64,000 nucleotides of DNA, taken from Pyxidicoccus parkwaysis. GTDB lineage: Bacteria; Myxococcota; Myxococcia; Myxococcales; Myxococcaceae. Numbering within the stretch: position 1 is the stretch's first letter; every line of letters starts with the position of its first letter. Below are positions 1-64,000 of this stretch, piece by piece. The translations under genes and the position numbers were made by a program. The DNA is taken from contig NZ_CP071090.1 of NCBI RefSeq assembly GCF_017301735.1, forward strand, positions 1,550,001 through 1,614,000, written 5' to 3'. The notes under the pieces are model-generated. The model searched no databases and was not told the origin of the DNA. It worked only from the letters and a program-made list of their open reading frames with translations.

Positions 1-18
1 GCGAGCCGTCCACCACTG

Positions 19-1086
19 CTACGGGTAGCAGGCCGCCTGGCGCAGATTCGTATCCTCGGGCAGGCCGAGGGCCACGTTGAAGTTCTGCACGGCCTGGCCG
101 GCCATGCCCTTCACCAGGTTGTCCAGCGCCGCCATGACGGCCACCGAGCGGCCCTTGGTGGCCACGGAGATGTCGCAGAAGTTGCTGCCCGCCACCGCGG
201 CGACGCGCGGCGTGCCCTCGACGATGCGGACGAACTTCGAGCCTTCGTAGTAGCGGCGGAACTTGTCCGTCAGCGACTGCGTCACCACCGCGCCGCCGTG
301 CTCCGGCCACTCGAACTGCACGGTGGCGAAGATGCCGCGCACCATGGGCGCCGAGTGCGGCACGAAGGCCAGCCGGTGCCGCTGCGCGCCATGCGCCACC
401 AGCATCACCTCCACCTCGGCCTCGTGCTGGTGCTCCAGCGGCTTGTACGCGCGGAAGTCGTGCGCGCGCGTCGGGTGGTGCGTGCCCTCGCCCGGCAGCG
501 AGCCGGAGCCGGACGAGCCCGTCACGCCAGAGACTGCCAGCAGCCCCAGGCCCGGCGTGGACGCAATCGGCAGCAGCGCGAGCTGCACCGCCGTCGCGAA
601 GCACCCCGGGTTGGCGATGCGCTTCGCCTTGGCGATGGCGTCGCGCTTCCACTCCGTGAGGCCGTACGTGAAGGTGCCCAGCAGGTCCGGAGCCGGGTGG
701 GGCCGGCCGTACGCGCCCGCGTAGCGGCCCGGGTGGTCCAACCGGAAGTCCGAGGACAAATCGATGAGCAGCACGCGCTCGGCGATGCCGGCGTCGGCCC
801 ACTTCTTCTCGATGTCGATGAACTGCTTCGCCAGCTCACCGTGGCCCAGCGCGCTGAACACCACCGGCTGCTGAGAGTCCGACAGCCAGCGCCAGTCCGG
901 CTCCGCCTCGAAGCGGCCGTCCACCAGCCCGCGCAGGTGCGGGTGCACCTTGTGGATGGGCTCGCCCGCATGGTGCCGCGACACCACGCGGATGCCGCCC
1001 ACCGCCGGATGTCCGGCGAGGATGCGCAAGAGCTCGCCTCCGCCGAAACCGGAGGCTCCCAGGATGTAGATGTTCGCCCGCGTCAT
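19..1086 (-). CDS. argC: N-acetyl(acyl)-gamma-glutamyl-phosphate reductase
   Basis: ArgC reduces N-acylglutamyl-5-phosphate to the semialdehyde with NADPH, the third step of arginine synthesis, in the cytoplasm. The N-terminus carries the Rossmann motif GASGFGGGE, and the catalytic cysteine lies in NPGCFAT near residue 160. The serine/glycine-rich GVTGSSGSGS stretch and a downstream HHPTRAHDF segment also match the family. At 355 residues it is full length. The ATG overlaps the stop of the upstream P-loop gene by four bases (ATGA), so translation is probably coupled. It is the last gene of the operon visible here. Whether the acyl group is acetyl or succinyl cannot be told from ArgC itself. 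Confidence 0.95.
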   Translation of the reverse strand: MTRANIYILGASGFGGGELLRILAGHPAVGGIRVVSRHHAGEPIHKVHPHLRGLVDGRFEAEPDWRWLSDSQQPVVFSALGHGELAKQFIDIEKKWADAGIAERVLLIDLSSDFRLDHPGRYAGAYGRPHPAPDLLGTFTYGLTEWKRDAIAKAKRIANPGCFATAVQLALLPIASTPGLGLLAVSGVTGSSGSGSLPGEGTHHPTRAHDFRAYKPLEHQHEAEVEVMLVAHGAQRHRLAFVPHSAPMVRGIFATVQFEWPEHGGAVVTQSLTDKFRRYYEGSKFVRIVEGTPRVAAVAGSNFCDISVATKGRSVAVMAALDNLVKGMAGQAVQNFNVALGLPEDTNLRQAACYP

Positions 1087-2144
1087 GACTTCCTCCCCGC
1101 GCCCAGCTTGGGCGCGAGCTTCTCCAGGAACAGCTTGCCCAGCGCAGCCGCATTCGCGCGTGCGTTGCGAGCGGGAATCCCCACCACCTGCTCCACGAAG
1201 CGCACGCCCACCGCGTTGTCCGTGGCCGGTCCCGCCACCACGTCCACGTCGATGCCGTACGTCTCACGCAGGTGCCGCACGCCGCCGGCGGCGCCCACCG
1301 GGTCGTTGGCGCACAGCACCCAGGCCCCCGCGAGGCTCTTCAGCTCCGCGTCCGCGAGGATGCCCTGCACGCCGTACTCACCCATGATGCCGTCGCCCGT
1401 CTCCGCGACGATGATGTCCACGTTCTCCGCCGCCAGCTCGGAGAAGAGCACCCGCGCCACGCGCGCTCCCGTGCGCGGGCCCGTGCAGACGACGCCCGCG
1501 TCGGTGAAGTCCATCACCACGTCCGCGCCGGAGTCCTGCATGCTCAGCGTGTCGCGCATCAGCGACACGCCCGTCAGCTTCGCGCCGCCCACGCGGTAGC
1601 CCGCCTGCGCCAGCGCGCGGACGATGACGCTGGCTGCGTACGTCTTGCCCGCGTTCATGCAGGTGCCGACGACGTAGATGACGGGGCACTTCACCGGGGT
1701 GGACGTGCCCTTCAGCGCGCCCGAGGTGACGTGCGCCGGCTGCCCGGTGCGCGACATCAGCTCCGGGAACTCCAGCACCTGGCCCAGGACTTCGGCCTCG
1801 AAGGGCATGCCCACGCCGGGGTTGTGCGAGGTGCACTTGCCGATGACGCCGCCCATGTTGAGCACGTTCAGCCGGTCGCCCACGGAGACGGACTCGGGCA
1901 CCACGCCCTCGTAGCCGTGCAGTGCGTTGCGGTGCCCCAGCGCGCCCACGACGATGTCGCCCGCGTGCAGGGTGACGAGGCGCCCGTGCGGGTCCTCAAG
2001 CTGGTTGTAGACGCTCTTCTCGCCGTGGATGCGCACGGCGACCACCGCGCCTTCTTCCGCCTTCACTTCCGGAGCCAGGTGCACCGTGCGGCCGAGGCCG
2101 AGGTTCCGGGTGACGCTACCCACCTTGTCGACGAAGACCTTCAT
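1083..2144 (-). CDS. P-loop protein of unknown function in the arginine operon (BioD/DUF1611-like)
   Basis: This 353-residue protein has an N-terminal domain of about 150 residues and then a P-loop (GTCMNAGKT, residues 160-168) spaced like the GTDxxxGKT loop of dethiobiotin synthetase and DUF1611 proteins. A later IIVAETGDGIMGEYG segment resembles the second conserved block of those families. It starts one base after the argG stop and overlaps argC by four bases, so it is a fixed member of the operon. The operon shows no argA, argJ or argD. From memory, one DUF1611 protein (DgcN) has been described as a D-glutamate N-acetyltransferase. N-acylation of glutamate is therefore a possible role here, but this is inference. 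A ligase or kinase role is equally open. Confidence 0.8.
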   Translation of the reverse strand: MKVFVDKVGSVTRNLGLGRTVHLAPEVKAEEGAVVAVRIHGEKSVYNQLEDPHGRLVTLHAGDIVVGALGHRNALHGYEGVVPESVSVGDRLNVLNMGGVIGKCTSHNPGVGMPFEAEVLGQVLEFPELMSRTGQPAHVTSGALKGTSTPVKCPVIYVVGTCMNAGKTYAASVIVRALAQAGYRVGGAKLTGVSLMRDTLSMQDSGADVVMDFTDAGVVCTGPRTGARVARVLFSELAAENVDIIVAETGDGIMGEYGVQGILADAELKSLAGAWVLCANDPVGAAGGVRHLRETYGIDVDVVAGPATDNAVGVRFVEQVVGIPARNARANAAALGKLFLEKLAPKLGAGRKS

Positions 2145-2145
2145 T

Positions 2146-3339
2146 TCAACCTCCCTTGGCCCGGTGAGAGAGCATCTGCGCCACGCCGTACAGCTTGGCG
2201 AAGCCCGCCGCTTCAGAACCCGTCCACAACACGTTGGCTTCCCCGTACGTCGCCACCTTCGCGTCCATCAGCGAGTGCGGCGACTTCACGCCCTCCACCA
2301 CCATCGTCCTGGGGTGGAGCACCAGCCGTACCTCGCCCGTCACGCGCTCCTGCGACGAGGTGAGGAACGCCTCCAGGTCCTTCACCAGCGGGTCGAAGAA
2401 GTGGCCCTCGTGCAGCAGCGAGCCGTAGAGGTTGCCCATCGACTCCTTCCAGAAGAGCTGCTTGCCGGACAGCACCAGCTTCTCCAGCTCGCGGTGCGAG
2501 GTGATGAGCAGGTGCGCCGCCGGCGCCTCGAAGCCCACGCGGCCCTTGATGCCGAGAATCGTGTCACCCAGGTGCACGCCGCGGCCGATGCCGTACGTGC
2601 GGCCGATGGCGTTGAGCGTCTCCACCAGCTTCACGGGCGACAGCTTCTCGCCGTCCAGCGCGGACGGGATGCCCTGCTCGAAGGAGAGGGTGAGCGTGCG
2701 GGGCTTCAGGTCCGTGGGAATGACGCCGCCGGGGAAGGCCGCCTCGGGTAGCGCGCTCCACGAGTCCAGCGTCTCCCGGCCGCCCACCGAGGTGCCCCAC
2801 ATGCCCTCGTTGACGGAGTAGGAGCCCAGCTTCGGGGGCATGTGGATGCCGCGCTCGGCGAGGAAGGACAGCTCCTGCTGCCGGCTGAGGCCCAGCGTGC
2901 GGATGGGCGTGAGCAGCTCCAGCTCCGGAGCGAGCGAGCGGAAGGCCACGTCGAAGCGGACCTGGTCATTGCCCGCGCCCGTGCTGCCGTGGGCAATGGC
3001 CTGCGCGCCCAGCTCGCGCGCCATGCGCACGGCCTCCACGGCCTGGCAGGCACGCTCGGCGGAGACGCTCAGCGGGTAGACCTGGCCGCGCAGCACGTTG
3101 CCGGCGATGAGGTAGCGCAGGTAGCCCTGGAAGAGGGTGTCGCGCGCGTCCACCGTGTGGTGCGCCACCGCGCCCAGCTTCGAGGACAGCGCCGCGATGT
3201 TGGCGAGCTGCTCGGGCGGGAAGCCGCCGGTGTCCACGGTGACAGTCGTCACGTTGTAGCCCTGCTCGCGCAGGTACACGGTGCAGAAAGCGGTATCGAG
3301 TCCGCCGGAGAAGGCCAGCACCACGTTCTTCTTGCTCAT
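2146..3339 (-). CDS. argG: Argininosuccinate synthase
   Basis: ArgG joins citrulline and aspartate with ATP to give argininosuccinate. The N-terminal PP-loop FSGGLDTAF and the GSTGAGNDQVRFD motif that binds ATP and citrulline are both present. I chose the ATG that follows GAGGAG at about six bases; the open frame extends 13 codons upstream without another good ribosome site. The protein is 397 residues. Several segments (VVLAFSGGLDT, GVHLGDTILGIKGRVGFEAPA) look, from memory, more like the argG of Bacteroidetes than of gammaproteobacteria. It lies 26 bases after argH and one base before the P-loop gene. Confidence 0.95.
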   Translation of the reverse strand: MSKKNVVLAFSGGLDTAFCTVYLREQGYNVTTVTVDTGGFPPEQLANIAALSSKLGAVAHHTVDARDTLFQGYLRYLIAGNVLRGQVYPLSVSAERACQAVEAVRMARELGAQAIAHGSTGAGNDQVRFDVAFRSLAPELELLTPIRTLGLSRQQELSFLAERGIHMPPKLGSYSVNEGMWGTSVGGRETLDSWSALPEAAFPGGVIPTDLKPRTLTLSFEQGIPSALDGEKLSPVKLVETLNAIGRTYGIGRGVHLGDTILGIKGRVGFEAPAAHLLITSHRELEKLVLSGKQLFWKESMGNLYGSLLHEGHFFDPLVKDLEAFLTSSQERVTGEVRLVLHPRTMVVEGVKSPHSLMDAKVATYGEANVLWTGSEAAGFAKLYGVAQMLSHRAKGG

Positions 3340-3365
3340 GTCGTCACTCCTCACGGGGAAGGGGT

Positions 3366-4715
3366 TCACAGCGCCCACACGCGCGCGGTGGCGGAGGCCA
3401 CGGCGCGGTGGGTGTCGTCGAGCCAGGCGCGCGCGGCGGCCAGCTCCTCGCGGGCCTGCGGCAGGCCCAGGTTTCCAGCGCCACCCAGGTGGGTGGCCGT
3501 CAGTGCGCCGCGGTCCGGATGGAACGTTCCGTCCGCGAGCTCTCGTCCCACCTGCCGGTACGCATCGCGGAAGGGCAGGCCCTTCGCCACCAGCGCGTAG
3601 GCGTGGTGGGCCGCGTACAGCGAGTCATCGCTGGCTCGCGCGGCCGCCTCTGCCTTCACCTGGAGCGCCGGCACCAGCCGGGCGAGCACGTCCAGCAGGT
3701 CCTTCATGGACGTCAGTCCCGCGAGGGTGGGGGACTTCAACAGCTGGAAGTCGCGGTGGTAGCTGGACGGCAGGCCACCGGCCACCGCCTCCACCTGATG
3801 TGCGATTCCACGCAGCTCGCGGCAGCGCCCGCGCGCCAGCTCCACCACGTCCGGGTTCTTCTTCTGCGGCATGATGGACGAGCCCGTGGTGTACGCGTCC
3901 GGCAGCGCGAGGAAGCCGAACTCGTCCATGCTGTAGAGCTGCACGTCCCACAGCCACTTCTCCAGCGTGCCCGCCACCGAGCAGGCCCAGCCCAGCACCG
4001 CCTGCTCGTGCCGGCCGCGGCCGTTCTGCACGTCGATGGGGCTGCGCTGCACCCGGCTGAAGCCGAGCAGCTTCGCCGTGTACTCGCGGTCGATGGGCAG
4101 CGGCACGCCGAAGCCCGCCGCCGCGCCGAGCGGGCAGCGGTCCAACCGCGCCCACACGCCACGCAGCGCCTCCAATTCCTCGAGCAGGCCCTCCGCGAAG
4201 GCCATGCCCCACAGGCCGAAGGTGGACGGCATGGCGCGGCGCAGGTGCGTGTAGCCGGGCAGGGCCACGGACGCGTGCGTCTGCGCGAAGTCGAGGAATG
4301 TCCCGGCCAGCTCCACCGTGCGCGCGCCGAGGGCGAGCACCTCTTCACGGAGGAACAGCCGCATGGCGAGCTGCACCTGATCATTGCGCGAGCGGGCCAG
4401 GTGGATGCGCTTGCCCGGCTCGCCGACGCGCTCCACGAGCGCGGCCTCGAGCGCGGTGTGGCCGTCCTCCTGCTCCGGGCGGATGTGGAACTGGCCGGCG
4501 CGCGCCTCGTCGTGCAGCGCCTTCAGCGCGGACACCAGGGCCTTCGCGTCGTCGGCGGGCAACAGGCCCACGTGCGCCAGCATCCGCGCGTGCGCGGCGC
4601 TGCCGAGCGCGTCATGCGGCGCGAGCGACAGGTCCACCACCGGGTCATTGCCCACGGTGAAGCGGTGGATGACCGCGTCCAGCGCCAGGCCCTTGCCCCA
4701 CAGGGTGTCAGCCAC
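3366..4715 (-). CDS. argH: Argininosuccinate lyase
   Basis: ArgH splits argininosuccinate into arginine and fumarate, the last step of the pathway. The fumarase/aspartase signature GSSIMPQKKNPD is intact, and the HTALE and ARSRNDQV blocks of the family are present. The chosen GTG start sits about six bases after GAGGAGG and lies inside the end of the upstream M20 gene (GTGGCTGA, eight-base overlap). An in-frame start 24 bases upstream is possible but has no better ribosome site. The product is 449 residues, normal for the family. Confidence 0.95.
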   Translation of the reverse strand: MADTLWGKGLALDAVIHRFTVGNDPVVDLSLAPHDALGSAAHARMLAHVGLLPADDAKALVSALKALHDEARAGQFHIRPEQEDGHTALEAALVERVGEPGKRIHLARSRNDQVQLAMRLFLREEVLALGARTVELAGTFLDFAQTHASVALPGYTHLRRAMPSTFGLWGMAFAEGLLEELEALRGVWARLDRCPLGAAAGFGVPLPIDREYTAKLLGFSRVQRSPIDVQNGRGRHEQAVLGWACSVAGTLEKWLWDVQLYSMDEFGFLALPDAYTTGSSIMPQKKNPDVVELARGRCRELRGIAHQVEAVAGGLPSSYHRDFQLLKSPTLAGLTSMKDLLDVLARLVPALQVKAEAAARASDDSLYAAHHAYALVAKGLPFRDAYRQVGRELADGTFHPDRGALTATHLGGAGNLGLPQAREELAAARAWLDDTHRAVASATARVWAL

Positions 4716-5769
4716 GGGCCACCTCCTCGAAGTAGCCACGCACCAGTCGCGTGTAGAAGGCGACGCCCGCTTCGAGCTCCGCCCGGGTGAGGTACTCGTC
4801 CGCCTGGTGGCTGCGCAGCGTGTCGCCAGGGCCCACCTTCACCGCCGGAAGGTCGCCCAGGAAGGCCCAGTCGGACGTGGTGCTGGAGCCCACCGGCTGC
4901 TCACCGGACGCGGCCATCGCGGCTCGGACGATGGGCTGATGCGACGCCGTCGCCTTCGGCAGGTATCGCGCCGAGTGCACCTGCACCTCGCTCTTCAGCG
5001 CACCCGCCAGCTGCTTCGCCACCGCCGCGTGGTCCATGGCCGGCGTGGTGCGCAGGTCCACGAAGAACTCGCACTTGTCCGGCACCTGGTTGCGCGCCAG
5101 CCCGCCGCTGATTTGCGTCACCTGAGCACGGGCCTCGCCCAGCAGCGGGTGCGAGGGGAAGCGCAGCTCCGAGAGAACGGAGATGTCCCCCGCCGCCAGG
5201 TGGATGGCGTTGAGGGCCTGCGTGCTGTTCGCGTGCGCCACGTGGCCGCTCTTGCCGTGCGCGGTGCAGCGCAGGAGCAGCATGCCCCGCTGCGCGGTGC
5301 ACGGCTTCAGGCTCGTGGGCTCGCCCACAATCGCCGCGTCCAGCGGCCCCAGCTCGGACAGCATCGTTCCCAGTCCCTGGCCTCCCGTCTCTTCCTCGGC
5401 GGTGAAGGCGAAGACCACCTCGCCTCCAGTGGGTGCTCCCTCTTTCAACAGGGTGCGGGCGGTGAGGAGCATCCCCGCCACGCAGCCCTTCGCGTCGTTG
5501 CTGCCCAGGCCGTAGAGCCGGTCCTCGCGCCACTCGGGCGCGTGCGGCGCGTACGTCCACCCGGCGTTGGGCTTCACCGTGTCCACGTGCGAGTTGACGA
5601 GCAGCCGGCGCGGCCCGCTGCCAACGGAGAACCACACGTTGTGGCCCTTCCGCTGGACGCGCGCGCCCCAGCCCTCGGCCCACCCGGACACGGTGTCCGC
5701 GATGCGACCCTCGTCACCCGACACGCTGGGGATGGCGACCAGCGCCTGGAGCAGCTCCGCCGCGTTCAT
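4708..5769 (-). CDS. M20-family N-acyl-amino-acid deacylase (ArgE-like, probable N-acylcitrulline deacylase)
   Basis: This 353-residue zinc amidohydrolase has the M20 ligands in order: NSHVDTV, GSNDAKG, the TAEEETGG pair with the catalytic glutamate, VGEPT, and a late histidine in RSHQADEY. It is shorter than E. coli ArgE and is closer in size to the deacylases in acyl-ornithine carbamoyltransferase operons and to LysK. Because the operon's carbamoyltransferase should make N-acylcitrulline, the natural role is removal of the acyl group before ArgG. It overlaps argB by four bases upstream and argH by eight bases downstream. Whether the substrate is N-acetyl or N-succinyl is undecided. Confidence 0.85.
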   Translation of the reverse strand: MNAAELLQALVAIPSVSGDEGRIADTVSGWAEGWGARVQRKGHNVWFSVGSGPRRLLVNSHVDTVKPNAGWTYAPHAPEWREDRLYGLGSNDAKGCVAGMLLTARTLLKEGAPTGGEVVFAFTAEEETGGQGLGTMLSELGPLDAAIVGEPTSLKPCTAQRGMLLLRCTAHGKSGHVAHANSTQALNAIHLAAGDISVLSELRFPSHPLLGEARAQVTQISGGLARNQVPDKCEFFVDLRTTPAMDHAAVAKQLAGALKSEVQVHSARYLPKATASHQPIVRAAMAASGEQPVGSSTTSDWAFLGDLPAVKVGPGDTLRSHQADEYLTRAELEAGVAFYTRLVRGYFEEVARG

Positions 5770-6692
5770 CCCACGGCCCCGGCCGGTTTCGGCGCGGACT
5801 CGCGCACCACCATGGTGCCGCTGCCCTCGTTGGTGAAGACCTCCTCCAGGAGCGCGTTGGGCATCACGCCGCTGACGAGGTGCACGCTGCCCACGCCGCC
5901 CACGAGCGCGTGGCGGATGGCGTGCGCCTTGGGCCGCATGCCGCCGGAGATGGCGCCCGTGTTCTCCATGGTGGCCAGGTCCGTCAGGTTGGCGAGCGTG
6001 ACGAGCGACGTCGGGTCGCTGACGTTGCGGAGCAGGCCCGGCACCTCGACGAGGAAGAAGAGCTTCTCCGCCGACAGCGCCACCGCGAGCGCCGCGGCCA
6101 CGGTGTCCGCGTTGGTGTTGTAGACGGCGCCGTCGGGGCCGCCGGACAGGGGCGCCACCACCGGCACGTAGTCCGCCGCGCGCAGGTGCTCCACCACGCG
6201 CGTGTCCACCGACTCGATGTCGCCCACGAGGCCGTAGTCCACGAGCCGGCCCTCGGGAGCGCCGGGTTCGGTCACCATGACGGGAGGACGCTTGCGCGCC
6301 TTGATGAGGCCCGCGTCCACGCCGCTCAGGCCCACGGAGGGCACGCCCGCCGCCTGGAGGTCCGCCAGGAGGTCCGTGTGCAGCTTGCCCGCGAGCACCA
6401 TCTTCGCCGCGTCCAGCACGGGCGCGGAGGTGACGCGGCGGCCCGCCACCTTCTCGATGGGCAGGTGGAGCGCGTCACACAGCGTGTCCAATTCCGGGCC
6501 GCCGCCGTGAACGACGATGGGGCGGATGGAGAAGGTCCACAGCAGGGCGATCTGCTCGCACGCGGAGCGGCGCAGCTTCGGGTCGCTCAGCATGGCGCCG
6601 CCGAGCTTGATGACGAACGTCTTGCGGCGGAACTGCTGCACGTAGCGCGCGGCGTGACGGAGCGCGGAGTACGGGTCGGGAGACAGGGGCAC
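5766..6692 (-). CDS. argB: N-acetyl(acyl)glutamate kinase
   Basis: ArgB phosphorylates the gamma-carboxylate of N-acylglutamate with ATP. The amino-acid-kinase fold is clear: KLGGAML near residue 28, VVHGGGPELD, a NADTVAAALAVAL segment, and a C-terminal GGMRPK followed by TNEGSGTMV. At 308 residues it has a short N-terminal extension of about 25 residues. An N-terminal helix of this kind occurs in arginine-sensitive hexameric NAGKs, so feedback inhibition by arginine is plausible. There is no fused GNAT domain, unlike Xanthomonas ArgB/A. Its ATG start lies 51 bases after argF'. Confidence 0.93.
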   Translation of the reverse strand: MPLSPDPYSALRHAARYVQQFRRKTFVIKLGGAMLSDPKLRRSACEQIALLWTFSIRPIVVHGGGPELDTLCDALHLPIEKVAGRRVTSAPVLDAAKMVLAGKLHTDLLADLQAAGVPSVGLSGVDAGLIKARKRPPVMVTEPGAPEGRLVDYGLVGDIESVDTRVVEHLRAADYVPVVAPLSGGPDGAVYNTNADTVAAALAVALSAEKLFFLVEVPGLLRNVSDPTSLVTLANLTDLATMENTGAISGGMRPKAHAIRHALVGGVGSVHLVSGVMPNALLEEVFTNEGSGTMVVRESAPKPAGAVG

Positions 6693-6743
6693 GGAGCACC
6701 TCGAAAAAGGAAGAAAGAGAAGGCGGGCTCTGCTGCGCGGCTT

Positions 6744-7757
6744 CTAGCGCGAGTGCGAGCGCATCCAGTGGAGGAGGGCGCGCTGGACGTGGTAGCGGTT
6801 GCCCGCCTCGTCCACCACGCGGCTGCTCTTGTGGTCCAGCACCTCGTCGGCCACCTCCACGTTGCGCCGCACGGGCAGGCAGTGGAGGAAGGCCGCGTCC
6901 TTCGCGGCGCGGGACATGGTGCGCAGCGTGGGCATCCACCCGGAGTAGGACGCGAGCAGCGCGGTGACGTCATTGGGCGAGTACGCCGCCGCCGCCGACG
7001 GGCCCCACGACTTGGCGTACACCGCGCGGCTGCCGGCGAGCGCCTCGTCCTGGTCATGCGTGTACGTCACGCTGCCGCCGGTGGCCTTCGCGTAGGCCTC
7101 GGCCTCGGCGCGCACTGCGGGGTGCAATTCGAAGCCGGGAGGGTGCGCCACGCGCACCTCGCAGCCGGCGGCCGCGGCGCTGAGGAGGAAGGAGTTGGGG
7201 ACGGCCTTGGGCAGCGGCTTGATGTGCGGCGCCCAGGTGAGCGTCACCGGCAGCTTCTTGGTGCTGCCGAACGTCTCGCGCAGGGTGAGCACGTCCGCGA
7301 GGCCCTGGCAGGGGTGCTCGCGCGCGGACTCCATGCTGACCACGGGGACGGTGGCCCACTTTCGGAACGCGCCGATGATGGGGTCGACCTCGTCCTCCTC
7401 GTCACCGCCGCCCTGCGAGAAGGTCCGCACGCCGAGCATGTCCACGAAGCGCGAGAGGACGGGCGCGGCCTCCTTGAGGTGCTCGGCCCGGTCCGCGTTC
7501 ATCACCGCGCCCTCGCGGTGCTCGAGCTTCCACACGCCCGCGCCCACGTCGAGGATGATGGCGTTGCCGCCGCCGCGCAGCATGACGGCCTCGAACGAGG
7601 TGCGCGTGCGCAGGGACGGGTTGAAGAACACCATGCCCAGGATGCTGCCCGGGAACAGCGGCTGGCTCGGACCCTTGAACTTCCACGCGGCCGCCTGCGC
7701 GAGCACCGCCTCGACGCCCTCGGGCCCGAGGTCCTGGATGTGGGTGACGTGCTTCAT
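6744..7757 (-). CDS. argF': N-acylornithine carbamoyltransferase (acetyl- or succinyl-ornithine transcarbamylase)
   Basis: This 337-residue transcarbamylase carries the carbamoyl-phosphate motif FFNPSLRTRTSFE, then EHPCQ, and HCLPVRRNV near the C-terminus. The RRNV extension of HCLP, with the TWAPH and AVPNS segments, marks the acyl-ornithine subfamily rather than classical ArgF. The overall text resembles Bacteroides succinylornithine transcarbamylase as I remember it (VWKLE, MNADRAEHL, TWAPHIKPLP). At the residue deciding acetyl versus succinyl in characterised enzymes (Glu92/Pro90) this protein has Ala91. The ATG follows GGAG at about nine bases. It is the first gene of the operon and faces argR across the ARG-box region. 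Confidence 0.9.
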   Translation of the reverse strand: MKHVTHIQDLGPEGVEAVLAQAAAWKFKGPSQPLFPGSILGMVFFNPSLRTRTSFEAVMLRGGGNAIILDVGAGVWKLEHREGAVMNADRAEHLKEAAPVLSRFVDMLGVRTFSQGGGDEEDEVDPIIGAFRKWATVPVVSMESAREHPCQGLADVLTLRETFGSTKKLPVTLTWAPHIKPLPKAVPNSFLLSAAAAGCEVRVAHPPGFELHPAVRAEAEAYAKATGGSVTYTHDQDEALAGSRAVYAKSWGPSAAAAYSPNDVTALLASYSGWMPTLRTMSRAAKDAAFLHCLPVRRNVEVADEVLDHKSSRVVDEAGNRYHVQRALLHWMRSHSR

Positions 7758-7938
7758 GGGCCTGTGCTCCAACCGGCTGCTGGCCGGATGCATGGGTGGG
7801 TGAATATGCACGAAAATGCGTGCATCCTCTTTGGGAGGCGCGGATAATATGCAAGAAGACGCAGCGCGCAAGCCTCTTGTTCCCAAAATCTTCATGCAGG
7901 CCCTTGCATGAATATTCACGCAAATGCATGGTGGGTGA
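7758..7938. promoter_or_regulatory. Divergent argF'/argR control region with ARG-box-like palindromes
   Basis: This 181-base gap separates the arginine operon from argR and is far more AT-rich than its surroundings. It holds repeated TGCA, GAAT and ATTCA elements. The best are TGCACG-N6-CGTGCA (7807-7824), CATGCA-N6-TGCATG (7893-7910) and TGCATGAATATTCACGCA (7905-7922), the last being an 18-base near-palindrome with one mismatch per half. Bacterial ArgR binds 18-bp imperfect palindromes of TNTGAAT type in pairs, so these are probable operators for arginine-dependent repression and argR autoregulation. Confidence 0.7.
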
Positions 7939-8361
7939 ATGAACCTGGATGAGACCATCCTGAGGCTCATCTCCGAGCGGGAGATCAGTGATCAGGCGGT
8001 GTTACAGGAGCTGCTTGAGGCGGAGGGCGAGGCTCCGAGCCAGTCCACGCTGTCGCGGCGGCTGAAGAAGCTGGGTGTGCAGAAGGTGGCGGGGCGGTAT
8101 CAGCGGGTGGAGACGCCGCCCGTGGTGGCGCCCGCGAGGCCGTGGCTGCGGATCACGGAAGCGCCGCCGAACCTGTTGGTGCTGAAGACGGCGCCCGGCT
8201 ACGCGCAGATATTCGCGCTGGCGTTGGACCGCGAGCCGGACGTGCCCGGGCTCGCCGGCACGGTGGCGGGAGACGACACGATTTTCGTCGCGGTGACGGA
8301 CCCATCGCGGCTGCGCGAGGTGCGCGAGGCCGTGGAGGAGTTGATGTCGCGGGGGACGTGA
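7939..8361 (+). CDS. argR: Arginine repressor ArgR
   Basis: ArgR is a hexameric winged-helix regulator that binds ARG boxes when loaded with arginine. Residues 1-65 form the DNA-binding domain, with recognition text SQSTLSRRLKKL. The C-terminal domain ends with AGTVAGDDTIFVAV, close to the GTIAGDDT arginine-binding motif of the family. At 140 residues it is slightly short but complete. Divergent placement against the arginine operon with palindromes between them supports local control. The ATG has only a weak upstream GGTGGG ribosome site. Confidence 0.95.
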   Translation: MNLDETILRLISEREISDQAVLQELLEAEGEAPSQSTLSRRLKKLGVQKVAGRYQRVETPPVVAPARPWLRITEAPPNLLVLKTAPGYAQIFALALDREPDVPGLAGTVAGDDTIFVAVTDPSRLREVREAVEELMSRGT

Positions 8362-8404
8362 GGCGCGGGGGCTTGCGCCCGGTGGATTTCGGGGACAACC
8401 TGTA

Positions 8405-8429
8405 GGGGCGGGCGGAAGCCTTCCGCCCC
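8405..8429. terminator. GC-rich hairpin downstream of argR
   Basis: GGGCGGAAG and CTTCCGCCC form a perfect nine-base inverted repeat around one base (8410-8428). It sits 40-70 bases after the argR stop. No T-tract follows, so a terminator role is only suggested. Confidence 0.35.
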
Positions 8430-8501
8430 AGGACGTCAGACCCCGGTGTTATCTCCGCGTGCATGGAACTGGAGACGGGCGTTGGGGAACATGGGCGGAG
8501 C

Positions 8502-9056
8502 ATGGAACGGAAACGGGCGACCTACGCGGACCTGGAGGCGCTTCCCGACAATGTGATTGGGGAGCTCATCGACGGGGTGCTGTACGCCAGTCCCCGGCCG
8601 GCGGGGCCGCACACGGTGGTGGGCTCACAGCTCGGCTACGAGTTGATTGGTCCGTTCGACAGGGGAAGAGGCGGCCCCGGAGGCTGGGTCATTCTCGATG
8701 AACCCGAGCTGCACCTGGGCGAGGACGTCCTCGTTCCCGACGTGGCGGGCTGGCGTCGCGAGCGGATGCCCAGGCCCACGGAGCATGTGTTCTACACCGT
8801 CGCGCCGGACTGGCTCTGCGAGGTGCTGTCCCCGTCCACGAGGAACCTGGACCGGAAGGAGAAGCTCCCCGTCTACGCGCGCGAGGGCGTGCGGCACGTC
8901 TGGTTGATCGACCCCAAGCCGCGCGTGCTGGAGGTGTTTCGCCTGGGGCCCGGGGGGTACGAGCTGCTCGCCACGCATGAGGGGAATGGCCCGGTCCGGG
9001 CGGAGCCCTTCGAGGCCATCGAGCTGGACCTCGCCTTTCTCTGGGACGAGCGTTAG
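8502..9056 (+). CDS. Uma2 family protein (DUF820, PD-(D/E)XK nuclease fold)
   Basis: This 184-residue protein matches the Uma2/DUF820 family: an N-terminal YADLEALPDNV-GELIDG block, a central LVPDVAGWRRER, and a CEVLSPSTR...LPVYAREGVRHVWLIDP block. The family has a restriction-endonuclease-like fold, and the Asp of VPD, the Glu of CEV and the following Lys fit that active site. Its biological role is not established. The ATG chosen directly precedes the conserved N-terminus; an ATG 39 bases upstream is also possible. It stands alone between argR and the VWA operon. Confidence 0.85.
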   Translation: MERKRATYADLEALPDNVIGELIDGVLYASPRPAGPHTVVGSQLGYELIGPFDRGRGGPGGWVILDEPELHLGEDVLVPDVAGWRRERMPRPTEHVFYTVAPDWLCEVLSPSTRNLDRKEKLPVYAREGVRHVWLIDPKPRVLEVFRLGPGGYELLATHEGNGPVRAEPFEAIELDLAFLWDER

Positions 9057-9155
9057 TCACGGCTCCGGTTACAAGCCGGTTACACCCCTCGCGGCCCTCC
9101 ATTCGTACTGTCCTCAGCGTGCCCACCGAGGCACCGCCGTACGAAAGGACGCACG

Positions 9156-10382
9156 ATGAAACCGGCCCTCAAGCTCCCCGTCATCCTTGGCTCCGCCGCG
9201 GTGCTCGCGGTCTCCGCCCTCCTGCTGGGCACGCCGGCTCCCGGCACTCCGGAGGCCCCGCGCCCGGTGCCGCCGACCCTCGCGCCCGCGCCGCTGCCGA
9301 AGCCGGACGTGGCTCCCGTCACCCACGCGACGCAGGGCCAGCCCGTCATCCAGATTGCCGTGCTGCTCGACACCAGCGGCAGCATGGACGGCCTGCTCGA
9401 CCAGGCCCGCACGCAGCTCTGGAACATCGTCAACCGCTTCTCCCACGCGAAGCGCAACGGCGTGGCCCCTCAGCTCCAGCTCGCGCTCTACGCGTACGGC
9501 AACACGGACCCGGGGGCCAACCGGGACGAAATCCGCCAGGTGGTGCCCTTCACCACGGACCTGGACCTCATCTCCGAGCACCTCTTCTCGCTGCGCACCT
9601 CCGGCGGCTCCGAGCACTGCGGCGAGGTCATCCGCGATGCCACCACACAGCTCGCCTGGAGCAAGGACCCCAATGCCATGCGCCTCATCTTCATCGCCGG
9701 CAACGAGCCCTTCACCCAGGGCCCGGTGGACTTCCATGACTCCGTGAAGGCGGCGCGTGAGCGCGGCATCACCGTGAACACCCTCCACTGCGGCGGCTAC
9801 GAGGAGGGCATCTCCGGGAGCTGGAAGGACGCGGCGGTGCTCGCCGACGGCAGCTACCTCAACATCGACCAGAACCAGCGGGTGGTTGAGATCGCCGCGC
9901 CGCAGGACGCGGAGATTGCCCGGCTCGGCGGGGAGCTGAACAAGACGTACGTGGCCTATGGCGCCACCGGCCAGCAGGCGCAGATGCGGCAGGCCGTGCA
10001 GGACAGCAACTCGCGGGGCGTGTCCCTCTCCAACATGGTGTCGCGCTCCCTCGCCAAGTCCTCGAGCAACTACTCCAACGAGAGCTGGGACCTCGTGGAC
10101 GCGGTGAAGAAGAACCAGGTGGACGTGGCCAGCGTCCGCGACGAGGACCTGCCCGAGCCCATGCGCGGCATGGATGCCGCCGGCCGCAAGGCGTGGCTCG
10201 AGGCGCGCGAGAAGGAGCGCGGCGACATCCAGCAGCGAATCCAGACGCTCAACGCCGAGCGCCAGAAGTTCCTCGCCGAGGCGAGCAAGCAGCAGGCCCA
10301 GAAGGGGGACGACACGCTAGAGGGCGCCATCGGTCAGGTCGTCCAGCGCGAGGCGAAGAAGCGCCAGCTCACCCTGGAGTAG
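9156..10382 (+). CDS. Secreted or membrane-anchored VWA-domain protein
   Basis: The 408-residue protein starts with a hydrophobic segment (residues 8-26, signal peptide or anchor) and a proline-rich spacer. It then has a von Willebrand A domain from about residue 64, with the MIDAS motif DTSGSM (D72, S74, S76). A GGSEHCGEVI segment and IFIAGNEPFTQG are typical of a widespread exported VWA family of unknown function. The C-terminal third is charged, helical and possibly coiled coil. The stop lies nine bases before the response regulator, so the three genes form an operon. A role in sensing or envelope homeostasis is inference. Confidence 0.88.
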   Translation: MKPALKLPVILGSAAVLAVSALLLGTPAPGTPEAPRPVPPTLAPAPLPKPDVAPVTHATQGQPVIQIAVLLDTSGSMDGLLDQARTQLWNIVNRFSHAKRNGVAPQLQLALYAYGNTDPGANRDEIRQVVPFTTDLDLISEHLFSLRTSGGSEHCGEVIRDATTQLAWSKDPNAMRLIFIAGNEPFTQGPVDFHDSVKAARERGITVNTLHCGGYEEGISGSWKDAAVLADGSYLNIDQNQRVVEIAAPQDAEIARLGGELNKTYVAYGATGQQAQMRQAVQDSNSRGVSLSNMVSRSLAKSSSNYSNESWDLVDAVKKNQVDVASVRDEDLPEPMRGMDAAGRKAWLEAREKERGDIQQRIQTLNAERQKFLAEASKQQAQKGDDTLEGAIGQVVQREAKKRQLTLE

Positions 10383-10391
10383 AGTGCCGCC

Positions 10392-11099
10392 ATGGCCGCG
10401 CGCCGAGTGCTCGTCGTGGAGGATGACCCCGCCATCCGGCGCGGAATCGTGGATGCCCTTCGCTTCGAGGGCTATGAGGTCCTCGAAGCGGGAGTCCGGG
10501 CGGAGGGGCAGCGGCTGGCCGAGCGCACTCCGGTGGACCTGGTGCTGCTGGACCTGGTCCTCCCCGACGGCGATGGGTTGGAGCTCCTCCGGGCGGTGCG
10601 CAAGAGCCGGCCCACGCTGCCGGTCATCATCCTCACGGCGCGGGGGCAGGAGGAGGACCGGGTCAACGGCCTGAAGCTCGGCGCGGATGACTACGTGGTG
10701 AAGCCCTTCTCCGTGCGTGAGTTGCTGGCCCGCGCGGGGGCGGTGCTCCGGCGCTCGGCGGAGCGGCCCACGGGGGTGGTGCGCATCGACTTCCCGGGCG
10801 GGCACTTCGAGGTGGAGCGGCGCGAGCTGAGCTTCACCGATGGCTCGCGGGTGGACCTCTCCGAGCGTGAGGCGGAGGCCCTGCGCTACCTCGGAGACAA
10901 CGCCGGGCGCGCCATCTCCCGCGAGGAGTTGCTGGAGCGCGTGTGGCACCTGCCCGCGCGTGGAGTGCAGACGCGCACGGTGGACATGACCATGGCGCGG
11001 CTGAGGGAGAAGCTGCGCGATGACTCGGAGGAACCGCGCGTCATCCTCACGGTGCGGGGCAAGGGATACATGTTCGCCGCGCGGGGTGGCACGGCGTGA
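10392..11099 (+). CDS. OmpR/PhoB-family response regulator
   Basis: The 235-residue protein has a receiver domain (acidic pocket EDD at 10-12, phospho-acceptor D54 in LLDLVLPD, and VKPF lysine) followed by a winged-helix C-terminal domain ending KGYMF. It should regulate transcription when phosphorylated by the kinase encoded downstream. Its TGA overlaps a GTG (GTGA), but that GTG opens a 25-codon mini-frame rather than the kinase, because the junction has been duplicated. Confidence 0.95.
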   Translation: MAARRVLVVEDDPAIRRGIVDALRFEGYEVLEAGVRAEGQRLAERTPVDLVLLDLVLPDGDGLELLRAVRKSRPTLPVIILTARGQEEDRVNGLKLGADDYVVKPFSVRELLARAGAVLRRSAERPTGVVRIDFPGGHFEVERRELSFTDGSRVDLSEREAEALRYLGDNAGRAISREELLERVWHLPARGVQTRTVDMTMARLREKLRDDSEEPRVILTVRGKGYMFAARGGTA

Positions 11100-11194
11100 T
11101 TCGCACCTGGAACGGCGGGATGACGGTGCTGCTCAATGGCGCCATGTGCGCCGCGCGGGGTGGCACGTCGTGATTCGCACCTGGAACGGCGGGA
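11076..11194 (+). repeat. 45-base direct repeat at the regulator-kinase junction (74-base period)
   Basis: Positions 11076-11120 and 11150-11194 are identical over 45 bases except for one G/T change. They cover the last codons of the response regulator, its stop and the next 25 bases. A third, degenerate copy continues to the start of the kinase, because GTGATTCG recurs at 11096, 11170 and 11244, exactly 74 bases apart. Confidence 0.9.
11096..11173 (+). CDS. Putative 25-residue mini-ORF A (GTGA-coupled)
   Basis: GTG overlaps the response-regulator stop (GTGA). The frame encodes MIRTWNGG... and ends in CAARGGTS, a copy of the regulator's own C-terminus (FAARGGTA). It ends in another GTGA that opens mini-ORF B. 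No homology is recognised. It may simply be a by-product of the 74-base duplication, but the layout would allow ribosomes to relay towards the kinase gene. Confidence 0.3.
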   Translation: MIRTWNGGMTVLLNGAMCAARGGTS

Positions 11195-11247
11195 GTGCGG
11201 TGCGTAGCGAGCGAGACATGCGCACCGGGAGAGGCAACCCATCGTGA
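11170..11247 (+). CDS. Putative 25-residue mini-ORF B (GTGA-coupled)
   Basis: This frame again starts MIRTWNGG and runs 25 codons to a TGA that overlaps the GTG start of the histidine kinase. Its second half has diverged from copy A (about 60% by eye over the last 29 bases). No family is recognised; it is reported for its position in the GTGA relay. Confidence 0.3.
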   Translation: MIRTWNGGSAVRSERDMRTGRGNPS

Positions 11248-13010
11248 TTCGCTCCTGGCGCATCTGGATTGCGGTGAGCGCATGCCTGAGTCTCGCGTTG
11301 GCGGGCGTGGTGTGGCTGTCCGCCTTCGCGCTCCGGTTGGACCGCGCGGACCGGCAGGCCCGCGAGAGCGCGGCGCGCGAGGAGAACGCGCGGCTGGCGC
11401 TGTGGCGCCTGGACTCGGACCTGCTGCCCATCGTCGCGCGTGAGAGCGCGGTGTCCGCCGAGGCCTATGGCCCCGTGTCGCCCGCGCGCGGCGTGCTCGA
11501 CGCGAGCCTGCGCCCCATGTCCGAGGGCACCGCCTTCCTCTCCTCGCCACTGCTGGCCCGGCTGCCCGAGCACGTGCTGCTCCACTTCCAGCTTGCCCAG
11601 GACGGCACGGTGTCCTCGCCCCAGGTGGTGGCGCCCGAGCTGCGCGAGTCGGTGGGCGCGTCGCTGTCCACGTCCGAGGCGGCGGTGCTGGAGGGCCGGT
11701 TGCGCGAGCTCACCGCGCTGCTGCGGAAGGCGGACCTGCGGCGGGCCCTCGCGGAGCCTTCACTCCAGCCCCAGCGCGCGGAGGCCCGGAACGAGGCCTC
11801 GAAGACCCTCGGCGACCTCTCCCCCCAGGTGGCGAAGAACGTGAGCGAGTACAGCGCCCGCTCCCGCAGCGCCAACCAGGCATACCGTCAGAGCCAGAAT
11901 CAGAACGCCCTCTTCCTGGACGAGAACCTCCAGCAGGCCGCGCCGCTCACCGAGGACGATGTGGCGATGCGCGCCGTCTGGGTGGGAGACACGCTGCTCC
12001 TGGGCCGGCGCGTCCGCCTGCAGGGCCGGGAGTACGTGCAGGGCTGCTGGCTGGACTGGCCCGGGCTGCGCACGTGGTTGCTCGGACAGGTGCGTGACCT
12101 CTTGCCCTCCGCGGCGCTGGAGCCCGTGCATGGCCGCGAGACCCAGGGCGACGGCCGGATGCTCGCGGCGCTCCCCGTGCGGCTGGTGCCGGGGCCCGCG
12201 CCCGGTTGGGGGGACTCCTCGGGGACGCTCTCCACGCTGCCCGTGGTGCTGATGGTGGCATGGAGCGGCGTGCTCCTGGCGGGCGTGGCGGTGGTGGCGT
12301 TGCTGGTGGGCGTCGTGGCGCTCAGCGAGCGGCGGGGCGCCTTCGTCTCCGCGGTGACGCACGAGCTGCGCACGCCGCTGACCACCTTCCGCATGTACAC
12401 GGAGATGCTGTCCGAGGGCATGGTGCCGGACGAGGGCCGGCGGAAGGAATACTTCGACATCCTCCACCGGGAGGCGGAGCGGCTGAGCCACCTCGTGGAG
12501 AACGTGCTCGCCTACGCGCGAATCGAGCGGGGCCGCGCCCCCGCGCGCCTGGAGCGAGTCGACCTGCGCACCATGCTGCGACGGATGGAGGAGCGGCTGG
12601 TCCAGCGCGCGGCACAGGCGGACATGGAGGTGTGCGTGGACGTGCCCGGAGACATCGCCGTGCTGACGGACCCGTCCGCCGTGGACCAGGTGCTCTTCAA
12701 CCTCGTGGACAACGCATCCAAGTATGCGGCCTCGGCGGAGGACCGGCGCATCCATGTGGAATGCAAGCAGCGGCGGGGACGCGTGGGGCTGGTGGTGAGG
12801 GACCACGGCCCCGGCGTGGACGCAGCGACGGCGCGCCGGCTCTTCGAGCCCTTCTCCAAGTCCGTGCAGACGGCGGCGAAGACGGCTCCCGGAGTGGGGC
12901 TTGGCCTCGCGCTGTGCCGGCGGCTGGCGCGCAGCATGCGCGCGGACCTGCGCTACGAGCGCGAGTCCGGCGGCGGAGCGCGCTTCGTGCTGTGGCTGCC
13001 GTCCGCGTGA
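11244..13010 (+). CDS. Sensor histidine kinase with large periplasmic domain
   Basis: The 588-residue kinase has TM1 at about residues 7-30, a periplasmic region of about 300 residues with no recognised sensor family, and TM2 at about 334-356. A HisKA domain follows with H373 in THELRTPL, then the ATPase N box (NLVDNASKY), a G1 box (DHGPGVD) and a G2 box (GVGLGLALCRRL). The start is GTG, overlapping the stop of mini-ORF B; MIRSWRIW matches the MIRTW start of the duplicated junctions. It pairs with the OmpR-type regulator upstream. The VWA protein may modulate its periplasmic domain, which is inference. Confidence 0.93.
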   Translation: MIRSWRIWIAVSACLSLALAGVVWLSAFALRLDRADRQARESAAREENARLALWRLDSDLLPIVARESAVSAEAYGPVSPARGVLDASLRPMSEGTAFLSSPLLARLPEHVLLHFQLAQDGTVSSPQVVAPELRESVGASLSTSEAAVLEGRLRELTALLRKADLRRALAEPSLQPQRAEARNEASKTLGDLSPQVAKNVSEYSARSRSANQAYRQSQNQNALFLDENLQQAAPLTEDDVAMRAVWVGDTLLLGRRVRLQGREYVQGCWLDWPGLRTWLLGQVRDLLPSAALEPVHGRETQGDGRMLAALPVRLVPGPAPGWGDSSGTLSTLPVVLMVAWSGVLLAGVAVVALLVGVVALSERRGAFVSAVTHELRTPLTTFRMYTEMLSEGMVPDEGRRKEYFDILHREAERLSHLVENVLAYARIERGRAPARLERVDLRTMLRRMEERLVQRAAQADMEVCVDVPGDIAVLTDPSAVDQVLFNLVDNASKYAASAEDRRIHVECKQRRGRVGLVVRDHGPGVDAATARRLFEPFSKSVQTAAKTAPGVGLGLALCRRLARSMRADLRYERESGGGARFVLWLPSA

Positions 13011-13014
13011 GCCC

Positions 13015-13035
13015 CCGGGAGTCGACAGCTCCCGG
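13015..13035. terminator. Hairpin between convergent genes
   Basis: CCGGGAG and CTCCCGG pair perfectly around a seven-base loop, between the kinase stop and the end of the secreted-protein gene on the other strand. There is no T-tract, so this is a possible bidirectional stop signal only. Confidence 0.35.
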
Positions 13036-13065
13036 AGGCTCGGAGTCAGACGCCAGCGGCGGGCA

Positions 13066-13875
13066 TCACTGGAAGTTGAAGATGTAGTTCTGCCCGTAGC
13101 GCGAGTCCCACTGCTGACAACCCTTGCGGTCCTGGTTCGAGAACCACATCTCCAGCGTGCCGGGGCCGGCGGGCAGCGGGATGAAGGCGGGAGCCTGCAT
13201 CCAGTACTGCGAATTGAACTCGCCCCAATCAACAGTCAGGGGCGCCGTGGTCTCCGCGCCGCCGTTGATGCGGTAGTGCACGTAGACGCCCCACGCCTTG
13301 TAGTTGAGGTAGTACGCGCGGCACTGCCCCAGCCGGTCGATGTCGTAGTCCACCATGAGGGTGGTGCCGCCCTGGAGCGTGCCGTAGAGCGAGTGCGTCC
13401 AGCCCTCGTAGAACGACAGCGTCGGGTTCTGCAGCACCTTGGTGTGGAAGTTCCAGCCGACGTTGGAGTCCCAGCTGGAGCAGCCATTGCCGTCGGTCTC
13501 CCGGAACCACACCTCCAATTCGCCACCGGTGGTGAGGTTGATGAGCGCCTCCGCCGGGTTGCCCACGGTGGTGGCATCCGCGACGGGGAAGCTCTGCACC
13601 GTGCCGTGGTTGGTCATCATGAAGCCGGTGATGGCCCACGAGGGGCCGCGGCAGTTGGGCAGTCGGGTCGTGTCGTAGATGATGCGCAGCGGACCGCCGG
13701 CCAGCGGCTGACCGGCGAGCGAGACGCTCCAGTTGGTGCCGAAGGTCAGCGTCGGCGGTCCGGAGAGGGGGGCCGGGACGGACTGGACCTGAACGGCCGT
13801 CTCCGGCTCGGCGAGGGCGGAGGTGGAGGCGAGGCACAGCAACGGCAGCAGGGCGGGCATCAACAGCTTCTTCAT
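13066..13875 (-). CDS. Secreted two-repeat protein of unknown function (DUF6209-like)
   Basis: The 269-residue product has a signal peptide (MKKLL..., cleavage likely after SALA). It then has two tandem copies of a domain of about 115 residues. Each copy carries a YD-x-x-RL-x-x-CR block, a W-x-(I/V) segment, and a closing LE(V/M)WF-x-x-x-D-x-x-GC-x-x-WDS block. The paired cysteines could form disulfides in each copy. It resembles the DUF6209 family as I remember it. The ATG follows GGAG by seven bases; a TTG 12 bases upstream is less likely. It is a single gene. Confidence 0.75.
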   Translation of the reverse strand: MKKLLMPALLPLLCLASTSALAEPETAVQVQSVPAPLSGPPTLTFGTNWSVSLAGQPLAGGPLRIIYDTTRLPNCRGPSWAITGFMMTNHGTVQSFPVADATTVGNPAEALINLTTGGELEVWFRETDGNGCSSWDSNVGWNFHTKVLQNPTLSFYEGWTHSLYGTLQGGTTLMVDYDIDRLGQCRAYYLNYKAWGVYVHYRINGGAETTAPLTVDWGEFNSQYWMQAPAFIPLPAGPGTLEMWFSNQDRKGCQQWDSRYGQNYIFNFQ

Positions 13876-14135
13876 TCGGAGCTCCAACGCACGCGATGGA
13901 AGGTCGGGGTGTCACGGCTGCGTGCGACTCCCCGTGTACCAGCGGACAGGGGGACGTTTCCTCCTGGACATCCAGAATGTGCGGGATTGTGGGAAGTACC
14001 GACTATGGGGCGAAGGATTGTTTCCCCGTGAGAGGGAATGGCTCCGCAATCTCAAGAAATTCCGGCGAAGCCGTAGGTCAGTAGGAGGCGCTGGATTTTC
14101 GGGCCGACAGCGCTCCGCATGCCCTGGAGGGCACC

Positions 14136-14675
14136 ATGAGTCTGTCTGAGTTGACAGAGCTGCTGGATGGCGCGCGCAAGGGGGACACGGGTGCGCGCGA
14201 TGCGCTGATGGCGGTGGCCTACCAGGAGCTACGGCTGCTCGCGCACGAGGCGCCCCGGGTTCCGCCCACGGCGCTGGTGAACGAGGCATGGACGCGTCTT
14301 ACCCACACCGGTGGGGTGGCCTTCGAGAACCGGCGGCACTTCTTCGGCGCGGCGGCGCAGGCGATGCGGCGGGTACTGGTGGACCGCGCGCGCATGCGCC
14401 GGGCGCAGATGCGCGACGCCGCGCAGGAGCGACTGAGCCTCCGTGACGGGGAAATGGAGGCTCCGGCCGGCATGGACATCGAGGTGCTGGAGCTGGAGCG
14501 GGCGCTGTCGGAGCTGGAGACCTTCCAGCCGCGCCTGGCCCGCATGCTGGAGCTGCGCTACTTCGCGGGCTTCGGCCTGCTGGAGTCGGCGGCGGCGCTG
14601 GGCGTGTCGCCCGCCACCGTCCGGCGCGACTGGGCCTATGCCCGCGTCTGGCTGGTGGAGCGGCTGAGCAACTGA
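14136..14675 (+). CDS. ECF sigma factor (TIGR02999-like)
   Basis: The 179-residue protein has sigma region 2 (ALVNEAWTRL, NRRHFFGAAAQAMRRVLVDRAR) and region 4 (LRYFAGFGLLESAAALGVSPATVRRDWAYAR). The HFFGAAAQAMRR text is typical of the ECF group often found beside Ser/Thr kinase genes. No kinase, anti-sigma factor or zinc-binding partner lies next to it here. The 260 bases upstream, shared with the divergent secreted-protein gene, hold no other gene I can support. Target genes are unknown. Confidence 0.9.
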   Translation: MSLSELTELLDGARKGDTGARDALMAVAYQELRLLAHEAPRVPPTALVNEAWTRLTHTGGVAFENRRHFFGAAAQAMRRVLVDRARMRRAQMRDAAQERLSLRDGEMEAPAGMDIEVLELERALSELETFQPRLARMLELRYFAGFGLLESAAALGVSPATVRRDWAYARVWLVERLSN

Positions 14676-14704
14676 CGCCTGGCTTCCGGAATGGGACTTC
14701 GGCT

Positions 14705-14739
14705 CCCGCGCGTCCCGTCTTGGACTGGAGACGCGCGGG
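14705..14739. terminator. Strong hairpin between convergent genes
   Basis: CCCGCGCGTC and GACGCGCGGG form a perfect ten-base stem around a 15-base loop. It lies between the sigma-factor stop and the stop of the DUF885 gene on the other strand. No T-tract is present on either side. Confidence 0.45.
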
Positions 14740-14760
14740 GGCGCGTGACGCGGGCTGAAG

Positions 14761-16533
14761 TCAGCGCATCAGCAGCCGGCGCACGAGCGGCAGGGGCAGG
14801 CTGCCCTGGGACACGAAGGCGTCGTGGAACTGCTTGAGGCTCGCGTTCTTCGCGGCCATGTAGTCGCGCGCGAGCTGCTGAATCTCCAGCTTGCCGTACG
14901 TGTAATACAGATACGTGGGGTTGTACGCGCCACGGCGGGCTTCTTCATAGGCATTGGCCGGTTGCTGGAAGCAGCGCTCACGGAACAGGCGCGCGCCGTC
15001 CTCCACCGTCCAGCCCGCGGTGTGCAGCTTGATGCCGGTGACGTAGCGGCAGTCGCGCAGCAGCGCCTCGGAGAGCTGGGCGAGGCGCAGCTTCGGGTCG
15101 CCGTTGCCGTAGCCCTGGTCCAACATCATCTGCTCCGCGTAGTGGGCCCAGCCTTCCGCGTTGCTGCTCACGCTCACCAGCTTGCGCACCTTGGTGGGGA
15201 AGCGCGGCGCGTAGAGGAACTGGAGGTAGTGGCCCGGCCAGACCTCGTGGATGTTGATGAGGTCCACCACGGGCTTGTTGTAGAGGCGCAGGTGCTCCTC
15301 CTTGTGCTGCGCCGTCCACTCCGGCTCCACGGGCGTGACGTAGTAGAAGGCCTCGGTGGCCTTCGTCTCGTACGGCCCCGGCGTGTCCATGGACGCGAAG
15401 CTCCCCGAGCGCGCGTACGGCGGCGTCTCCTCCACCAGCGGGCGAACCTCGGAGGGAATCGTCACCAGGTCCTTCTCCACCAGGAACCTGCGCACGCCCT
15501 CCACGGAGCGGCGCACGGAGGGAATCAAATCGTCCGCGGTGGGGTGGTCCTTCTCCAGCGTGCCCATGACCTGCGCGGGCGTGAGCTTCGCGTCGATGCG
15601 CTTCGCGGTGGCGACGAAGGCCTGGTAGTCCTTCTCCAGATTCGCCTCGCCGCGCGCGAGCAGTTGCGGCAGCGGCAGGTCAATCATCTCTTCGTAGCGC
15701 AGCTTGGTGAGGAAGCGCTCCTCGCCCAGCGCGTAGCTGCCGGTGGAGCGGGGGAGCAGGTCCGTCTCCAGCCACCGCGCGAAGTCCTTCACCGAGGCCA
15801 CGGCCTGGGCGTTGGCCTGCTTGAACTCGGCGAGCAGCGCGGCGTCGCCACCGGCGGCGTCCGTCGCCCACTGCGCCACCGAGCCCTCGAAGAAGCCCAC
15901 CGAGCCCTTCGTCATGCGGATGGCGAGGTCGGTGAACTCGCGGGGCACGTCCTTCACGTTGGCCCTGCCGGCGATGAAGATGGCGGGCACCTGCTTCAGG
16001 CGCGCAATCACCGAGCGCAGCCGCTCCGCCTTGGGCGCGAAGTCGCGCTTCATGAGCCCATCCACCGCGCTGCCCGGCAGCCCGGCGTAGTTCATGGGGT
16101 TGTGCTCCCAGCCCCGCGCCACGCTCAGCTCGAAGTGGTCGGCGAGGAGCTGCTGCTCGAGCGCCTCGGCGTCGATGGCCTCGTCGAAGGTGAGCGTGTC
16201 GCGGTTCAGCGCGCGCACGCGGGCGAGCAGTGACTCCAGCTCGCGAATGCGGGCCTCGATGCGCGGGCGGCTCAGGTCCTCCAGCTTCGTGTCGTACTCG
16301 TGCAGGCCGACAGCAGTGGCGTTCGACGGGGCATACGCGAAGGACGCGGCGAAGACGGCGTCCACCAGCTCGGGGAAGGACTCGGCCTTCGCGGCGGCGG
16401 GGGCCGGTGGTGCTTCACCCGTGGGCGGAGTGCTGGTGGGGCCAGGGCCCTGCCGGGCGCAGGCGAGCAGGCCACAGCATGCGACGAGCAGGAGACGGCG
16501 GGAGGAGGGAAGGGCGGGGGAGGCTCCGGGCAT
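14761..16533 (-). CDS. DUF885 family lipoprotein (putative metallopeptidase-like)
   Basis: The 590-residue protein begins with a lipobox (LLACAR) and an alanine/proline-rich linker, so it is probably an outer-membrane or periplasmic lipoprotein. The rest matches DUF885: NMYAGLPGSAV-like region, HEVWPGHYLQF (an HExxxGH zinc-like motif), and EGWAHYAEQM, whose glutamate would complete the site. Family members are presumed metallo-carboxypeptidases but few are characterised. It stands alone, convergent with the sigma-factor gene. Confidence 0.85.
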   Translation of the reverse strand: MPGASPALPSSRRLLLVACCGLLACARQGPGPTSTPPTGEAPPAPAAAKAESFPELVDAVFAASFAYAPSNATAVGLHEYDTKLEDLSRPRIEARIRELESLLARVRALNRDTLTFDEAIDAEALEQQLLADHFELSVARGWEHNPMNYAGLPGSAVDGLMKRDFAPKAERLRSVIARLKQVPAIFIAGRANVKDVPREFTDLAIRMTKGSVGFFEGSVAQWATDAAGGDAALLAEFKQANAQAVASVKDFARWLETDLLPRSTGSYALGEERFLTKLRYEEMIDLPLPQLLARGEANLEKDYQAFVATAKRIDAKLTPAQVMGTLEKDHPTADDLIPSVRRSVEGVRRFLVEKDLVTIPSEVRPLVEETPPYARSGSFASMDTPGPYETKATEAFYYVTPVEPEWTAQHKEEHLRLYNKPVVDLINIHEVWPGHYLQFLYAPRFPTKVRKLVSVSSNAEGWAHYAEQMMLDQGYGNGDPKLRLAQLSEALLRDCRYVTGIKLHTAGWTVEDGARLFRERCFQQPANAYEEARRGAYNPTYLYYTYGKLEIQQLARDYMAAKNASLKQFHDAFVSQGSLPLPLVRRLLMR

Positions 16534-16604
16534 GCCGCCGTTCTAGCAACGGCGGCATGGCCCCGCGAGACGAAGGGATGGCGCTGCGTGGCTGACAACA
16601 GAAT

Positions 16605-17564
16605 TCATCCCCGCGCGGCAGGGCGCGCGTCGGAGAAGGCCAATTGCGGGAGCGAATCCGGGCGGTCCCACAGAGGGAAATGGCTGCATCCCTCCAACTG
16701 CACCACCTGGAGCCGGCCGCCCGCGCGCTGGGCGCTCTCCAGCATGGAATGTGTGTCGAGGACGCGGTCCTTGCCCGGCACGAGCACCGTCCCATGCTGC
16801 ACGTACTGGTACAGCGATGCATCGCGCGAGCGCATCCAGTCATCAATCCCTTGCAGGTTGGACACCATGGTGGCCACGCGTTTGGGATTGAAGGGGAAGG
16901 CCATGATGAGCTCGCGCTTGCGAGCATTCTCCAGCGGGCCCCACGCGCCACGGTTGCGCTGGGAGATGGGCTCGCGCCGCCACAGCGGCACCACGAAGGA
17001 CAGCAGCCAGAGCTGCACGGCCGTGCTGCTCACGTAGGGACGGGCCTGGGGAAGGACGGGGGCCTCCAGCACCACCTCCACGCGCTCGAATAAGTCCGGC
17101 CGCATCTTCGCGGCCTCCAGCACGACGGCGCCGCCGCGCGAGTGGCCATGGACGCGGATGTTGTCCGTGCGCGGCAGGTGCTCCAGCGCCTGCACCAGAA
17201 CGGCGGCGTCGTAGGGGATGGTGCCTTCGGGCTCCGTGGGCACCTTCACCCAGGGGGCGCTCTGGTAGCGCGGGCCGGTGATGGGCAGGTGGTAGTCGCA
17301 GCTCGTCAGCAGGATGAGCTGGATGGCCGGGTCGCTGTAGTAGTCCGTGAAGTAGCGCATGTCGGCCACGAAGCCGTGCATGCAGATGACGGTGGTGCGC
17401 GGGTGACGACTCCGGCGCTCGACGATGGCCGCCTTGCCCACCTGATAGACGTCTCCGTCGAAGGGCTCGCTCTTGCCGGGTGCGCACTCGCGGTGCAGCA
17501 GCCACTGCCTGAGGCCGAGCACGAGCACGACGAAGGCAACGAGGACTCCAAGGGCCAGGTACAT
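16605..17564 (-). CDS. Membrane-anchored alpha/beta hydrolase
   Basis: The 319-residue protein has an N-terminal hydrophobic helix (residues 2-20) and then an alpha/beta hydrolase domain. The CMHGF oxyanion-type motif and the nucleophile elbow GHSRGG are present; the late histidine in GCSHFPLW fits the triad. No specific substrate can be named; lipase or esterase activity is the family expectation. It lies 28 bases after the acyl-CoA dehydrogenase gene and may share its transcript. Confidence 0.85.
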   Translation of the reverse strand: MYLALGVLVAFVVLVLGLRQWLLHRECAPGKSEPFDGDVYQVGKAAIVERRSRHPRTTVICMHGFVADMRYFTDYYSDPAIQLILLTSCDYHLPITGPRYQSAPWVKVPTEPEGTIPYDAAVLVQALEHLPRTDNIRVHGHSRGGAVVLEAAKMRPDLFERVEVVLEAPVLPQARPYVSSTAVQLWLLSFVVPLWRREPISQRNRGAWGPLENARKRELIMAFPFNPKRVATMVSNLQGIDDWMRSRDASLYQYVQHGTVLVPGKDRVLDTHSMLESAQRAGGRLQVVQLEGCSHFPLWDRPDSLPQLAFSDARPAARG

Positions 17565-17592
17565 GGTTGCTCCCGGGGAGGGGATTGGGGGC

Positions 17593-18744
17593 TCACGCCA
17601 CCTCGCGCATCATGTTGCGCGCGATGACGATTTGCTGAATCTGGCTGGTGCCCTCGTAGAGACGGAACAGGCGCACGTCGCGGTAGAAGCGCTCGATTCC
17701 GTAGTCGGCGATGTACCCGGCCCCGCCAAAAATCTGCACGGCGCGGTCCGCCACGCGGCCCACCATCTCGCTCGCGAAGAGCTTGCAGCACGAGGCCTCG
17801 GTGCTGACGTTCTGTCCTTCGTCGCGCTTGCGAGCCGCGTCCAGCACCATGCAGCGGGCGGCGTAGGCCTCGGTGCGACTGTCGGCGAGCATGGCCTGGA
17901 TGAGCTGGAACTCGGCAATCGGCTTGCCGAACTGCTCGCGCTCCATGGCGTAGCGCAGGCTCTCGCGGATGAGGCGCTCGGCGACACCGACGCAGACGGC
18001 GGCGATGTGGAGCCGGCCGCGGTCCAACACCTTCATCGCCGTCTTGAAGCCCTGGCCCTCACGGCTGCCGAGCAACTGCGACGCGGGCACACGGCAGTCC
18101 TCGAACAGGACGTCCGCGGTGTGCGTGCCCTTCTGGCCCATCTTCTTGTCATGCGGGCCGATGAGCAGGCCCGGCGTGCCTGCCTCCACGAGGAAGGCGG
18201 AGATGCCATTCGCGCCCTTGTCCTCGGGATTGGTGCGCGCCATCACCGTGAAGAGGCCGGCCTCCGGCGCGTTGGTGATGAAGCGCTTGGTGCCGTTGAG
18301 CACGTACACGTCACCCTCGCGGCGCGCGGTAGTGCGCAGCGAGGACGCGTCCGAGCCGGCGTTGGGCTCGGTGAGCGCGAAGGCGCCGACGATTTCTCCC
18401 GAGGCCAGCCGGGGCAGGTACTTCTCCTTCTGCTCGTCGGTGCCGTCCAGGATGATGCCCTGCGAGCCGATGCCGTTGTTGGTGCCGATGAGCGAGCGGA
18501 ACGCGGGCGACGTCTGGCCGAGCACGAAGGCCACCTGCACCTCCTGGCTCATGTTGAGGCCGATGCCGCCGTACTCCACCGGCGTGGACAGGCCGAAGAG
18601 GCCCAGCCCGCGCATCTCCTCCACGAGCTCTGGTGGAATGGCGTCCTCGTCCGCGACGCGGTGCTCGTTGGGCACCAGCCGCTCCTTCACGAAGCGCTCC
18701 AACGTGGCGAGGAGCTGGGCCAGGGTGTCTTCATCACAAGCCAT
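17593..18744 (-). CDS. Acyl-CoA dehydrogenase
   Basis: The 383-residue flavoenzyme has the family blocks FALTEPNAGSD (FAD/substrate), GTKRFITNA, and the C-terminal RLYEGTSQIQQIVIAR that carries the catalytic glutamate. It introduces an alpha-beta double bond into an acyl-CoA and passes electrons to ETF. Chain-length preference is not visible. It is co-directional with and 17 bases after the IclR regulator, opposite to the glutaryl-CoA genes, so it probably belongs to the same acyl-CoA catabolic island. Confidence 0.93.
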   Translation of the reverse strand: MACDEDTLAQLLATLERFVKERLVPNEHRVADEDAIPPELVEEMRGLGLFGLSTPVEYGGIGLNMSQEVQVAFVLGQTSPAFRSLIGTNNGIGSQGIILDGTDEQKEKYLPRLASGEIVGAFALTEPNAGSDASSLRTTARREGDVYVLNGTKRFITNAPEAGLFTVMARTNPEDKGANGISAFLVEAGTPGLLIGPHDKKMGQKGTHTADVLFEDCRVPASQLLGSREGQGFKTAMKVLDRGRLHIAAVCVGVAERLIRESLRYAMEREQFGKPIAEFQLIQAMLADSRTEAYAARCMVLDAARKRDEGQNVSTEASCCKLFASEMVGRVADRAVQIFGGAGYIADYGIERFYRDVRLFRLYEGTSQIQQIVIARNMMREVA

Positions 18745-18761
18745 GATGGCGATGTCCCTCT

Positions 18762-19619
18762 TCAGCGGCGCATCAGGGCCGCTTCGACGTTGCGAACCAG
18801 GTTCACCAGGCGCGGCCCCAGGTCGAGCAGCAGCCGCTGGCGCGGCATCAGGAACGACGGGCCTCCGCAGTTGAAGGCGAGGATGCCGCTGCCGTCCGGG
18901 GGGATGAAGGGCACTCCCACCGCGTTGACGTCGCGGTCCCAGTCTCCAACGGAGAGGGTGAAGCCGTACGTCTGGTAGTCCGAGAGGGCCTGCTCGATGC
19001 CGGCGCGGATGCGGGGCCAGTTGTCGCCCTCGCGCTTGGCCATGTGCTCCATGAAGTAGTTGCGCTCCGGCTCGGGCAGCGCGGCGAGCAGCGCGCGTCC
19101 CATGGCCGTGGTGGCCAGCGGCAGCCGTGAGCCGATGTCCAGCCGCAGCGTCACCGCGGCGGTGGAGCGACAGTGCTCGACGTAGACGACGTTGAGCCTG
19201 TCGCGCGACCCCAGCGACACCGGCACGTTGGCGTAGTCCGCGAGCTCCTGCATCAGCGGCCGCGCCACGTCACGCACGCCCATGTTGGAGAGCGCCGCGA
19301 AGCCGAGCGCCAGCACCCGCGTGCCGAGCTGGTACTTCCCCAGCCGCTCCGAATACGTGAGGTAGCCCAGCCGCGTCAGCGTGTGCGTCAGCCGGGAGAT
19401 GGTTGGCTTGGGCAGGCCCGTGCTCGCCGCCAGCTCCTGGTTGCCCAGCATCGGCCGTTGCGGCGTGAAGGCGCGCAGGATTTCCAACCCGCGAGCCAGC
19501 GCCGTCACGAACTGCCTGTCCTTCACCTCCTCGTCGCCGTCGCCGAGCAGCTCCAGCGACTCCATGGAGGTGATTCCGGTGTCGTTCGTGGGCGCGTACG
19601 AGACAGAGGGCCGGGTCAT
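18762..19619 (-). CDS. IclR-family regulator (PcaR/PobR-like)
   Basis: The 285-residue regulator has an N-terminal winged helix beginning FVTALARGLEILRAF, a phrase typical of PcaR/PcaU/PobR regulators, with recognition text GLPKPTISRLTHTL. A C-terminal IclR effector domain follows, with TAMGRALLAALP and a GVPF...ILAFNCGGP segment. These regulators respond to aromatic or acyl intermediates such as 3-oxoadipate. The ATG follows AGGA by about six bases. It faces the hydroxyacyl-CoA dehydrogenase gene across an operator-like repeat, so it probably controls both directions. Confidence 0.88.
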   Translation of the reverse strand: MTRPSVSYAPTNDTGITSMESLELLGDGDEEVKDRQFVTALARGLEILRAFTPQRPMLGNQELAASTGLPKPTISRLTHTLTRLGYLTYSERLGKYQLGTRVLALGFAALSNMGVRDVARPLMQELADYANVPVSLGSRDRLNVVYVEHCRSTAAVTLRLDIGSRLPLATTAMGRALLAALPEPERNYFMEHMAKREGDNWPRIRAGIEQALSDYQTYGFTLSVGDWDRDVNAVGVPFIPPDGSGILAFNCGGPSFLMPRQRLLLDLGPRLVNLVRNVEAALMRR

Positions 19620-19683
19620 GGCAGTCCTGAAAGAGTGGGATTGCAAGGACAGTAGACAATCGGTAGATAGGGGGCAAGGTTTT

Positions 19684-19711
19684 GCGAAATTGAATTTCGC
19701 ACAGCGAAATT
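19684..19711. promoter_or_regulatory. Candidate IclR operator: perfect palindrome plus direct repeat
   Basis: GCGAAATT-G-AATTTCGC (19684-19700) is a perfect palindrome, and a third GCGAAATT follows at 19704-19711 on the same helical face, 20 bases from the first. This palindrome-plus-direct-repeat layout resembles the three-repeat operators described for PcaU/PobR-type regulators. It sits between the IclR gene and the catabolic operon. GGTTTTG and CAAAACC flank it. Confidence 0.65.
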
Positions 19712-19752
19712 AGTCAAAACCAGAAATTGCAGATGCGACGAGGGAGGCGGAC

Positions 19753-21276
19753 GTGCTGGATGTGAATCAGCCCGGGCTCGTGCTCGGCATCGTGGGCACG
19801 GGGACGATGGGCCGGGGCATCGCCCAGATTGCGGCGCAGTCGGGCATCACCGTGCGTCTGTTCGACTCGCGTCCGCAGGCCGCGGAAGAGGCGCGCGCCA
19901 ACGTGGGCGCGATGTTGGAGTCGCTCGCGGCCAAGGGCCGCATGTCCGTGGACGAGGCCCGCGCCGCGACGCTGCGCCTTCAGCCCGTTCAATCAGAAGC
20001 GGAGCTCGCCGGCTGCCACGTGGTGGTGGAGGCCATCGTCGAGGACGTGAAGGCGAAGCAGTCGCTCTTCGCGCGGCTGGAGGGAATCGTCGGGCCGGAC
20101 TGCTTGCTGGCCACCAACACGTCATCGCTCTCCGTCACGGCCATTGCCGCCGGGTGCGAGCGTCCGGGCCGCGTGGGCGGTTTCCACTTCTTCAACCCGG
20201 TGCCACTGATGAAGGTGGTGGAGGTCATCGACGGCGCGCGCACGGAGGCGTGGGTGTCCCCGGCGCTCGTCGCGCTCGCGAAGCGCATGGGCCACCGGCC
20301 AGTGCGTGCGGCGGACACGCCGGGCTTCATCGTCAACCACGCGGGCCGGGGCTTCGGCACGGAGGCGCTGCGCATTCTTCAGGAGGGCATCGCCTCGTTC
20401 GACGAGGTGGACCGCATCCTCCGCGAGGCCGCGGGCTTCCGCATGGGCCCGTTCGAGTTGCTCGACCTCACCGGGCTCGACGTGTCGCATCCGGTGATGG
20501 AGTCCGTCTACGAGCAGTTCTACCAGGAGCCCCGCTTTCGCCCGTCGTACCTGCTGCGGCAGCGGCTCGCGGCGGGGCTGCTCGGGCGCAAGGTGGGGCA
20601 TGGCTTCTACTCGCACGAGGGTGGCAAGCAGCAGCCGGTGTCCACGCCCGCCGTGCCTCACGGCGAGCGCCGTCCCGTCTGGGTGAGCGCGGACGAGACG
20701 GGCTGGAGGGATGCGCTGCGCAACATCGTGACGGCCGCGGGCTGGACGTGGGACGAAGGACAGCGGCCGAGCGCCGAGTCCCTGTGCCTCGTCGCGCCGC
20801 TCGGACGTGACGCCACCACCACGGCGCTGGCGCTGGGCGTGGACCCGGAGCGCACGGTGGCGGTGGACCTGCTCTTTGGTCCGGAGCGGCGGCGCACGGC
20901 GATGACGACGCCGGTGACGCGGCCCGCGTTCCTGGACTCGGCGCTGACGCTGCTCGCGGCGGATGGCACGGCGGTGTCTCGCATCCACGACAGCGCGGGC
21001 TTCGTCGCGCAGCGCGTGCTGGCCACCATCGTCAACATCGCCTGCGACATCGCTCAGCAGCGCATCGCCAGCCCGGAGGATATCGACGCCGCCGTCACGC
21101 TGGGCCTCGGCTATCCGAAGGGCCCGCTGGCCTGGGGCGACGCGCTGGGGCCGGGGCGCGTGCTGAAGACGCTGGAGGCGCTGCACATCGCCACGGGAGA
21201 CCCGCGCTACCGCGCCAGCCCGTGGCTCTCCCGCCGGGCGCGGCTCGGCGTGTCTCTGCTCACTTCGGAAGGATGA
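19753..21276 (+). CDS. 3-hydroxyacyl-CoA dehydrogenase (PaaH/PaaC-type, two C-terminal domains)
   Basis: The 507-residue enzyme oxidises a 3-hydroxyacyl-CoA to the 3-oxo form with NAD. The N-terminus has the Rossmann motif GTGTMGRGIAQIAA, followed by FHFFNPVPLMKVVEV with the catalytic histidine. Two 3HCDH C-terminal domains follow, one with TPGFIVNHAGR and a second from about residue 400 with SAGFVAQRVLA. The double layout and length match PaaH-type enzymes of phenylacetate degradation. With GcdH downstream, 3-hydroxybutyryl-CoA is also a likely substrate. GTG start after GGGAGG. It is the first gene of a five-gene operon. Confidence 0.93.
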   Translation: MLDVNQPGLVLGIVGTGTMGRGIAQIAAQSGITVRLFDSRPQAAEEARANVGAMLESLAAKGRMSVDEARAATLRLQPVQSEAELAGCHVVVEAIVEDVKAKQSLFARLEGIVGPDCLLATNTSSLSVTAIAAGCERPGRVGGFHFFNPVPLMKVVEVIDGARTEAWVSPALVALAKRMGHRPVRAADTPGFIVNHAGRGFGTEALRILQEGIASFDEVDRILREAAGFRMGPFELLDLTGLDVSHPVMESVYEQFYQEPRFRPSYLLRQRLAAGLLGRKVGHGFYSHEGGKQQPVSTPAVPHGERRPVWVSADETGWRDALRNIVTAAGWTWDEGQRPSAESLCLVAPLGRDATTTALALGVDPERTVAVDLLFGPERRRTAMTTPVTRPAFLDSALTLLAADGTAVSRIHDSAGFVAQRVLATIVNIACDIAQQRIASPEDIDAAVTLGLGYPKGPLAWGDALGPGRVLKTLEALHIATGDPRYRASPWLSRRARLGVSLLTSEG

Positions 21277-21281
21277 ATTCC

Positions 21282-22487
21282 ATGAGCCGCATGAGTGCCT
21301 ATGTCTATGACGGCCTGCGCACGCCGTTCGGCCGCCACGCTGGTGCGCTAGCCCCGGTGCGCCCCGATGACCTGCTCGCCGGAGTCATCCGCGCGCTGGT
21401 AGCTCGAGGCCCCTTCGAGGCGCACGAGGTGGAGGACGTCATCGCCGGCTGCACCAATCAAGCGGGCGAGGACAGCCGCAACGTGGCCCGCCATGCCGCG
21501 CTGCTCGCGGGGCTGCCCATCGAAGTCGCGGGCCTGACGGTGAATCGCCTGTGCGGCAGTGGCCTGGCCGCGGTGATTGACGCGGCACGCGCCGCCACGG
21601 TGGGGCAGGGGCAGCTCTTCGTCGCGGGAGGAGTGGAGAGCATGAGCCGCGCGCCCTTCGCGCTGGCCAAGGCCGAGTCCGCCTTCAGTCGCGACGCGCG
21701 CATCTACGACACGACGATGGGCGCACGCTTCCCCAACCCACGCCTCGTCGCGGGCTTCGGCGAAGACACCATGCCGGAGACGGCGGACAACATCGCGCAC
21801 GACTTGAGCATCGGCCGCGAGGCGAGCGACCGCTTCGCGCTGGCCTCGCAGCAGAAGTACGCCGCCGCGCAGAAGGCGGGCTTCTTCGCTGGCGAGCTGC
21901 TGCCGGTGGAGCTTCCGGGCCGCAAGGGCGCCGTCACCACGGTGGCGGTGGACGAGCATCCGCGCTCGGACACCACGCTCGACAAGCTGGCCGCGCTCAA
22001 GCCTCTCCAGCCGGACGGCGTCGTCACCGCGGGCAACGCTTCGGGCATCAACGACGGAGCCGCCGCACTGCTGATTGGCACGCTGGGCGTGGGCGAGAAG
22101 GCCGGGTGCAAGCCGCTGGCGCGAATCCTCTCCGCGGCCGTGGCCGGCGTGCCTCCGCGCACCATGGGGCTGGGGCCGGTGCCCGCTTCGCGCAAGGCGC
22201 TGGAGCGGGCTGGGCTGACGCTCGCGGACATGGACGTCATCGAAATCAACGAGGCCTTCGCCGTGCAGGTGCTGGGCTGCCTCAAGCTGTTGGAGCTGGC
22301 CGAGGATGACAGCCGCGTGAATCCGAATGGCGGTGCCATCGCAGTGGGTCATCCGCTGGGAGCGTCGGGTGCGCGGCTGGCGCTGACGGCCGCGCGGCAG
22401 CTTCAAGTCGGTGGAGGGCGCTACGCGCTCGTCACCATGTGCATCGGCGTGGGGCAGGGTATCGCCGCCATCTTGGAGAAGGTCTGA
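21282..22487 (+). CDS. Acetyl-CoA acyltransferase (thiolase)
   Basis: The 401-residue thiolase has the nucleophilic cysteine C91 in NRLCGSG, the ESMSRAPF block, the NEAFAVQ motif, [10 protein letters not shown] histidine and the final cysteine in CIGVGQG. It cleaves acetoacetyl-CoA or 3-oxoadipyl-CoA with CoA. The closest named functions from memory are PcaF/PaaJ and acetyl-CoA acetyltransferase; sequence alone does not decide. The ATG chosen is eight bases after AAGGA; an ATG that overlaps the upstream stop is also in frame. Confidence 0.93.
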
Positions 22488-22492
22488 ACCTC

Positions 22493-23674
22493 ATGAGCCA
22501 GCGCGCATCATTCCGTTGGGAAGATCCGTTCCTCCTCGAAGAGGAGCTGAAGGAGGAGGAGCGGCTGCTGCGCGACACCGCGCACAACTACTGCCAGAAG
22601 CAGCTCATGCCGCGCGTCCTCGAGGCCAACCGCCACGAGGTGTTCCACCGCGAAATCATGAACGAGATGGGGAGCCTCGGCATGCTGGGCTCCACGCTGC
22701 CTCACGAGTACGGCGGGGCCGGCGCTTCGTACGTGGCCTATGGCCTGCTCGCGCGCGAGGTTGAGCGCGTGGACTCCGGCTACCGCTCCGCCATGAGCGT
22801 GCAGTCCTCGCTCGTCATGTATCCCATCTACGCGTATGGCTCGGAGGAGCAGCGCCGGAAGTACCTGCCGGGGCTGGCGAAGGGCGAGCTCGTCGGCTGC
22901 TTCGGGCTGACGGAGCCGGATGCGGGCTCGGACCCGGGCTCCATGCGCAGCCGCGCGCGGAAGACGCCCGGGGGCTACCTCCTCTCCGGCACCAAGCAGT
23001 GGATTACCAACTCGCCCATCGCGGACGTCTTCGTCGTCTGGGCGAAGGATGAACAGGACGAGATTCGCGGCTTCGTGCTGGAGAAGGGCATGAAGGGGCT
23101 CACCGCGCCGAAGATTGAGGGCAAGTTCTCGCTTCGTGCCTCGGTGACGGGCGGTATCGCCATGGACGACGTGTTCGTCCCCGAGGAGAACCTGCTCGCG
23201 GGCGTGAAGGGGCTGAAGGGGCCCTTCGGCTGTCTCAACAACGCGCGCTACGGCATCTCCTGGGGCGCCATGGGCGCGGCGGAGTTCTGCTGGCACACGG
23301 CGCGCGCGTACACGCTGGAGCGGCAGATGTTCGGCCGGCCGCTGGCCGCCACGCAGCTCATCCAGAAGAAGCTGGCGGACATGCAGACGGAAATCACGCT
23401 GGGGCTGACGGCGGCGCTCCGGCTGGGCCGCATGAAGGACGCGGAGAAGGCCGCGCCCGAGGCCATCTCCCTGCTCAAGCGCAACAACTGCGGCAAGGCG
23501 CTGGATATCGCGCGCATGGCCCGCGACATGCTGGGCGGCAACGGAATCGCGGACGAGTACCACGTCATCCGTCACGTGATGAACCTGGAAGCGGTGAACA
23601 CCTACGAGGGCACGCACGATGTCCACGCGCTCATCCTCGGGCGCGCGCAGACGGGCATCCAGGCCTTCAGTTGA
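22493..23674 (+). CDS. gcdH: Glutaryl-CoA dehydrogenase
   Basis: GcdH oxidises and decarboxylates glutaryl-CoA to crotonyl-CoA, passing electrons to ETF. The identification is strong: [48 protein letters not shown], an [13 protein letters not shown] block and [17 protein letters not shown] with the catalytic glutamate all follow the family in order. At 393 residues it is full length. Crotonyl-CoA would feed hydratase (not present here), the dehydrogenase and the thiolase upstream. It shares the operon with those genes. Confidence 0.95.
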
Positions 23675-23690
23675 GACGCGGGAGACGACC

Positions 23691-25109
23691 ATGCACGGCT
23701 TCGACAAGCTGTACATCCACGGTGTCTGGACGCCCTCGCGAGGCGGGGGCCATATCGACGTGTTCAGCGCCTCCACCGAGGAGGTGATGGGGCGCATCCC
23801 CGAGGGCACGGCGGAAGACGTGGACCTCGCGGTGAAGGCCGCGCGCGCCGCCTTCGAGTCCTGGTCCATGCGCCCCGCCTCCGAGCGGGCACACTTCCTC
23901 CAGCGGATTCACGACGGCCTGACGGCGCGGCAGGACGACCTGGCCCGGACGATTACCGGCGAGGTGGGCATGCCCCTGGGCCTGGCGAAGCCCATCCAGG
24001 TGGGCACACCCATCACCGTGACGGCCAGCTACGTGAAGCTGCTCCAGGAGTTCAGCTTCGAGGAGCAGGTGGGCAACTCGCTCGTCGTGCGCGAGCCGGT
24101 GGGCGTGGTGGCCTGCATCACCCCGTGGAACTACCCGCTGCACCAAATCATCGCCAAGGTGGTGCCGGCCCTGGCGGCGGGCTGCACGGTGGTGCTGAAG
24201 CCCAGCGAGGTGGCTCCGCTCAACGCCTTCCTCCTCGCGGAGGTGATTCATGAGGCGGGTGTTCCGGCGGGCGTCTTCAACCTCGTCTCCGGTACGGGCC
24301 CCGTGGTGGGCGAGGCGCTCGTCCGGCACCCCGACGTGGACATGGTCTCCTTCACAGGCTCCACGCGCGCGGGGCGCCGCATCTCCGAGGTGGCCGCCGC
24401 CACCATCAAGCGCGTGGCGCTGGAATTGGGTGGCAAGTCGGCGGCCATCGTCCTCGACGATGCGAATCTCAAGAACGTCGTGAAGCGGGTGGTGGGCAAC
24501 TGCTTCCTCAACTCGGGACAGACGTGCTCGGCGCACACGCGCATGTTGGTGCCGCGCGCCATGCATGAGGAGGCAGCGCGGCTCGCGGCCGAGGTGGCCG
24601 CCAGCTTCACCGTGGGAGACCCGTTCAAGGGCGAGGCGAAGCTCGGGCCCCTCATCTCCGACACACAGCGAAGGCGCGTGCGCGAGTACATCCAGCAGGG
24701 CGTGCGCGAGGGCGCGAAGCTCGTCGCGGGCGGAGCCGAGGCTCCCGAGGGACTCGCGAAGGGCTACTACGTGAAGCCCACCGTCTTCGCGGGCGTCACT
24801 CCGGAGATGACGATTGCACAGGAGGAGATCTTCGGGCCCGTGCTCGTCGTCATGCCGTACGAGGACGAGGATGACGCCATCCGCATCGCCAACGGCACCA
24901 TCTACGGCCTGTCGGGCGCGGTCTGGTCCAACGACGTGGAGCGCGCGAAGCGCGTGGCCCGGCGCATGCGCACCGGCCAGGTGGACATCAACGGCGGCAG
25001 GTTCAACCCGCTGGCTCCGTTCGGCGGCTACCGTCAGTCCGGGCACGGCCGTGAGTTCGGCAGGTACGGGCTGGAGGAGTTCCTGGAGCACAAGGCGATG
25101 CAGCTCTGA
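23691..25109 (+). CDS. NAD(P)-dependent aldehyde dehydrogenase
   Basis: The 472-residue enzyme has [10 protein letters not shown], the [10 protein letters not shown] nucleotide region, the catalytic glutamate in LELGGKSA and the catalytic cysteine in NSGQTCSAH. Its substrate is not evident; it resembles the broad amino-/succinate-semialdehyde group. In this operon, downstream of GcdH and upstream of an alcohol dehydrogenase, oxidation of a short semialdehyde towards glutarate is attractive, but that is inference. The start lies 16 bases after gcdH. Confidence 0.9.
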
Positions 25110-25150
25110 GGTTTCACTCGCTGTTCCTCAATGCACTGGAGCGAGCCACC

Positions 25151-26245
25151 ATGAAGGCTGCTGTGTGTTTCGAGAAGGACAAGCTGACCATCGACGACAT
25201 CCACTTCGATGCGCCCCGAGCGCAGGAAGTTCTCGTCCGCATGGTGGCATGTGGCGTGTGTCACACGGACCTGTCGGTGCTGAACGGCACGGTGAAGATG
25301 AAGCTGCCGTGCGTGCTGGGCCACGAGGGCGCGGGCCTCGTCGAAGAAGTCGGCGAGGGCGTCACGCACGTGAAGAAGGGCGACAAGGTCGTCCTCTCGT
25401 GGGTGGCCCAGTGCGGTGAGTGCTACTACTGCCGCATCCAGCGACCGAATCTGTGCGTGCTCGGGGAGAAGATCAACGCGGGCAACCGGATGCCGGACGG
25501 CAGCACGCGGCTGCACAAGGACGACACGGACCTGAATGTCTTCTCCGCGCTGGGGGCGCTGTCGGAGTACGCCGTCGTCCCCGCGCGCGCGGCGGTGAAG
25601 CTGCCGTCCGACGCGCCACTGGACAAGGCTGCGCTGATTGGCTGCGCGGTGACGACGGGCGTGGGCGCGGTGCTCAACACGGCGGAGATGCCGCGCGGTG
25701 CGACGGTGGCGGTGTTCGGCGCGGGCGGCGTGGGGCTGAACATCATCCAGGGCGCGGTGATTGCCGGAGCGGAGCGCATCATCGCGGTGGACGTCCACCC
25801 GAAGAAGCTGGAGCTGGCGAAGGTCTTCGGCGCGACGGACGTGGTGGACGCGAAGGCCGGAGACCCGGTGGCGGCCATCCGCGAGCTGACGCAGGGGCGC
25901 GGCGCGGACTACGCCTACGAGGCCGTGGGCCGCAAGGAGACGATTGAGCAGGCCTATATGTGCACGCGCAAGGCGGGCACCTGTGTCGTCGTCGGCGTGG
26001 GGAGCGTGAAGGAGTCCATCAGCCTGAACGTCTTCGTGCTGCCCCTCTTCGAGAAGCGGCTGCTCGGCTCATGGTTCGGCACGGCGGACGTCCATCGCGA
26101 CATGCCCCGGCTGCTGGACCTCTACACGCAGGGGAAGCTCAAGCTCGATGAGCTGGTGACGACGACGTACAAGCTCGACCAGCTCGACGCGGCCTTCACG
26201 GACATGAAGAACGGAGTGAATGCCCGCGGCGTCGTGCTCTTCTGA
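25151..26245 (+). CDS. Zinc-dependent alcohol dehydrogenase (MDR class)
   Basis: The 364-residue enzyme has the catalytic zinc site CGVCHTD and GHEGAG, and the four structural-zinc cysteines in CGECYYCRIQRPNLC. The NAD fold has GAGGVGLN. It is of the class III/NDMA-dependent size class. It probably converts the alcohol that feeds the aldehyde dehydrogenase upstream; substrate unknown. It is the last gene of the operon and is followed by a hairpin. Confidence 0.9.
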   Translation: MKAAVCFEKDKLTIDDIHFDAPRAQEVLVRMVACGVCHTDLSVLNGTVKMKLPCVLGHEGAGLVEEVGEGVTHVKKGDKVVLSWVAQCGECYYCRIQRPNLCVLGEKINAGNRMPDGSTRLHKDDTDLNVFSALGALSEYAVVPARAAVKLPSDAPLDKAALIGCAVTTGVGAVLNTAEMPRGATVAVFGAGGVGLNIIQGAVIAGAERIIAVDVHPKKLELAKVFGATDVVDAKAGDPVAAIRELTQGRGADYAYEAVGRKETIEQAYMCTRKAGTCVVVGVGSVKESISLNVFVLPLFEKRLLGSWFGTADVHRDMPRLLDLYTQGKLKLDELVTTTYKLDQLDAAFTDMKNGVNARGVVLF

Positions 26246-26269
26246 AGCGCGGGTGCTGGGCCGCGGAGG

Positions 26270-26290
26270 GCGGCGCGAGGTCCGCGCCGC
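26270..26290. terminator. Hairpin between convergent genes
   Basis: GCGGCGCG and CGCGCCGC form a perfect eight-base stem around AGGTC, 25 bases after the alcohol dehydrogenase stop and before the end of the GST gene. No T-tract. Confidence 0.4.
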
Positions 26291-26307
26291 TCCCCGTGGG
26301 CGGTGGC

Positions 26308-27243
26308 TCAGCGTGCGTCCACGCGGAAGCCCAGACGCGGGAAGTGCACGTGCACGACGCCCGCGCGTGGGTCCTCGCGGCGGAGGATGAGCTCCTCGGC
26401 ACCGGCGAAGAGCAGCTCGCCCTCCACCGGGTCCACGCCGTAGTCGACGGCGGCGATGCTCACCTTCTGGCCCGGCCTGAGGCCATTCGGGTCTTCGTAG
26501 CGCTCGTCGGGCAGCGGCGCCGGTGTGGCCTCGCGGGCGATGGCGATGGCCTCCTCCGCGTTCGACTCCCGGGGCGTGCCGTGGCCGAAGGCGAGCACCC
26601 GCTCCAGCCAGGCGGACACTCCCGGCCAGGTGTTCACGAACGGCGCGGTCAGCGGCGTGTCGCGAAGGAACCACAGGGAATGGGCCAGGGCGAGGTCCGC
26701 GATGCTCGGCTCTCCGAAGAGGAAGCTTCCGGGCCGGTGCGCCAGCTGTGCCTCCAGCCGCGCCATGAGGACGGGCCACTGGCTCCGGCCCTGCTCCACC
26801 GACATGCGGCTCGCGGTGCCACCGCTGAAGAGCGCGGCGCGGTCGGCGGTGAAGGCCTTCAGGTGCTCCGGCGGCGCCTTGGCGAAGCGGGCCGCGACGA
26901 CCTCCGGCTGGAACATCAGCGTCACCGCGTTCATGAAGACGACCGAGTCTGCCCACGCGGCGAAGCTGGCCACGGTGAGCTCGTGGCCACGCGGGAACAG
27001 CGTGGGAGTGGGCTTCACGCGCTCCAGGTGTCGGGCGATGAGCGCGGTGTCACAGTAGATGTCCGCGCCGTGCTGCAACACGGGCGTCTTCCGGTAGCCA
27101 CCCGTGAGCGCCATCAGGTCCGGCTTGGGCATGATGCGCGGGATGTGCACCGAGCGCCATTCGAGCTGCTTGAAGCCCAGCATCAGGCGGCCCTTCTCGG
27201 CGAAGGGGGAGGCCGGGTAGTGGTGGAGGATGAGCTCGGACAT
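26308..27243 (-). CDS. Glutathione S-transferase family protein with C-terminal extension
   Basis: Residues 1-80 form the thioredoxin-like GST N-domain (LHHYPASPFAEKGR; RKTPVLQHG with the cis-proline; ALIARHLE). Residues 90-225 form the helical C-domain, with SIADLALAHSLWFL. A further 85 residues (227-311) follow that are not part of a normal GST and look beta-rich, with GQKVSIAAVDYG and a late VHVHFPRLGF. The function of this tail is unknown. Substrate cannot be named. The gene is single, convergent with the alcohol dehydrogenase gene. Confidence 0.85.
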   Translation of the reverse strand: MSELILHHYPASPFAEKGRLMLGFKQLEWRSVHIPRIMPKPDLMALTGGYRKTPVLQHGADIYCDTALIARHLERVKPTPTLFPRGHELTVASFAAWADSVVFMNAVTLMFQPEVVAARFAKAPPEHLKAFTADRAALFSGGTASRMSVEQGRSQWPVLMARLEAQLAHRPGSFLFGEPSIADLALAHSLWFLRDTPLTAPFVNTWPGVSAWLERVLAFGHGTPRESNAEEAIAIAREATPAPLPDERYEDPNGLRPGQKVSIAAVDYGVDPVEGELLFAGAEELILRREDPRAGVVHVHFPRLGFRVDAR

Positions 27244-27297
27244 GAAGTGACTCCGATGTGAAGAGGTCGGCGCAGCCTGACGGAAGCCGCGAACGGT

Positions 27298-28614
27298 TCA
27301 AGGCTTGCCGAGCAACTCCAGCGCGGCGGTGGTGAGCGTGGTAACGCCGGTGCGCAGCGAGCGCTCGCGGTCCGGCGCATACAGCGGCGAGTGCGCGGAG
27401 GGCAGCGCCTCCCCCGCGGCCTGGGCCTTGGCGAGGCGCTGCGGCTCGGTGATGCCGAGCCACAACATGACGGCGGGGACTCCCGCGCGGCCGTACTCGG
27501 AGAAGTCCTCGCCGCCCATGACGGGCTGCGTCTCGCTCACGTTCTGCGGGCCGAGCACCTTGCCCACCGCCGTCACCAGCCGCTTCGTCAGCTCCGGGTC
27601 GTTGTAGGTGGCGGGCGTGCCCTCGGTGACGGCGATGTCGGGAGGGCGGGGCGCATTGGAGGCCTCGGCCTCCGCCTTCGTCACGCGCTCGATGCCGGCG
27701 AGCAGCGCCTTGCGCACCTCGGGCTTGTACGTGCGCAGCGTGATTTGGAGCTTCACGTCGTCCGGGATGATGTTGTGCTTGGTGCCGCCGTGGATGGAGC
27801 CCACCGTGAGCACCGCGGGCTCCAGCGGGTGCTTCTCGCGGCTGATGAGCGTCTGCAGCGAGAGGATGGTGCGCGCCGCCATGACGACGGGGTCCACCGT
27901 GGTGTGCGGATACGCGCCGTGCCCGCCCTTGCCGTAGAGCGTGATGTCGATGGAGTCCACGCTCGCCATGGAGTAGCCAGGGGTGTACTGCACCGTGCCC
28001 GACGCGGCGGTGCCCACGGTGTGCATGGCCACCGCGAAGTCCGGCTTGGGGAAGCGCTTGAACAGGCCGTCCGCGAGCATCGCCCGGGCGCCCGCGCCAA
28101 TCTCCTCGGCGGGCTGGCCCACCAGCATCAGCGTGCCGCGCCACTTGTCCTTCGCCTTCGCCAGCAGCGTGGCCGTGCCAATCCACGACGTCATGTGCAC
28201 GTCGTGCCCGCACGCGTGCATCACCGATACGGTGGTGCCGGACGGGTCCTTCACCTTCACCTGGCTGGCGTAGGGCAGGCCCGTCTTCTCCTCCACGGGC
28301 AGCGCGTCCATGTCCGTGCGCAGCATCACCGTGGGGCCCTTGCCGTTACGCAGAATCGCGACGATGCCGTGGCCGCCCACGTTCGGTGTCACCTCGTAGC
28401 CCAGCTTGCGCAGCCGCTCCGTCAGCTTCGCCGCAGTCTGCTCCTCCTGGAGCGACAACTCGGGAGACTGGTGCAGGTCCCGGTAGAACGCGTCCAGGTC
28501 GGGGTAGAGCGCGTCGATGCCGCCGAGAACCGGCGAAGGCGCCGCCGCGAGGACCGGGCCGCCGGACACGGCGACACACGTGAAGAAGGCGGCAAGCAGG
28601 GGGAACGATTTCAC
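27298..28614 (-). CDS. Exported M20D amidohydrolase
   Basis: The 438-residue zinc amidohydrolase is of the hippurate hydrolase/IAA-amino-acid hydrolase type: RTDMDALPVEE, HACGHDVHM, GQPAEEIGAGA and PVMGGEDFSEY are in order. The N-terminus is a signal peptide (KSFPLLAAFFTCVA, cleavage near VLA-A), so it acts outside the cytoplasm, probably removing acyl groups from amino acids. The GTG start is placed eight bases after AGGAG. It lies 54 bases after the GST gene end and is divergent from the GH13 gene. Confidence 0.88.
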   Translation of the reverse strand: MKSFPLLAAFFTCVAVSGGPVLAAAPSPVLGGIDALYPDLDAFYRDLHQSPELSLQEEQTAAKLTERLRKLGYEVTPNVGGHGIVAILRNGKGPTVMLRTDMDALPVEEKTGLPYASQVKVKDPSGTTVSVMHACGHDVHMTSWIGTATLLAKAKDKWRGTLMLVGQPAEEIGAGARAMLADGLFKRFPKPDFAVAMHTVGTAASGTVQYTPGYSMASVDSIDITLYGKGGHGAYPHTTVDPVVMAARTILSLQTLISREKHPLEPAVLTVGSIHGGTKHNIIPDDVKLQITLRTYKPEVRKALLAGIERVTKAEAEASNAPRPPDIAVTEGTPATYNDPELTKRLVTAVGKVLGPQNVSETQPVMGGEDFSEYGRAGVPAVMLWLGITEPQRLAKAQAAGEALPSAHSPLYAPDRERSLRTGVTTLTTAALELLGKP

Positions 28615-28712
28615 CAGGAGGTCTCCTGTCCGAGTGGCTGTAGGGCAGGCAATAGAGCACACCTTGCCGCAGGGCGTTGAGGTTGGCCGCTCGGGTGCGC
28701 ATCCATGGACGG

Positions 28713-30101
28713 ATGCCCGCCGAGAACCTGCTCCCAGAGCCCGCCTGGATTCACGACGCTGTCTTCATGCACGTGTACCCGCTGGGCGCCTGTGGTGCTC
28801 CCGCGACGAATGACTTCCACAGCGTGCCCGCCGCGAGACTGGACCGGCTCCTGCCGTGGCTGGACGAGTGGGCCGCGCTCGGCGTCAACGCCGTGTTCCT
28901 GGGCCCCGTCTTCGAGTCCTCCACGCACGGCTACGACACGGCGGACTACTTCCAGGTGGACCGGCGCCTTGGCGATGACGCGGCGCTCGGCCGGCTGGTG
29001 GAGGGGCTGCATGCGCGGGGGATGAAGGTGGTGGTGGATGCCGTCTTCCACCACGTGGGGCGCGCCTTCTGGGCCTTCCGGGATGTGCGCGAGAAGGGAC
29101 AGGCCTCGCCGTACCGGAGCTGGTTCGCGGGCCTGCGCTTCGACGCACGCAACCGGTTCGGCGACCCGTTCGTGTACCAGGGCTGGCACGGAGTGGAGGA
29201 GTTGGTGAAGTTGGATTTGCGCCAGGACGCGGTCCGCCAGCACCTCTTCGACGCGGTGGCGCACTGGGTGAAGCGCTTCGACATCGACGGGCTGCGGCTG
29301 GACGCCGCGGACGCCATGGACCTGGAGTTCTTCGACGGGCTCCACGCGTTCTGCGCGAGCCTGGAGAAGAAGCTCTGGCTGATGGGTGAGGTCATCCACG
29401 GTGACTACAGACAGTGGGCCCGGCCGGGACGGCTGCACGCGACCACGGACTACGCACTGTGGAAGGCACTCTGGTCCAGTCACAATGACCGGAACTACTT
29501 CGAGCTCGCCCACACGCTGAAGCGCCAGTACGCCGCTGGCGAGGGCATGTATGAGGGGCTCACGCTCTACACGTTCGCGGACAACCACGACGTGAATCGG
29601 GCCGCGAGCCAGTTGAAGGAGCTCCGTCACCTGCCGCTGTTGTACCTGCTCCTCTTCACGCTGCCGGGTGCGCCGTCGCTGTACTACGGCAGCGAGTGGG
29701 GACAGCAGGGTCGTAAGGAGGGCGGGGATGACCGGCCGTTGCGGTCGCCGCTGCCGGAACCCCCCGGGCCTCCGGACAGTCCGCCCGGGCTGCGCTCGGC
29801 CATCTCGCGCTACACGGCGCTCCGGCACCAGCATGAAGCGCTGAGGCGCGGGCACTACCGCGAGCTGTTGGTGCGCAACGAGCAGCTCGCCTACGCGCGG
29901 GAGCTGGGGAGAGAGACTCTCGTCGTGGCGGTGAACTCGTCAGACAAGCCCTCGGACCTCGTGGACCTGCCGATGCCGGGTGCCGCGGAAGGGGAGTGGG
30001 TGGACCTGCTGGAGCCCACGCGTCGACTCGCTCTACGAGGAGGGCGACTGTCGTTGGGAGTCCTGCCGCCTGCAACGGGGCGGGTCCTGCGTCGGGTGTG
30101 A
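28713..30101 (+). CDS. Glycoside hydrolase family 13 (alpha-amylase-like)
   Basis: The 462-residue protein is a GH13 enzyme with VVVDAVFHHVG (region I), GLRLDAAD with the nucleophile aspartate, LMGEVIHG with the acid/base glutamate, and FADNHDVNR with the third carboxylate. A C-terminal beta-domain follows. There is no signal peptide, so action is cytoplasmic, on maltodextrins or a related glucan. The ATG chosen follows GGACGG; upstream frame from 28677 lacks a better site. Confidence 0.9.
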   Translation: MPAENLLPEPAWIHDAVFMHVYPLGACGAPATNDFHSVPAARLDRLLPWLDEWAALGVNAVFLGPVFESSTHGYDTADYFQVDRRLGDDAALGRLVEGLHARGMKVVVDAVFHHVGRAFWAFRDVREKGQASPYRSWFAGLRFDARNRFGDPFVYQGWHGVEELVKLDLRQDAVRQHLFDAVAHWVKRFDIDGLRLDAADAMDLEFFDGLHAFCASLEKKLWLMGEVIHGDYRQWARPGRLHATTDYALWKALWSSHNDRNYFELAHTLKRQYAAGEGMYEGLTLYTFADNHDVNRAASQLKELRHLPLLYLLLFTLPGAPSLYYGSEWGQQGRKEGGDDRPLRSPLPEPPGPPDSPPGLRSAISRYTALRHQHEALRRGHYRELLVRNEQLAYARELGRETLVVAVNSSDKPSDLVDLPMPGAAEGEWVDLLEPTRRLALRGGRLSLGVLPPATGRVLRRV

Positions 30102-30173
30102 ACCCGCGCCCCCTCCCCAGCACACGAGAGGCACCGTGCTAGCTTGCAGCACCTGAAACAAAGGAGCTTGCAC

Positions 30174-31055
30174 ATGCCGTCGAGTCGTCCAGCGAAGATC
30201 GCGGTGATTGGTAGTGGTCTCATGGGAAGCGCACTGGCCCGAGCCTTCGCCGCGGCAGGACACGACGTCGCGGTCTGGAACAGGACGTCGAGCAAGGCCT
30301 CGGCCGTGGGCGGTGGAACCGTCGCGTTCGAGAGCCTGACCAAGGCTGTCTCGGGTCGAGAGCTCGTCGTCGTCTCCCTGTCGAACTACGCCGCCTCCTT
30401 CGAGGTGCTCTCCGCGCCAGGTGTCGCGGCGGCGCTCTCCGGCACGACGCTCGTTCAGCTCACCAGCGGCTCGCCCTCGGATGCTCGCGCGGGACTGGCA
30501 TGGGCGAAGGAGCACGGCGTGGACTACCTGGATGCCGCGATTCTCGCCTACCCGAGCTTCGTCGCCACCGACTACGCGACGGTCTACTACGCCGGCTCGC
30601 GCCCGGTCTTCGACCGGCACGCGGACACTCTCCAGTCCATCGCCAAGAACTCCGTCTACGTCGACGAGAAGATTGGGGCCGCCGCGACGCTCGACTGCGC
30701 GATTCTCGAGGCCTACTACGGCGGCTCGCTCGCGTTCCTTCACGCCGCGGCGATGTGCAAGGCGGAAGGCTTGGACCCGAAGGCCTTCTTCGCCCAGAAG
30801 AACTCCTTCCTCGGTCTCATCTCCGTCACCGCCGACGCGGCGCAGGGGATGATTGAGAAGAATGACTTCACGGGCGACCAGTGCAGCCTCAACACCCACG
30901 TCGCGGCCATCGAGCACATCGTCCGGCTGAGCCAGGACGCCCGCATCAGCGCACGCTTCCCGAAGGAGTTGCTCGACAACTACAAGCGAGCCGTCAGCGT
31001 GGACCTGGGCAGCCAGGAGCTGCCCGCGGTGTTCCGGACGCTGACGCAGGACTGA
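30174..31055 (+). CDS. NAD(P)-dependent oxidoreductase, imine-reductase-like
   Basis: The 293-residue protein has an N-terminal Rossmann fold (GSGLMGSALARAF, then VWNRTSSKA, which suits NADPH) and a helical C-terminal domain as in beta-hydroxyacid dehydrogenases. The YLDAAILAYPSF segment and the aspartate in TLDCAIL match imine reductases, which reduce cyclic imines, as I remember them; the lysine of hydroxyisobutyrate dehydrogenases is not seen. ATG follows AAGGAG at seven bases. It lies 72 bases after the GH13 gene with no clear functional link. Confidence 0.8.
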   Translation: MPSSRPAKIAVIGSGLMGSALARAFAAAGHDVAVWNRTSSKASAVGGGTVAFESLTKAVSGRELVVVSLSNYAASFEVLSAPGVAAALSGTTLVQLTSGSPSDARAGLAWAKEHGVDYLDAAILAYPSFVATDYATVYYAGSRPVFDRHADTLQSIAKNSVYVDEKIGAAATLDCAILEAYYGGSLAFLHAAAMCKAEGLDPKAFFAQKNSFLGLISVTADAAQGMIEKNDFTGDQCSLNTHVAAIEHIVRLSQDARISARFPKELLDNYKRAVSVDLGSQELPAVFRTLTQD

Positions 31056-31354
31056 GACAGGTCGCGCTCAGCGAGTCGCAGGCTGGGATGGCGCCTGCGG
31101 GCCTGATGGCGGCTCGATGGGCGCGATGCTGACGGAGTGGACACGCAACGTGTCGCCGCTCCGGGTGATGACGAAGGTGGCGCGGGACTTCCTCACGTTC
31201 TCGTCGCGGTGCTGGACGAGAACGAACGCGCCGGGCCATCCACTCGATCGACGCCTTGCGGCATGCGGAATCCGCACGCGGTGACGCGGAGAGTGCAGGC
31301 GTGCATCACGGAGGCTTGGTTGACGCTTTCGGCATGCGGGCGTCTGCTTGCGCC

Positions 31355-32677
31355 ATGTCCGAACCCACTTCTCCCGCGGCATCCGCCGGGAGCACCACCG
31401 AGGCCCGGCCGGTGGCTGCTTCCGAGCGGGTCACCCTGCTGGACGCGCTGCGCGGCTTCGCGCTGTGCGGAGTCTTCCTCTCCAATGCGATTACGTGGTT
31501 CAGCGGCCGGGCGATGATGTCGCGCGAGCAGGCCCAGGCGCAGGCCGCGCCGCTGCTCGAGGTCATCGTCAACTCCGTCTACCAGACGCTGGTGAACCAG
31601 AAGTTCATCACCATCTTCTCGTTCCTCTTCGGCCTGGGCTTCTCCATCCAGATGTCCCGAGCCGCCGCGCGCGGCAGCTCCGTTGTCCCGCTGTACACGC
31701 GGCGGCTGTTCATCCTGCTGTGCATCGGCGCGGTGCACCTGATTGGCATCTGGATGGGTGACATCCTCCACACGTACGCGATGGTCGGCGTGCTGCTGCT
31801 GCTGTTCCGCGAGCGCTCCAACAAGACGGTGCTGCTCTGGGCCGTGGCGCTGATGGTCGCGATGTCGCTCGTGCTGCCCATCCTCCAGCGCTACGTCCCG
31901 GTGCTGCTGCACGGCGCGGACGCCGCGGCGGAGATGGCGAAGGCCTCACAGGCGGACGAGGCCGCCCACCGGGCGCAGCTGCTCACGGCACTCTCCAGCG
32001 ACTCGTGGTGGACGGGCGTGGTGGGGCGGTTCCACTTCTTCGTGGACACGTTCCTGCGCATGAACCGCATCAAGTGGATGGGGCTCATCCTCTCGCGCTT
32101 CCTCTTCGGACTGCTGGCCGGACGGCTGTTGTTGCTCCAGGCCGTGGAGGCGAACCGTCCGCTGCTGCGCCGGATGATCGGCTGGGGCTTCGGCGTGGGC
32201 GGGCTCATCAGCCTCGCGGGACTGGTGATGTCGCGCATGCGCGCCATGGGTCTGCTGACGTCGCAGGACAACGTGTGGCCGTTCCTGCTGAACAACCTTC
32301 AGGAGATTGGCTTCCTGTTGCTCGGCGCAGGGTACGTGGGCGCCTTCGCGCTCCTGTTCCAGCGCGAGCGCTGGCAGCGGGCCATGGGGGCGCTCGCGCC
32401 CGTGGGACGCATGGCGCTCAGCCAGTACCTGCTCCAGTCCATCGTGAGCGTGTGCATCTACGACGGCTGGGGACTGGGGCTCATCGGCAAGGTGCCGCCT
32501 TCGCGCGTCGTCGCCATCTGCTTCGTCGTGTTCGCCGCGCAGATTGCACTCAGCCACTGGTGGCTGGCGCGCTTCCGCTTCGGCCCGGCCGAGTGGCTGT
32601 GGCGCTCGCTCACCTACGGCCGCGCCCAGCCCATGCGCCTCGCGGCGGGGCAGAAGGCGGCGGATGCCGCTGCGTGA
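31355..32677 (+). CDS. DUF418 family membrane protein
   Basis: The 440-residue protein has about eight to ten hydrophobic helices. The N-terminus LLDALRGFALCGVFLSNAI is the hallmark of DUF418, related to acyltransferase-3 membrane proteins, and the C-terminal GRMALSQYLLQS block is the DUF418 core. The function is unknown; the family is thought to be a transporter or acyltransferase. The ATG chosen lies close to the first helix; an ATG 21 bases upstream is possible. The 299 bases upstream show no other gene I can support. Confidence 0.85.
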   Translation: MSEPTSPAASAGSTTEARPVAASERVTLLDALRGFALCGVFLSNAITWFSGRAMMSREQAQAQAAPLLEVIVNSVYQTLVNQKFITIFSFLFGLGFSIQMSRAAARGSSVVPLYTRRLFILLCIGAVHLIGIWMGDILHTYAMVGVLLLLFRERSNKTVLLWAVALMVAMSLVLPILQRYVPVLLHGADAAAEMAKASQADEAAHRAQLLTALSSDSWWTGVVGRFHFFVDTFLRMNRIKWMGLILSRFLFGLLAGRLLLLQAVEANRPLLRRMIGWGFGVGGLISLAGLVMSRMRAMGLLTSQDNVWPFLLNNLQEIGFLLLGAGYVGAFALLFQRERWQRAMGALAPVGRMALSQYLLQSIVSVCIYDGWGLGLIGKVPPSRVVAICFVVFAAQIALSHWWLARFRFGPAEWLWRSLTYGRAQPMRLAAGQKAADAAA

Positions 32678-32780
32678 GCTGTCAGGAAGAGAAGGAGTGA
32701 GCGCGCCCGAGTGAACAAGCCATTTTTGGGGTTCTGAGTATGAATCAGATGCCGAACCCTCGGCGTCACCCCCATGAGAG

Positions 32781-32805
32781 TGGAGGTGGACGGAGTCGAA
32801 CCGTC
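32781..32805 (-). other. tRNA 3'-end-like fragment (T-arm plus acceptor strand)
   Basis: On the minus strand a perfect five-base T stem GACGG/CCGTC encloses the T-loop TTCGACT, followed by CACCTCCA, the form of a tRNA or tmRNA 3' end. No matching GGAGGTG acceptor strand lies 60-90 bases upstream, and the anticodon region does not fold convincingly. It may be a relic, or an attachment-site remnant left by an element that used a tRNA or tmRNA gene. Confidence 0.35.
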
Positions 32806-32887
32806 ATGGAAGCGTGTAGGACCTCTTCGGCCGGGCGCGCTCAATCCAGAGGGACGACGCGCGAAATTTCTTCCTGACGCGCGCCGC

Positions 32888-34273
32888 TCACAGCGACTTC
32901 AGGAAGGCCAGCAGCGCCTCGCGGTCCTCGCGGCGCAGGCGCACGTAGCGCTCCTGGGCGGCGGCTGCCTCGCCTCCATGCCACAGCACGGCCTCCTCCG
33001 CGTTCCGCGCCCGCCCGTCGTGCAGAAAGCGGGTGTGGCCATTCACCGCATCCTGGAGCCCGAGGCCCCAGAGCGGCGGCGTGCGCCACTCCTGCCCGGT
33101 GGCCAGTCCATCCGGACGGCCGTCCGCCAGTCCCTCGCCCAGGTCGTGCAGCAGCAGGTCGGTGTACGGGTAGATTTTCTGGCCGGACAGCTCGGGGAAG
33201 CCGGGCACGGTGCCCGTTTCGAATGCGGTGGCCACGTGGCAGCCGGAGCAGCCGATGGCGCGGAACACCGCCTTGCCGCGCAGGACGGGCGGAGTCTCCC
33301 AGTCCCGCCGCTTCGGAGGCGCGACGAGCCGCATGTAGAAGACCAGGCGCTCCAGGTCCTCCGGCGTCACTTCCGGCCCCGTGGCGGCGCCGTCCTCGTG
33401 GCCCTGCTCCTTCGCGTACACCTCCGAGGTAAGCCCCATGTCCGCGACGAGCGCATGGGCAATCTGCTGCCGCAGAGAGGGCTGGTTGGCCTTCCATCCG
33501 TAGCGGCCCGGCTTCGTCTGCCCATCGACGACGTCCAGCACCTGGTTCTGCCGTCCGGAGATGCCGTCATGGTTCGCGTCGTCGGGGTCCGCGAGGGCGC
33601 GCAGCGTCTCCTCGGGAATCGCCTCGAGGAGTCCCAGGCCGAAGTTCGCCGGAGCCACGCGGGGAGAGAAGGGAGTCCCATCGCCCAGCGAGCCCCGGGA
33701 CAGGTCCTTGAAGCGGTAGCTCGGGCGGAGCAGCGTATAGGACTCGCCGGTGGCGAACTCGCCGCGGACCTCTTCGTAGCTCACCTCGACGTGGCCCTCC
33801 GCGGTGCGGCCTTCCACGGCGTGGGAGTCGAGCTGCTCGCCGTACACGGGATGCGGGCCACGGCCTTCCGGCGCGCCGAGCTGGAAGACCAGCGAGACGG
33901 GCGTCTCCTTCGGTGAGGCCGGCGGCCGTCCGCGTCCGTCCTTCACGTGGCACGTCATGCAGGACGCCGCGCTGAAGAGCGGGCCCACGATGACGGGGCC
34001 GGTGCGCGTGTCGTCCCAGTCGCGGCTGAACACCTTCTTGCTCGCGTGGAAGTCCGGCCAGCGCGCATGGTCCATGTTCATGAGCGAGCGCCCGAACGAG
34101 TTGCGTCCGGTGTCCGTCACGGTAGTGGCGCCCCCCGCGAGCTCCTCGCCCGGCTCGGCCACTTCCGTCAGCGCACCCAGCTCGAGCACCGGAGGACGCC
34201 GGCCCGTGTCGGCCCACACCGCGGTGAGGACGAGGGCACCCACGGGAATGCCAAGCAGGTACATCCGGCGCAT
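32888..34273 (-). CDS. Di-heme oxidoreductase family protein (DUF1111)
   Basis: The 461-residue protein has an N-terminal hydrophobic segment (signal or anchor) and two c-type heme sites, CMTCH near residue 95 and CSGCH near residue 340, separated by the long DUF1111 core. The motifs GRNSFGRSLMN and YTDLLLHDLGEGLAD are typical of the family, which resembles thiol oxidoreductases and di-heme peroxidases. It should lie in the periplasm. ATG chosen follows AGGAG by seven bases. The lipoprotein gene upstream on the same strand, 117 bases away, may be co-transcribed. Confidence 0.88.
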   Translation of the reverse strand: MRRMYLLGIPVGALVLTAVWADTGRRPPVLELGALTEVAEPGEELAGGATTVTDTGRNSFGRSLMNMDHARWPDFHASKKVFSRDWDDTRTGPVIVGPLFSAASCMTCHVKDGRGRPPASPKETPVSLVFQLGAPEGRGPHPVYGEQLDSHAVEGRTAEGHVEVSYEEVRGEFATGESYTLLRPSYRFKDLSRGSLGDGTPFSPRVAPANFGLGLLEAIPEETLRALADPDDANHDGISGRQNQVLDVVDGQTKPGRYGWKANQPSLRQQIAHALVADMGLTSEVYAKEQGHEDGAATGPEVTPEDLERLVFYMRLVAPPKRRDWETPPVLRGKAVFRAIGCSGCHVATAFETGTVPGFPELSGQKIYPYTDLLLHDLGEGLADGRPDGLATGQEWRTPPLWGLGLQDAVNGHTRFLHDGRARNAEEAVLWHGGEAAAAQERYVRLRREDREALLAFLKSL

Positions 34274-34390
34274 CGCAGAGCTCCTGGTGGCCCGGTGAAG
34301 GGGAGCGGGCCGCTCCTGGGGTGGGACGCCGGGCAGGACACACGCCCCTGCCCGGCATTGCGCCCGTGCGGTGCGCACGGGCGGATGAGA

Positions 34391-35224
34391 CTACTTCGCC
34401 GGGACGAAGGTCTCGCCGAGGACGTTGAACTCGTTCGCCGCGGCGTTCACGTCAATGGCCGTGAAGTCGGTGTACGGGTAGTGGCCGTCCTCGATCTGCT
34501 CGACGAACTCGATCTGATTGCCCTTGAGCACCGTGCCGTCGGCGAGCTGCACGGAGAAGGTGCCGCGCTCATTGCGCATGCGCCACACGCAGGCGCCCGG
34601 GATGGTCTCCGTGGCGGCGGCCTGCACGCCGTTCTTCCAGATGATGATTTCGTAGCCGTTGTCGAAGGAGAAGACCGCCACGATCCAGCGGAGCAGGTCG
34701 TACCAGTCGCGGATGATCATCATGGCCCCGGGCTGCTGCGTGGTGCCGCCCTGGAGGACGCCGTCGTTGTACACGTTCACCCGGTAGGCCGAGCCGCCCG
34801 GCGCGCCGCTGAAGCTCGGCGTCACCGCCATCGACGTGCCGTCACGCAGCGGCGTCATCTTCAGCGTGCCCACCGTCTGGTCGCCCGCGCGCGCGGCCAG
34901 GGAGAGGCCCGCCTTCGCGGTGCCGAACTTCACGTCCACCTTCTGCGTCCAGCGCGTGGCCTTCGCGAAGGTGCCGGAGACGCCGTCCTTGCTCGCGTCC
35001 ACGAGCCCGGCGACCTTGAGGCCCTCCTGGGTGGGCGCCAGCTGCGCGCCGCCCAGCGCACAGCTCGTGATGCCGTCGAACCGCTGCACACATTGCGTGC
35101 TGGCCGCGGCCTCCTGGGCACCCAGGGCGTTGTCGTTGTTCGAGGCCGACTCGTCACCCTGACAACCCGCCGCGACGCTCAGGAGCGTGGCCGCGAGCAG
35201 GCGGCCCATCATCTTCATCTGCAT
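34391..35224 (-). CDS. Lipoprotein of unknown function
   Basis: The 277-residue product has a lipoprotein signal (LLAATLLSVAAGC) with the lipidated cysteine at about residue 21 and no further membrane segment. I do not recognise the mature domain; it contains several short beta-like repeats and a VYNDGVLQGGTTQQPG turn. It precedes the di-heme protein gene in the same direction, so a partnership at the envelope is possible. The 300 bases upstream (35225-35524) show no gene. Confidence 0.7.
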   Translation of the reverse strand: MQMKMMGRLLAATLLSVAAGCQGDESASNNDNALGAQEAAASTQCVQRFDGITSCALGGAQLAPTQEGLKVAGLVDASKDGVSGTFAKATRWTQKVDVKFGTAKAGLSLAARAGDQTVGTLKMTPLRDGTSMAVTPSFSGAPGGSAYRVNVYNDGVLQGGTTQQPGAMMIIRDWYDLLRWIVAVFSFDNGYEIIIWKNGVQAAATETIPGACVWRMRNERGTFSVQLADGTVLKGNQIEFVEQIEDGHYPYTDFTAIDVNAAANEFNVLGETFVPAK

Positions 35225-35524
35225 GGTGTGTCCTCTTGGTTGGGGAGGTGCTGCCTTCTTCCGTCACACGCTCGCGCGTGGACCGGTGGGCAGGGCATTG
35301 CACCGTCCACGCCACGACGAAGGCGTCACGCCTCCCGCTCGGCCTAGAGGGCAACTCGTACGAGCACACCGGAGGGCTGTGGCGCGCGCCGCTACAAGGC
35401 CGTCATGGGTGTAGCGCGTCCTGTCACAGGCCTGGTTGTGATGACGGCATGGGTGCATCCGGCCCGGAGCGCGAGCGACCCGGGTGGCAAATGGGCGTCA
35501 GTGGATGGCGTCGCGCGGCGAGGC

Positions 35525-36196
35525 TCAGCGTCCGCGCCGGCCCATGAAGAGGACGTGGCGCGTTCCCTTCGTGCCATGCGCGGCCGGGTGCAGCACCTGG
35601 ACGGTGAAGCCGGCCTGCTCCAGGCGGCGCTCGAAGCCGGGCGCGGGGCCCGCGCTCCACACGCCGAACGTGCCCCGGGGGCGCAGCGCATTGAACGCCC
35701 GCGCCAGTCCCGCGAGCCCATAGAGGCCCTGGTTGTCCGGGTGGGTGAGGGCGGTGGGGCCGTTGTCCACGTCGAGCAGGATGGCGTCGAACGTCGAAGA
35801 GTGCCGGGCCATGAGCGCGCCCACGTCACCCTCCACCACGGTGACGCGCGGGTCCTCCAGCGGCGAGCCCGCGAGCGGAGCCAGCACGCCCCGGTTCCAC
35901 GTCACCACCGCGGAGAGCAACTCCGCCACCGTCACCCGCGCCGAAGGTGCGACGCGGTCCAACACAGCGCGCACCGTGAAGCCGAAGCCAAGTCCTCCCA
36001 CGAGCACCCGCGCGCCGCTCTTGCCCGCGAGCTCCGCGCAGCCGGCCTCCGCGAGCGCTTCTTCCGAGCCGTGCTGCCGGCTGGACATCAGCGTCTGGCC
36101 GCGAACCCGCAGGACGTACTCATCCCCGCGCCGCGCCAGCGTGACTTCCCCCACGTCGGGGACCTGCGCGGTGTCGAGCGTCTCCCAAGGCTTCAT
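35525..36196 (-). CDS. Spermidine-synthase-like methyltransferase-fold protein
   Basis: The 223-residue protein has the SAM-binding-fold motif VLVGGLGFGFTV, an acidic VTVAELLSAVVTWNR and a DAILLDVDNGPTAL motif, as in spermidine synthase homologues of the SpeE fold. The N-terminal beta domain of true SpeE is reduced. The substrate is unknown. The ATG at the start of the conserved N-terminus was preferred over an upstream in-frame start. The 222 bases between it and the lipase gene hold no gene. Confidence 0.8.
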   Translation of the reverse strand: MKPWETLDTAQVPDVGEVTLARRGDEYVLRVRGQTLMSSRQHGSEEALAEAGCAELAGKSGARVLVGGLGFGFTVRAVLDRVAPSARVTVAELLSAVVTWNRGVLAPLAGSPLEDPRVTVVEGDVGALMARHSSTFDAILLDVDNGPTALTHPDNQGLYGLAGLARAFNALRPRGTFGVWSAGPAPGFERRLEQAGFTVQVLHPAAHGTKGTRHVLFMGRRGR

Positions 36197-36418
36197 GGCC
36201 CCGGCTCTTCGCGCGGAAGCCGCGCCCGAGTCAATGCGCTCGGTCCGTCCGACACGTCGGTCCGACATGTCGAGCCCCACGTCGGACACACGCCCGGAGA
36301 GGGCAGGGCGCTCGTTTCAGAGGGAAGGCTCGTGGCGCGCACTCCCGGCATGTCCGGTGCACAATGGGAGGGAGACCTGGACCCGGGGCTTCAGCGCCCT
36401 CACCCAAAGGAACCTCTC

Positions 36419-37381
36419 ATGGCCTCCACTTTCAGCACCGCGCAGCTCGGAATCACCCTGTCGGCCATCTCGTATCTGGGGCAGCCCAACACGAACCCGG
36501 AGCGCTTCACGCTGATGAACACGGCCATCACCAACACCGTGGCCAGCAACTGGCAGATTGTGTGGGGCCCGGCGACGCAGGGAGAAGACCTCGTCTACGT
36601 GGCCTCCAACGGCGCGGGGCAGTACGCGGTGGTGGTGCGCGGCACGCTCTTCGACCGCATCGAGGACGTCATCCAGGACAAGAGCGTGTCGACGCAGGAG
36701 GCACTGCCCTTCACCGCGTCCTCGTTCCCCAACGCCCAGGTCTCGAAGGGCGTGGTGGAGGTGTGGACCAACATCAACAACATGGTGTCGTCCGTGCCGG
36801 GCTCGGGCACGGGCTCGCTGTTGTCGTTCCTCCAGAACCTGTCCGGCTCACCGTCCATCCTGGTGACGGGGCACAGCCTCGGAGGACAGATGGCCACGGT
36901 GCTCGCCGCGTGGTTCCAGAGCACGCTGTCGAATGCCTCCATCCTGCCCATCACCTTCGCCGCGCCCACCGCGGGCAACCCGGCCTTCGCCTCGGCCTTC
37001 GACTCCGTCTTCGGCTCGGCGATGCGCTACTACAACGCGCTCGACGTGGTGCCCCGCCTCTGGACGATGGACGGCCTGGAGTCCATCAAGTCCCTGTACC
37101 CCGGCGGGCCGCAGTGCGGGCTTATCTGCAAGACGGCCGTGGATGACACGGTGAAGTCGCTGCAGAAGGCGGACCTGACGTACACGCAGCCGACCGCGAG
37201 CACGAGCCTCCCCGGTCAGCTCTACTCCACCGGTTGGGCCGGCGCGTTCGAGTCCGAGGTCAACGACCAGCACCGGGCGCTCTACTACATGTTCCTGCTC
37301 GGGATTCCCCTCGCGACCATCCAGCAGCTCAACGCGACGTGGGCTCCTCCGTCCCAGGTCGCCTCCCGCTCGGTGGGCTAA
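36419..37381 (+). CDS. Class 3 lipase-like protein
   Basis: The 320-residue protein has a lipase_3 domain: YAVVVRGT near residue 75, the nucleophile elbow GHSLGGQMA near residue 148, an aspartate in NALDVVPRLW and a histidine in NDQHRALYY completing a probable Ser-Asp-His triad. No signal peptide is seen. ATG follows AAAGGA at about seven bases. The same frame is open for a long way upstream, but that part has no start with a ribosome site and is not coding in character. Confidence 0.85.
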   Translation: MASTFSTAQLGITLSAISYLGQPNTNPERFTLMNTAITNTVASNWQIVWGPATQGEDLVYVASNGAGQYAVVVRGTLFDRIEDVIQDKSVSTQEALPFTASSFPNAQVSKGVVEVWTNINNMVSSVPGSGTGSLLSFLQNLSGSPSILVTGHSLGGQMATVLAAWFQSTLSNASILPITFAAPTAGNPAFASAFDSVFGSAMRYYNALDVVPRLWTMDGLESIKSLYPGGPQCGLICKTAVDDTVKSLQKADLTYTQPTASTSLPGQLYSTGWAGAFESEVNDQHRALYYMFLLGIPLATIQQLNATWAPPSQVASRSVG

Positions 37382-37507
37382 CGCCCCACGCGGTGCGTGA
37401 GGTTCACCTTCGCCGCGGGTCCTCGAAACAATCGATGACTCGCGGCGGAAACGTTTGATTGGCAATTGTCGGTTGTACCCGGCAGCCTGTGTGGCAAGAG
37501 GATTTCC

Positions 37508-38641
37508 ATGTCCCGTCTGCACACGCTGCTCGCCATTCCCGCCCTTCTCGCGCTGGCCTGCCGGACGGCTCCGACTCCGGTGCCGGAGCGCCGGGCTGCC
37601 GTCCCCAGGAATGTCGTCCTCCTGGTGGGTGACGGCATGGGCTCCTCGCACTTCGCCGCGGCGAAGCTTCTGCGGGGCGACGCCTTCGCGGCGGGCCGCT
37701 TCCCGGTGACGGGCGTCGTCTCCACGCGCTCGGCCAGCTCGGTGGTGACGGACTCGGCGGCCGCCGCCACGGCGATGGCCACCGGGACGAAGGCGAACAA
37801 CAAGAGCCTGGGCGTGGACCCCCAGGGCCACCCCGTCACCACGCTCGTCGAGCTGGCCGCGCGGCAGGGCCGTGCGACGGGACTGGTGACGACGTCCTTC
37901 TTCTGCGACGCGACGCCCGCGGCCTTCGCCGTCCACACCGCCCGGCGCGAGCAGGTGACGGACATCGTCCACCAGCTCCTCGAGAGCGAGGTGGACCTCA
38001 TCGCGGGCGGCGGCGCGGAGCTGTTCGGTACGGAGGGGCTGCCCTCGCTGAGCACCGCCGCGGCGGAGCATGGCTGGTCGCTCGTCACCGAGCCCTCCGC
38101 GCTCGCCTCGGCCCCGGCGAAGAAGGCGCTAGCCGTCTTTCCCTCGCAGAAGAACGCCGCGGACATGCCGGGTGCCCGGCTGCCGGACCTCGCGCGCTGG
38201 GCGCTGGAGCGCCTGTCCACGGACCCCGACGGCTTCTTCCTCCTGCTGGAGCACGAGGGCACGGACTCGGCCAGCCACGAGAACTCGGCGGAGGACCTGA
38301 AGAACAGCCTGCGCTCCTTCGACGAGACGGTGGGCATCGTCGCCGACTTCGCGCGGCAGCGCGGCGACACGCTGGTGCTCGTCGTGGGTGACCACGAGAC
38401 GGGCGGCCTGCGCGTGCTCGCGGATGGTGCCGGGGGCGTGGCGCTGGAGTTCGGCAGCAACGCGCACACCGGCTCGCTCGTTCCGCTCTTCGCGCTCGGG
38501 CCAGGCTCCGAGCGCTTCAGCGGCCTCTACGAGAACACCGAGATTGCCCACAAGGTGCAGGCGCTCTACGGCGCCGGCCAGTCCGAAGTCACGTCCCACG
38601 CCACCCGCGTCTCCACGGGCGGCGCGTCCGGCGGCTTCTGA
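37508..38641 (+). CDS. Alkaline phosphatase lipoprotein
   Basis: The 377-residue protein starts with a lipobox (LLALAC). The alkaline phosphatase core is intact: LLVGDGMG metal site, the nucleophile serine in VTDSAAAATAMATG, and the GDHETGG metal site near the C-terminus, with an additional LLEHEGTDSASH metal block. It should release phosphate from monoesters in the periplasm. No PHO-box-like repeat was identified upstream. Confidence 0.9.
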   Translation: MSRLHTLLAIPALLALACRTAPTPVPERRAAVPRNVVLLVGDGMGSSHFAAAKLLRGDAFAAGRFPVTGVVSTRSASSVVTDSAAAATAMATGTKANNKSLGVDPQGHPVTTLVELAARQGRATGLVTTSFFCDATPAAFAVHTARREQVTDIVHQLLESEVDLIAGGGAELFGTEGLPSLSTAAAEHGWSLVTEPSALASAPAKKALAVFPSQKNAADMPGARLPDLARWALERLSTDPDGFFLLLEHEGTDSASHENSAEDLKNSLRSFDETVGIVADFARQRGDTLVLVVGDHETGGLRVLADGAGGVALEFGSNAHTGSLVPLFALGPGSERFSGLYENTEIAHKVQALYGAGQSEVTSHATRVSTGGASGGF

Positions 38642-38653
38642 CGCGCGTGGGCG

Positions 38654-39622
38654 TCAGGCCTTCTCCGCGTAGACCAGGCCATACTCGTCGGTGTTGTACT
38701 GCATGTGCCAGAAGAGCTGGTTGGGGTCCATCTCCCGGGCCTTCTTCACATTCGCCCGGACCTGCTCCATCGTGAAGGTGCCGGGCTCGCGCTGCATGCG
38801 CGTCACGCTGTGCAGGGCCGTGAAGGCGGTGTTGGCGCCCGGGTAGACGTCCAGGGCGATGGATTCCAGCCGGGCGTTCTGGAAGCCCGCCTGCCCCAGC
38901 TCGGAGACGAAGCGGTGCGACGTCCACATGTTCGCCTCGGGCATGGCGATGCGGCCGCGCCAGTAACGCAGGTGCAGGCGGCGGCGCAGCGTCAGGCCGG
39001 CCTCGCGGTCCGTCTTCATGCACATGTCCGCCATGACAAGCCGGCCGCCGGGGCGCAGCACGCGGAAGGCCTCGCGCAGGAAGTCACGGCGCGTCTTGAA
39101 GTGCAGGGCGGACTCCAGCGCGAAGACGACGTCGAACTCGCCGGCCCCGAAGGGCAATTGCGTCGCGGAGCCCTCCATCAGCCGGATGACGCCGTCGAGC
39201 CCGAGCAGCTTCGCCCGCTCGCTGGCGATGCGCACCTGGGTGGGGGTGACGTTGATGCCGGTGATGCGTGCCGGCTTGTACTTCTCGGCCCAGAGGATGT
39301 CCTGGTCTCCGTAGCCGAAGCCGCAGTCCAGCACCGTCTGGCCCTCGCCCAGCCGCGCCGTCTTCGCCAGCAGGTGCGCCATCTGCGACTGGGCGGCGGG
39401 GAAGAGCTCACCCACGCGCTCGCAGTTGTTCTCGTCCACCTTCTCCACGTCGCGCCAGTAGCCCAGGTTCAGCCACAGCGGCTCGCGCCCCGTGCCCGCG
39501 CGGACCTGGTTCGGCAGGGGCATGCCGGGCACCCAGGGGCCCACGTCATTCGTATAGAAGCGCGCCGGGTCCACCAGCAGCGCGTTCCTCAGGTTCTTCG
39601 CCACCTTGAGCACATCGACCAT
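38654..39622 (-). CDS. SAM-dependent methyltransferase (Erg6/tocopherol-methyltransferase-like)
   Basis: The 322-residue enzyme has the SAM motif VLDCGFGYGDQD, an acidic loop GINVTPTQVR, and the post-motif FDVVFALESALHF then VLRPGGRLVMADM. The layout matches C-methyltransferases acting on sterols, tocopherols or polyketides. ATG follows GGGAGG. It converges on the alkaline phosphatase gene, 12 bases away. Substrate not visible; no biosynthetic cluster surrounds it. Confidence 0.85.
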   Translation of the reverse strand: MVDVLKVAKNLRNALLVDPARFYTNDVGPWVPGMPLPNQVRAGTGREPLWLNLGYWRDVEKVDENNCERVGELFPAAQSQMAHLLAKTARLGEGQTVLDCGFGYGDQDILWAEKYKPARITGINVTPTQVRIASERAKLLGLDGVIRLMEGSATQLPFGAGEFDVVFALESALHFKTRRDFLREAFRVLRPGGRLVMADMCMKTDREAGLTLRRRLHLRYWRGRIAMPEANMWTSHRFVSELGQAGFQNARLESIALDVYPGANTAFTALHSVTRMQREPGTFTMEQVRANVKKAREMDPNQLFWHMQYNTDEYGLVYAEKA

Positions 39623-39702
39623 GCAGCCTCCCGAGTCGTGCGGGCAGCATAGCCGAGTGACTTGAATTGCATGGATGGCGTGGAGTACCTGGAGAAAAGG
39701 GA

Positions 39703-39746
39703 AGGGCCCGAGCGCCGGGAGTGTCTTCCTCCCGACACCGGGCCCT
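39703..39746 (-). terminator. Intrinsic terminator of clpB
   Basis: AGGGCCCG pairs with CGGGCCCT, with an inner CGGGAG/CTCCCG stem, and on the minus strand the hairpin is followed by TCCCTTTTC. It lies about 30 bases after the clpB stop, as expected for an intrinsic terminator. Confidence 0.7.
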
Positions 39747-39776
39747 GCCTTCAAATACTCCGCGTCCGGGCAGCGC

Positions 39777-42401
<2,625 letters not shown>

Positions 42402-42688
42402 GTCAACAACGTAAGAGCCAACCCCCCCTTGGCAAGTTGGCGCGGCGCGTTGGGTGTCTGCCCCTCGTGGAATACTTTGAGCTGCTGGTAGCAGCCGGGC
42501 TTTCACGGAGCCGGAGTTGCCAGTCGGGCGCGGGCCGGGTATAGGCGCGCGCATCCCTCGGGGGGCTGAACCTGGAAGCGCACGGCGGTTATCTCGTACG
42601 ACTCGAAAGCCTGGGCGGGCTGGAGCTTCTCCGGCTGGCGCGTGAGGCGCTGTCCCTGGACGGCGCCGCGGGCGCGACGGGCCTGCAG

Positions 42689-43162
42689 GTGACGGTGAAC
42701 CGGCGTCGCAAGGTGGTGCGGGTGGCATTCGTGGGCCCCTTCACCGCCGGACGTCAGGGCGCGCACTGGTACGCGGCGCACCACGCACTGCCGAGGCTGC
42801 TGTCCCGGGCTGCCAACGTCACGGTGCACGCCTACGTGCATGATCCGGACGAGGGCGAGGAAGTCATCGCCTACGGCAACGGCCGGCGTGTGGGTGGCGA
42901 GCGGGTGGTCTACGAGGACGTGGAGTTGCCCGGCCGCCCCGAGGACGTGGACGACGCGGCCTTCGCGCGGATGCAGGAGCGCTGGCCGATGGGCCACCTG
43001 GCGTACGTCTTCGGCCTCACGCGCAAGGAGTTGCTGCGCCTGCCCCTGGCGATGCCCGGGCGGGTGCTGCCGCTGGAGGGCTCTGAAGAGGAGGGTGCCG
43101 CTGCGCTGGAAGCCCTGCTGCCGGGCGCGCAGGCACCGTTCCTGGGGCCGGACGCCGCCTGA
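42689..43162 (+). CDS. Hypothetical protein, start uncertain
   Basis: From the GTG at 42689 the product has 157 residues, but the frame is open from 42545 and the codons from about 42566 look coding, so the true start may be a CTG at 42566, beside a GGGGGG run (198 residues). No ATG, GTG or TTG exists between 42545 and 42689. The body has a beta-rich core with [15 protein letters not shown] and a C-terminal [19 protein letters not shown] do not recognise the family. It is divergent from clpB. Confidence 0.65.
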
Positions 43163-43178
43163 GCGGCGTTCCTCGTGC

Positions 43179-43826
43179 CTAGTCCTCCTCGGGCTCCGGG
43201 TCTCTGGCGAGGACCGCGTCGCGCACCGAGTCGCTGCGGAAGTATTGGCCGAGCAGGGCGAAGGTGCCCGCGATGATGGCCGTGCCGAGCACGGAGGCGA
43301 ACACCGCCACCGAGGGCACGCTGCTGGCCACCTGCGTGCCCACGTCGTCCTGGTACGCGGGCAGGTGGCGCAAACCCTCCGCCATGGCGATGCCCATGCG
43401 CCGCGCCACCACGGCGAGCTGGGCGCCGTCGATGGTGCGCAGCACGGCCACGACGAGGGCGGCCCTGCCGAGCATCTTCCGCATGCCCTCGCGAGGCAGC
43501 CCGTCCGGACGGAGCATGCGCGCCGCGGCGACGAAGACGAAGGCGCACGCGATGGAGAGCACCCCCATCAGCACGAGGCGCGGCTCCCGCATGGGCTCGA
43601 GGGCGGAGAAGTGCGTCCGCACCACCGTCTCCATGAGGGCCTTGTCGCCCATCCAGGTGGGGTAGTCGACCTCGAGCTGCCGCTCGCGGGACTCGTAGAA
43701 GTGCTCGAGCTGGGTGGCCTCGCTCAGCGCGGACCAGCCGGTGAGGGCGGCGAGCACGAGGCTCACCAGGGCGGCGAAGCGGATGCCGCGAGGCAGGCCG
43801 CTCGAACGTGAAGCAGACATCGTCAC
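43179..43826 (-). CDS. Hypothetical integral membrane protein
   Basis: The 215-residue protein has four probable membrane helices (near residues 15-33, 80-100, 120-140 and 170-190) and a short acidic C-terminus. I do not recognise the family. Its GTG start overlaps the stop of the DUF1844 gene (GTGA), and an ATG lies six bases further on. It is the last gene of a three-gene operon. Confidence 0.7.
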   Translation of the reverse strand: MTMSASRSSGLPRGIRFAALVSLVLAALTGWSALSEATQLEHFYESRERQLEVDYPTWMGDKALMETVVRTHFSALEPMREPRLVLMGVLSIACAFVFVAAARMLRPDGLPREGMRKMLGRAALVVAVLRTIDGAQLAVVARRMGIAMAEGLRHLPAYQDDVGTQVASSVPSVAVFASVLGTAIIAGTFALLGQYFRSDSVRDAVLARDPEPEED

Positions 43827-44137
43827 CGCTTGCTTGCCTCCACGAAGCGCAGGCGCAGGTCCGTCAAGAGACCGTCGAAGAGCTTCTCTTCCTCGGGCGT
43901 GAGGTTCCCCCGCGTCTTCGCGCGCAGCATGGAGAGCAGGTCCAGGTTCTGCCGGGCCAGCGGCAGGTCCTTCGCCGTCTGGCCCGTCTCCGGGTTGGGA
44001 GCATCACCGAGGTGGATGAGCACCGCGGTGCCCAACCCGACGATGAAGGTGCTGAAGGAGATGGACTCCTCGGACGCGGAGCGCGCTTCCCCCCGCATCA
44101 CGAAGGTCTCGCCGCGCTTCTCGTCCCCGGAGCTCAT
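43823..44137 (-). CDS. DUF1844 protein
   Basis: The 104-residue protein matches DUF1844: ISFSTFIVGLGTAVLIHLGD, an N-PETG-linked DLPLARQNLDLLSML helix, and KTRGNLTPEEEKLFDGLL. The first part is hydrophobic and may lie in the membrane. Function unknown; the family is widespread in Deltaproteobacteria. It overlaps the gene on each side by four bases. Confidence 0.85.
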   Translation of the reverse strand: MSSGDEKRGETFVMRGEARSASEESISFSTFIVGLGTAVLIHLGDAPNPETGQTAKDLPLARQNLDLLSMLRAKTRGNLTPEEEKLFDGLLTDLRLRFVEASKR

Positions 44138-44409
44138 GCGGAGGCAGACCCCTCGTCCGTGGAGGGCTCGTCGGACGTGTCCTCGTCGGCCTCGTCCTCG
44201 TCAGCCTCGTCCTCGTCCTCTTCGTCCTCGTCATCCTCGAAGTCGTCCACGTCGTCGAGCATGAGCGTCTCGATGGGGACAGCCTTCTCCGCCACGTCGG
44301 GCAGGCCCTTGAGGTGGCGATCGTACGCCTTCTCGTCCAGGTGACCGGAGCGCAGGTACCGCTCCGCCGTGCGCTTGTCGAGGTACTTCGGGTCCGCCGA
44401 ATCCGCCAT
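44134..44409 (-). CDS. Small protein with highly acidic tail
   Basis: The 91-residue product has a helical N-terminal half (residues 1-50, rich in Lys/Arg and Tyr) and a C-terminal tail from about residue 55 made almost only of Asp and Glu, with Ala and Ser. No family is recognised. The ATG follows GAGGA. It is the first gene of the DUF1844 operon and overlaps that gene by four bases. The acidic tail could mediate binding to basic partners or metals, which is inference. Confidence 0.65.
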   Translation of the reverse strand: MADSADPKYLDKRTAERYLRSGHLDEKAYDRHLKGLPDVAEKAVPIETLMLDDVDDFEDDEDEEDEDEADEDEADEDTSDEPSTDEGSASA

Positions 44410-44500
44410 GTTCAAATCCTCAGAATTGCTTGGAAAACAGCGCGCCACCTTATAGCAGGGAGGGCGCCTGTCAACGCCGCCGAGCCGTCTTCCAGAGCCG

Positions 44501-45157
44501 ATGAACGCACCGCCCCGCAACATGCTTCCCCGTGGCCCCTATCTTCTCTGCGACGACACCGTGCTCCCGGATGTTCCGCTGGTGGACAAGGCGGCGCGGC
44601 TGGTGGCCGGTGGCGCCCGCGTGGTGCAGCTGCGCATGAAGCGCACACCGCCGCGGGCCGCGCTGGCCGCCGCGCGCGAGGTGACGGCGCTGTGCCGCCG
44701 CGCGGGGGCGCTGTGCCTGCTCAACGACAGGGTGGACCTGGCGCTGCTGGCGGGGGCGGACGGCGTACACGTGGGAGATGAAGACCTGCCGCCGGAGGCC
44801 GCGCGCGAGCTGTTGGGGCCCGGCCGGCTGGTGGGCGTGACGGTGCGGGGCCTGGAGGGGGCGAGGGCGGCGCGGGACGCGGGTGCGGACTACGTGGGCG
44901 TGGGGCCGCTCTTCGCCACGATGACGAAGCAGGTGGGGGCGCCGGTGCTGGGGTTGGAGAGCTTCGCCGAGGTGGTGAAGGGCAGCCCGCTGCCGGTGGT
45001 GGGCATTGGCGGAGTGAAGCTCTGGAACATCGGCAAGGTGGCGGCGACGGGGGCACATGGCGCGGCGGTGGTGTCCGACGCCCTGCTCGCCGGGGACATC
45101 AGCGAGCGGGTGCGGCAGCTCGTGGCCGCGTTTGAACAGGGCGGGGCGGGGGACTAG
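44501..45157 (+). CDS. thiE: Thiamine phosphate synthase
   Basis: ThiE couples HMP-PP and thiazole phosphate to thiamine phosphate. The 218-residue TIM-barrel protein has VVQLRMK (pyrophosphate side), CLLNDRVDLAL, GADGVHVGDEDLP and DYVGVGPLFATMTK with the family's conserved phosphate-binding glycines. It is 21 bases from the next gene. Neither ThiG nor ThiC is in the window. Confidence 0.93.
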   Translation: MNAPPRNMLPRGPYLLCDDTVLPDVPLVDKAARLVAGGARVVQLRMKRTPPRAALAAAREVTALCRRAGALCLLNDRVDLALLAGADGVHVGDEDLPPEAARELLGPGRLVGVTVRGLEGARAARDAGADYVGVGPLFATMTKQVGAPVLGLESFAEVVKGSPLPVVGIGGVKLWNIGKVAATGAHGAAVVSDALLAGDISERVRQLVAAFEQGGAGD

Positions 45158-45178
45158 CCTCGCGCGCCCAGGAGCCCC

Positions 45179-45943
45179 ATGAACAACCATCCGCGACACC
45201 ACGGGCCGCCGCCGCGCCGCCCGAACATCGGCATCACCCCGGACTGGAACCAGCCCGAGGACCAGCCCTTTGCCCGCTTCGAGCTGAAGGTGCCGTACGC
45301 GGACGCGGTGCTGCGCATGGGGGGCCTGCCCTTCGTGCTGCCGTACTCGGATGACCCGACGTGCGTGGAGGCGTACCTGGACCGCGTCTCCGGGGTGCTC
45401 GTCACCGGTGGCGCGTTCGACATCCCGCCCGAGGCGTACGGCGAGTCGGCGCGCGAGGGGCTGGGCACGCTGAAGGAGGGCCGCACCGCGTTCGAGGCGG
45501 CGCTGATGCGCGGCGCGCTCAAGCGGAACATGCCGGTGCTGGGCGTCTGCGGCGGCATGCAGTTGCTCAACGTCGTGCTGGGCGGGACATTGTTCCAGGA
45601 CATCGGCCGCGAGGTGCAGGGTGCTCGCGAGCACGAGCAGAAGCATGACCGCACGCAGCCGCAGCACCCGGTAGAGGTGAAGAGCGGCACGCTGCTGGCG
45701 GAGGCGGTGGGGCACGGCCAGTTGATGGTCAACTCCACGCACCATCAAGCGGTGCGCGTGGCGGGCAAGGACGCGGTGGTGTGCGCGGTGGCGCCGGACG
45801 GCGTGGTGGAGGCCATCGAGTCCACCGTGCATGCCTTCGCCGTGGGCGTGCAGTGGCACCCCGAGTACATGGCCACGACGATTCCGGTGCACCTGGGCCT
45901 GTACAAGTCCTTCATCCAGAAGGCGCGCGAGCACCGGCGGTGA
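45179..45943 (+). CDS. Gamma-glutamyl-gamma-aminobutyrate hydrolase-like class I glutamine amidotransferase
   Basis: The 254-residue protein is a PuuD-family class I GATase: the catalytic cysteine in GVCGGMQLLN and the histidine in GVQWHPE are present, with a glutamate two residues later. PuuD splits gamma-glutamyl amides. Its position between thiE and thiD is unusual and may mean a different gamma-glutamyl substrate, or simple co-transcription. Stop overlaps the next GTG by four bases. Confidence 0.9.
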   Translation: MNNHPRHHGPPPRRPNIGITPDWNQPEDQPFARFELKVPYADAVLRMGGLPFVLPYSDDPTCVEAYLDRVSGVLVTGGAFDIPPEAYGESAREGLGTLKEGRTAFEAALMRGALKRNMPVLGVCGGMQLLNVVLGGTLFQDIGREVQGAREHEQKHDRTQPQHPVEVKSGTLLAEAVGHGQLMVNSTHHQAVRVAGKDAVVCAVAPDGVVEAIESTVHAFAVGVQWHPEYMATTIPVHLGLYKSFIQKAREHRR

Positions 45944-46674
45944 CTCCGCGCGTCCTCCTGCTGGCCGGGCATGAGCCCACGGGGAGGGCGGGGCTGCTCG
46001 CGGACGTGTCGGCCGTGCTGGAGCGCGGCGGCCAGCCGGTGGCGGTGCCGCTGGCGCAGACGGCGCAGGGCACGAGGACGTTCTCTTGGGTGGCCTCGCC
46101 GCCGCGCGTGGTGACGGCGCAGATTGCCGCCGCGCGCGAGCTGGGGCCGTTGCACGCGGTGAAGTGGGGCATGGTGCCCGGCTCCGCGCAGCTATCCGCC
46201 GTGCGCGCGGCGCTGAAGGGCGAGGACGCGTGGTGGGTGGTGGACCCGGTGGTGCGCACGTCACGAGGGCAGGCGCTGTCGCGACTGTCACCGAGGGCGT
46301 ATCTGGCGCTGGCGGGCCCGCGCGTGGTGCTCACGCCGAACCTGGATGAGGCGGGGTGGCTGCTACGCAAGCCCGCGCCGCGCTCGGTGGAGGAGGCCTC
46401 GGAGGCAGCCGCCGTGCTGGCGCGGTACGGCTTTGGCGCGGTGCTGGTGAAGGGCGGGCACCTGCCGGGCGATGAAGGCCTGGCGGACGTGCTGGCCACT
46501 CCCGAGCGCGTGCGCGTGCTGCGAGGCGAATGGCTGGAGCGCGCGCCCGAGCGTCGTGGCACCGGGTGCCGGTTGGCCTCGGCGCTGGCGACGGAGCTGG
46601 GACGAGGGCGCCCGCTGGACGCGGCGGTGCGCGCGGCGCGTGGGCTGGTGGTGCGCTACCTGCGCGCGGGGTAG
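45940..46674 (+). CDS. thiD: Hydroxymethylpyrimidine (phosphate) kinase ThiD-like
   Basis: The 244-residue kinase of the PfkB/ribokinase fold has GHEPTGRAGLLADV in place of GTDPSGGAGIQAD, VLTPNLDEAGWLL, VLVKGGHL, and the catalytic RGTGCRLASALA. These fit ThiD, which makes HMP-PP for ThiE. The GTG start overlaps the GATase stop (GTGA). The HEPTGRAG change in the substrate loop is a mild departure, so another pyrimidine or pyridoxal substrate is not excluded. Confidence 0.85.
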   Translation: MTPRVLLLAGHEPTGRAGLLADVSAVLERGGQPVAVPLAQTAQGTRTFSWVASPPRVVTAQIAAARELGPLHAVKWGMVPGSAQLSAVRAALKGEDAWWVVDPVVRTSRGQALSRLSPRAYLALAGPRVVLTPNLDEAGWLLRKPAPRSVEEASEAAAVLARYGFGAVLVKGGHLPGDEGLADVLATPERVRVLRGEWLERAPERRGTGCRLASALATELGRGRPLDAAVRAARGLVVRYLRAG

Positions 46675-46684
46675 GGCGGGGTGC

Positions 46685-48055
46685 CTACTCGCCGCGGCTG
46701 CGGCTCTCGAAGCGGGTGTATTCGGAGAGGAACACCAGGTCGACGGAGCCGATGGGGCCGTTACGCTGCTTGGCGACGATGAGCTCCACCGGGATGACGG
46801 TGCTGGAGGGCGTAGCCGGCGCTCCGTCGCCGCCGCCTTCATCCGTCTCCTCGCGGTGGATGAACATCACCACGTCGGCGTCCTGCTCGATGGAGCCGGA
46901 CTCACGCAGGTCCGACAGCATGGGCTTGCCGCCCTTGCGCTCCTCCACCTTACGGTTGAGCTGGCTGAGCGCGATGATGGGCACCTCCAGCTCCTTCGCG
47001 AGCTGCTTGAGCGCACGGGAGATTTCCGCCACTTCCAACTGGCGGCTCTCCACCTTGCCCTTCTGGTGCATGAGCTGGAGGTAGTCGATGACCAGCAGCG
47101 ACAGCCGAGGGTCCTTCTGCTTCACGCGCCGCGCCTTGGCACGCAAGTCGAATGGGGAAAGACCGCCCGAGTCGTCGATGTAGATGGGCGCGTTGTAGAG
47201 CGCACCCGCCATCTCCTGGAACTTCTCCTCGTCGTGCGGCGTGAGCCGGCCGCCGCGCAGCTTCTTCATGTCCACGCGCGCGGTGGATGCGAGCAGACGC
47301 ATGAGGAGCTGGTCGGCGGGCATTTCGAGGCTGAAGATGCCGACGGCCTTGTTCTCCTTCAGCGCCGCGTGCACCGCGATGTTCATCGCGAAGGACGTCT
47401 TGCCGATGCCGGGACGCGCCGCGAGGATGATGAGCTCGCCCGCGTGCAGGCCCGTGAGCTGGTTGTCCAGGTCGATGTAGCCGGTGGACAGGCCCGTCAC
47501 GCCCGTGGCCGCCGCCTTCATCTTGTCGAGCAGGTCGAGCGTCTGCTCCATCAGCTCGCTGACCGGACGCAAATCTCCTTCGCGCTTCTTCTCCGCGAGG
47601 AGGAACACCTTGCGCTCGGCCTCGTCGAGCAGCACCTCCAACTCGCCCGTCTCCGAGCTGGCCAGCTCTTGAATCTCCCGGCCCACGTTGGCCAGGCGCC
47701 GGCGGATGGCCTGGTCCTTGACGATCTGCGCGTACTGGACGGCGTTGGACGCCAGCGGCACCACCTGGTCCAGCCGCATCAGGTACGCGGGGCCGCCCAC
47801 GGCGACGAGCTGCCCCAGGACCTTCAGCTCCTCGGCCAGCGTCAGGTGGTCGACCTGCTTGGACTGGCCGTCCAGCTTGAGCATCGCCGCGAAGATCTGC
47901 GCGTGCGCGGGGCTGGAGAAGTCGTCCGGGAAGACCACCTCACCCACCGCGGCGATGAGCGTGTTGTCCGCGAGCACGGCGCCCAGCACGGCTCGCTCCG
48001 CGGCCAGGTCCTCGTGAACCCGCCGGCCTTCTCTCATTTCGAGGGCGTTTTCCAT
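46685..48055 (-). CDS. dnaB: Replicative DNA helicase DnaB
   Basis: DnaB unwinds DNA at the fork as a hexamer. The 456-residue protein has the N-terminal domain (ERAVLGAVL, residues 15-115), a linker, and the RecA-type domain with Walker A AARPGIGKTSFAM, the Walker B LLVIDYLQLM and the arginine-finger region ESRQLEVAEISRALK. It is complete. It lies downstream of a LytS/LytR pair and follows rplI at a distance, where rplI-dnaB adjacency is the common arrangement. Confidence 0.97.
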   Translation of the reverse strand: MENALEMREGRRVHEDLAAERAVLGAVLADNTLIAAVGEVVFPDDFSSPAHAQIFAAMLKLDGQSKQVDHLTLAEELKVLGQLVAVGGPAYLMRLDQVVPLASNAVQYAQIVKDQAIRRRLANVGREIQELASSETGELEVLLDEAERKVFLLAEKKREGDLRPVSELMEQTLDLLDKMKAAATGVTGLSTGYIDLDNQLTGLHAGELIILAARPGIGKTSFAMNIAVHAALKENKAVGIFSLEMPADQLLMRLLASTARVDMKKLRGGRLTPHDEEKFQEMAGALYNAPIYIDDSGGLSPFDLRAKARRVKQKDPRLSLLVIDYLQLMHQKGKVESRQLEVAEISRALKQLAKELEVPIIALSQLNRKVEERKGGKPMLSDLRESGSIEQDADVVMFIHREETDEGGGDGAPATPSSTVIPVELIVAKQRNGPIGSVDLVFLSEYTRFESRSRGE

Positions 48056-48166
48056 GGCTGCCCGCTCACTCTACAGGCGGCTCTGACGTCGCCCCAATTT
48101 TCTGCGACAGGGCACAACCGACCTGTAGCACCGGGTGGGAGCAGGACGGCGGCCCTACTCCCTGAC

Positions 48167-48937
48167 TCACCCCGCCATTCCCCATCTTTCGAGGAAGGCT
48201 TCACGCCACGTGCGGCTGAGGACCACCGTGGTGCCGTCCTTGAGGACGAGGATGCCGTCGCCATGCGTCCAGGGCTCCAGCTTCGCCACCGCGTCGAGGT
48301 TGACGATGTCGCCCCGGTGCACGCGCACGAAGCGCTCCGGGTCCAGCCGCTCCTCCAGCGCGCGCAGGCTCTGGCGGACGAGGTGCTCGCCCTGCGCGGT
48401 GTGGAGGCGCACGTACTTGTCCTCGGAGGACAGACGCCACACGGTGTCCAGCTTCAGCGGCACCCAGGCCTCGCCCACCTTCACCACGAGCCGCTCCAGC
48501 GGGCGCGAGGGCGTGGCGCGGGACACGTCCTCCAGCAGCGCCTGGACGCGGCCGGACTCGCGCTCACCGGCACCGAGCAGCGCATGGGCCTTGTCGAGCG
48601 CCCGGCCGAAGCGGGTCGCGTCGTAGGGTTTGAGCAGGTAGTCCACCGCGTGCGCGTCGAAGGCCTTGAGAGCGAAGGCGTCGTAGGCGGTGGAGAAGAT
48701 GACGGCGGGGCAGGCCTCGGGACCGAGGGCCTCCAGCACCTCGAAGCCGGTGAGCCCGGGCATCTGCACGTCGAGGACGAGCAGGTCCGGACGCAGCGCC
48801 TCCACGCGCGCGAGGGCGTCCGTTCCGTCCACGGCTTCGCCCGCGAGCTGGAAGCGCGAGTCGTCCGCGAGCAGGCGCTTCACCTTCGCCCGCGCGGGGG
48901 CTTCGTCGTCCACGACGAGCACGCTGAAGCGCTTCAT
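48167..48937 (-). CDS. LytTR-family response regulator
   Basis: The 256-residue regulator has a receiver with phospho-acceptor D56 in LVLDVQMPG and a C-terminal LytTR DNA-binding domain (LVVKVGEAWVPLKL, then EDKYVRLHTAQG and FVRVHRGDIVNLDAV). It overlaps the LytS-type kinase by four bases, so the pair is translationally coupled. The target is unknown; the neighbouring acyltransferase is one candidate. Confidence 0.93.
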   Translation of the reverse strand: MKRFSVLVVDDEAPARAKVKRLLADDSRFQLAGEAVDGTDALARVEALRPDLLVLDVQMPGLTGFEVLEALGPEACPAVIFSTAYDAFALKAFDAHAVDYLLKPYDATRFGRALDKAHALLGAGERESGRVQALLEDVSRATPSRPLERLVVKVGEAWVPLKLDTVWRLSSEDKYVRLHTAQGEHLVRQSLRALEERLDPERFVRVHRGDIVNLDAVAKLEPWTHGDGILVLKDGTTVVLSRTWREAFLERWGMAG

Positions 48938-50061
48938 GCCGCCACCTCGCGCGGCAGCCACAGCGACACGCGCGCGCCACCTTCTGGCCCCTGCCCGCGC
49001 TCCATCCGCGCACGTCCACGGTGCAGCAGCGCGAGGATGCGCTCCAGGTGCGCCAGCCCCACGCCGGGCCCCTTCGCGGGCGAGGCCTCGCCGAAGCCGC
49101 GCCCCGTGTCCTCCACTTCGAGCCACCAGCCCGTCCCGTCCTCGCGGGCGCGGATGCGCACCTCCAGCGGCTCGCGCCGGTCCTGGTTGTGCTTCACCGC
49201 GTTCTCCACCAGCGCCTGCAGCGCGAAGCAGGGCACGCGCGCCGCGGTCAGCTCCGGCGCCACGTCCCACGAAACCCTCACACGCTCACCAAAGCGCGCG
49301 GTCAGCAGCGCGACGAAGCGCTCCGCGTGGGTGCGCTCCTCCGTCAACGTCCACGTGGCTTCCTGTCGCTCCAGGCTGGCGCGCAGCAGGCCGCCCAAGT
49401 CACTGAGCAGCCGGTCCGTGCGCGCCAGGTCCTCGTACATCACCGAGCTGATGGTGTTCAGCGCGTTGAAGAGGAAGTGCGGATGGAGCTGTCCGGTGAG
49501 CGCCTGGAGCCGGGCCTCGCGCAATTCGCTCTCCAGCGTGGCCTCGCGCACCGCCCGCGCCTGCCGCTCCTTCCAGGCATGGTAGAGGCGCCACAGCACC
49601 CCGCCCACCGCGTACGCGATGAGGTCCTTCTGCATCTCCATCGGGATGCGGAACGTCAGGGCCCCATAGTCATACCTGCCCAGCCCGAGCAGCGCGTAGA
49701 GCGGGTAGCGAAGGGGCACCATCGCCACCATGTGCAGCGTGGTGAAGAGCAGGTAGCCCACCGCGTGGATGCCCAGGAAGCGCGCCCAGCCCACGCTCGG
49801 CCCCGGAGCGTTGAGCACCGCGGTCAGGAGGATGGGCAGCACCACCCAGACCCCCAGCGCCCCGGTGATTTCCCAGACGAATGGCTCCAGCACCTGCACC
49901 CTGCCGCCATTGCCGAGGATGGTGAACCACACCGTCAGCCCGTTCCACAGCCCCACCCCGAGGAAGAGCGCGAAACTCCCCAGCGCGGCCCGCGCGCTGA
50001 TGCGCGGCCATTGCCAGCCGGTGACGGGAGCGGAAGTGCCTTCGGTGGGGAGGGAAGCCAT
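48934..50061 (-). CDS. LytS-type sensor histidine kinase
   Basis: The 375-residue kinase has about four N-terminal membrane helices (residues 25-160) and a cytoplasmic half with the His_kinase motif HPHFLFNALNTISS, then an ATPase domain with ALVENAVKHNQ and GRGFGE...GVGLAHLERI. The phospho-acceptor is the histidine before FLFN. It should transfer to the LytTR regulator encoded next. It lies seven bases after the acyltransferase gene, so the three genes probably form one transcript. Confidence 0.93.
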   Translation of the reverse strand: MASLPTEGTSAPVTGWQWPRISARAALGSFALFLGVGLWNGLTVWFTILGNGGRVQVLEPFVWEITGALGVWVVLPILLTAVLNAPGPSVGWARFLGIHAVGYLLFTTLHMVAMVPLRYPLYALLGLGRYDYGALTFRIPMEMQKDLIAYAVGGVLWRLYHAWKERQARAVREATLESELREARLQALTGQLHPHFLFNALNTISSVMYEDLARTDRLLSDLGGLLRASLERQEATWTLTEERTHAERFVALLTARFGERVRVSWDVAPELTAARVPCFALQALVENAVKHNQDRREPLEVRIRAREDGTGWWLEVEDTGRGFGEASPAKGPGVGLAHLERILALLHRGRARMERGQGPEGGARVSLWLPREVAA

Positions 50062-50068
50062 GGTCGCC

Positions 50069-51238
50069 TCAGGCAGTATGCCCCGCCTCCACCGTCCGGG
50101 GAGCCACGGGCCGGGCCGCGCGCGGCTTCATCCCGAAGCACGGCCGCAAGAAGGGCACCCGGGCCACGGCCTCCGTCAGCGCCCACGTCACGGCGAAGGA
50201 CACCCCGAGCACCAGCCCGAAGAGCGTCACCGTTCCCACGGGCAGCGACAGGAACGCGTAGCCCACGACGACGATGACCGTCTGGTGGAGGATGTAGAAG
50301 GGGTACGACAATTCCTGCGCGTGCTTCAGCCAGGGCCGACGGACGTGGATGCGCGAGCGCGCCCAGGCCAGCGCCGTGAGGATGAAGAACCAGAGCGCCG
50401 ACTGCGCGCCGAGGACCTCCGGCACCAGGGCGAACTCGTCCGGCGGAATCATGATGGCGAAGAGGAGGAGGCTCACCACGAGCAGCTCACGCCGCCGCTC
50501 CACGAGGCGGTCCCACACGCGGGGGCAGCGGCCGAGCAGGTGGCCCAGGAGGAACAGCAGGCCGTAGTGGCCGAACGTGCGCGGGTCGTCGAACAGCGCA
50601 TGCGTCGTCGGGTACTTGTGCAGGAGCAGCGCGTTGAGCGCGAGCGGGATGAACAGCCACACCACGTTCCACCCGCGGCACAGCCAGTCCTCCGCGCGGG
50701 ACAGGAACGCCTGCCCGCGCCCCGTGCCCAGCGCCGCGAAGAGCGGCAGCGCGAGCATGCAGTAGACGAAGAGGTACGCGACGAACCAGAGGTGGTGCCA
50801 GCTGAAGCTGCCGGCGGGGTAGGGCACGAAGTCGAACACCGACGGGTAGAACTCCGCGTAGCTCCCGTGGAAGCGGCCCCGGAACAGCTGCTCGACGTAG
50901 ACCTGCGGCGGCACCACCAGGAACATGCCGAACACCAGCGGCCCGAAGAGCCGCTTCACGCGGTCCTTCGCGAACGCTCCCACCGAGCGCCGCCGCAGCG
51001 CCAGCGCCGTGCCCACGCCGGAGATGAGCATGAGCAGCGGCATGCGCACGTGGTGCAGCACCTCCATGGGCGGCTCCAGCCACGTCAGCGCCTGGGCGCT
51101 CTTCACGTGCCAGTCCCACCGGTTGAACATCATCCCCGTGTGGAAGAGGTGCAGCAGCAGGATGCACACCACCCGGAGCCAGTCCAGCTCGGGGCGGTGG
51201 TCGTCAACGGCAACGGCGCGCGGTGCGGCAGTGCTCAT
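50069..51238 (-). CDS. Acyltransferase-3 family membrane protein
   Basis: The 389-residue protein has about ten membrane helices. The N-terminus RPELDWLRVVCILLLHLFHT and an HLWFVAYLFVY segment match the acyltransferase-3/OpgC group, which acylates sugars of surface polymers. The conserved histidine in LLHLFHT is in place. It forms a block with the LytS/LytR pair, which may regulate an envelope modification. The start ATG at MSTAAPRAV was preferred; a longer in-frame start exists. Confidence 0.85.
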   Translation of the reverse strand: MSTAAPRAVAVDDHRPELDWLRVVCILLLHLFHTGMMFNRWDWHVKSAQALTWLEPPMEVLHHVRMPLLMLISGVGTALALRRRSVGAFAKDRVKRLFGPLVFGMFLVVPPQVYVEQLFRGRFHGSYAEFYPSVFDFVPYPAGSFSWHHLWFVAYLFVYCMLALPLFAALGTGRGQAFLSRAEDWLCRGWNVVWLFIPLALNALLLHKYPTTHALFDDPRTFGHYGLLFLLGHLLGRCPRVWDRLVERRRELLVVSLLLFAIMIPPDEFALVPEVLGAQSALWFFILTALAWARSRIHVRRPWLKHAQELSYPFYILHQTVIVVVGYAFLSLPVGTVTLFGLVLGVSFAVTWALTEAVARVPFLRPCFGMKPRAARPVAPRTVEAGHTA

Positions 51239-51343
51239 GGATGAGCCTCCTTGCGCAACGGGATACGCACCCGGCGCCAGACGCTCCACGCGGATGTCGC
51301 GGGACGGACCGGGCACGGCGCGAGCCGGACGGGGAGCGGCACC

Positions 51344-51386
51344 CCGCGAAAAGCAGAAGGCCGCCCGGGTTGTCCCGGACGGCCTT
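51344..51386 (-). terminator. Intrinsic terminator of the rpsF-rpsR-rplI operon
   Basis: AAGGCCG-C-CCGGG pairs with CCCGG-A-CGGCCTT around TTGT (51357-51386), and on the minus strand the stem is followed by TTCTGCTTTT. It lies 27 bases after the rplI stop. Confidence 0.8.
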
Positions 51387-51413
51387 CCGAACTTCAGCGA
51401 CAGGTGACGAGGA

Positions 51414-51857
51414 CTACTCGGCCACCACGTCGACCTTGATCTTCGCCGTCACGTCGCGGTGCAGGCGCAGCTCCACCTCGAAGTTGCCCGTGGACTTGAT
51501 GGGCTCGGGCAGGTGGATGGCGCGGCGGTCCACCGTCTGACCCTGGGCGGCAACGGCCTCGGCGATGTCCAGCGCGGTGACGGAGCCGAACAGCTTGTCC
51601 TGCTCGCCGACCTTGCGCTTGATGGTCACCTTGATGCTGCCAATCTTCTTCGCCTGCTCCTCCGCCGCGCCCTTCAGCTTGGCGTTGCGGGCGGTCATGA
51701 CCGCCTTCTCGTGCTCGAGCTGGCGCATGTTCTGCTCGCTCGCGAGAACCGCCTTCTTGCGAGGCAGCAGGTAGTTGCGGCCGAAGCCGTCCTTCACGGT
51801 GACGAGGTCCCCGGACTTGCCGAGGTTCTCGATGTCCTCACGCAGAATGACCTTCAT
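51414..51857 (-). CDS. rplI: 50S ribosomal protein L9
   Basis: The 147-residue protein is L9: [37 protein letters not shown] at the N-terminus in split form, a long central helix, and a C-terminal domain with [14 protein letters not shown]. It binds 23S rRNA. It is the last gene of the rpsF-rpsR-rplI group and is followed by an intrinsic terminator. Confidence 0.97.
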
Positions 51858-51883
51858 GTTCAGTCTCCTGTGCGGACCGGCGG

Positions 51884-52306
51884 CTAGCCGACCACCGCGT
51901 TGTAGGGGAGGAGCGCGATGCCACGGGCGCGCTTGATGGCCACCGCCACCTCACGCTGGTGCTTCGCGCAGTTGCCGGAGATGCGGCGGGGGATGATCTT
52001 GCCGCGCTCCGTGACGAAGTACTTCAGGGTCGCCTGGTCCTTGAAGTCCACCGTGGCGTTCTTCTCGGCGCAGAAGCGGCAGACCTTCTTGCGGCCGAAG
52101 CCGCGGCCACCACCGCGCTTGTCGTCGTCGCCACCCATCCCGCCGCGGTCGTCACCACCACCGCGCGGGCCGCGGTCGTCGCGGCCACCGCGATCACCGC
52201 GGTCGCCACCACGGCCACCGCCGAAACCACCGCCACCACCACCGCCGAAGCCACCCGTCCGGCCGGCCGGGGCAGCGCCCGTCTTGTTCTCAGTTCCGTT
52301 GCTCAT
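51884..52306 (-). CDS. rpsR: 30S ribosomal protein S18 with RGG-rich N-terminal extension
   Basis: The C-terminal 68 residues are S18: [47 protein letters not shown]. The CxxC at C76/C79 and the later NCAKH suggest a zinc-type S18. Residues 1-72 are a low-complexity extension made of Gly, Arg and Asp, including RGG-like repeats. S18 is usually about 75-80 residues, so this nearly doubles it. The extension probably is disordered and may bind RNA. It sits between rpsF and rplI as usual. Confidence 0.95.
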
Positions 52307-52359
52307 GAGCGTTCTCGATTCCTGGGTTGGTCCCTAAGGGAATTGACCCGGTGGCCCTC

Positions 52360-52836
52360 TCAGGCCTCCTCGGTCGACTCCTCCTCCGACTCGACACCGG
52401 CCTCATCGCCGCCGCCGCGGAAGCCACCACCCTCGCGCTCGGCGGGAGCACCCGGACGGGTCTCCTCGACGTCGCCGGCCAGCTTCAGGTCCTCGAGGAC
52501 CGGACGCGTCTCGGGGTCCACCTCTTCGGCGACCTTCACGGAGATGTAGCGGGACACCTCGTCGAAGTTGCGGAGGTTGCGCTCCACCTCGGCCACCAGC
52601 TTGGAGCTGCCCAGGTAGCTGGCGTGCACGTAGATGGCGCGGGGCTGCTTCGCCACGGGGAACAGGGTCTTCTTCTTGCCCCACACCGTGAAGCGAATCA
52701 GCTTGCCACCCTCACGGCCAACGATGCCGCGGACGCGCTCCTTGAGCTTGTCCACGTTGTCGTCCGTCAGGTCCGGCTTGACCAGGAAGATGGTCTCGTA
52801 CTCACGAAGCCGCGTCGCGGCCTGCGTCTCAGCCAT
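52360..52836 (-). CDS. rpsF: 30S ribosomal protein S6
   Basis: The 158-residue protein is S6: LREYETIFLVKPDL, GGKLIRFTVWGKKKTL, and the RYISVKVAEE region; residues 1-105 are the normal domain. A C-terminal tail of about 45 residues rich in Glu, Gly and Ala follows, longer than most S6 proteins. ATG follows GGAG. First gene of the S6-S18-L9 operon. The 273 bases upstream hold no gene but may carry an S6:S18 autoregulatory leader, which I could not confirm. Confidence 0.95.
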   Translation of the reverse strand: MAETQAATRLREYETIFLVKPDLTDDNVDKLKERVRGIVGREGGKLIRFTVWGKKKTLFPVAKQPRAIYVHASYLGSSKLVAEVERNLRNFDEVSRYISVKVAEEVDPETRPVLEDLKLAGDVEETRPGAPAEREGGGFRGGGDEAGVESEEESTEEA

Positions 52837-52997
52837 GTTTTCTCTCCCCTTGGGGTCGAGTGCCCCCCGGACAATCCGAGGAGCGGGGAAACGGTCGGCA
52901 CAGCCAGGGGCCCTGCCGCCGGGGATGGGAAACCGCGCGCCCATCACCTTCGCGCTACGTCCCGTGCTCGAACACGGGAAGCTGTGAAAGAACATCC

Positions 52998-53010
52998 CAC
53001 CCGGCGGGTG
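52998..53010 (-). terminator. Weak hairpin downstream of pth
   Basis: CACCCG and CGGGTG pair around one base, and on the minus strand ATGTTCTTTC follows. It lies about 100 bases after the pth stop, so it may end pth transcription; the stem is short. Confidence 0.3.
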
Positions 53011-53109
53011 CCTGATGGGGGAACGCGCCTTCTAGGAGGGGCCCCCCTCCAAGTCAAGCGGCCGGAAGCGCCTGGACGCCCGCCTGCCCGGTTCCGCCTG
53101 CCCGGGGCC

Positions 53110-53685
53110 TCAGGCCTTCCGGTTGAACTTGTTCATGGCCACCGACAGCCCGTCCCGAATCCAGACCTCCGTCATGTCCATGGAGCGGCCGATGAGCTCC
53201 TCCAATTGCCGGCGCTCGCCGTCGTCGAAGCCGGAGAGGACGTAGCCGGACACGCGCTCCTTGGCGTTGGGCCCCTCGGGCTTGCCGATGCCGAAGCGCA
53301 GGCGGATGAAGGCCTCCGCGCCCAGGCTGGAGACGATGCTCTTCAGTCCATTGTGGCCGCCGCTGCCGCCGCCCGCCTTGAGCTGGAGCCGGCCGAAGGG
53401 CATGTCCAGCTCGTCGTGGATGACGAGCACGTCCTCCACCGGGATTTTGTAGAAGCGCGCGGCCTCTCCCACCGAGCGGCCCGACAGGTTCATGAACGTC
53501 TGCGGCTCCACGAAGAGGACGCGCTCGCCGGCCAGAGTGCCCTGGCCCACCTTGGCGGCGAACTTCTCCTGGTTGAGCTCCGCGCGCGCCCGGGACAAGA
53601 GCGCCTCCACCACCATGAACCCGATGTTGTGCCGGTGCCGCTCGTACTCGCGCCCCGGGTTGCCCAGCCCGACGATGAGCTTCAT
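53110..53685 (-). CDS. pth: Peptidyl-tRNA hydrolase
   Basis: Pth releases peptides from peptidyl-tRNA. The 191-residue protein has [20 protein letters not shown] with the catalytic histidine, [21 protein letters not shown] and [15 protein letters not shown] follows GGAG at eight bases; a TTG 12 bases upstream is less likely. It follows rplY, with a hairpin between. Confidence 0.97.
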
Positions 53686-53706
53686 GCGAGGCTCCAAAAC
53701 GGAAAC

Positions 53707-53735
53707 GGGGCCAGTCCCTCGTGAGGACCAGCCCC
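53707..53735 (-). terminator. Hairpin between rplY and pth
   Basis: GGGGC/GCCCC with an inner GTCC/GGAC pairing forms an interrupted stem, followed on the minus strand by GTTTCCGTTTT. It would partly end rplY transcripts. Confidence 0.55.
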
Positions 53736-53766
53736 GCTCCAGAAGGGTTGCGTACGACGAAGACTA

Positions 53767-54468
53767 CTACTTCTTCGCCGGGGCCTTGGCCGCGGCAGCC
53801 GGAGCCGCCGCCGCCTTGTCGCCCGCCTTCGCGGCAGCCGGAGCCGCCGCGCCAGCCGCCGGAGCCGCCGCCGCCGCAGCCGCAGCCGCCGGAGCAGCCT
53901 CGGCCGCCTCGGGCGCGCTGAGCACGGCCACGGTGTAGTTGACGTTCGTCTTGATGGAGACGCCCGATGGCAGCTTCACGTCGTTGACGTGCATGGCCTC
54001 GGCAATCTTCATCGGCGTGACGTCCACTTCAATCTTCTCGGGGATGGCGTTCGGCAGCGCCCAGACCTCGAGCTCGCGGCGGATCTGGGTGAGCAGACCG
54101 CCGTCGGCCACGCCCGCCGCCTTGCCGGTGAGCACGAGCGGAACGTTGACCTTCACCGGCTCCGTCTCACGCACGCCGATGAAGTCGACGTGGAGGATTT
54201 CGCGGGTGACCGGGTCCATCTGGTAGTCCTTCAGGAGGACCTGATGGGTGTCACCGCCCAGCTTGATCTGGATGAGGGTGTTGAACTTGTGCGGGGTGTT
54301 GATGGCCACGCGGACGGACTTGGGGTCCACCGCGACGTGCACCGGCTTCGCCAGGTGCTTGCCGTAGACGACGGCGGGAACCAGGCCCTGCGCGCGCAGG
54401 CGGCGGGCAACGCCCTTGCCGGAACCTTCACGCGCCTTGGCCTCGAGGGTGCTCTTGTCGACGGACAT
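53767..54468 (-). CDS. rplY: 50S ribosomal protein L25/general stress protein Ctc
   Basis: The 233-residue protein has the L25/CTC N-domain (GKGVARRLRAQGLVPAVVYG, then LLKDYQMDPVTREILHVDF) and the Ctc C-domain of TL5 type. The last 50 residues are a low-complexity tail of Ala, Pro and Gly ending in a lysine-rich stretch. It binds 5S rRNA. ATG follows GAGAGG. It lies 179 bases after prs. Confidence 0.95.
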   Translation of the reverse strand: MSVDKSTLEAKAREGSGKGVARRLRAQGLVPAVVYGKHLAKPVHVAVDPKSVRVAINTPHKFNTLIQIKLGGDTHQVLLKDYQMDPVTREILHVDFIGVRETEPVKVNVPLVLTGKAAGVADGGLLTQIRRELEVWALPNAIPEKIEVDVTPMKIAEAMHVNDVKLPSGVSIKTNVNYTVAVLSAPEAAEAAPAAAAAAAAAPAAGAAAPAAAKAGDKAAAAPAAAAKAPAKK

Positions 54469-54647
54469 GGAAATGCCTCTCAAAAGGGGGACTGCGGTTG
54501 CCACCGGCCGCCCCGGCGCCCTCGGCATCCCGCCCCTGTGGCGGGCCCCGAAGACGGCGCCTTGTATGAAGGGGCCGATGGAGGAGCGTGCACATGCCAG
54601 CCGGAGGGCCTGGAGTCAAGCCGCCCGGCGGGCAGACGCGCGAAGGC

Positions 54648-55598
54648 TCAGACGAAGAGCGAGCTGAGCGAGTCGGCGCGGTGGATGCGGGCGATGGCCT
54701 CGCCGAAGAGGCGCTCGGTGGTGAGCACGCGAATCTTCGGGCACGCCTGCGCCGCGGGCGACAGCGGCACCGTGTCCGTGAACACCACCTCCTCCAGCAC
54801 GGAGTCGGTGATGCGCTGAATGGCCGGGCCGGAGAGGATGGGGTGGACGGCGTAGGCCACCACGCGGCGCGCGCCCTTGGCCTTCAGCGCGGCGGCCGCC
54901 TGGGCGAGCGTGCCCGCGGTGTCCACCATGTCGTCCACCAGGACGGCGTCCTTCCCGTTCACGTCTCCGATGAGGTTCATCACCTCGGAGGCGTTGGGAC
55001 GCGGGCGGCGCTTGTCGATGATGGCGAGGCCCGTGTTGAGTCGCTTCGAGTACGCGCGGGCGCGCTCCACGCCGCCGGCGTCCGGCGAGACGATGACGAG
55101 CTCCTGCGAGTCCGGGAAGCGCTTGCGCAAATCCTCCAGGAACACCGGCGAGCCGTAGAGGTGGTCCGAGGGGATGTTGAAGAAGCCCTGGATCTGCCCG
55201 GCGTGCATGTCCATGGACACCACGCGCTCGGCGCCAGCGACCTCCAACAGGTCGGCGATCAGCTTGGCCGTAATGGGCGTGCGCGGGGCGACCTTCCGGT
55301 CCTGCCGGGCGTAGCCGTAGTAGGGCATGACGGCGGTGATGGAGCCGGCGCTCGCCCGCTTGAGGGCGTCGCACATGATGAGCAATTCCATCAGGTGGTC
55401 GTTGGCCGGCGGGCACGTGGACTGGAGGATGAAGACGTCGTGACCGCGGACGTTCTCTCCAATCTCGACGTGGATTTCCCCGTCGGAGAAGCGACCGACC
55501 TCCGCCTTGCCCAGAGGGCGCTTGAGGTACTCGCAGATGCGATGCGCCAGGCCGGGATTCGAGTTCCCGGCGAACACCTTGAAGTCACGCGGCTGCAT
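54648..55598 (-). CDS. prs: Ribose-phosphate pyrophosphokinase
   Basis: Prs makes PRPP from ribose-5-phosphate and ATP. The 316-residue enzyme has the ATP loop QSTCPPANDHLMELL, YYGYARQDRK, the flexible loop DKRRPRPNASEV and the PRPP motif VLVDDMVDTAGT. ATG at MQPRDFK was preferred over a start nine codons upstream. PRPP from here would serve the UPRT-like and Hpt enzymes encoded upstream on the other strand. Confidence 0.97.
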   Translation of the reverse strand: MQPRDFKVFAGNSNPGLAHRICEYLKRPLGKAEVGRFSDGEIHVEIGENVRGHDVFILQSTCPPANDHLMELLIMCDALKRASAGSITAVMPYYGYARQDRKVAPRTPITAKLIADLLEVAGAERVVSMDMHAGQIQGFFNIPSDHLYGSPVFLEDLRKRFPDSQELVIVSPDAGGVERARAYSKRLNTGLAIIDKRRPRPNASEVMNLIGDVNGKDAVLVDDMVDTAGTLAQAAAALKAKGARRVVAYAVHPILSGPAIQRITDSVLEEVVFTDTVPLSPAAQACPKIRVLTTERLFGEAIARIHRADSLSSLFV

Positions 55599-55642
55599 GG
55601 TGGGGCCGCTGACTAACCTGGACACGGGTGGAAGGGAAGTCG

Positions 55643-55942
55643 TTAGTCCAGGTCCGCTGGCGCGGAGACGAGCATCCCGCTTTGCGCCTGATGCAGGTGT
55701 CTCTCGTACTCAATCAGTATGACGCGCTCCATCTGGCTGCGCGTGTCCGCGTTGAGCGGGTGAGCAATATCCTTGTACGTCCCATCCTTCCTCTTCTTTG
55801 CCGGCATCGCGATGAACAGCCCCGAGGAGCCGTGGATGACCTTCAAATCGCGAATGACGAAGCAATGATCCAGGGTGATGGTGACGTACGCCTTGAGCTT
55901 GTCCTCTTCGACCGGAAACACCCGGACGTCGGTGATGTTCAT
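55643..55942 (-). CDS. spoVG: SpoVG family regulator
   Basis: The 99-residue protein is SpoVG: NITDVRVFPVEEDKLKAYVTITLD, IRDLKVIHGSSGLFIAMP, and the YKDIAHPLNADTR block. SpoVG proteins bind DNA or RNA and influence development and envelope in several phyla; myxobacteria keep one. It lies 44 bases before prs in the same direction, so they may share a transcript. Confidence 0.95.
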   Translation of the reverse strand: MNITDVRVFPVEEDKLKAYVTITLDHCFVIRDLKVIHGSSGLFIAMPAKKRKDGTYKDIAHPLNADTRSQMERVILIEYERHLHQAQSGMLVSAPADLD

Positions 55943-56077
55943 GGTCCCCCCCCGAACCCGAAAGGTCGGAGCTGAAGGGAAGCCTGGGACATACCGGGTG
56001 TAAAATGCAAGCGGGGACACGAGTGACCCGGGGCTCAATGTTCAATTCGCCCACAGTCCACCGCTCTACCGGTGGGG

Positions 56078-56452
56078 TCAGGGCGCGGCGACGGGCCAGT
56101 GCAGGACCAGATGGGTCAGGAAGGCCAGGTGGTAGACCACGATGATGCCGTAGACGACGGCGCCCGCCCGGATGGCGATGCGGCTGGCCGTCAGCCGCCG
56201 GTGGAGGCAGAGCAGCCAGAGGCCCGCGTTCACGATGATGAGCTTGGAGAACATGAAGACGAGCGGCGACTGCTCGTACGCCAGCCGCATGAGGGGATTG
56301 AGCTCCTCGGCCACCCCGAGCTGGAGGAAGAGCAGGGTGAACAGCCCGTCCATCAGGTTCAGCATCAGCAGCGCCACCGACGCCGGTGACACGTAGAACG
56401 AAGCCCTGCTGGTCCACGCCGCGTCCTGCGCCTGCTCAATCGTCGCCGCCAC
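56078..56452 (-). CDS. DUF5658 family membrane protein
   Basis: The 124-residue protein has three or four hydrophobic helices. NLMDGLFTLLFLQLGVAEELNPLM matches the DUF5658 core in split form (NLMDGLFTLL and AEELNPLM). Function unknown. It is 135 bases upstream of spoVG in the same direction. Confidence 0.8.
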   Translation of the reverse strand: MAATIEQAQDAAWTSRASFYVSPASVALLMLNLMDGLFTLLFLQLGVAEELNPLMRLAYEQSPLVFMFSKLIIVNAGLWLLCLHRRLTASRIAIRAGAVVYGIIVVYHLAFLTHLVLHWPVAAP

Positions 56453-56613
56453 GCCTGCCTCCCGCGCCCGTCCACCCGCAACCGGGAGGAGGCTCTTTCA
56501 AGAGGCTTGCCAGCGCCGCGCGGGCCTCACCGGGAGCAGGCGGGCAGCCGAGCCCACACCCGGCGTGACGCGCATGCGGTGAGGCGGGGTTGAAAGTTGA
56601 CTCCCATGGGGGT

Positions 56614-57261
56614 GTGGCAGACTATCCGCGCCCCGTCCGACCCCTGTCCGCGAGCGCTCCCTTGCACCAATTCCCCAAAGATATCGGGTGGATAGAGGTC
56701 ATCTGCGGTTCCATGTTCTCCGGCAAGACGGAGGAGCTGATCCGCCGCGTCCAGCGCGCCCTGTACGGCAAGCAGAAGGTGCAGGTCTTCAAGCCGCGCA
56801 TCGACAACCGGTACGACGACACGGCGGTGGTGAGCCACTCGCAGCTCAAGGTGACGTCCACGCCCATCGACCGGGCTGAAGAGATTTTTTACCGGTTGGC
56901 CGCCGATACCCAGGTGGTGGGCATCGACGAGGTGCAGTTCTTCGGCGCGGAAGTGGTGGCCGTCGTACAGGCGCTGGCCACCAAGGGCCTGCGCGTCATC
57001 TGCGCGGGGCTGGACCAGGACTACCAGGGGCGGCCCTTCGAGCCGATGCCGCAGTTGATGGCGGTGTCCGAGTACGTGACGAAGGAGCTGGCCATCTGCG
57101 TCGTCTGTGGGAATCCGGCCAATCGCTCGCAGCGCATCGTGTCCAGTGGTGAGCGCGTGGTGGTGGGCGCGGCCGGGGCGTACGAGCCGCGCTGCCGCAA
57201 GTGCCACGTTCCGGAGCCGACAGAGGGCACGCCGCCGCAGACGCTGAAGCTGTTCGACTGA
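56614..57261 (+). CDS. tdk: Thymidine kinase
   Basis: Tdk phosphorylates thymidine with ATP. The protein has the P-loop CGSMFSGKTEELIRR, the IDEVQFF block with the catalytic glutamate, AGLDQDYQGRPF, and four zinc cysteines in CVVCGNPA and RCRKCHVPEP. The start is uncertain: GTG at 56614 (215 residues), TTG at 56590, and TTG at 56662 are candidates; the last gives the family-like N-terminus of about ten residues before CGSMFSG. A TTGACT-17-GACTAT promoter-like pair at 56597-56625 would favour the late start. It begins a nucleotide-salvage group. Confidence 0.93.
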   Translation: MADYPRPVRPLSASAPLHQFPKDIGWIEVICGSMFSGKTEELIRRVQRALYGKQKVQVFKPRIDNRYDDTAVVSHSQLKVTSTPIDRAEEIFYRLAADTQVVGIDEVQFFGAEVVAVVQALATKGLRVICAGLDQDYQGRPFEPMPQLMAVSEYVTKELAICVVCGNPANRSQRIVSSGERVVVGAAGAYEPRCRKCHVPEPTEGTPPQTLKLFD

Positions 57262-57305
57262 GGCGAGCCGAGGGGCCAGAAGCCCGGCCGCGAGGAGCCG
57301 ACCGA

Positions 57306-58121
57306 ATGCGCGACACCCTGTACGCCAACGTGCCCTTCCGGCTGAACGAGATGACCCACCACTATGGACCTCACGTCCACCTGGTGGGAAATCCGTTCCT
57401 CCTCTCGCAGCTCGCGACGCTGTGTTCGAAGGGCGTCATCCAGCCGCAAATCAACCGGCTGGTGGAGCTGCTCTACACCGACCTGGTGAAGACGGTGGTG
57501 AACGCCGAGTTCCCCCGGAAGATGGTGAGCCTGCCCACCCGGATGATTGATTACACGCCGAACGGGCTCTACCAGGGCGAGGTCATCGACCCGCAGGTGC
57601 GCGTCGTCACGGTGAACATCGCCCGTGCGGGCACGCTGCCGTCGCAGGTGACGTACGACTTGATGAACACCACGGTGGACCCGACGCTGGTGCGCCAGGA
57701 CCACATCATCATGAGCCGCATGATTGACGCGGCGCAGGCGGTGGTGGGCTCGGAGATTGGCGGCGCGAAGATTGGCGGCGACGTGGACGACGCCTTCGTG
57801 CTCTTCCCGGACCCGATGGGGGCCACGGGCGGCAGCCTGTCCACCGCGATTACGCTCTACAAGAACAAGGTGCCGGGGCGTCCCCGGCGCATCATCACCC
57901 TGAACCTCATCGTCACGCCGGAGTACCTGCGGCGCATGACGAAGGACCATCCGGACGTCATCATCTACGCGCTCCGGTTGGACCGGGGCATGTCCCCGCC
58001 GGAGGTGTTCGGCACGGAGCCGGGCGCGCTCTGGGAGAAGGAGCGGGGGCTGGATGACCGGCAGTACATCGTCCCCGGAGGCGGCGGCTTCGGGGAGATC
58101 ATGAACAACGCCTACGTGTAG
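57306..58121 (+). CDS. Uracil phosphoribosyltransferase-like protein (long form)
   Basis: The 271-residue protein carries the PRPP motif DPMGATGGS (residues 169-177). The C-terminal part aligns in order with UPRT: HPDVIIYALRLDRGM, then a tyrosine-isoleucine-valine-proline YIVPGGGGFG close. It is about 60 residues longer than usual UPRT, with an N-terminal extension and about 17 extra residues before YIVPG. UMP from uracil and PRPP is the likely product. It lies 44 bases after tdk and 14 before hpt, a salvage context. Confidence 0.8.
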   Translation: MRDTLYANVPFRLNEMTHHYGPHVHLVGNPFLLSQLATLCSKGVIQPQINRLVELLYTDLVKTVVNAEFPRKMVSLPTRMIDYTPNGLYQGEVIDPQVRVVTVNIARAGTLPSQVTYDLMNTTVDPTLVRQDHIIMSRMIDAAQAVVGSEIGGAKIGGDVDDAFVLFPDPMGATGGSLSTAITLYKNKVPGRPRRIITLNLIVTPEYLRRMTKDHPDVIIYALRLDRGMSPPEVFGTEPGALWEKERGLDDRQYIVPGGGGFGEIMNNAYV

Positions 58122-58135
58122 CGAAGGAGCAGGCC

Positions 58136-58669
58136 TTGGCGTTCTACGAGTCGCAAGTCGGCGTCCTGATTTCCGAGGACAAGTTGCAGGCGCGCGTGCG
58201 GGAGCTGGCCGCGGAGATTACGCGCGACTACGCGGGCAAGGACCTGACGCTCGTCTGCGTGCTGAAGGGCTCGGTGTTCTTCGCGATGGATCTGGCGAAG
58301 CACATCGACCTGCCGCTGAAGCTCGAGTTCCTCGGCGTGTCCAGCTACCAGGGCGGCACGGAGACGACGGGCGAGGTGCGCATCACCACGGACGTGAGCA
58401 AGCCCATGGCGGGCAAGCACCTGCTCATCATCGAGGACATCATCGACACCGGGCTCACCATGCAGTTCCTGCTGGAGAACCTGCGGGCGCGGCACCCGGC
58501 GTCGCTGAAGCTGTGCTCGCTGCTGGAGAAGCCGGCGCGGGCCCGGACGAAGGTGGACATCGACTACAAGGGCTTCGTCATCGATGACCACTTCGTCGTC
58601 GGCTACGGCCTGGACTACGGCGAGGTGTACCGGAACCTGCCGTTCATCGGCGTGATGAAGGGCAAGTAG
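58136..58669 (+). CDS. hpt: Hypoxanthine phosphoribosyltransferase
   Basis: The 177-residue enzyme has the PRPP motif LIIEDIIDTGLTM and the VCVLKGSVFF loop, with GFVIDDHFVVGYGLDY near the C-terminus. It makes IMP or GMP from base and PRPP. The start is a TTG, seven bases after GGAG (AAGGAG), with no nearby ATG in frame. It completes the tdk, UPRT-like, hpt salvage group. Confidence 0.95.
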   Translation: MAFYESQVGVLISEDKLQARVRELAAEITRDYAGKDLTLVCVLKGSVFFAMDLAKHIDLPLKLEFLGVSSYQGGTETTGEVRITTDVSKPMAGKHLLIIEDIIDTGLTMQFLLENLRARHPASLKLCSLLEKPARARTKVDIDYKGFVIDDHFVVGYGLDYGEVYRNLPFIGVMKGK

Positions 58670-58857
58670 GCCGGCTGGCCGGCGTGGGTGGGCGGCGCTG
58701 CGAGGGCTCCTCGCGGAAGCCCGCCCCACCGGCCATGAAGCGGGTGGCCCTGTTGTCACCGGGTTGCCGTGCTCACCGTCTCCCATGGGACTGCTTGTGC
58801 CGTGAGGCACCGGCCGTGGGCAGCCGCGGCAAAGGGCCTCGCGGAGTGAGGCTGCGC

Positions 58858-59685
58858 ATGGCTGCATCCACGGTGAAGTCGGCCCCGGTCCGTACCGAGG
58901 CCGAAGAGGCGTTCCGCAAGTACCTGGCGGAGCTGGTGGGGACGTTCGTGCTGGTGCTCGGCGGCGTGGGAGCGGCCGTGCTGGCGGGACAGCGCATCGG
59001 CTTCCTGGGCGTGGCGCTCGCGTTCGGCCTGTCGCTGCTGGCGATGGTCTACACGGTGGGGCCCATCTCCGGGTGTCACGTGAATCCGGCGGTGACGCTG
59101 GGGATGCTGCTCACGGGGAAGATGGAGTCGCGTCATGCGCTCGGCTACGTGGTGGCCCAGTGCGTGGGGGCGATTGCCGCGGCCGGCGTGGTGCTGCTGA
59201 TTGCGCGAGGAGCACCGGTGGGCTACTCGGCCGCGGTGGAGGGCCTGGCGACCAACGGCTACGGCACCGCGTCTCCCGGTGGGTACAGCATGAGCGCGGC
59301 CTTCCTCGCCGAGGTGGTGCTCACCTTCCTGCTGGTGCTGACGGTGCTGGGCGCCACGGATGCGCGAGCACCGGTGGGCTTCGCGGGGCTCGCCATTGGC
59401 CTGGTGCTGACGCTCGTCCACCTGGTGGGGATTCCGGTGACGAACACGTCCGTGAACCCCGCGCGCAGCCTGGGGCCCGCGTTGTTCTCCGGGGGCCGGG
59501 CGCTGAGCCAGTTGTGGCTGTTCATCGTGGCGCCGCTGCTCGGCGGAGCGACGGCAGCGGCGGTGTACCGCACGCTGTTCCGCCCGGTGGCGCAGATTCG
59601 CGCGGCGACGGCGGAGCGCGCCACGGACCGCGAGCGTGCGGAGCGGCTGGCGAGCGACCGGACGGAGAACCGCACGCCGGTGTGA
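58858..59685 (+). CDS. Aquaporin (AqpZ-like)
   Basis: The 275-residue channel has six helices and both NPA motifs, HVNPAVT and SVNPARS. Selectivity residues match AqpZ: Phe in LAFGLS, His in LVHLVGIP, Thr and Arg around the second NPA, so water rather than glycerol is the likely substrate. The cytoplasmic C-terminal tail of about 35 residues is charged. ATG at MAASTV was preferred over upstream starts. Confidence 0.92.
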   Translation: MAASTVKSAPVRTEAEEAFRKYLAELVGTFVLVLGGVGAAVLAGQRIGFLGVALAFGLSLLAMVYTVGPISGCHVNPAVTLGMLLTGKMESRHALGYVVAQCVGAIAAAGVVLLIARGAPVGYSAAVEGLATNGYGTASPGGYSMSAAFLAEVVLTFLLVLTVLGATDARAPVGFAGLAIGLVLTLVHLVGIPVTNTSVNPARSLGPALFSGGRALSQLWLFIVAPLLGGATAAAVYRTLFRPVAQIRAATAERATDRERAERLASDRTENRTPV

Positions 59686-59713
59686 GCGAGGGCACTGCTC
59701 ACAGCGGCTGCAT

Positions 59714-59833
59714 GAGCTCGGGCAAGGGCGCCGCCCTGCATCGCACAGCCTGGCTGATGGCAGCGGCCCGAATCCGGGTGCGGCTCGGGCGAAGGCGCGG
59801 CCCCTCATCTCGCTGCTCGGCTGACGGCAGCGG
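59714..59833. repeat. Degenerate tandem repeat downstream of the aquaporin gene
   Basis: Two diverged copies (59714-59766 and 59781-59833) share GCTCGGGC, a GGCGC-GC block, GGCTGA and GGCAGCGG with a period of about 66 bases; a partial copy (CTCACAGCGG) precedes them. The stretch from 59686 to 60030 otherwise holds no gene I can support. Confidence 0.6.
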
Positions 59834-60030
59834 ATGGAACGTTCGTTCTTCATGCCTGCCGGCGGAGCGCGGGGGCGTGCCGCGTGTCGGGTGACAGGGC
59901 TTCGTGGCTCGAATCCGGGAGCACGAGGGCGGCTCCTGGCGGGCCCGCTCGCTTCACGCGGATGCCGGGCGGGCGTATACGGCGGATGTCACGCACCCGG
60001 CTCCGGGTGCGGCGCAGGGGAGCCATCGCC

Positions 60031-60663
60031 ATGCTCATCGACCCGACCCGTCTCGCCGCGTTCATGCTGGCCGGCATCGCCCTCAACCTCACCCCGGGAC
60101 CGGACACGATGTACGTGCTGGCGCGGAGCCTCGGCCAGGGCCGGTCCGCGGGCGTGGTGTCCGCGCTGGGCATCGCCGCCGGGTGCCTGTTCCACATCGC
60201 CGCCGCGGCGCTGGGGCTGTCCGCGCTGCTGGCGACGTCCGCCATGGCCTTCACCGTGGTGAAGTGGGTGGGCGCCATCTACCTCGTGTGGATGGGCGTG
60301 CAGATGCTGCGCAGCAAGGCGGGCCCCGAGGCCGTGCAGGGACTCCAGCCCACGAGCCTGTGGCGCATCTTCCGCGACGGCGTCGTCACCAACGTGTTCA
60401 ACCCGAAGGTGGCCCTGTTCTTCCTCGCCTTCCTGCCGCAGTTCGTGGACCCGGCGCGAGGCTCCAGTGGCATGCAGTTCGTCGTGCTCGGGCTGCTGTT
60501 CGACGTCACCGGCACGACGTGGCTCGTCTTCCTCGCGGGGGCGTCGGGCGCGTTCGGTGCGTGGCTGCGGCGCAACCCCCGCGTGGCCGCCGCGCAGAAG
60601 CGCGTCACGGGCGCGGTGTTCGTCGCGCTCGGAGCTCGGCTGGCGCTGCAGGGGCGGGACTAG
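60031..60663 (+). CDS. LysE/RhtB family amino-acid exporter
   Basis: The 210-residue protein has about six helices. The N-terminal LNLTPGPDTMYVLARS and the NVFNPKVALFFLAFLPQF block are family hallmarks. It exports an amino acid or homoserine lactone-like solute; substrate unknown. ATG follows GGGGAG. It converges on the site-2-protease-like gene. Confidence 0.92.
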   Translation: MLIDPTRLAAFMLAGIALNLTPGPDTMYVLARSLGQGRSAGVVSALGIAAGCLFHIAAAALGLSALLATSAMAFTVVKWVGAIYLVWMGVQMLRSKAGPEAVQGLQPTSLWRIFRDGVVTNVFNPKVALFFLAFLPQFVDPARGSSGMQFVVLGLLFDVTGTTWLVFLAGASGAFGAWLRRNPRVAAAQKRVTGAVFVALGARLALQGRD

Positions 60664-60674
60664 CGGGCCCCGCT

Positions 60675-61328
60675 TCAGAAGATGGTCTTGAAGACGAGGT
60701 ACGCGACGTAGCAGGCCCACGGCATGGCGACGAGGGTGCTCGCGACGTTGAGCAGCCCGGCCCAGACGGGGAAGCGCTCGCGCCAGGGCAGCAGCAGGAA
60801 CTGGCCTCCCGCCAGGAAGGGCAGGGGCAGGAGGTTGATGGCGGCAATCTTCGCGCTGATGAGGCCCCACGCGCGGAGCATGTCTCCATTCCGCAGCAGC
60901 CCGATGAAGCGCTCGATGCGGCCGGGGAGCGCGGAGAGCTCGAAGGGCAGGGTGAAGCCGTGGAGGAACTGGTGCAGGCCCTCGGTGGCGCCGAGGCAGG
61001 CCATGGCGATGGCGACCTGCAACATCCACGGCACGAGGATGACCGCGGCGTGCATGGGCAGTGAGAGCTGCTGGAGCCGGTTCTTCGGCGGCACGTCGGG
61101 TGACGTCACCGCCTCCGTGAAGCCCACCGAGCTGGCGAGGGCGATGGGGCGGAAGCACCAGACGATTCCGCCGATGCGCTGGGTCAGCAGCGCGGGACCG
61201 AAGCCCACGTCCACGAGCACGGGCCGCGCCCCGAACGTGCTTGCCACCGCTGCCTGGGCCAGCGCCCAGAGCATGTTGATGGCGAAGAAGAGCATCCAGA
61301 GCCAGAGGAAGGGAGCGAGGCGGTCCAT
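60675..61328 (-). CDS. Degenerate site-2 protease homologue (probable pseudo-protease)
   Basis: The 217-residue membrane protein has about five helices. Residues 33-44 (GARPVLVDVGFG) align one-to-one with the GVRVxxFSIGFG of RseP-type site-2 proteases, which puts the HExxH site at residues 21-25. Those read WALAQ, so both histidines and the glutamate are lost. The second metal motif, N-x-x-P-x-x-x-LDGG, reads NLLPLPFLAGG, with the aspartate replaced. It should therefore be inactive and may bind substrates or other membrane proteins. It converges on the LysE gene. Confidence 0.6.
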   Translation of the reverse strand: MDRLAPFLWLWMLFFAINMLWALAQAAVASTFGARPVLVDVGFGPALLTQRIGGIVWCFRPIALASSVGFTEAVTSPDVPPKNRLQQLSLPMHAAVILVPWMLQVAIAMACLGATEGLHQFLHGFTLPFELSALPGRIERFIGLLRNGDMLRAWGLISAKIAAINLLPLPFLAGGQFLLLPWRERFPVWAGLLNVASTLVAMPWACYVAYLVFKTIF

Positions 61329-61435
61329 GGGATGCCCCTCGTTCTAGCACGGCGCGGCGACGTCCTTTGTGCGTGTGGCAACCGCTGGTGGACGGCGGCA
61401 TGGGCCACTATGAGTGGGGCCCGGAGAGACACCCC

Positions 61436-63568
61436 ATGCACATCCGCCTGCTCCCCTTCGCCCTCCTCGTCGCGCTCAGCGCCGCGGCCCAGCCTGCCTC
61501 GTCTCCATTGGGGCGCGTGTCGCCCACCACCGGCCTCGTGCTGAGGGACGAGGTGGTGCACGCCCTCATCCAGGAGAGCTCCGGCGACCGCATCCACGAC
61601 GACGTGCAGCGGCTCGCTCTCATCGCGCGGGACACGCAGGAGGGATTTGGTCAGGCGGCCACGTGGGTGAAGGCCGCCGCCGAGGCTGCTGGACTTCAGG
61701 ACGTGCGCCTGGAGGCGATGAAGGACGGCCCGCAGTGGCGCCCGACTCGCGGCGAGCTGTGGGTGGCCGGCCCGCACCGGTACCGCGTCACGTCCTACGC
61801 GGACCAGCCCATGTCCCTCGCGCTGGGAAGCGGCAGCTTCGAGGGCTCGGGCCTGGAAGTGGTCGACGTGGACACGGGCATGAAGGATGCGGACTACGCG
61901 GGCAAGGACGTGAAGGGCAAGGTGGTGCTCACGCGTGGCCCGCCGGGAGGCGCAGTGCGCAGGGCGGTGGGCGAGCGCGGCGCCGTGGGCGTCATCTCGT
62001 CCTACTCGACGCCGCCGTGGAACTGGCCCAACCGCCTGGACGGTGACTTCCCGGACCAGGTGGGCTGGGCGCGCGTGTCGCCGTCGCTGCTGCCCGCGGG
62101 CGCGCGGATGCCCTTCGCGTTCATGATTTCCGACCGCCAGGGGCGTGAGCTGCGCGCGCAGCTTCAGGCGGGCCCGGTGAAGGTGGACGTGAACGTCGCC
62201 ACCGAGACGTTCGAGGGGCACTACAACATCGTCAGCGGCGTCATCCCCGGTACGCGTTCCGGAGAGGAGGTCGTCATCACCGCGCACCTGGACCACTACA
62301 AGCCGGGAGCGGATGACAATGCCTCGGGCTCGGCCACCGTGCTGGAGATGGTGCGCACGTATACGTCGCTCATCCGCCGGGGCGTGCTGCCGCCTCCGGT
62401 GCGCACCCTGCGCGTGCTTTGGCTGCCGGAGTTCGAGGGCACCAACGATTGGTTCTCTCGCCACGCCAATGACCCGGTGCGGAGGGTGGCCAACTTCAAC
62501 TTCGACATGCTCGGCGCGAGCCTGACGCGGACGCACTCGCGCTTCTCGGTGACGTACACGCCGGACTGGAATGCCAGCTTCGTCAATGCCGTGTCCGAGT
62601 CCACCGTGGCCTTCATGAACCGCTTCAACAGCGTGGTGTATCCGCCGAGGAAGGACTTCCGCATCGGCTCCGTCACCGGCTCTCGGGACCCGCTGGATGC
62701 GCATATGGAGCGCTACAGCCGGGGCTCGGACCACCAGCTCTTCAACGACTACGGCATTCCGGGCGTGGCCTTCTCCACCTGGCCGGATGACGCCTACCAC
62801 ACCAGCGGCGACCGGCCGGAGAACGTGGACCCCACGCAGTTGCACCGCGCTGCCTTCGCGGGCCTGGCTTCTGTCACCGTCGCCGCGTGGGCGGATGGCA
62901 CGGACGCGCTGGAGGTCGCGCGGCTGGTCTCGTTGCACGGCGTGCGGCGCGTGGCGGAGGATGAGTTCAATGCCCGCCGGGATATGGCCGCGGTCTCCGC
63001 TGCGGAACTGCCAGAGACCTACCGTCTGGCTCGCGCCGTGGTGAGTGCTGGATATCAGCGCGAGCGCGAGTCCCTGCGTTCCTGCGTTCCTCTGGGAGCT
63101 CCTGCTGCGCCGGTGCAGGCGATGGTGAAGGGGCTCGAGGCCGCTGAGGCCCAGGCACTGAAGCGACTGGAGGCGGATGGCAAGGCGCGTGGCGCGTCGC
63201 TGAAGGAGCCGGCTCCCACCGAGGCTGAACGCCGTGCGCGGGCCTTCGTTCCGCGCCGCGTGAAGGGCCAGGAGTTGGCGTCCTTCGACGAGGTGGCGGG
63301 CAAGGTTCGTCCGGAGGACAAGGCTCGGCTGGAGGCTGTGCAGGCCGCGATGACCGCCGCGACCACGGCACTGCGGGAGCGCGGGGAGTCGGAGCTGCGC
63401 TTCTACCAACTGCCTGATGCCATCGCGAGCTACGCCGATGGCAAGCGCTCCGTCGCGGACATCCGCGATGCGGCCTATGCCGAGTATGGCTATGCCTTGC
63501 CCGTGGATGCGCTCGTGGACCTCTTCGGACTGCTGGAGCAGGGTGGGGTGATGGCGCGGGCTCGTTGA
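61436..63568 (+). CDS. Secreted M28 family peptidase with PA insert
   Basis: The 710-residue protein has a signal peptide (MHIRLLPFALLVALSAAAQ). A PA-like domain lies at about residues 120-230 and the M28 domain at 260-460, with TAHLDHYKPGADDNASG, EFEGTND and DDAYHTSGD supplying zinc ligands. The remaining 230 residues are helical and charged. It is probably an aminopeptidase acting outside the cell, as in predatory myxobacteria. Its last codons (VDALVDLFGLLEQGG...) recur as decayed copies downstream. Confidence 0.9.
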   Translation: MHIRLLPFALLVALSAAAQPASSPLGRVSPTTGLVLRDEVVHALIQESSGDRIHDDVQRLALIARDTQEGFGQAATWVKAAAEAAGLQDVRLEAMKDGPQWRPTRGELWVAGPHRYRVTSYADQPMSLALGSGSFEGSGLEVVDVDTGMKDADYAGKDVKGKVVLTRGPPGGAVRRAVGERGAVGVISSYSTPPWNWPNRLDGDFPDQVGWARVSPSLLPAGARMPFAFMISDRQGRELRAQLQAGPVKVDVNVATETFEGHYNIVSGVIPGTRSGEEVVITAHLDHYKPGADDNASGSATVLEMVRTYTSLIRRGVLPPPVRTLRVLWLPEFEGTNDWFSRHANDPVRRVANFNFDMLGASLTRTHSRFSVTYTPDWNASFVNAVSESTVAFMNRFNSVVYPPRKDFRIGSVTGSRDPLDAHMERYSRGSDHQLFNDYGIPGVAFSTWPDDAYHTSGDRPENVDPTQLHRAAFAGLASVTVAAWADGTDALEVARLVSLHGVRRVAEDEFNARRDMAAVSAAELPETYRLARAVVSAGYQRERESLRSCVPLGAPAAPVQAMVKGLEAAEAQALKRLEADGKARGASLKEPAPTEAERRARAFVPRRVKGQELASFDEVAGKVRPEDKARLEAVQAAMTAATTALRERGESELRFYQLPDAIASYADGKRSVADIRDAAYAEYGYALPVDALVDLFGLLEQGGVMARAR

Positions 63569-63712
63569 GGCGGACTCGTGGTTCTCCTTGGGCTACTGGA
63601 GCGGGGCGGGGCCATGGCGCGGGCCTGTTGAGGGAGGACTCGTGGATGCACTCACGGACCTATCTGGTTCACTGGAGCAGGGCTGCATCACGACGCGGGC
63701 TCGGTGAGGACA
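63512..63712 (+). repeat. Decayed tandem copies of the peptidase 3' end
   Basis: The last 20 codons of the M28 gene, beginning CTCGTGGAC at 63512, recur at 63575 and 63639 with a period of 63-64 bases. Each copy still reads as an LV-x-x-x-x-x-LE-x-G...ARA(R/C)-stop peptide. The rest of the gap up to 63848 holds nothing I can support. Confidence 0.75.
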
Positions 63713-63848
63713 CGAGCCCGCCTGAATGCCGTGTGGACCGTGCGTGGCGACCTTGCGATGGTGGCCGCCGGGGTGTCACGCGGGGACAAGGGGACACCTC
63801 GCGCCTGTGTGTTTCCTGAGTCGCGGCGGCTGTGTTGGACTCGGGGGG

Positions 63849-64000
63849 ATGCGCTCGAACACCCTGGTGGTTGCACTGACGTTGCTGGCGGGATGTGCCT
63901 CGGCTCCAGCGGTCAAGGCTTCTGCTCCAAAGGTTGCGCCGGCCGCACCGGCCTCGAAGCCCGCGGAGCCGCCAGAGGTGAGCCCGGCGTCGCCACCGTC
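63849..64000 (+). CDS. Lipoprotein, N-terminal part (cut by window end)
   Basis: The ATG after GGGGGG opens a frame with a lipobox (VVALTLLAGC), then an Ala/Pro/Lys-rich linker. It continues past the window edge. No domain is visible yet, so the function is unknown. Confidence 0.6.
   Translation, partial: MRSNTLVVALTLLAGCASAPAVKASAPKVAPAAPASKPAEPPEVSPASPP

Follow-up and report, generated by a model that had tools for sequence, protein, structure and literature searches.

The arginine operon of Pyxidicoccus parkwaysis likely runs arginine synthesis on N-succinyl intermediates, with the first step catalyzed by a new, non-GNAT P-loop family. The original prediction, which concerned an alanine codon in the carbamoyltransferase gene, was silent on the unnamed P-loop gene that occupies the first enzyme's slot, and it is this gene that makes the locus unusual. 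We infer the succinyl group and the function of the P-loop protein from observed active site residues, operon content, phylogenetic distributions and fold classes.

In the window, by which we mean the whole 64,000-nucleotide stretch analyzed, the operon lies on the minus strand. It comprises argF', encoding a 337 amino acid acyl-ornithine carbamoyltransferase (acyl-OTC) matched by PRK04523 and PDB sequences and predicted to be of the N-succinylornithine type (6744..7757); argB, N-acylglutamate kinase (5766..6692; TIGR00761, 201.6 bits, cut-off 151.3); argE, a Pfam M20 deacylase predicted to be an N-succinylcitrulline desuccinylase (4708..5769); argH, argininosuccinate lyase (3366..4739; TIGR00838, 301.9 bits, cut-off 279.5); argG, argininosuccinate synthase (2146..3378; TIGR00032, 307.8 bits, cut-off 268.2); the P-loop gene, a conserved operon member encoding a 353 amino acid candidate N-succinylglutamate synthase (1083..2144); and argC, N-acyl-γ-glutamyl-phosphate reductase (19..1086; TIGR01850, 323.2 bits, cut-off 233.6). 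The P-loop gene sits between argG and argC, starts directly after the argG stop codon and overlaps argC by four bases. In the proposed pathway, the P-loop protein (2144-1083) would N-succinylate L-glutamate, ArgB would phosphorylate and ArgC then reduce the N-succinylglutamate-derived intermediate, an ArgD presumably encoded elsewhere would carry out the transamination, the carbamoyltransferase would act on N-succinylornithine, and the M20 deacylase would desuccinylate N-succinylcitrulline, leaving ArgG and ArgH to finish.

The first step of arginine biosynthesis

What might provide N-acylglutamate in this organism? The genome contains no match to ArgJ, no classical ArgA over cut-off, and no match to the Bacteroidota GNAT synthase (ArgA2), for which the Persicobacter query finds itself and 3/3 other Bacteroidota records; a Bernardetia GNAT query gave no matches in 146 Myxococcota genomes, in a search run without a positive control. 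According to PMC5801462, Myxococcus xanthus DK1622 is able to grow on A1 minimal medium, and its argE mutant (MXAN_1012, presumably the orthologue of the window argE) needs arginine, so a first arginine step should exist in that genus. Two other matches in the P. parkwaysis genome were set aside: a weak ArgA match (21.4 bits) at 12.645 Mb is a GNAT ORF to which NCBIfam assigns no family at E ≤ 1e-8, and a second ArgB-like gene at 8.475 Mb scores over cut-off as a [LysW]-aminoadipate kinase. LysW-type genes are also present in the genome; LysW proteins bear a C-terminal signature, and PEP mutase clusters make phosphonates.

Relatives of the P-loop protein are encoded by at least 473 of 592 candidate stretches and occur in arg gene clusters of at least nine bacterial phyla, as named in the record titles and mostly from MAGs, including Myxococcota, Planctomycetota, Gemmatimonadota, Acidobacteriota, Elusimicrobiota and Armatimonadota. 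The 80 loci that were kept, drawn from the matches listed, contain argC in 78, argG in 74, argB in 69, an argF-like ORF in 66, argR in 59, argH in 56 and argE in 55, and argB, C, E, F', G and H are all present in 47. The order argG-Ploop-argC-(gap)-argF'-argB-argE-argH is found in 40/47 of these full loci and the window's order in 7/47. A gap of 1.0-1.4 kb separates argC and argF' in 45 of the 80, and in the eight loci tested the gene in the gap matched argD/acetylornithine transaminase models best (8/8), each time under the curated cut-off. The Bacteroidota operons of Bernardetia and Persicobacter have nearly the same layout, GNAT-argG-argC-argD-argF'-argB-argE-argH. As described in PMC7311316, PMC4581275 and PMC9026213, the Bacteroides succinyl pathway employs SOTCase/ArgF3, ArgB, ArgA2 (BT3761) and a desuccinylase candidate (BT3549). 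It has an M20 deacylase in common with the window, but the ArgA2 GNAT, found in 0/146 Myxococcota, is replaced in the window by an unrelated P-loop protein.

The P-loop gene and ArgJ avoid each other. Of the 146 Myxococcota genomes sampled, 50 match the P-loop protein strongly, 56 have ArgJ, and none has both (Fisher by genus, p 0.0035); of five weak P-loop matches, which were not counted, four are in ArgJ genomes. ArgJ was found in one genome of the 80 loci (0/50 + 1/30), the MAG L156, which carries both genes. Six Myxococcota genomes with a Glu92 carbamoyltransferase (E/N/K at the three sites considered below) have neither the P-loop gene nor ArgJ, and 5/6 encode a full ArgA-ArgB fusion, as in the Xanthomonas pathway with its bifunctional ArgA-ArgB. 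From its position and distribution, the P-loop protein probably fills an otherwise missing first pathway step in many bacteria.

It is unlikely that a GNAT or some other enzyme encoded away from the operon performs the first step and that the P-loop protein acts instead as, for example, a nucleotide-dependent ligase, a chaperone or a pathway regulator. The faint 12.645 Mb ArgA match would fit such an arrangement, as would the P-loop domain itself, which suits many functions about equally (Z 14-16.9) and whose sequence relation to DgcN is limited to the P-loop. However, same-strand gaps of more than 350 bases beyond the argD-like one are few in the 47 full loci (L092, L110, L126), and the near-perfect exclusion of ArgJ by the P-loop gene would be unexpected for a mere accessory. 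Two Myxococcota genomes in which no acyl-OTC passes the cut-off (G030, G034) also have the P-loop gene without ArgJ, at a contig end in both.

Sequence and fold of the P-loop protein

The Walker A motif GTCMNAGKT spans residues 160-168 (1641..1667, minus strand), and G160, M163, G166, K167 and T168 are invariant in 72 aligned rows; one 29% identical protein (P0007 of G019) was kept out of the alignments as belonging to another family. The predicted structure (pLDDT 95.0) consists of a C-terminal P-loop domain and an extra, mostly β N-terminal part. Its fold matches are CTP synthase (Z 16.9), dethiobiotin synthetase (15.5), HypB (14.9) and the SRP GTPases (14-15), and, in the same range as the first two, the DUF1611/DgcN structures 2g0t (Z 16.2), 2obn (Z 15.3) and 7xrj (Z 14.5). 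With dethiobiotin synthetase and CTP synthase the window protein shares the fold of the C-terminal domain (Z 14-17 over ~176-195 residues), but the identity is 12-17% and the β-rich N-terminal part is an addition. A sequence search for solved relatives gave nothing beyond the P-loops of dethiobiotin synthetase (E 0.2-0.9), and against NCBIfam no family was over cut-off, with six families matched at E up to 0.1.

Is the protein simply a DgcN? DUF1611 (PF07755) is the family that includes DgcN, and the two share sequence in our comparison. The window protein scores 23.2 bits against DUF1611, or 24.6-25.1 bits in six-frame translation, with a gathering threshold of 25 bits, over ~44 positions that cover only the P-loop. 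Alignment by hhalign to DgcN rows gave a 6% probability, again for the P-loop alone, and does not support plain membership of DgcN/DUF1611 beyond it. The DgcN model NF041892 (curated score 480 bits) is absent from the six NCBIfam matches, and the genome holds a separate, true DgcN-DgcA pair. What the window protein has in common with DgcN, an enzyme of D-glutamate use, is the P-loop C-terminal fold from residue 98 (DgcN structure 7xrj, Z 14.5) and, if our proposal is right, N-acylation of glutamate. Its chemistry could be a succinyl-CoA-dependent transfer, as DgcN performs with acetyl, or an ATP-dependent ligation of succinate, which a dethiobiotin-synthetase-like fold would allow. No description of the family was found in the titles and abstract openings searched, a body of text lying mostly outside the subscription literature. 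On balance we lean toward the P-loop protein founding a class of N-acyl-(succinyl-)glutamate synthase that is neither GNAT nor ArgJ and occurs in many phyla, perhaps an ATP-driven succinate ligase; the pathway would then extend far beyond the Bacteroidota, whose GNAT may be a later replacement.

Specificity of the carbamoyltransferase

The ORF at 7757..6744 contains VMNADRAEHLKE, in which the GCC codon at 7485..7487 (minus strand) encodes Ala91. In a phmmer comparison with PDB sequences, Ala91 is opposite Glu92 of the Xanthomonas campestris N-acetylornithine carbamoyltransferase (AOTCase; 3kzc) with no gap nearby, so the alignment to crystal-structure sequences that the original prediction had suggested as a check places alanine, as predicted, at the acetyl/succinyl specificity position. 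The importance that it gave to Glu92 and to position 90 likewise agrees with PMC4581275, PMC7311316 and PDB titles. The top PDB match is 3l02, whose title names it as the E92A mutant and which scores narrowly ahead of other AOTCase mutants. Judging by the beginnings of their titles, the X. campestris E92A/S/P/V mutants were crystallized with "N-succinyl-L-nor..." and the P90E mutant of N-succinylornithine carbamoyltransferase (SOTCase) with "N-ac...".

According to PMC4581275, SOTCases have A/S/P/V/Q at position 92, Pro at 185 and V/I/E at 302 (X. campestris numbering). The second and third sites, with coordinates computed from the residue number in a numbering that lists P183, R297 and R298, are Pro183 in the window enzyme (7209..7211, minus strand; Asn185 in AOTCase) and Glu301 (6855..6857, minus strand; Lys302 in AOTCase). 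The window enzyme therefore follows the SOTCase rule at 3/3 sites and the AOTCase triad Glu92/Asn185/Lys302 at 0/3, and Ala-Pro-Glu occurs in 44/44 acyl-OTCs of the window family in the 146-genome Myxococcota sample. Ala91, with Pro183 and Glu301, would make room for the succinyl carboxylate, which Glu92 of AOTCase would exclude. The four Bacteroidota acyl-OTCs compared differ in having Pro or Gln at site 92. Of the B. fragilis SOTCase succinyl anchors H176, R178 and R278, the window enzyme keeps the histidine and the RRN arginines, but Lys replaces Arg178, and the sequence there reads HIKP compared with HPRP in B. finegoldii. The acyl-OTC motifs PHIKPLPKAVP, SLRT, HPCQ, HCLP and the 80's-loop Trp76 are all present; AOTCase has the same motifs and they do not discriminate.

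Could the operon nevertheless be an acetyl pathway, in which the P-loop protein supplies N-acetylglutamate and the carbamoyltransferase, despite Ala91, uses N-acetylornithine? This we regard as rather unlikely. The NCBIfam equivalog PRK04523, N-acetylornithine carbamoyltransferase, matches at 440 bits (cut-off 288), but a B. finegoldii enzyme with Pro at site 92 is also annotated "acetylornithine carbamoyltransferase", and the name thus decides little. The predicted structure (pLDDT 96.0) can be superposed with AOTCase structures, its nearest solved relatives (Z 47.2, against 40.4 for SOTCase), with 325-331 residues aligned to within 1.4-1.5 Å. Among the fold relatives of the P-loop protein, the one whose acyl-transfer function is stated, DgcN, is titled an N-acetyltransferase. 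No acyl-OTC over cut-off was found in seven P-loop genomes (L099, L109, L117, L134, L142, G030 and G034, with L134 and G034 denoting one assembly), and the P-loop gene is thus not bound to a succinyl-type OTC. Against the acetyl reading stand the succinyl-type residues at all three sites and the deacylase, which scores 209 bits to the M20 enzyme of the Bernardetia operon and 80 bits to a Xanthomonas ArgE. The best 25 of 46 NCBIfam matches include none that this deacylase reaches over cut-off. Glu92 occurs in 0/65 readable acyl-OTCs of the 80 P-loop loci, compared with all AOTCases of the six E/N/K Myxococcota and X. sacchari.

The succinyl residues are not uniform across the loci. All three sites fit the rule in 59/65 readable enzymes and 6/65 miss, and in the Myxococcota sample 48/48 P-loop-linked acyl-OTCs are without Glu92, although the Myxococcota contrast between Glu92 and the P-loop gene reflects a single evolutionary split. 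Among the deeper Myxococcota that carry the P-loop gene, three retain Lys at 302, two of them have Ala at 185, and one has Thr at 92. The counts leave out the carbamoyltransferases of G013, G031, G035, G039 and G042 (L075, L076, L078-L081; 285-300 bits), four of which genomes belong to the 58 over the acyl-OTC cut-off, because their 80's loop shows a gap of four residues and the HPKPLP loop is missing; L077 and L082-L084 were likewise dropped, as was L125, in which only 53 amino acids aligned.

A broad Ala91 enzyme, or one that accepts free ornithine or a different acyl group, in an operon without a single acyl chemistry, seems improbable. In its favor, the small alanine side chain imposes little restriction, the OTCace_N matches in the genome include no separate ornithine carbamoyltransferase (the one other, at 4.56 Mb, reads as an aspartate carbamoyltransferase), and the LysW-type genes mean that other amino-group protection exists in the cell, but the proline-rich loop and 80's-loop Trp of acyl-OTCs are retained (Trp in 63/65 readable enzymes), Pro183 and Glu301 are also family-conserved, and the operon has a dedicated deacylase.

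Phylogeny of the carbamoyltransferases

The original prediction had described the rest of the enzyme as Bacteroides-like and suggested that the whole operon may use N-succinyl intermediates. The first holds for the discriminating residues and the neighboring deacylase, but not for the protein overall, which is 39% identical to the Xanthomonas enzyme, with which it shares acyl-ornithine carbamoylation and overall fold, and 38% to the Bernardetia enzyme. The second gains from the residues, the deacylase, the gene order and the lack of a match to any known acetyl-type first enzyme, and draws nothing from overall resemblance, which is not greater to Bacteroides than to Xanthomonas. Phylogenetic analysis places the Glu92 enzymes in a single clade, with support of 98 in a quick tree of 88 rows (B. 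finegoldii counted twice) and 99/99 in a careful tree of 58 chosen rows that avoided long and fragmentary sequences. In the careful tree, which includes 44 of 72 P-loop-operon rows, the Bacteroidota enzymes cluster with the P-loop-operon enzymes (90/74, not starred), and a single P-loop clade is not rejected (p-AU 0.186). L131 and L156, which are not among its rows, fall outside the Bacteroidota-containing group in the quick tree. In trees of argE, argB and argG, built with no outgroup, the ArgA-ArgB group forms one side of a branch, which does not settle the position of the Bacteroidota. A scan of viral contigs for acyl-OTC gave no match.

Implications for pathway annotation

Pathway annotation repeatedly lacks the enzyme that begins arginine biosynthesis (PMC7311316, PMC9026213). 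Should the P-loop protein close this gap, arginine prototrophy could be predicted in parts of several phyla known largely from MAGs and in relatives of the model bacterium M. xanthus, and there would be an additional enzyme class for glutamate N-acylation. Succinylated arginine synthesis would then be widespread, beyond the Bacteroidota in which the literature cited describes it, and a new name may be due for enzymes called N-acetylornithine carbamoyltransferase whose residue 92 is Ala, Val, Pro, Ser or Gln.

Presumed operon control region and gene starts

Divergent from the operon is an argR-like repressor gene (7939..8361, plus strand), with Pfam Arg_repressor and Arg_repressor_C over cut-off and TIGR01529 at 86.8 bits, under its cut-off of 130.45. 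Between argF' and argR, at 7801..7930 with no strand assigned, are ARG-box-like repeats (TGAATATKCACG...), presumed to be the ArgR operator. An Rfam search of positions 1-9000 at the gathering threshold gave no match. Scanning the 64 kb with TGAATWWWWATTCA, the E. coli ARG-box consensus, gave two overlapping matches with 2-3 mismatches, where 0.30 are expected and 5 of 100 shuffles reach the same number. The listed start of argG is GTG, and an in-frame ATG 13 codons downstream looks the likelier true start.

Substrate specificity of the carbamoyltransferase

Which acylated ornithine might the window's carbamoyltransferase use? The argF' ORF (7757..6744, minus strand; 337 aa) has the codon GCC at 7485-7487 (minus strand), encoding Ala91 within VMNADRAEHLKE. 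In a HMMER alignment this residue falls opposite Glu92 of N-acetylornithine transcarbamylase (AOTCase) from X. campestris; the original prediction, that alanine occupies the acetyl/succinyl specificity position, is thereby confirmed. A review gives three residues separating AOTCase from the N-succinylornithine enzyme (SOTCase): Glu92, Asn185 and Lys302 in the former versus A/S/P/V/Q, P and V/I/E in the latter (PMC4581275). With Ala91, Pro183 and Glu301 at these columns, the window protein follows the succinyl rule at 3/3 sites and the acetyl rule at 0/3. Swapping this one position is described as switching specificity, with S, P, A or V there favoring the succinyl substrate (PMC7311316). Truncated PDB titles agree, giving 'N-succinyl-L-nor...' as the compound crystallized with the E92A/S/P/V mutants and 'N-ac...' for SOTCase P90E; the best-scoring solved sequence for the window enzyme in a HMMER comparison with PDB sequences is 3l02, an E92A mutant, by a small margin.

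Several observations count against a succinyl type. Overall identity is approximately equal to both types (39% to the Xanthomonas enzyme, 38% to that of Bernardetia), a structure prediction for the protein (pLDDT 96.0) fits AOTCase (Z 47.2) more closely than SOTCase (Z 40.4), lysine occupies the place of SOTCase Arg178, and the NCBIfam name, scored over its cut-off, is N-acetylornithine carbamoyltransferase. Little can be read into the name: acetylornithine carbamoyltransferase is also the annotation of a Bacteroides finegoldii enzyme that has proline at the specificity site.

A careful tree was built from 58 chosen carbamoyltransferases, with three canonical ones as the root. Its Glu92 enzymes make up a single clade (99/99); those of Bacteroidota group with the enzymes of P-loop operons (90/74, not starred) and, in the best tree, are nested among them. 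Forcing the P-loop group together gave a tree that was not rejected (p-AU 0.186). A quick tree of 88 rows agrees, except for L131 and L156, two enzymes of P-loop operons that it places outside. The residues, gene order, exclusion pattern and phylogeny together make the succinyl interpretation, hedged in the original prediction, the more likely one, and on the same grounds the window locus as a whole more likely encodes a Bacteroides-like arginine pathway of the succinyl type.

The operon and its first step

The minus-strand operon runs argF', argB, M20 deacylase, argH, argG, an unnamed P-loop protein (2144-1083; 353 aa) and argC, with an ArgR-like gene divergent from it; repeats resembling the E. 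coli ARG box lie between argF' and the ArgR-like gene. The P-loop gene begins directly behind the stop codon of argG and shares four bases with argC. The M20 deacylase scores 209 bits to its Bernardetia counterpart versus 80 to a Xanthomonas ArgE. Only one other OTCace_N match exists in the 13.2-Mb genome, at 4.56 Mb, and as its sequence reads to us as an aspartate carbamoyltransferase, argF' is the sole ornithine-type enzyme found there. At 8.47 Mb the genome has a LysW-type lysine cluster (L238:4047-10862) encoding a [LysW]-aminoadipate kinase over cut-off, an ArgC-like protein, a [LysW]-lysine-hydrolase-like M20 protein under cut-off (351.5 bits against 363) and a small zinc-ribbon ORF with EEDWGE at its end.

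The operon supplies all arginine steps but ArgD and the first. Searches of the genome found no ArgJ and no classical ArgA match up to cut-off; sub-cut-off ArgA matches were this argB, a [LysW]-aminoadipate kinase and one GNAT ORF, which has no NCBIfam family at E up to 1e-8. A Persicobacter query, which recovers its own record and 3/3 other Bacteroidota records, detected no Bacteroidota GNAT synthase in this genome. Such a GNAT (ArgA2, BT3761) is proposed, with genetic support, as N-succinylglutamate synthase in two papers (PMC9026213, PMC7311316). Bernardetia and Persicobacter operons read GNAT-argG-argC-argD-argF'-argB-M20-argH, their argD being annotated as a class III aminotransferase; P-loop operons keep this gene order but lack the GNAT, which had no match in the P-loop loci examined, and gain the P-loop gene between argG and argC. 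M. xanthus DK1622 is reported to grow on A1 minimal medium and to require arginine once argE (MXAN_1012) is disrupted (PMC5801462). The P-loop gene is present in 25/25 sampled genomes labeled as the window's genus, which likely include M. xanthus.

By position and exclusion, the P-loop protein is a candidate for the first-step N-acyltransferase. NCBIfam gives it no family at cut-off, and its borderline Pfam DUF1611 match spans about 44 positions. An alignment of 72 rows has 56 invariant columns, including Walker A G160, M163, G166, K167 and T168. In the model (pLDDT 95.0, pTM 0.92), a first part composed mostly of beta structure is followed by a second that holds the P-loop, the latter matching CTP synthase (Z 16.9), DUF1611 proteins (16.2 and 15.3), dethiobiotin synthetase (15.5) and, within this narrow range, the N-acetyltransferase DgcN (14.5); the predicted fold would allow acyl-CoA transfer or ATP-driven ligation. 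Identity with DgcN was considered and set aside, because hhalign to true DgcN proteins aligns the P-loop alone (probability 6%) and a distinct DgcN-DgcA pair is encoded elsewhere in the genome. That pair (L229:2928-4979; DgcN 530.9 bits, cut-off 480; DgcA 485.3, cut-off 400) lies ~91 kb from the operon and serves D-glutamate use.

Distribution in Myxococcota

The same 146 Myxococcota genomes were searched for acyl-ornithine carbamoyltransferase (acyl-OTC; NF003384), the P-loop protein and ArgJ. Strong P-loop matches (E below 1e-80) occur in 50 genomes and ArgJ in 56, never together (0/146; Fisher p 0.0035 by genus and 1.8e-14 by genome, the latter treating related genomes as independent, which they are not). 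Five weaker P-loop matches (E 9.6e-23 to 4.8e-4), four of them in ArgJ genomes, were left uncounted. Within the window's family (65 genomes), 44 have the P-loop gene with acyl-OTC, and 19 of the 21 others have ArgJ. The remaining two (G088 and G138, 98% complete), in which neither gene was found, are possibly arginine auxotrophs or bearers of a further first-step variant.

Acyl-OTC exceeds its cut-off in 58/146 genomes, 48 of which also have the P-loop gene, and Glu92 is missing from all 48 of these enzymes. At X. campestris positions 92/185/302 they read A/P/E in 44, all from the window's family, and T/P/E, V/P/K, V/A/K and V/A/K in the other four. E/N/K enzymes occur in six genomes, all without P-loop gene or ArgJ; five encode a full bifunctional ArgA-ArgB, and in the sixth (G057) the kinase match was partial only. 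The other four of the 58 carry carbamoyltransferases of a different group, which lack the discriminating loops and were left out of the counts. The carbamoyltransferases of loci L075, L076 and L078-L081 (about 285-300 bits to the acyl-OTC model), four of whose genomes are among the 58, have an 80's loop that is shortened and SPSVHKPRAVPQ-type letters in place of the proline-rich loop; by these motifs they would be neither AOTC, SOTC nor canonical OTC. In genomes G030 and G034 the P-loop gene lies at the end of a contig, and neither ArgJ nor an acyl-OTC over cut-off was found. Together with those of L099, L109, L117, L134 and L142, they have the P-loop gene without acyl-OTC over cut-off; here the acyl group may be removed before carbamoylation.

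Distribution beyond Myxococcota

Scanning genome contigs with a seven-row P-loop alignment gave at least 592 candidate stretches, at least 473 encoding a relative. By NCBI titles, the best 80, mostly MAGs with some labels that look wrong, come from Planctomycetota (20), Gemmatimonadota (20), Acidobacteriota (10), Pseudomonadota (7), Myxococcota (6), Elusimicrobiota (5), Armatimonadota (5) and three single phyla (one archaeal), with four unplaced. Titles may mismatch contigs for L092 (Klebsiella pneumoniae MAG), L156 (Woesearchaeota) and L150 (Singulisphaera sp. GP187), possibly mislabeled or mixed bins. ArgJ was found in 1/80 of these mostly MAG genomes, the 'Woesearchaeota' MAG of L156.

On these contigs, which often end early, the P-loop gene neighbors argC in 78/80 loci, argG in 74, argB in 69, an argF-like ORF in 66, argR in 59, argH in 56 and argE in 55. 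The full set of argB, C, E, F', G and H occurs in 47/80, ordered argG-Ploop-argC-argF'-argB-argE-argH in 40 and as in the window in 7. A gap of 1.0-1.4 kb separates argC from argF' in 45/80. Gap genes examined in eight loci (six from this gap, one next to argR and one from the argG-argB interval) all match argD-type transaminase models best, every score being under the curated cut-off. Four of these loci (L089, L106, L136 and L152) also carry all six other arg genes, so that steps 2-8 are complete there and the P-loop gene is the extra one. Of the 66 argF ORFs, one was too short; the 65 read have A (34), V (18), P (6), S (3), T (2), Q (2) and E (0) at position 92, and 59/65 have succinyl-type residues at all three sites. 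From residues, synteny, exclusion and phylogeny, we infer that the P-loop protein is a new candidate first-step enzyme of the succinyl-type pathway in many phyla.

Homologues also occur on plasmids. Those of Sulfitobacter (L234) and Paracoccus (L235), ~30% identical and annotated DUF1611, adjoin an ABC transporter ATP-binding gene, with no annotated arginine gene in the 12.8 kb viewed. On a Priestia megaterium plasmid (L236, NZ_CP085446.1, 2682-11370), a 28% homologue of the arg-operon protein is clustered with an ornithine carbamoyltransferase and an M20 peptidase, as well as two ATP-grasp proteins, parts of two thiamine-pyrophosphate enzymes and a member of the PEP mutase family. The cluster resembles one for a phosphonate natural product, with the trio of carbamoyltransferase, P-loop protein and deacylase recurring in it.
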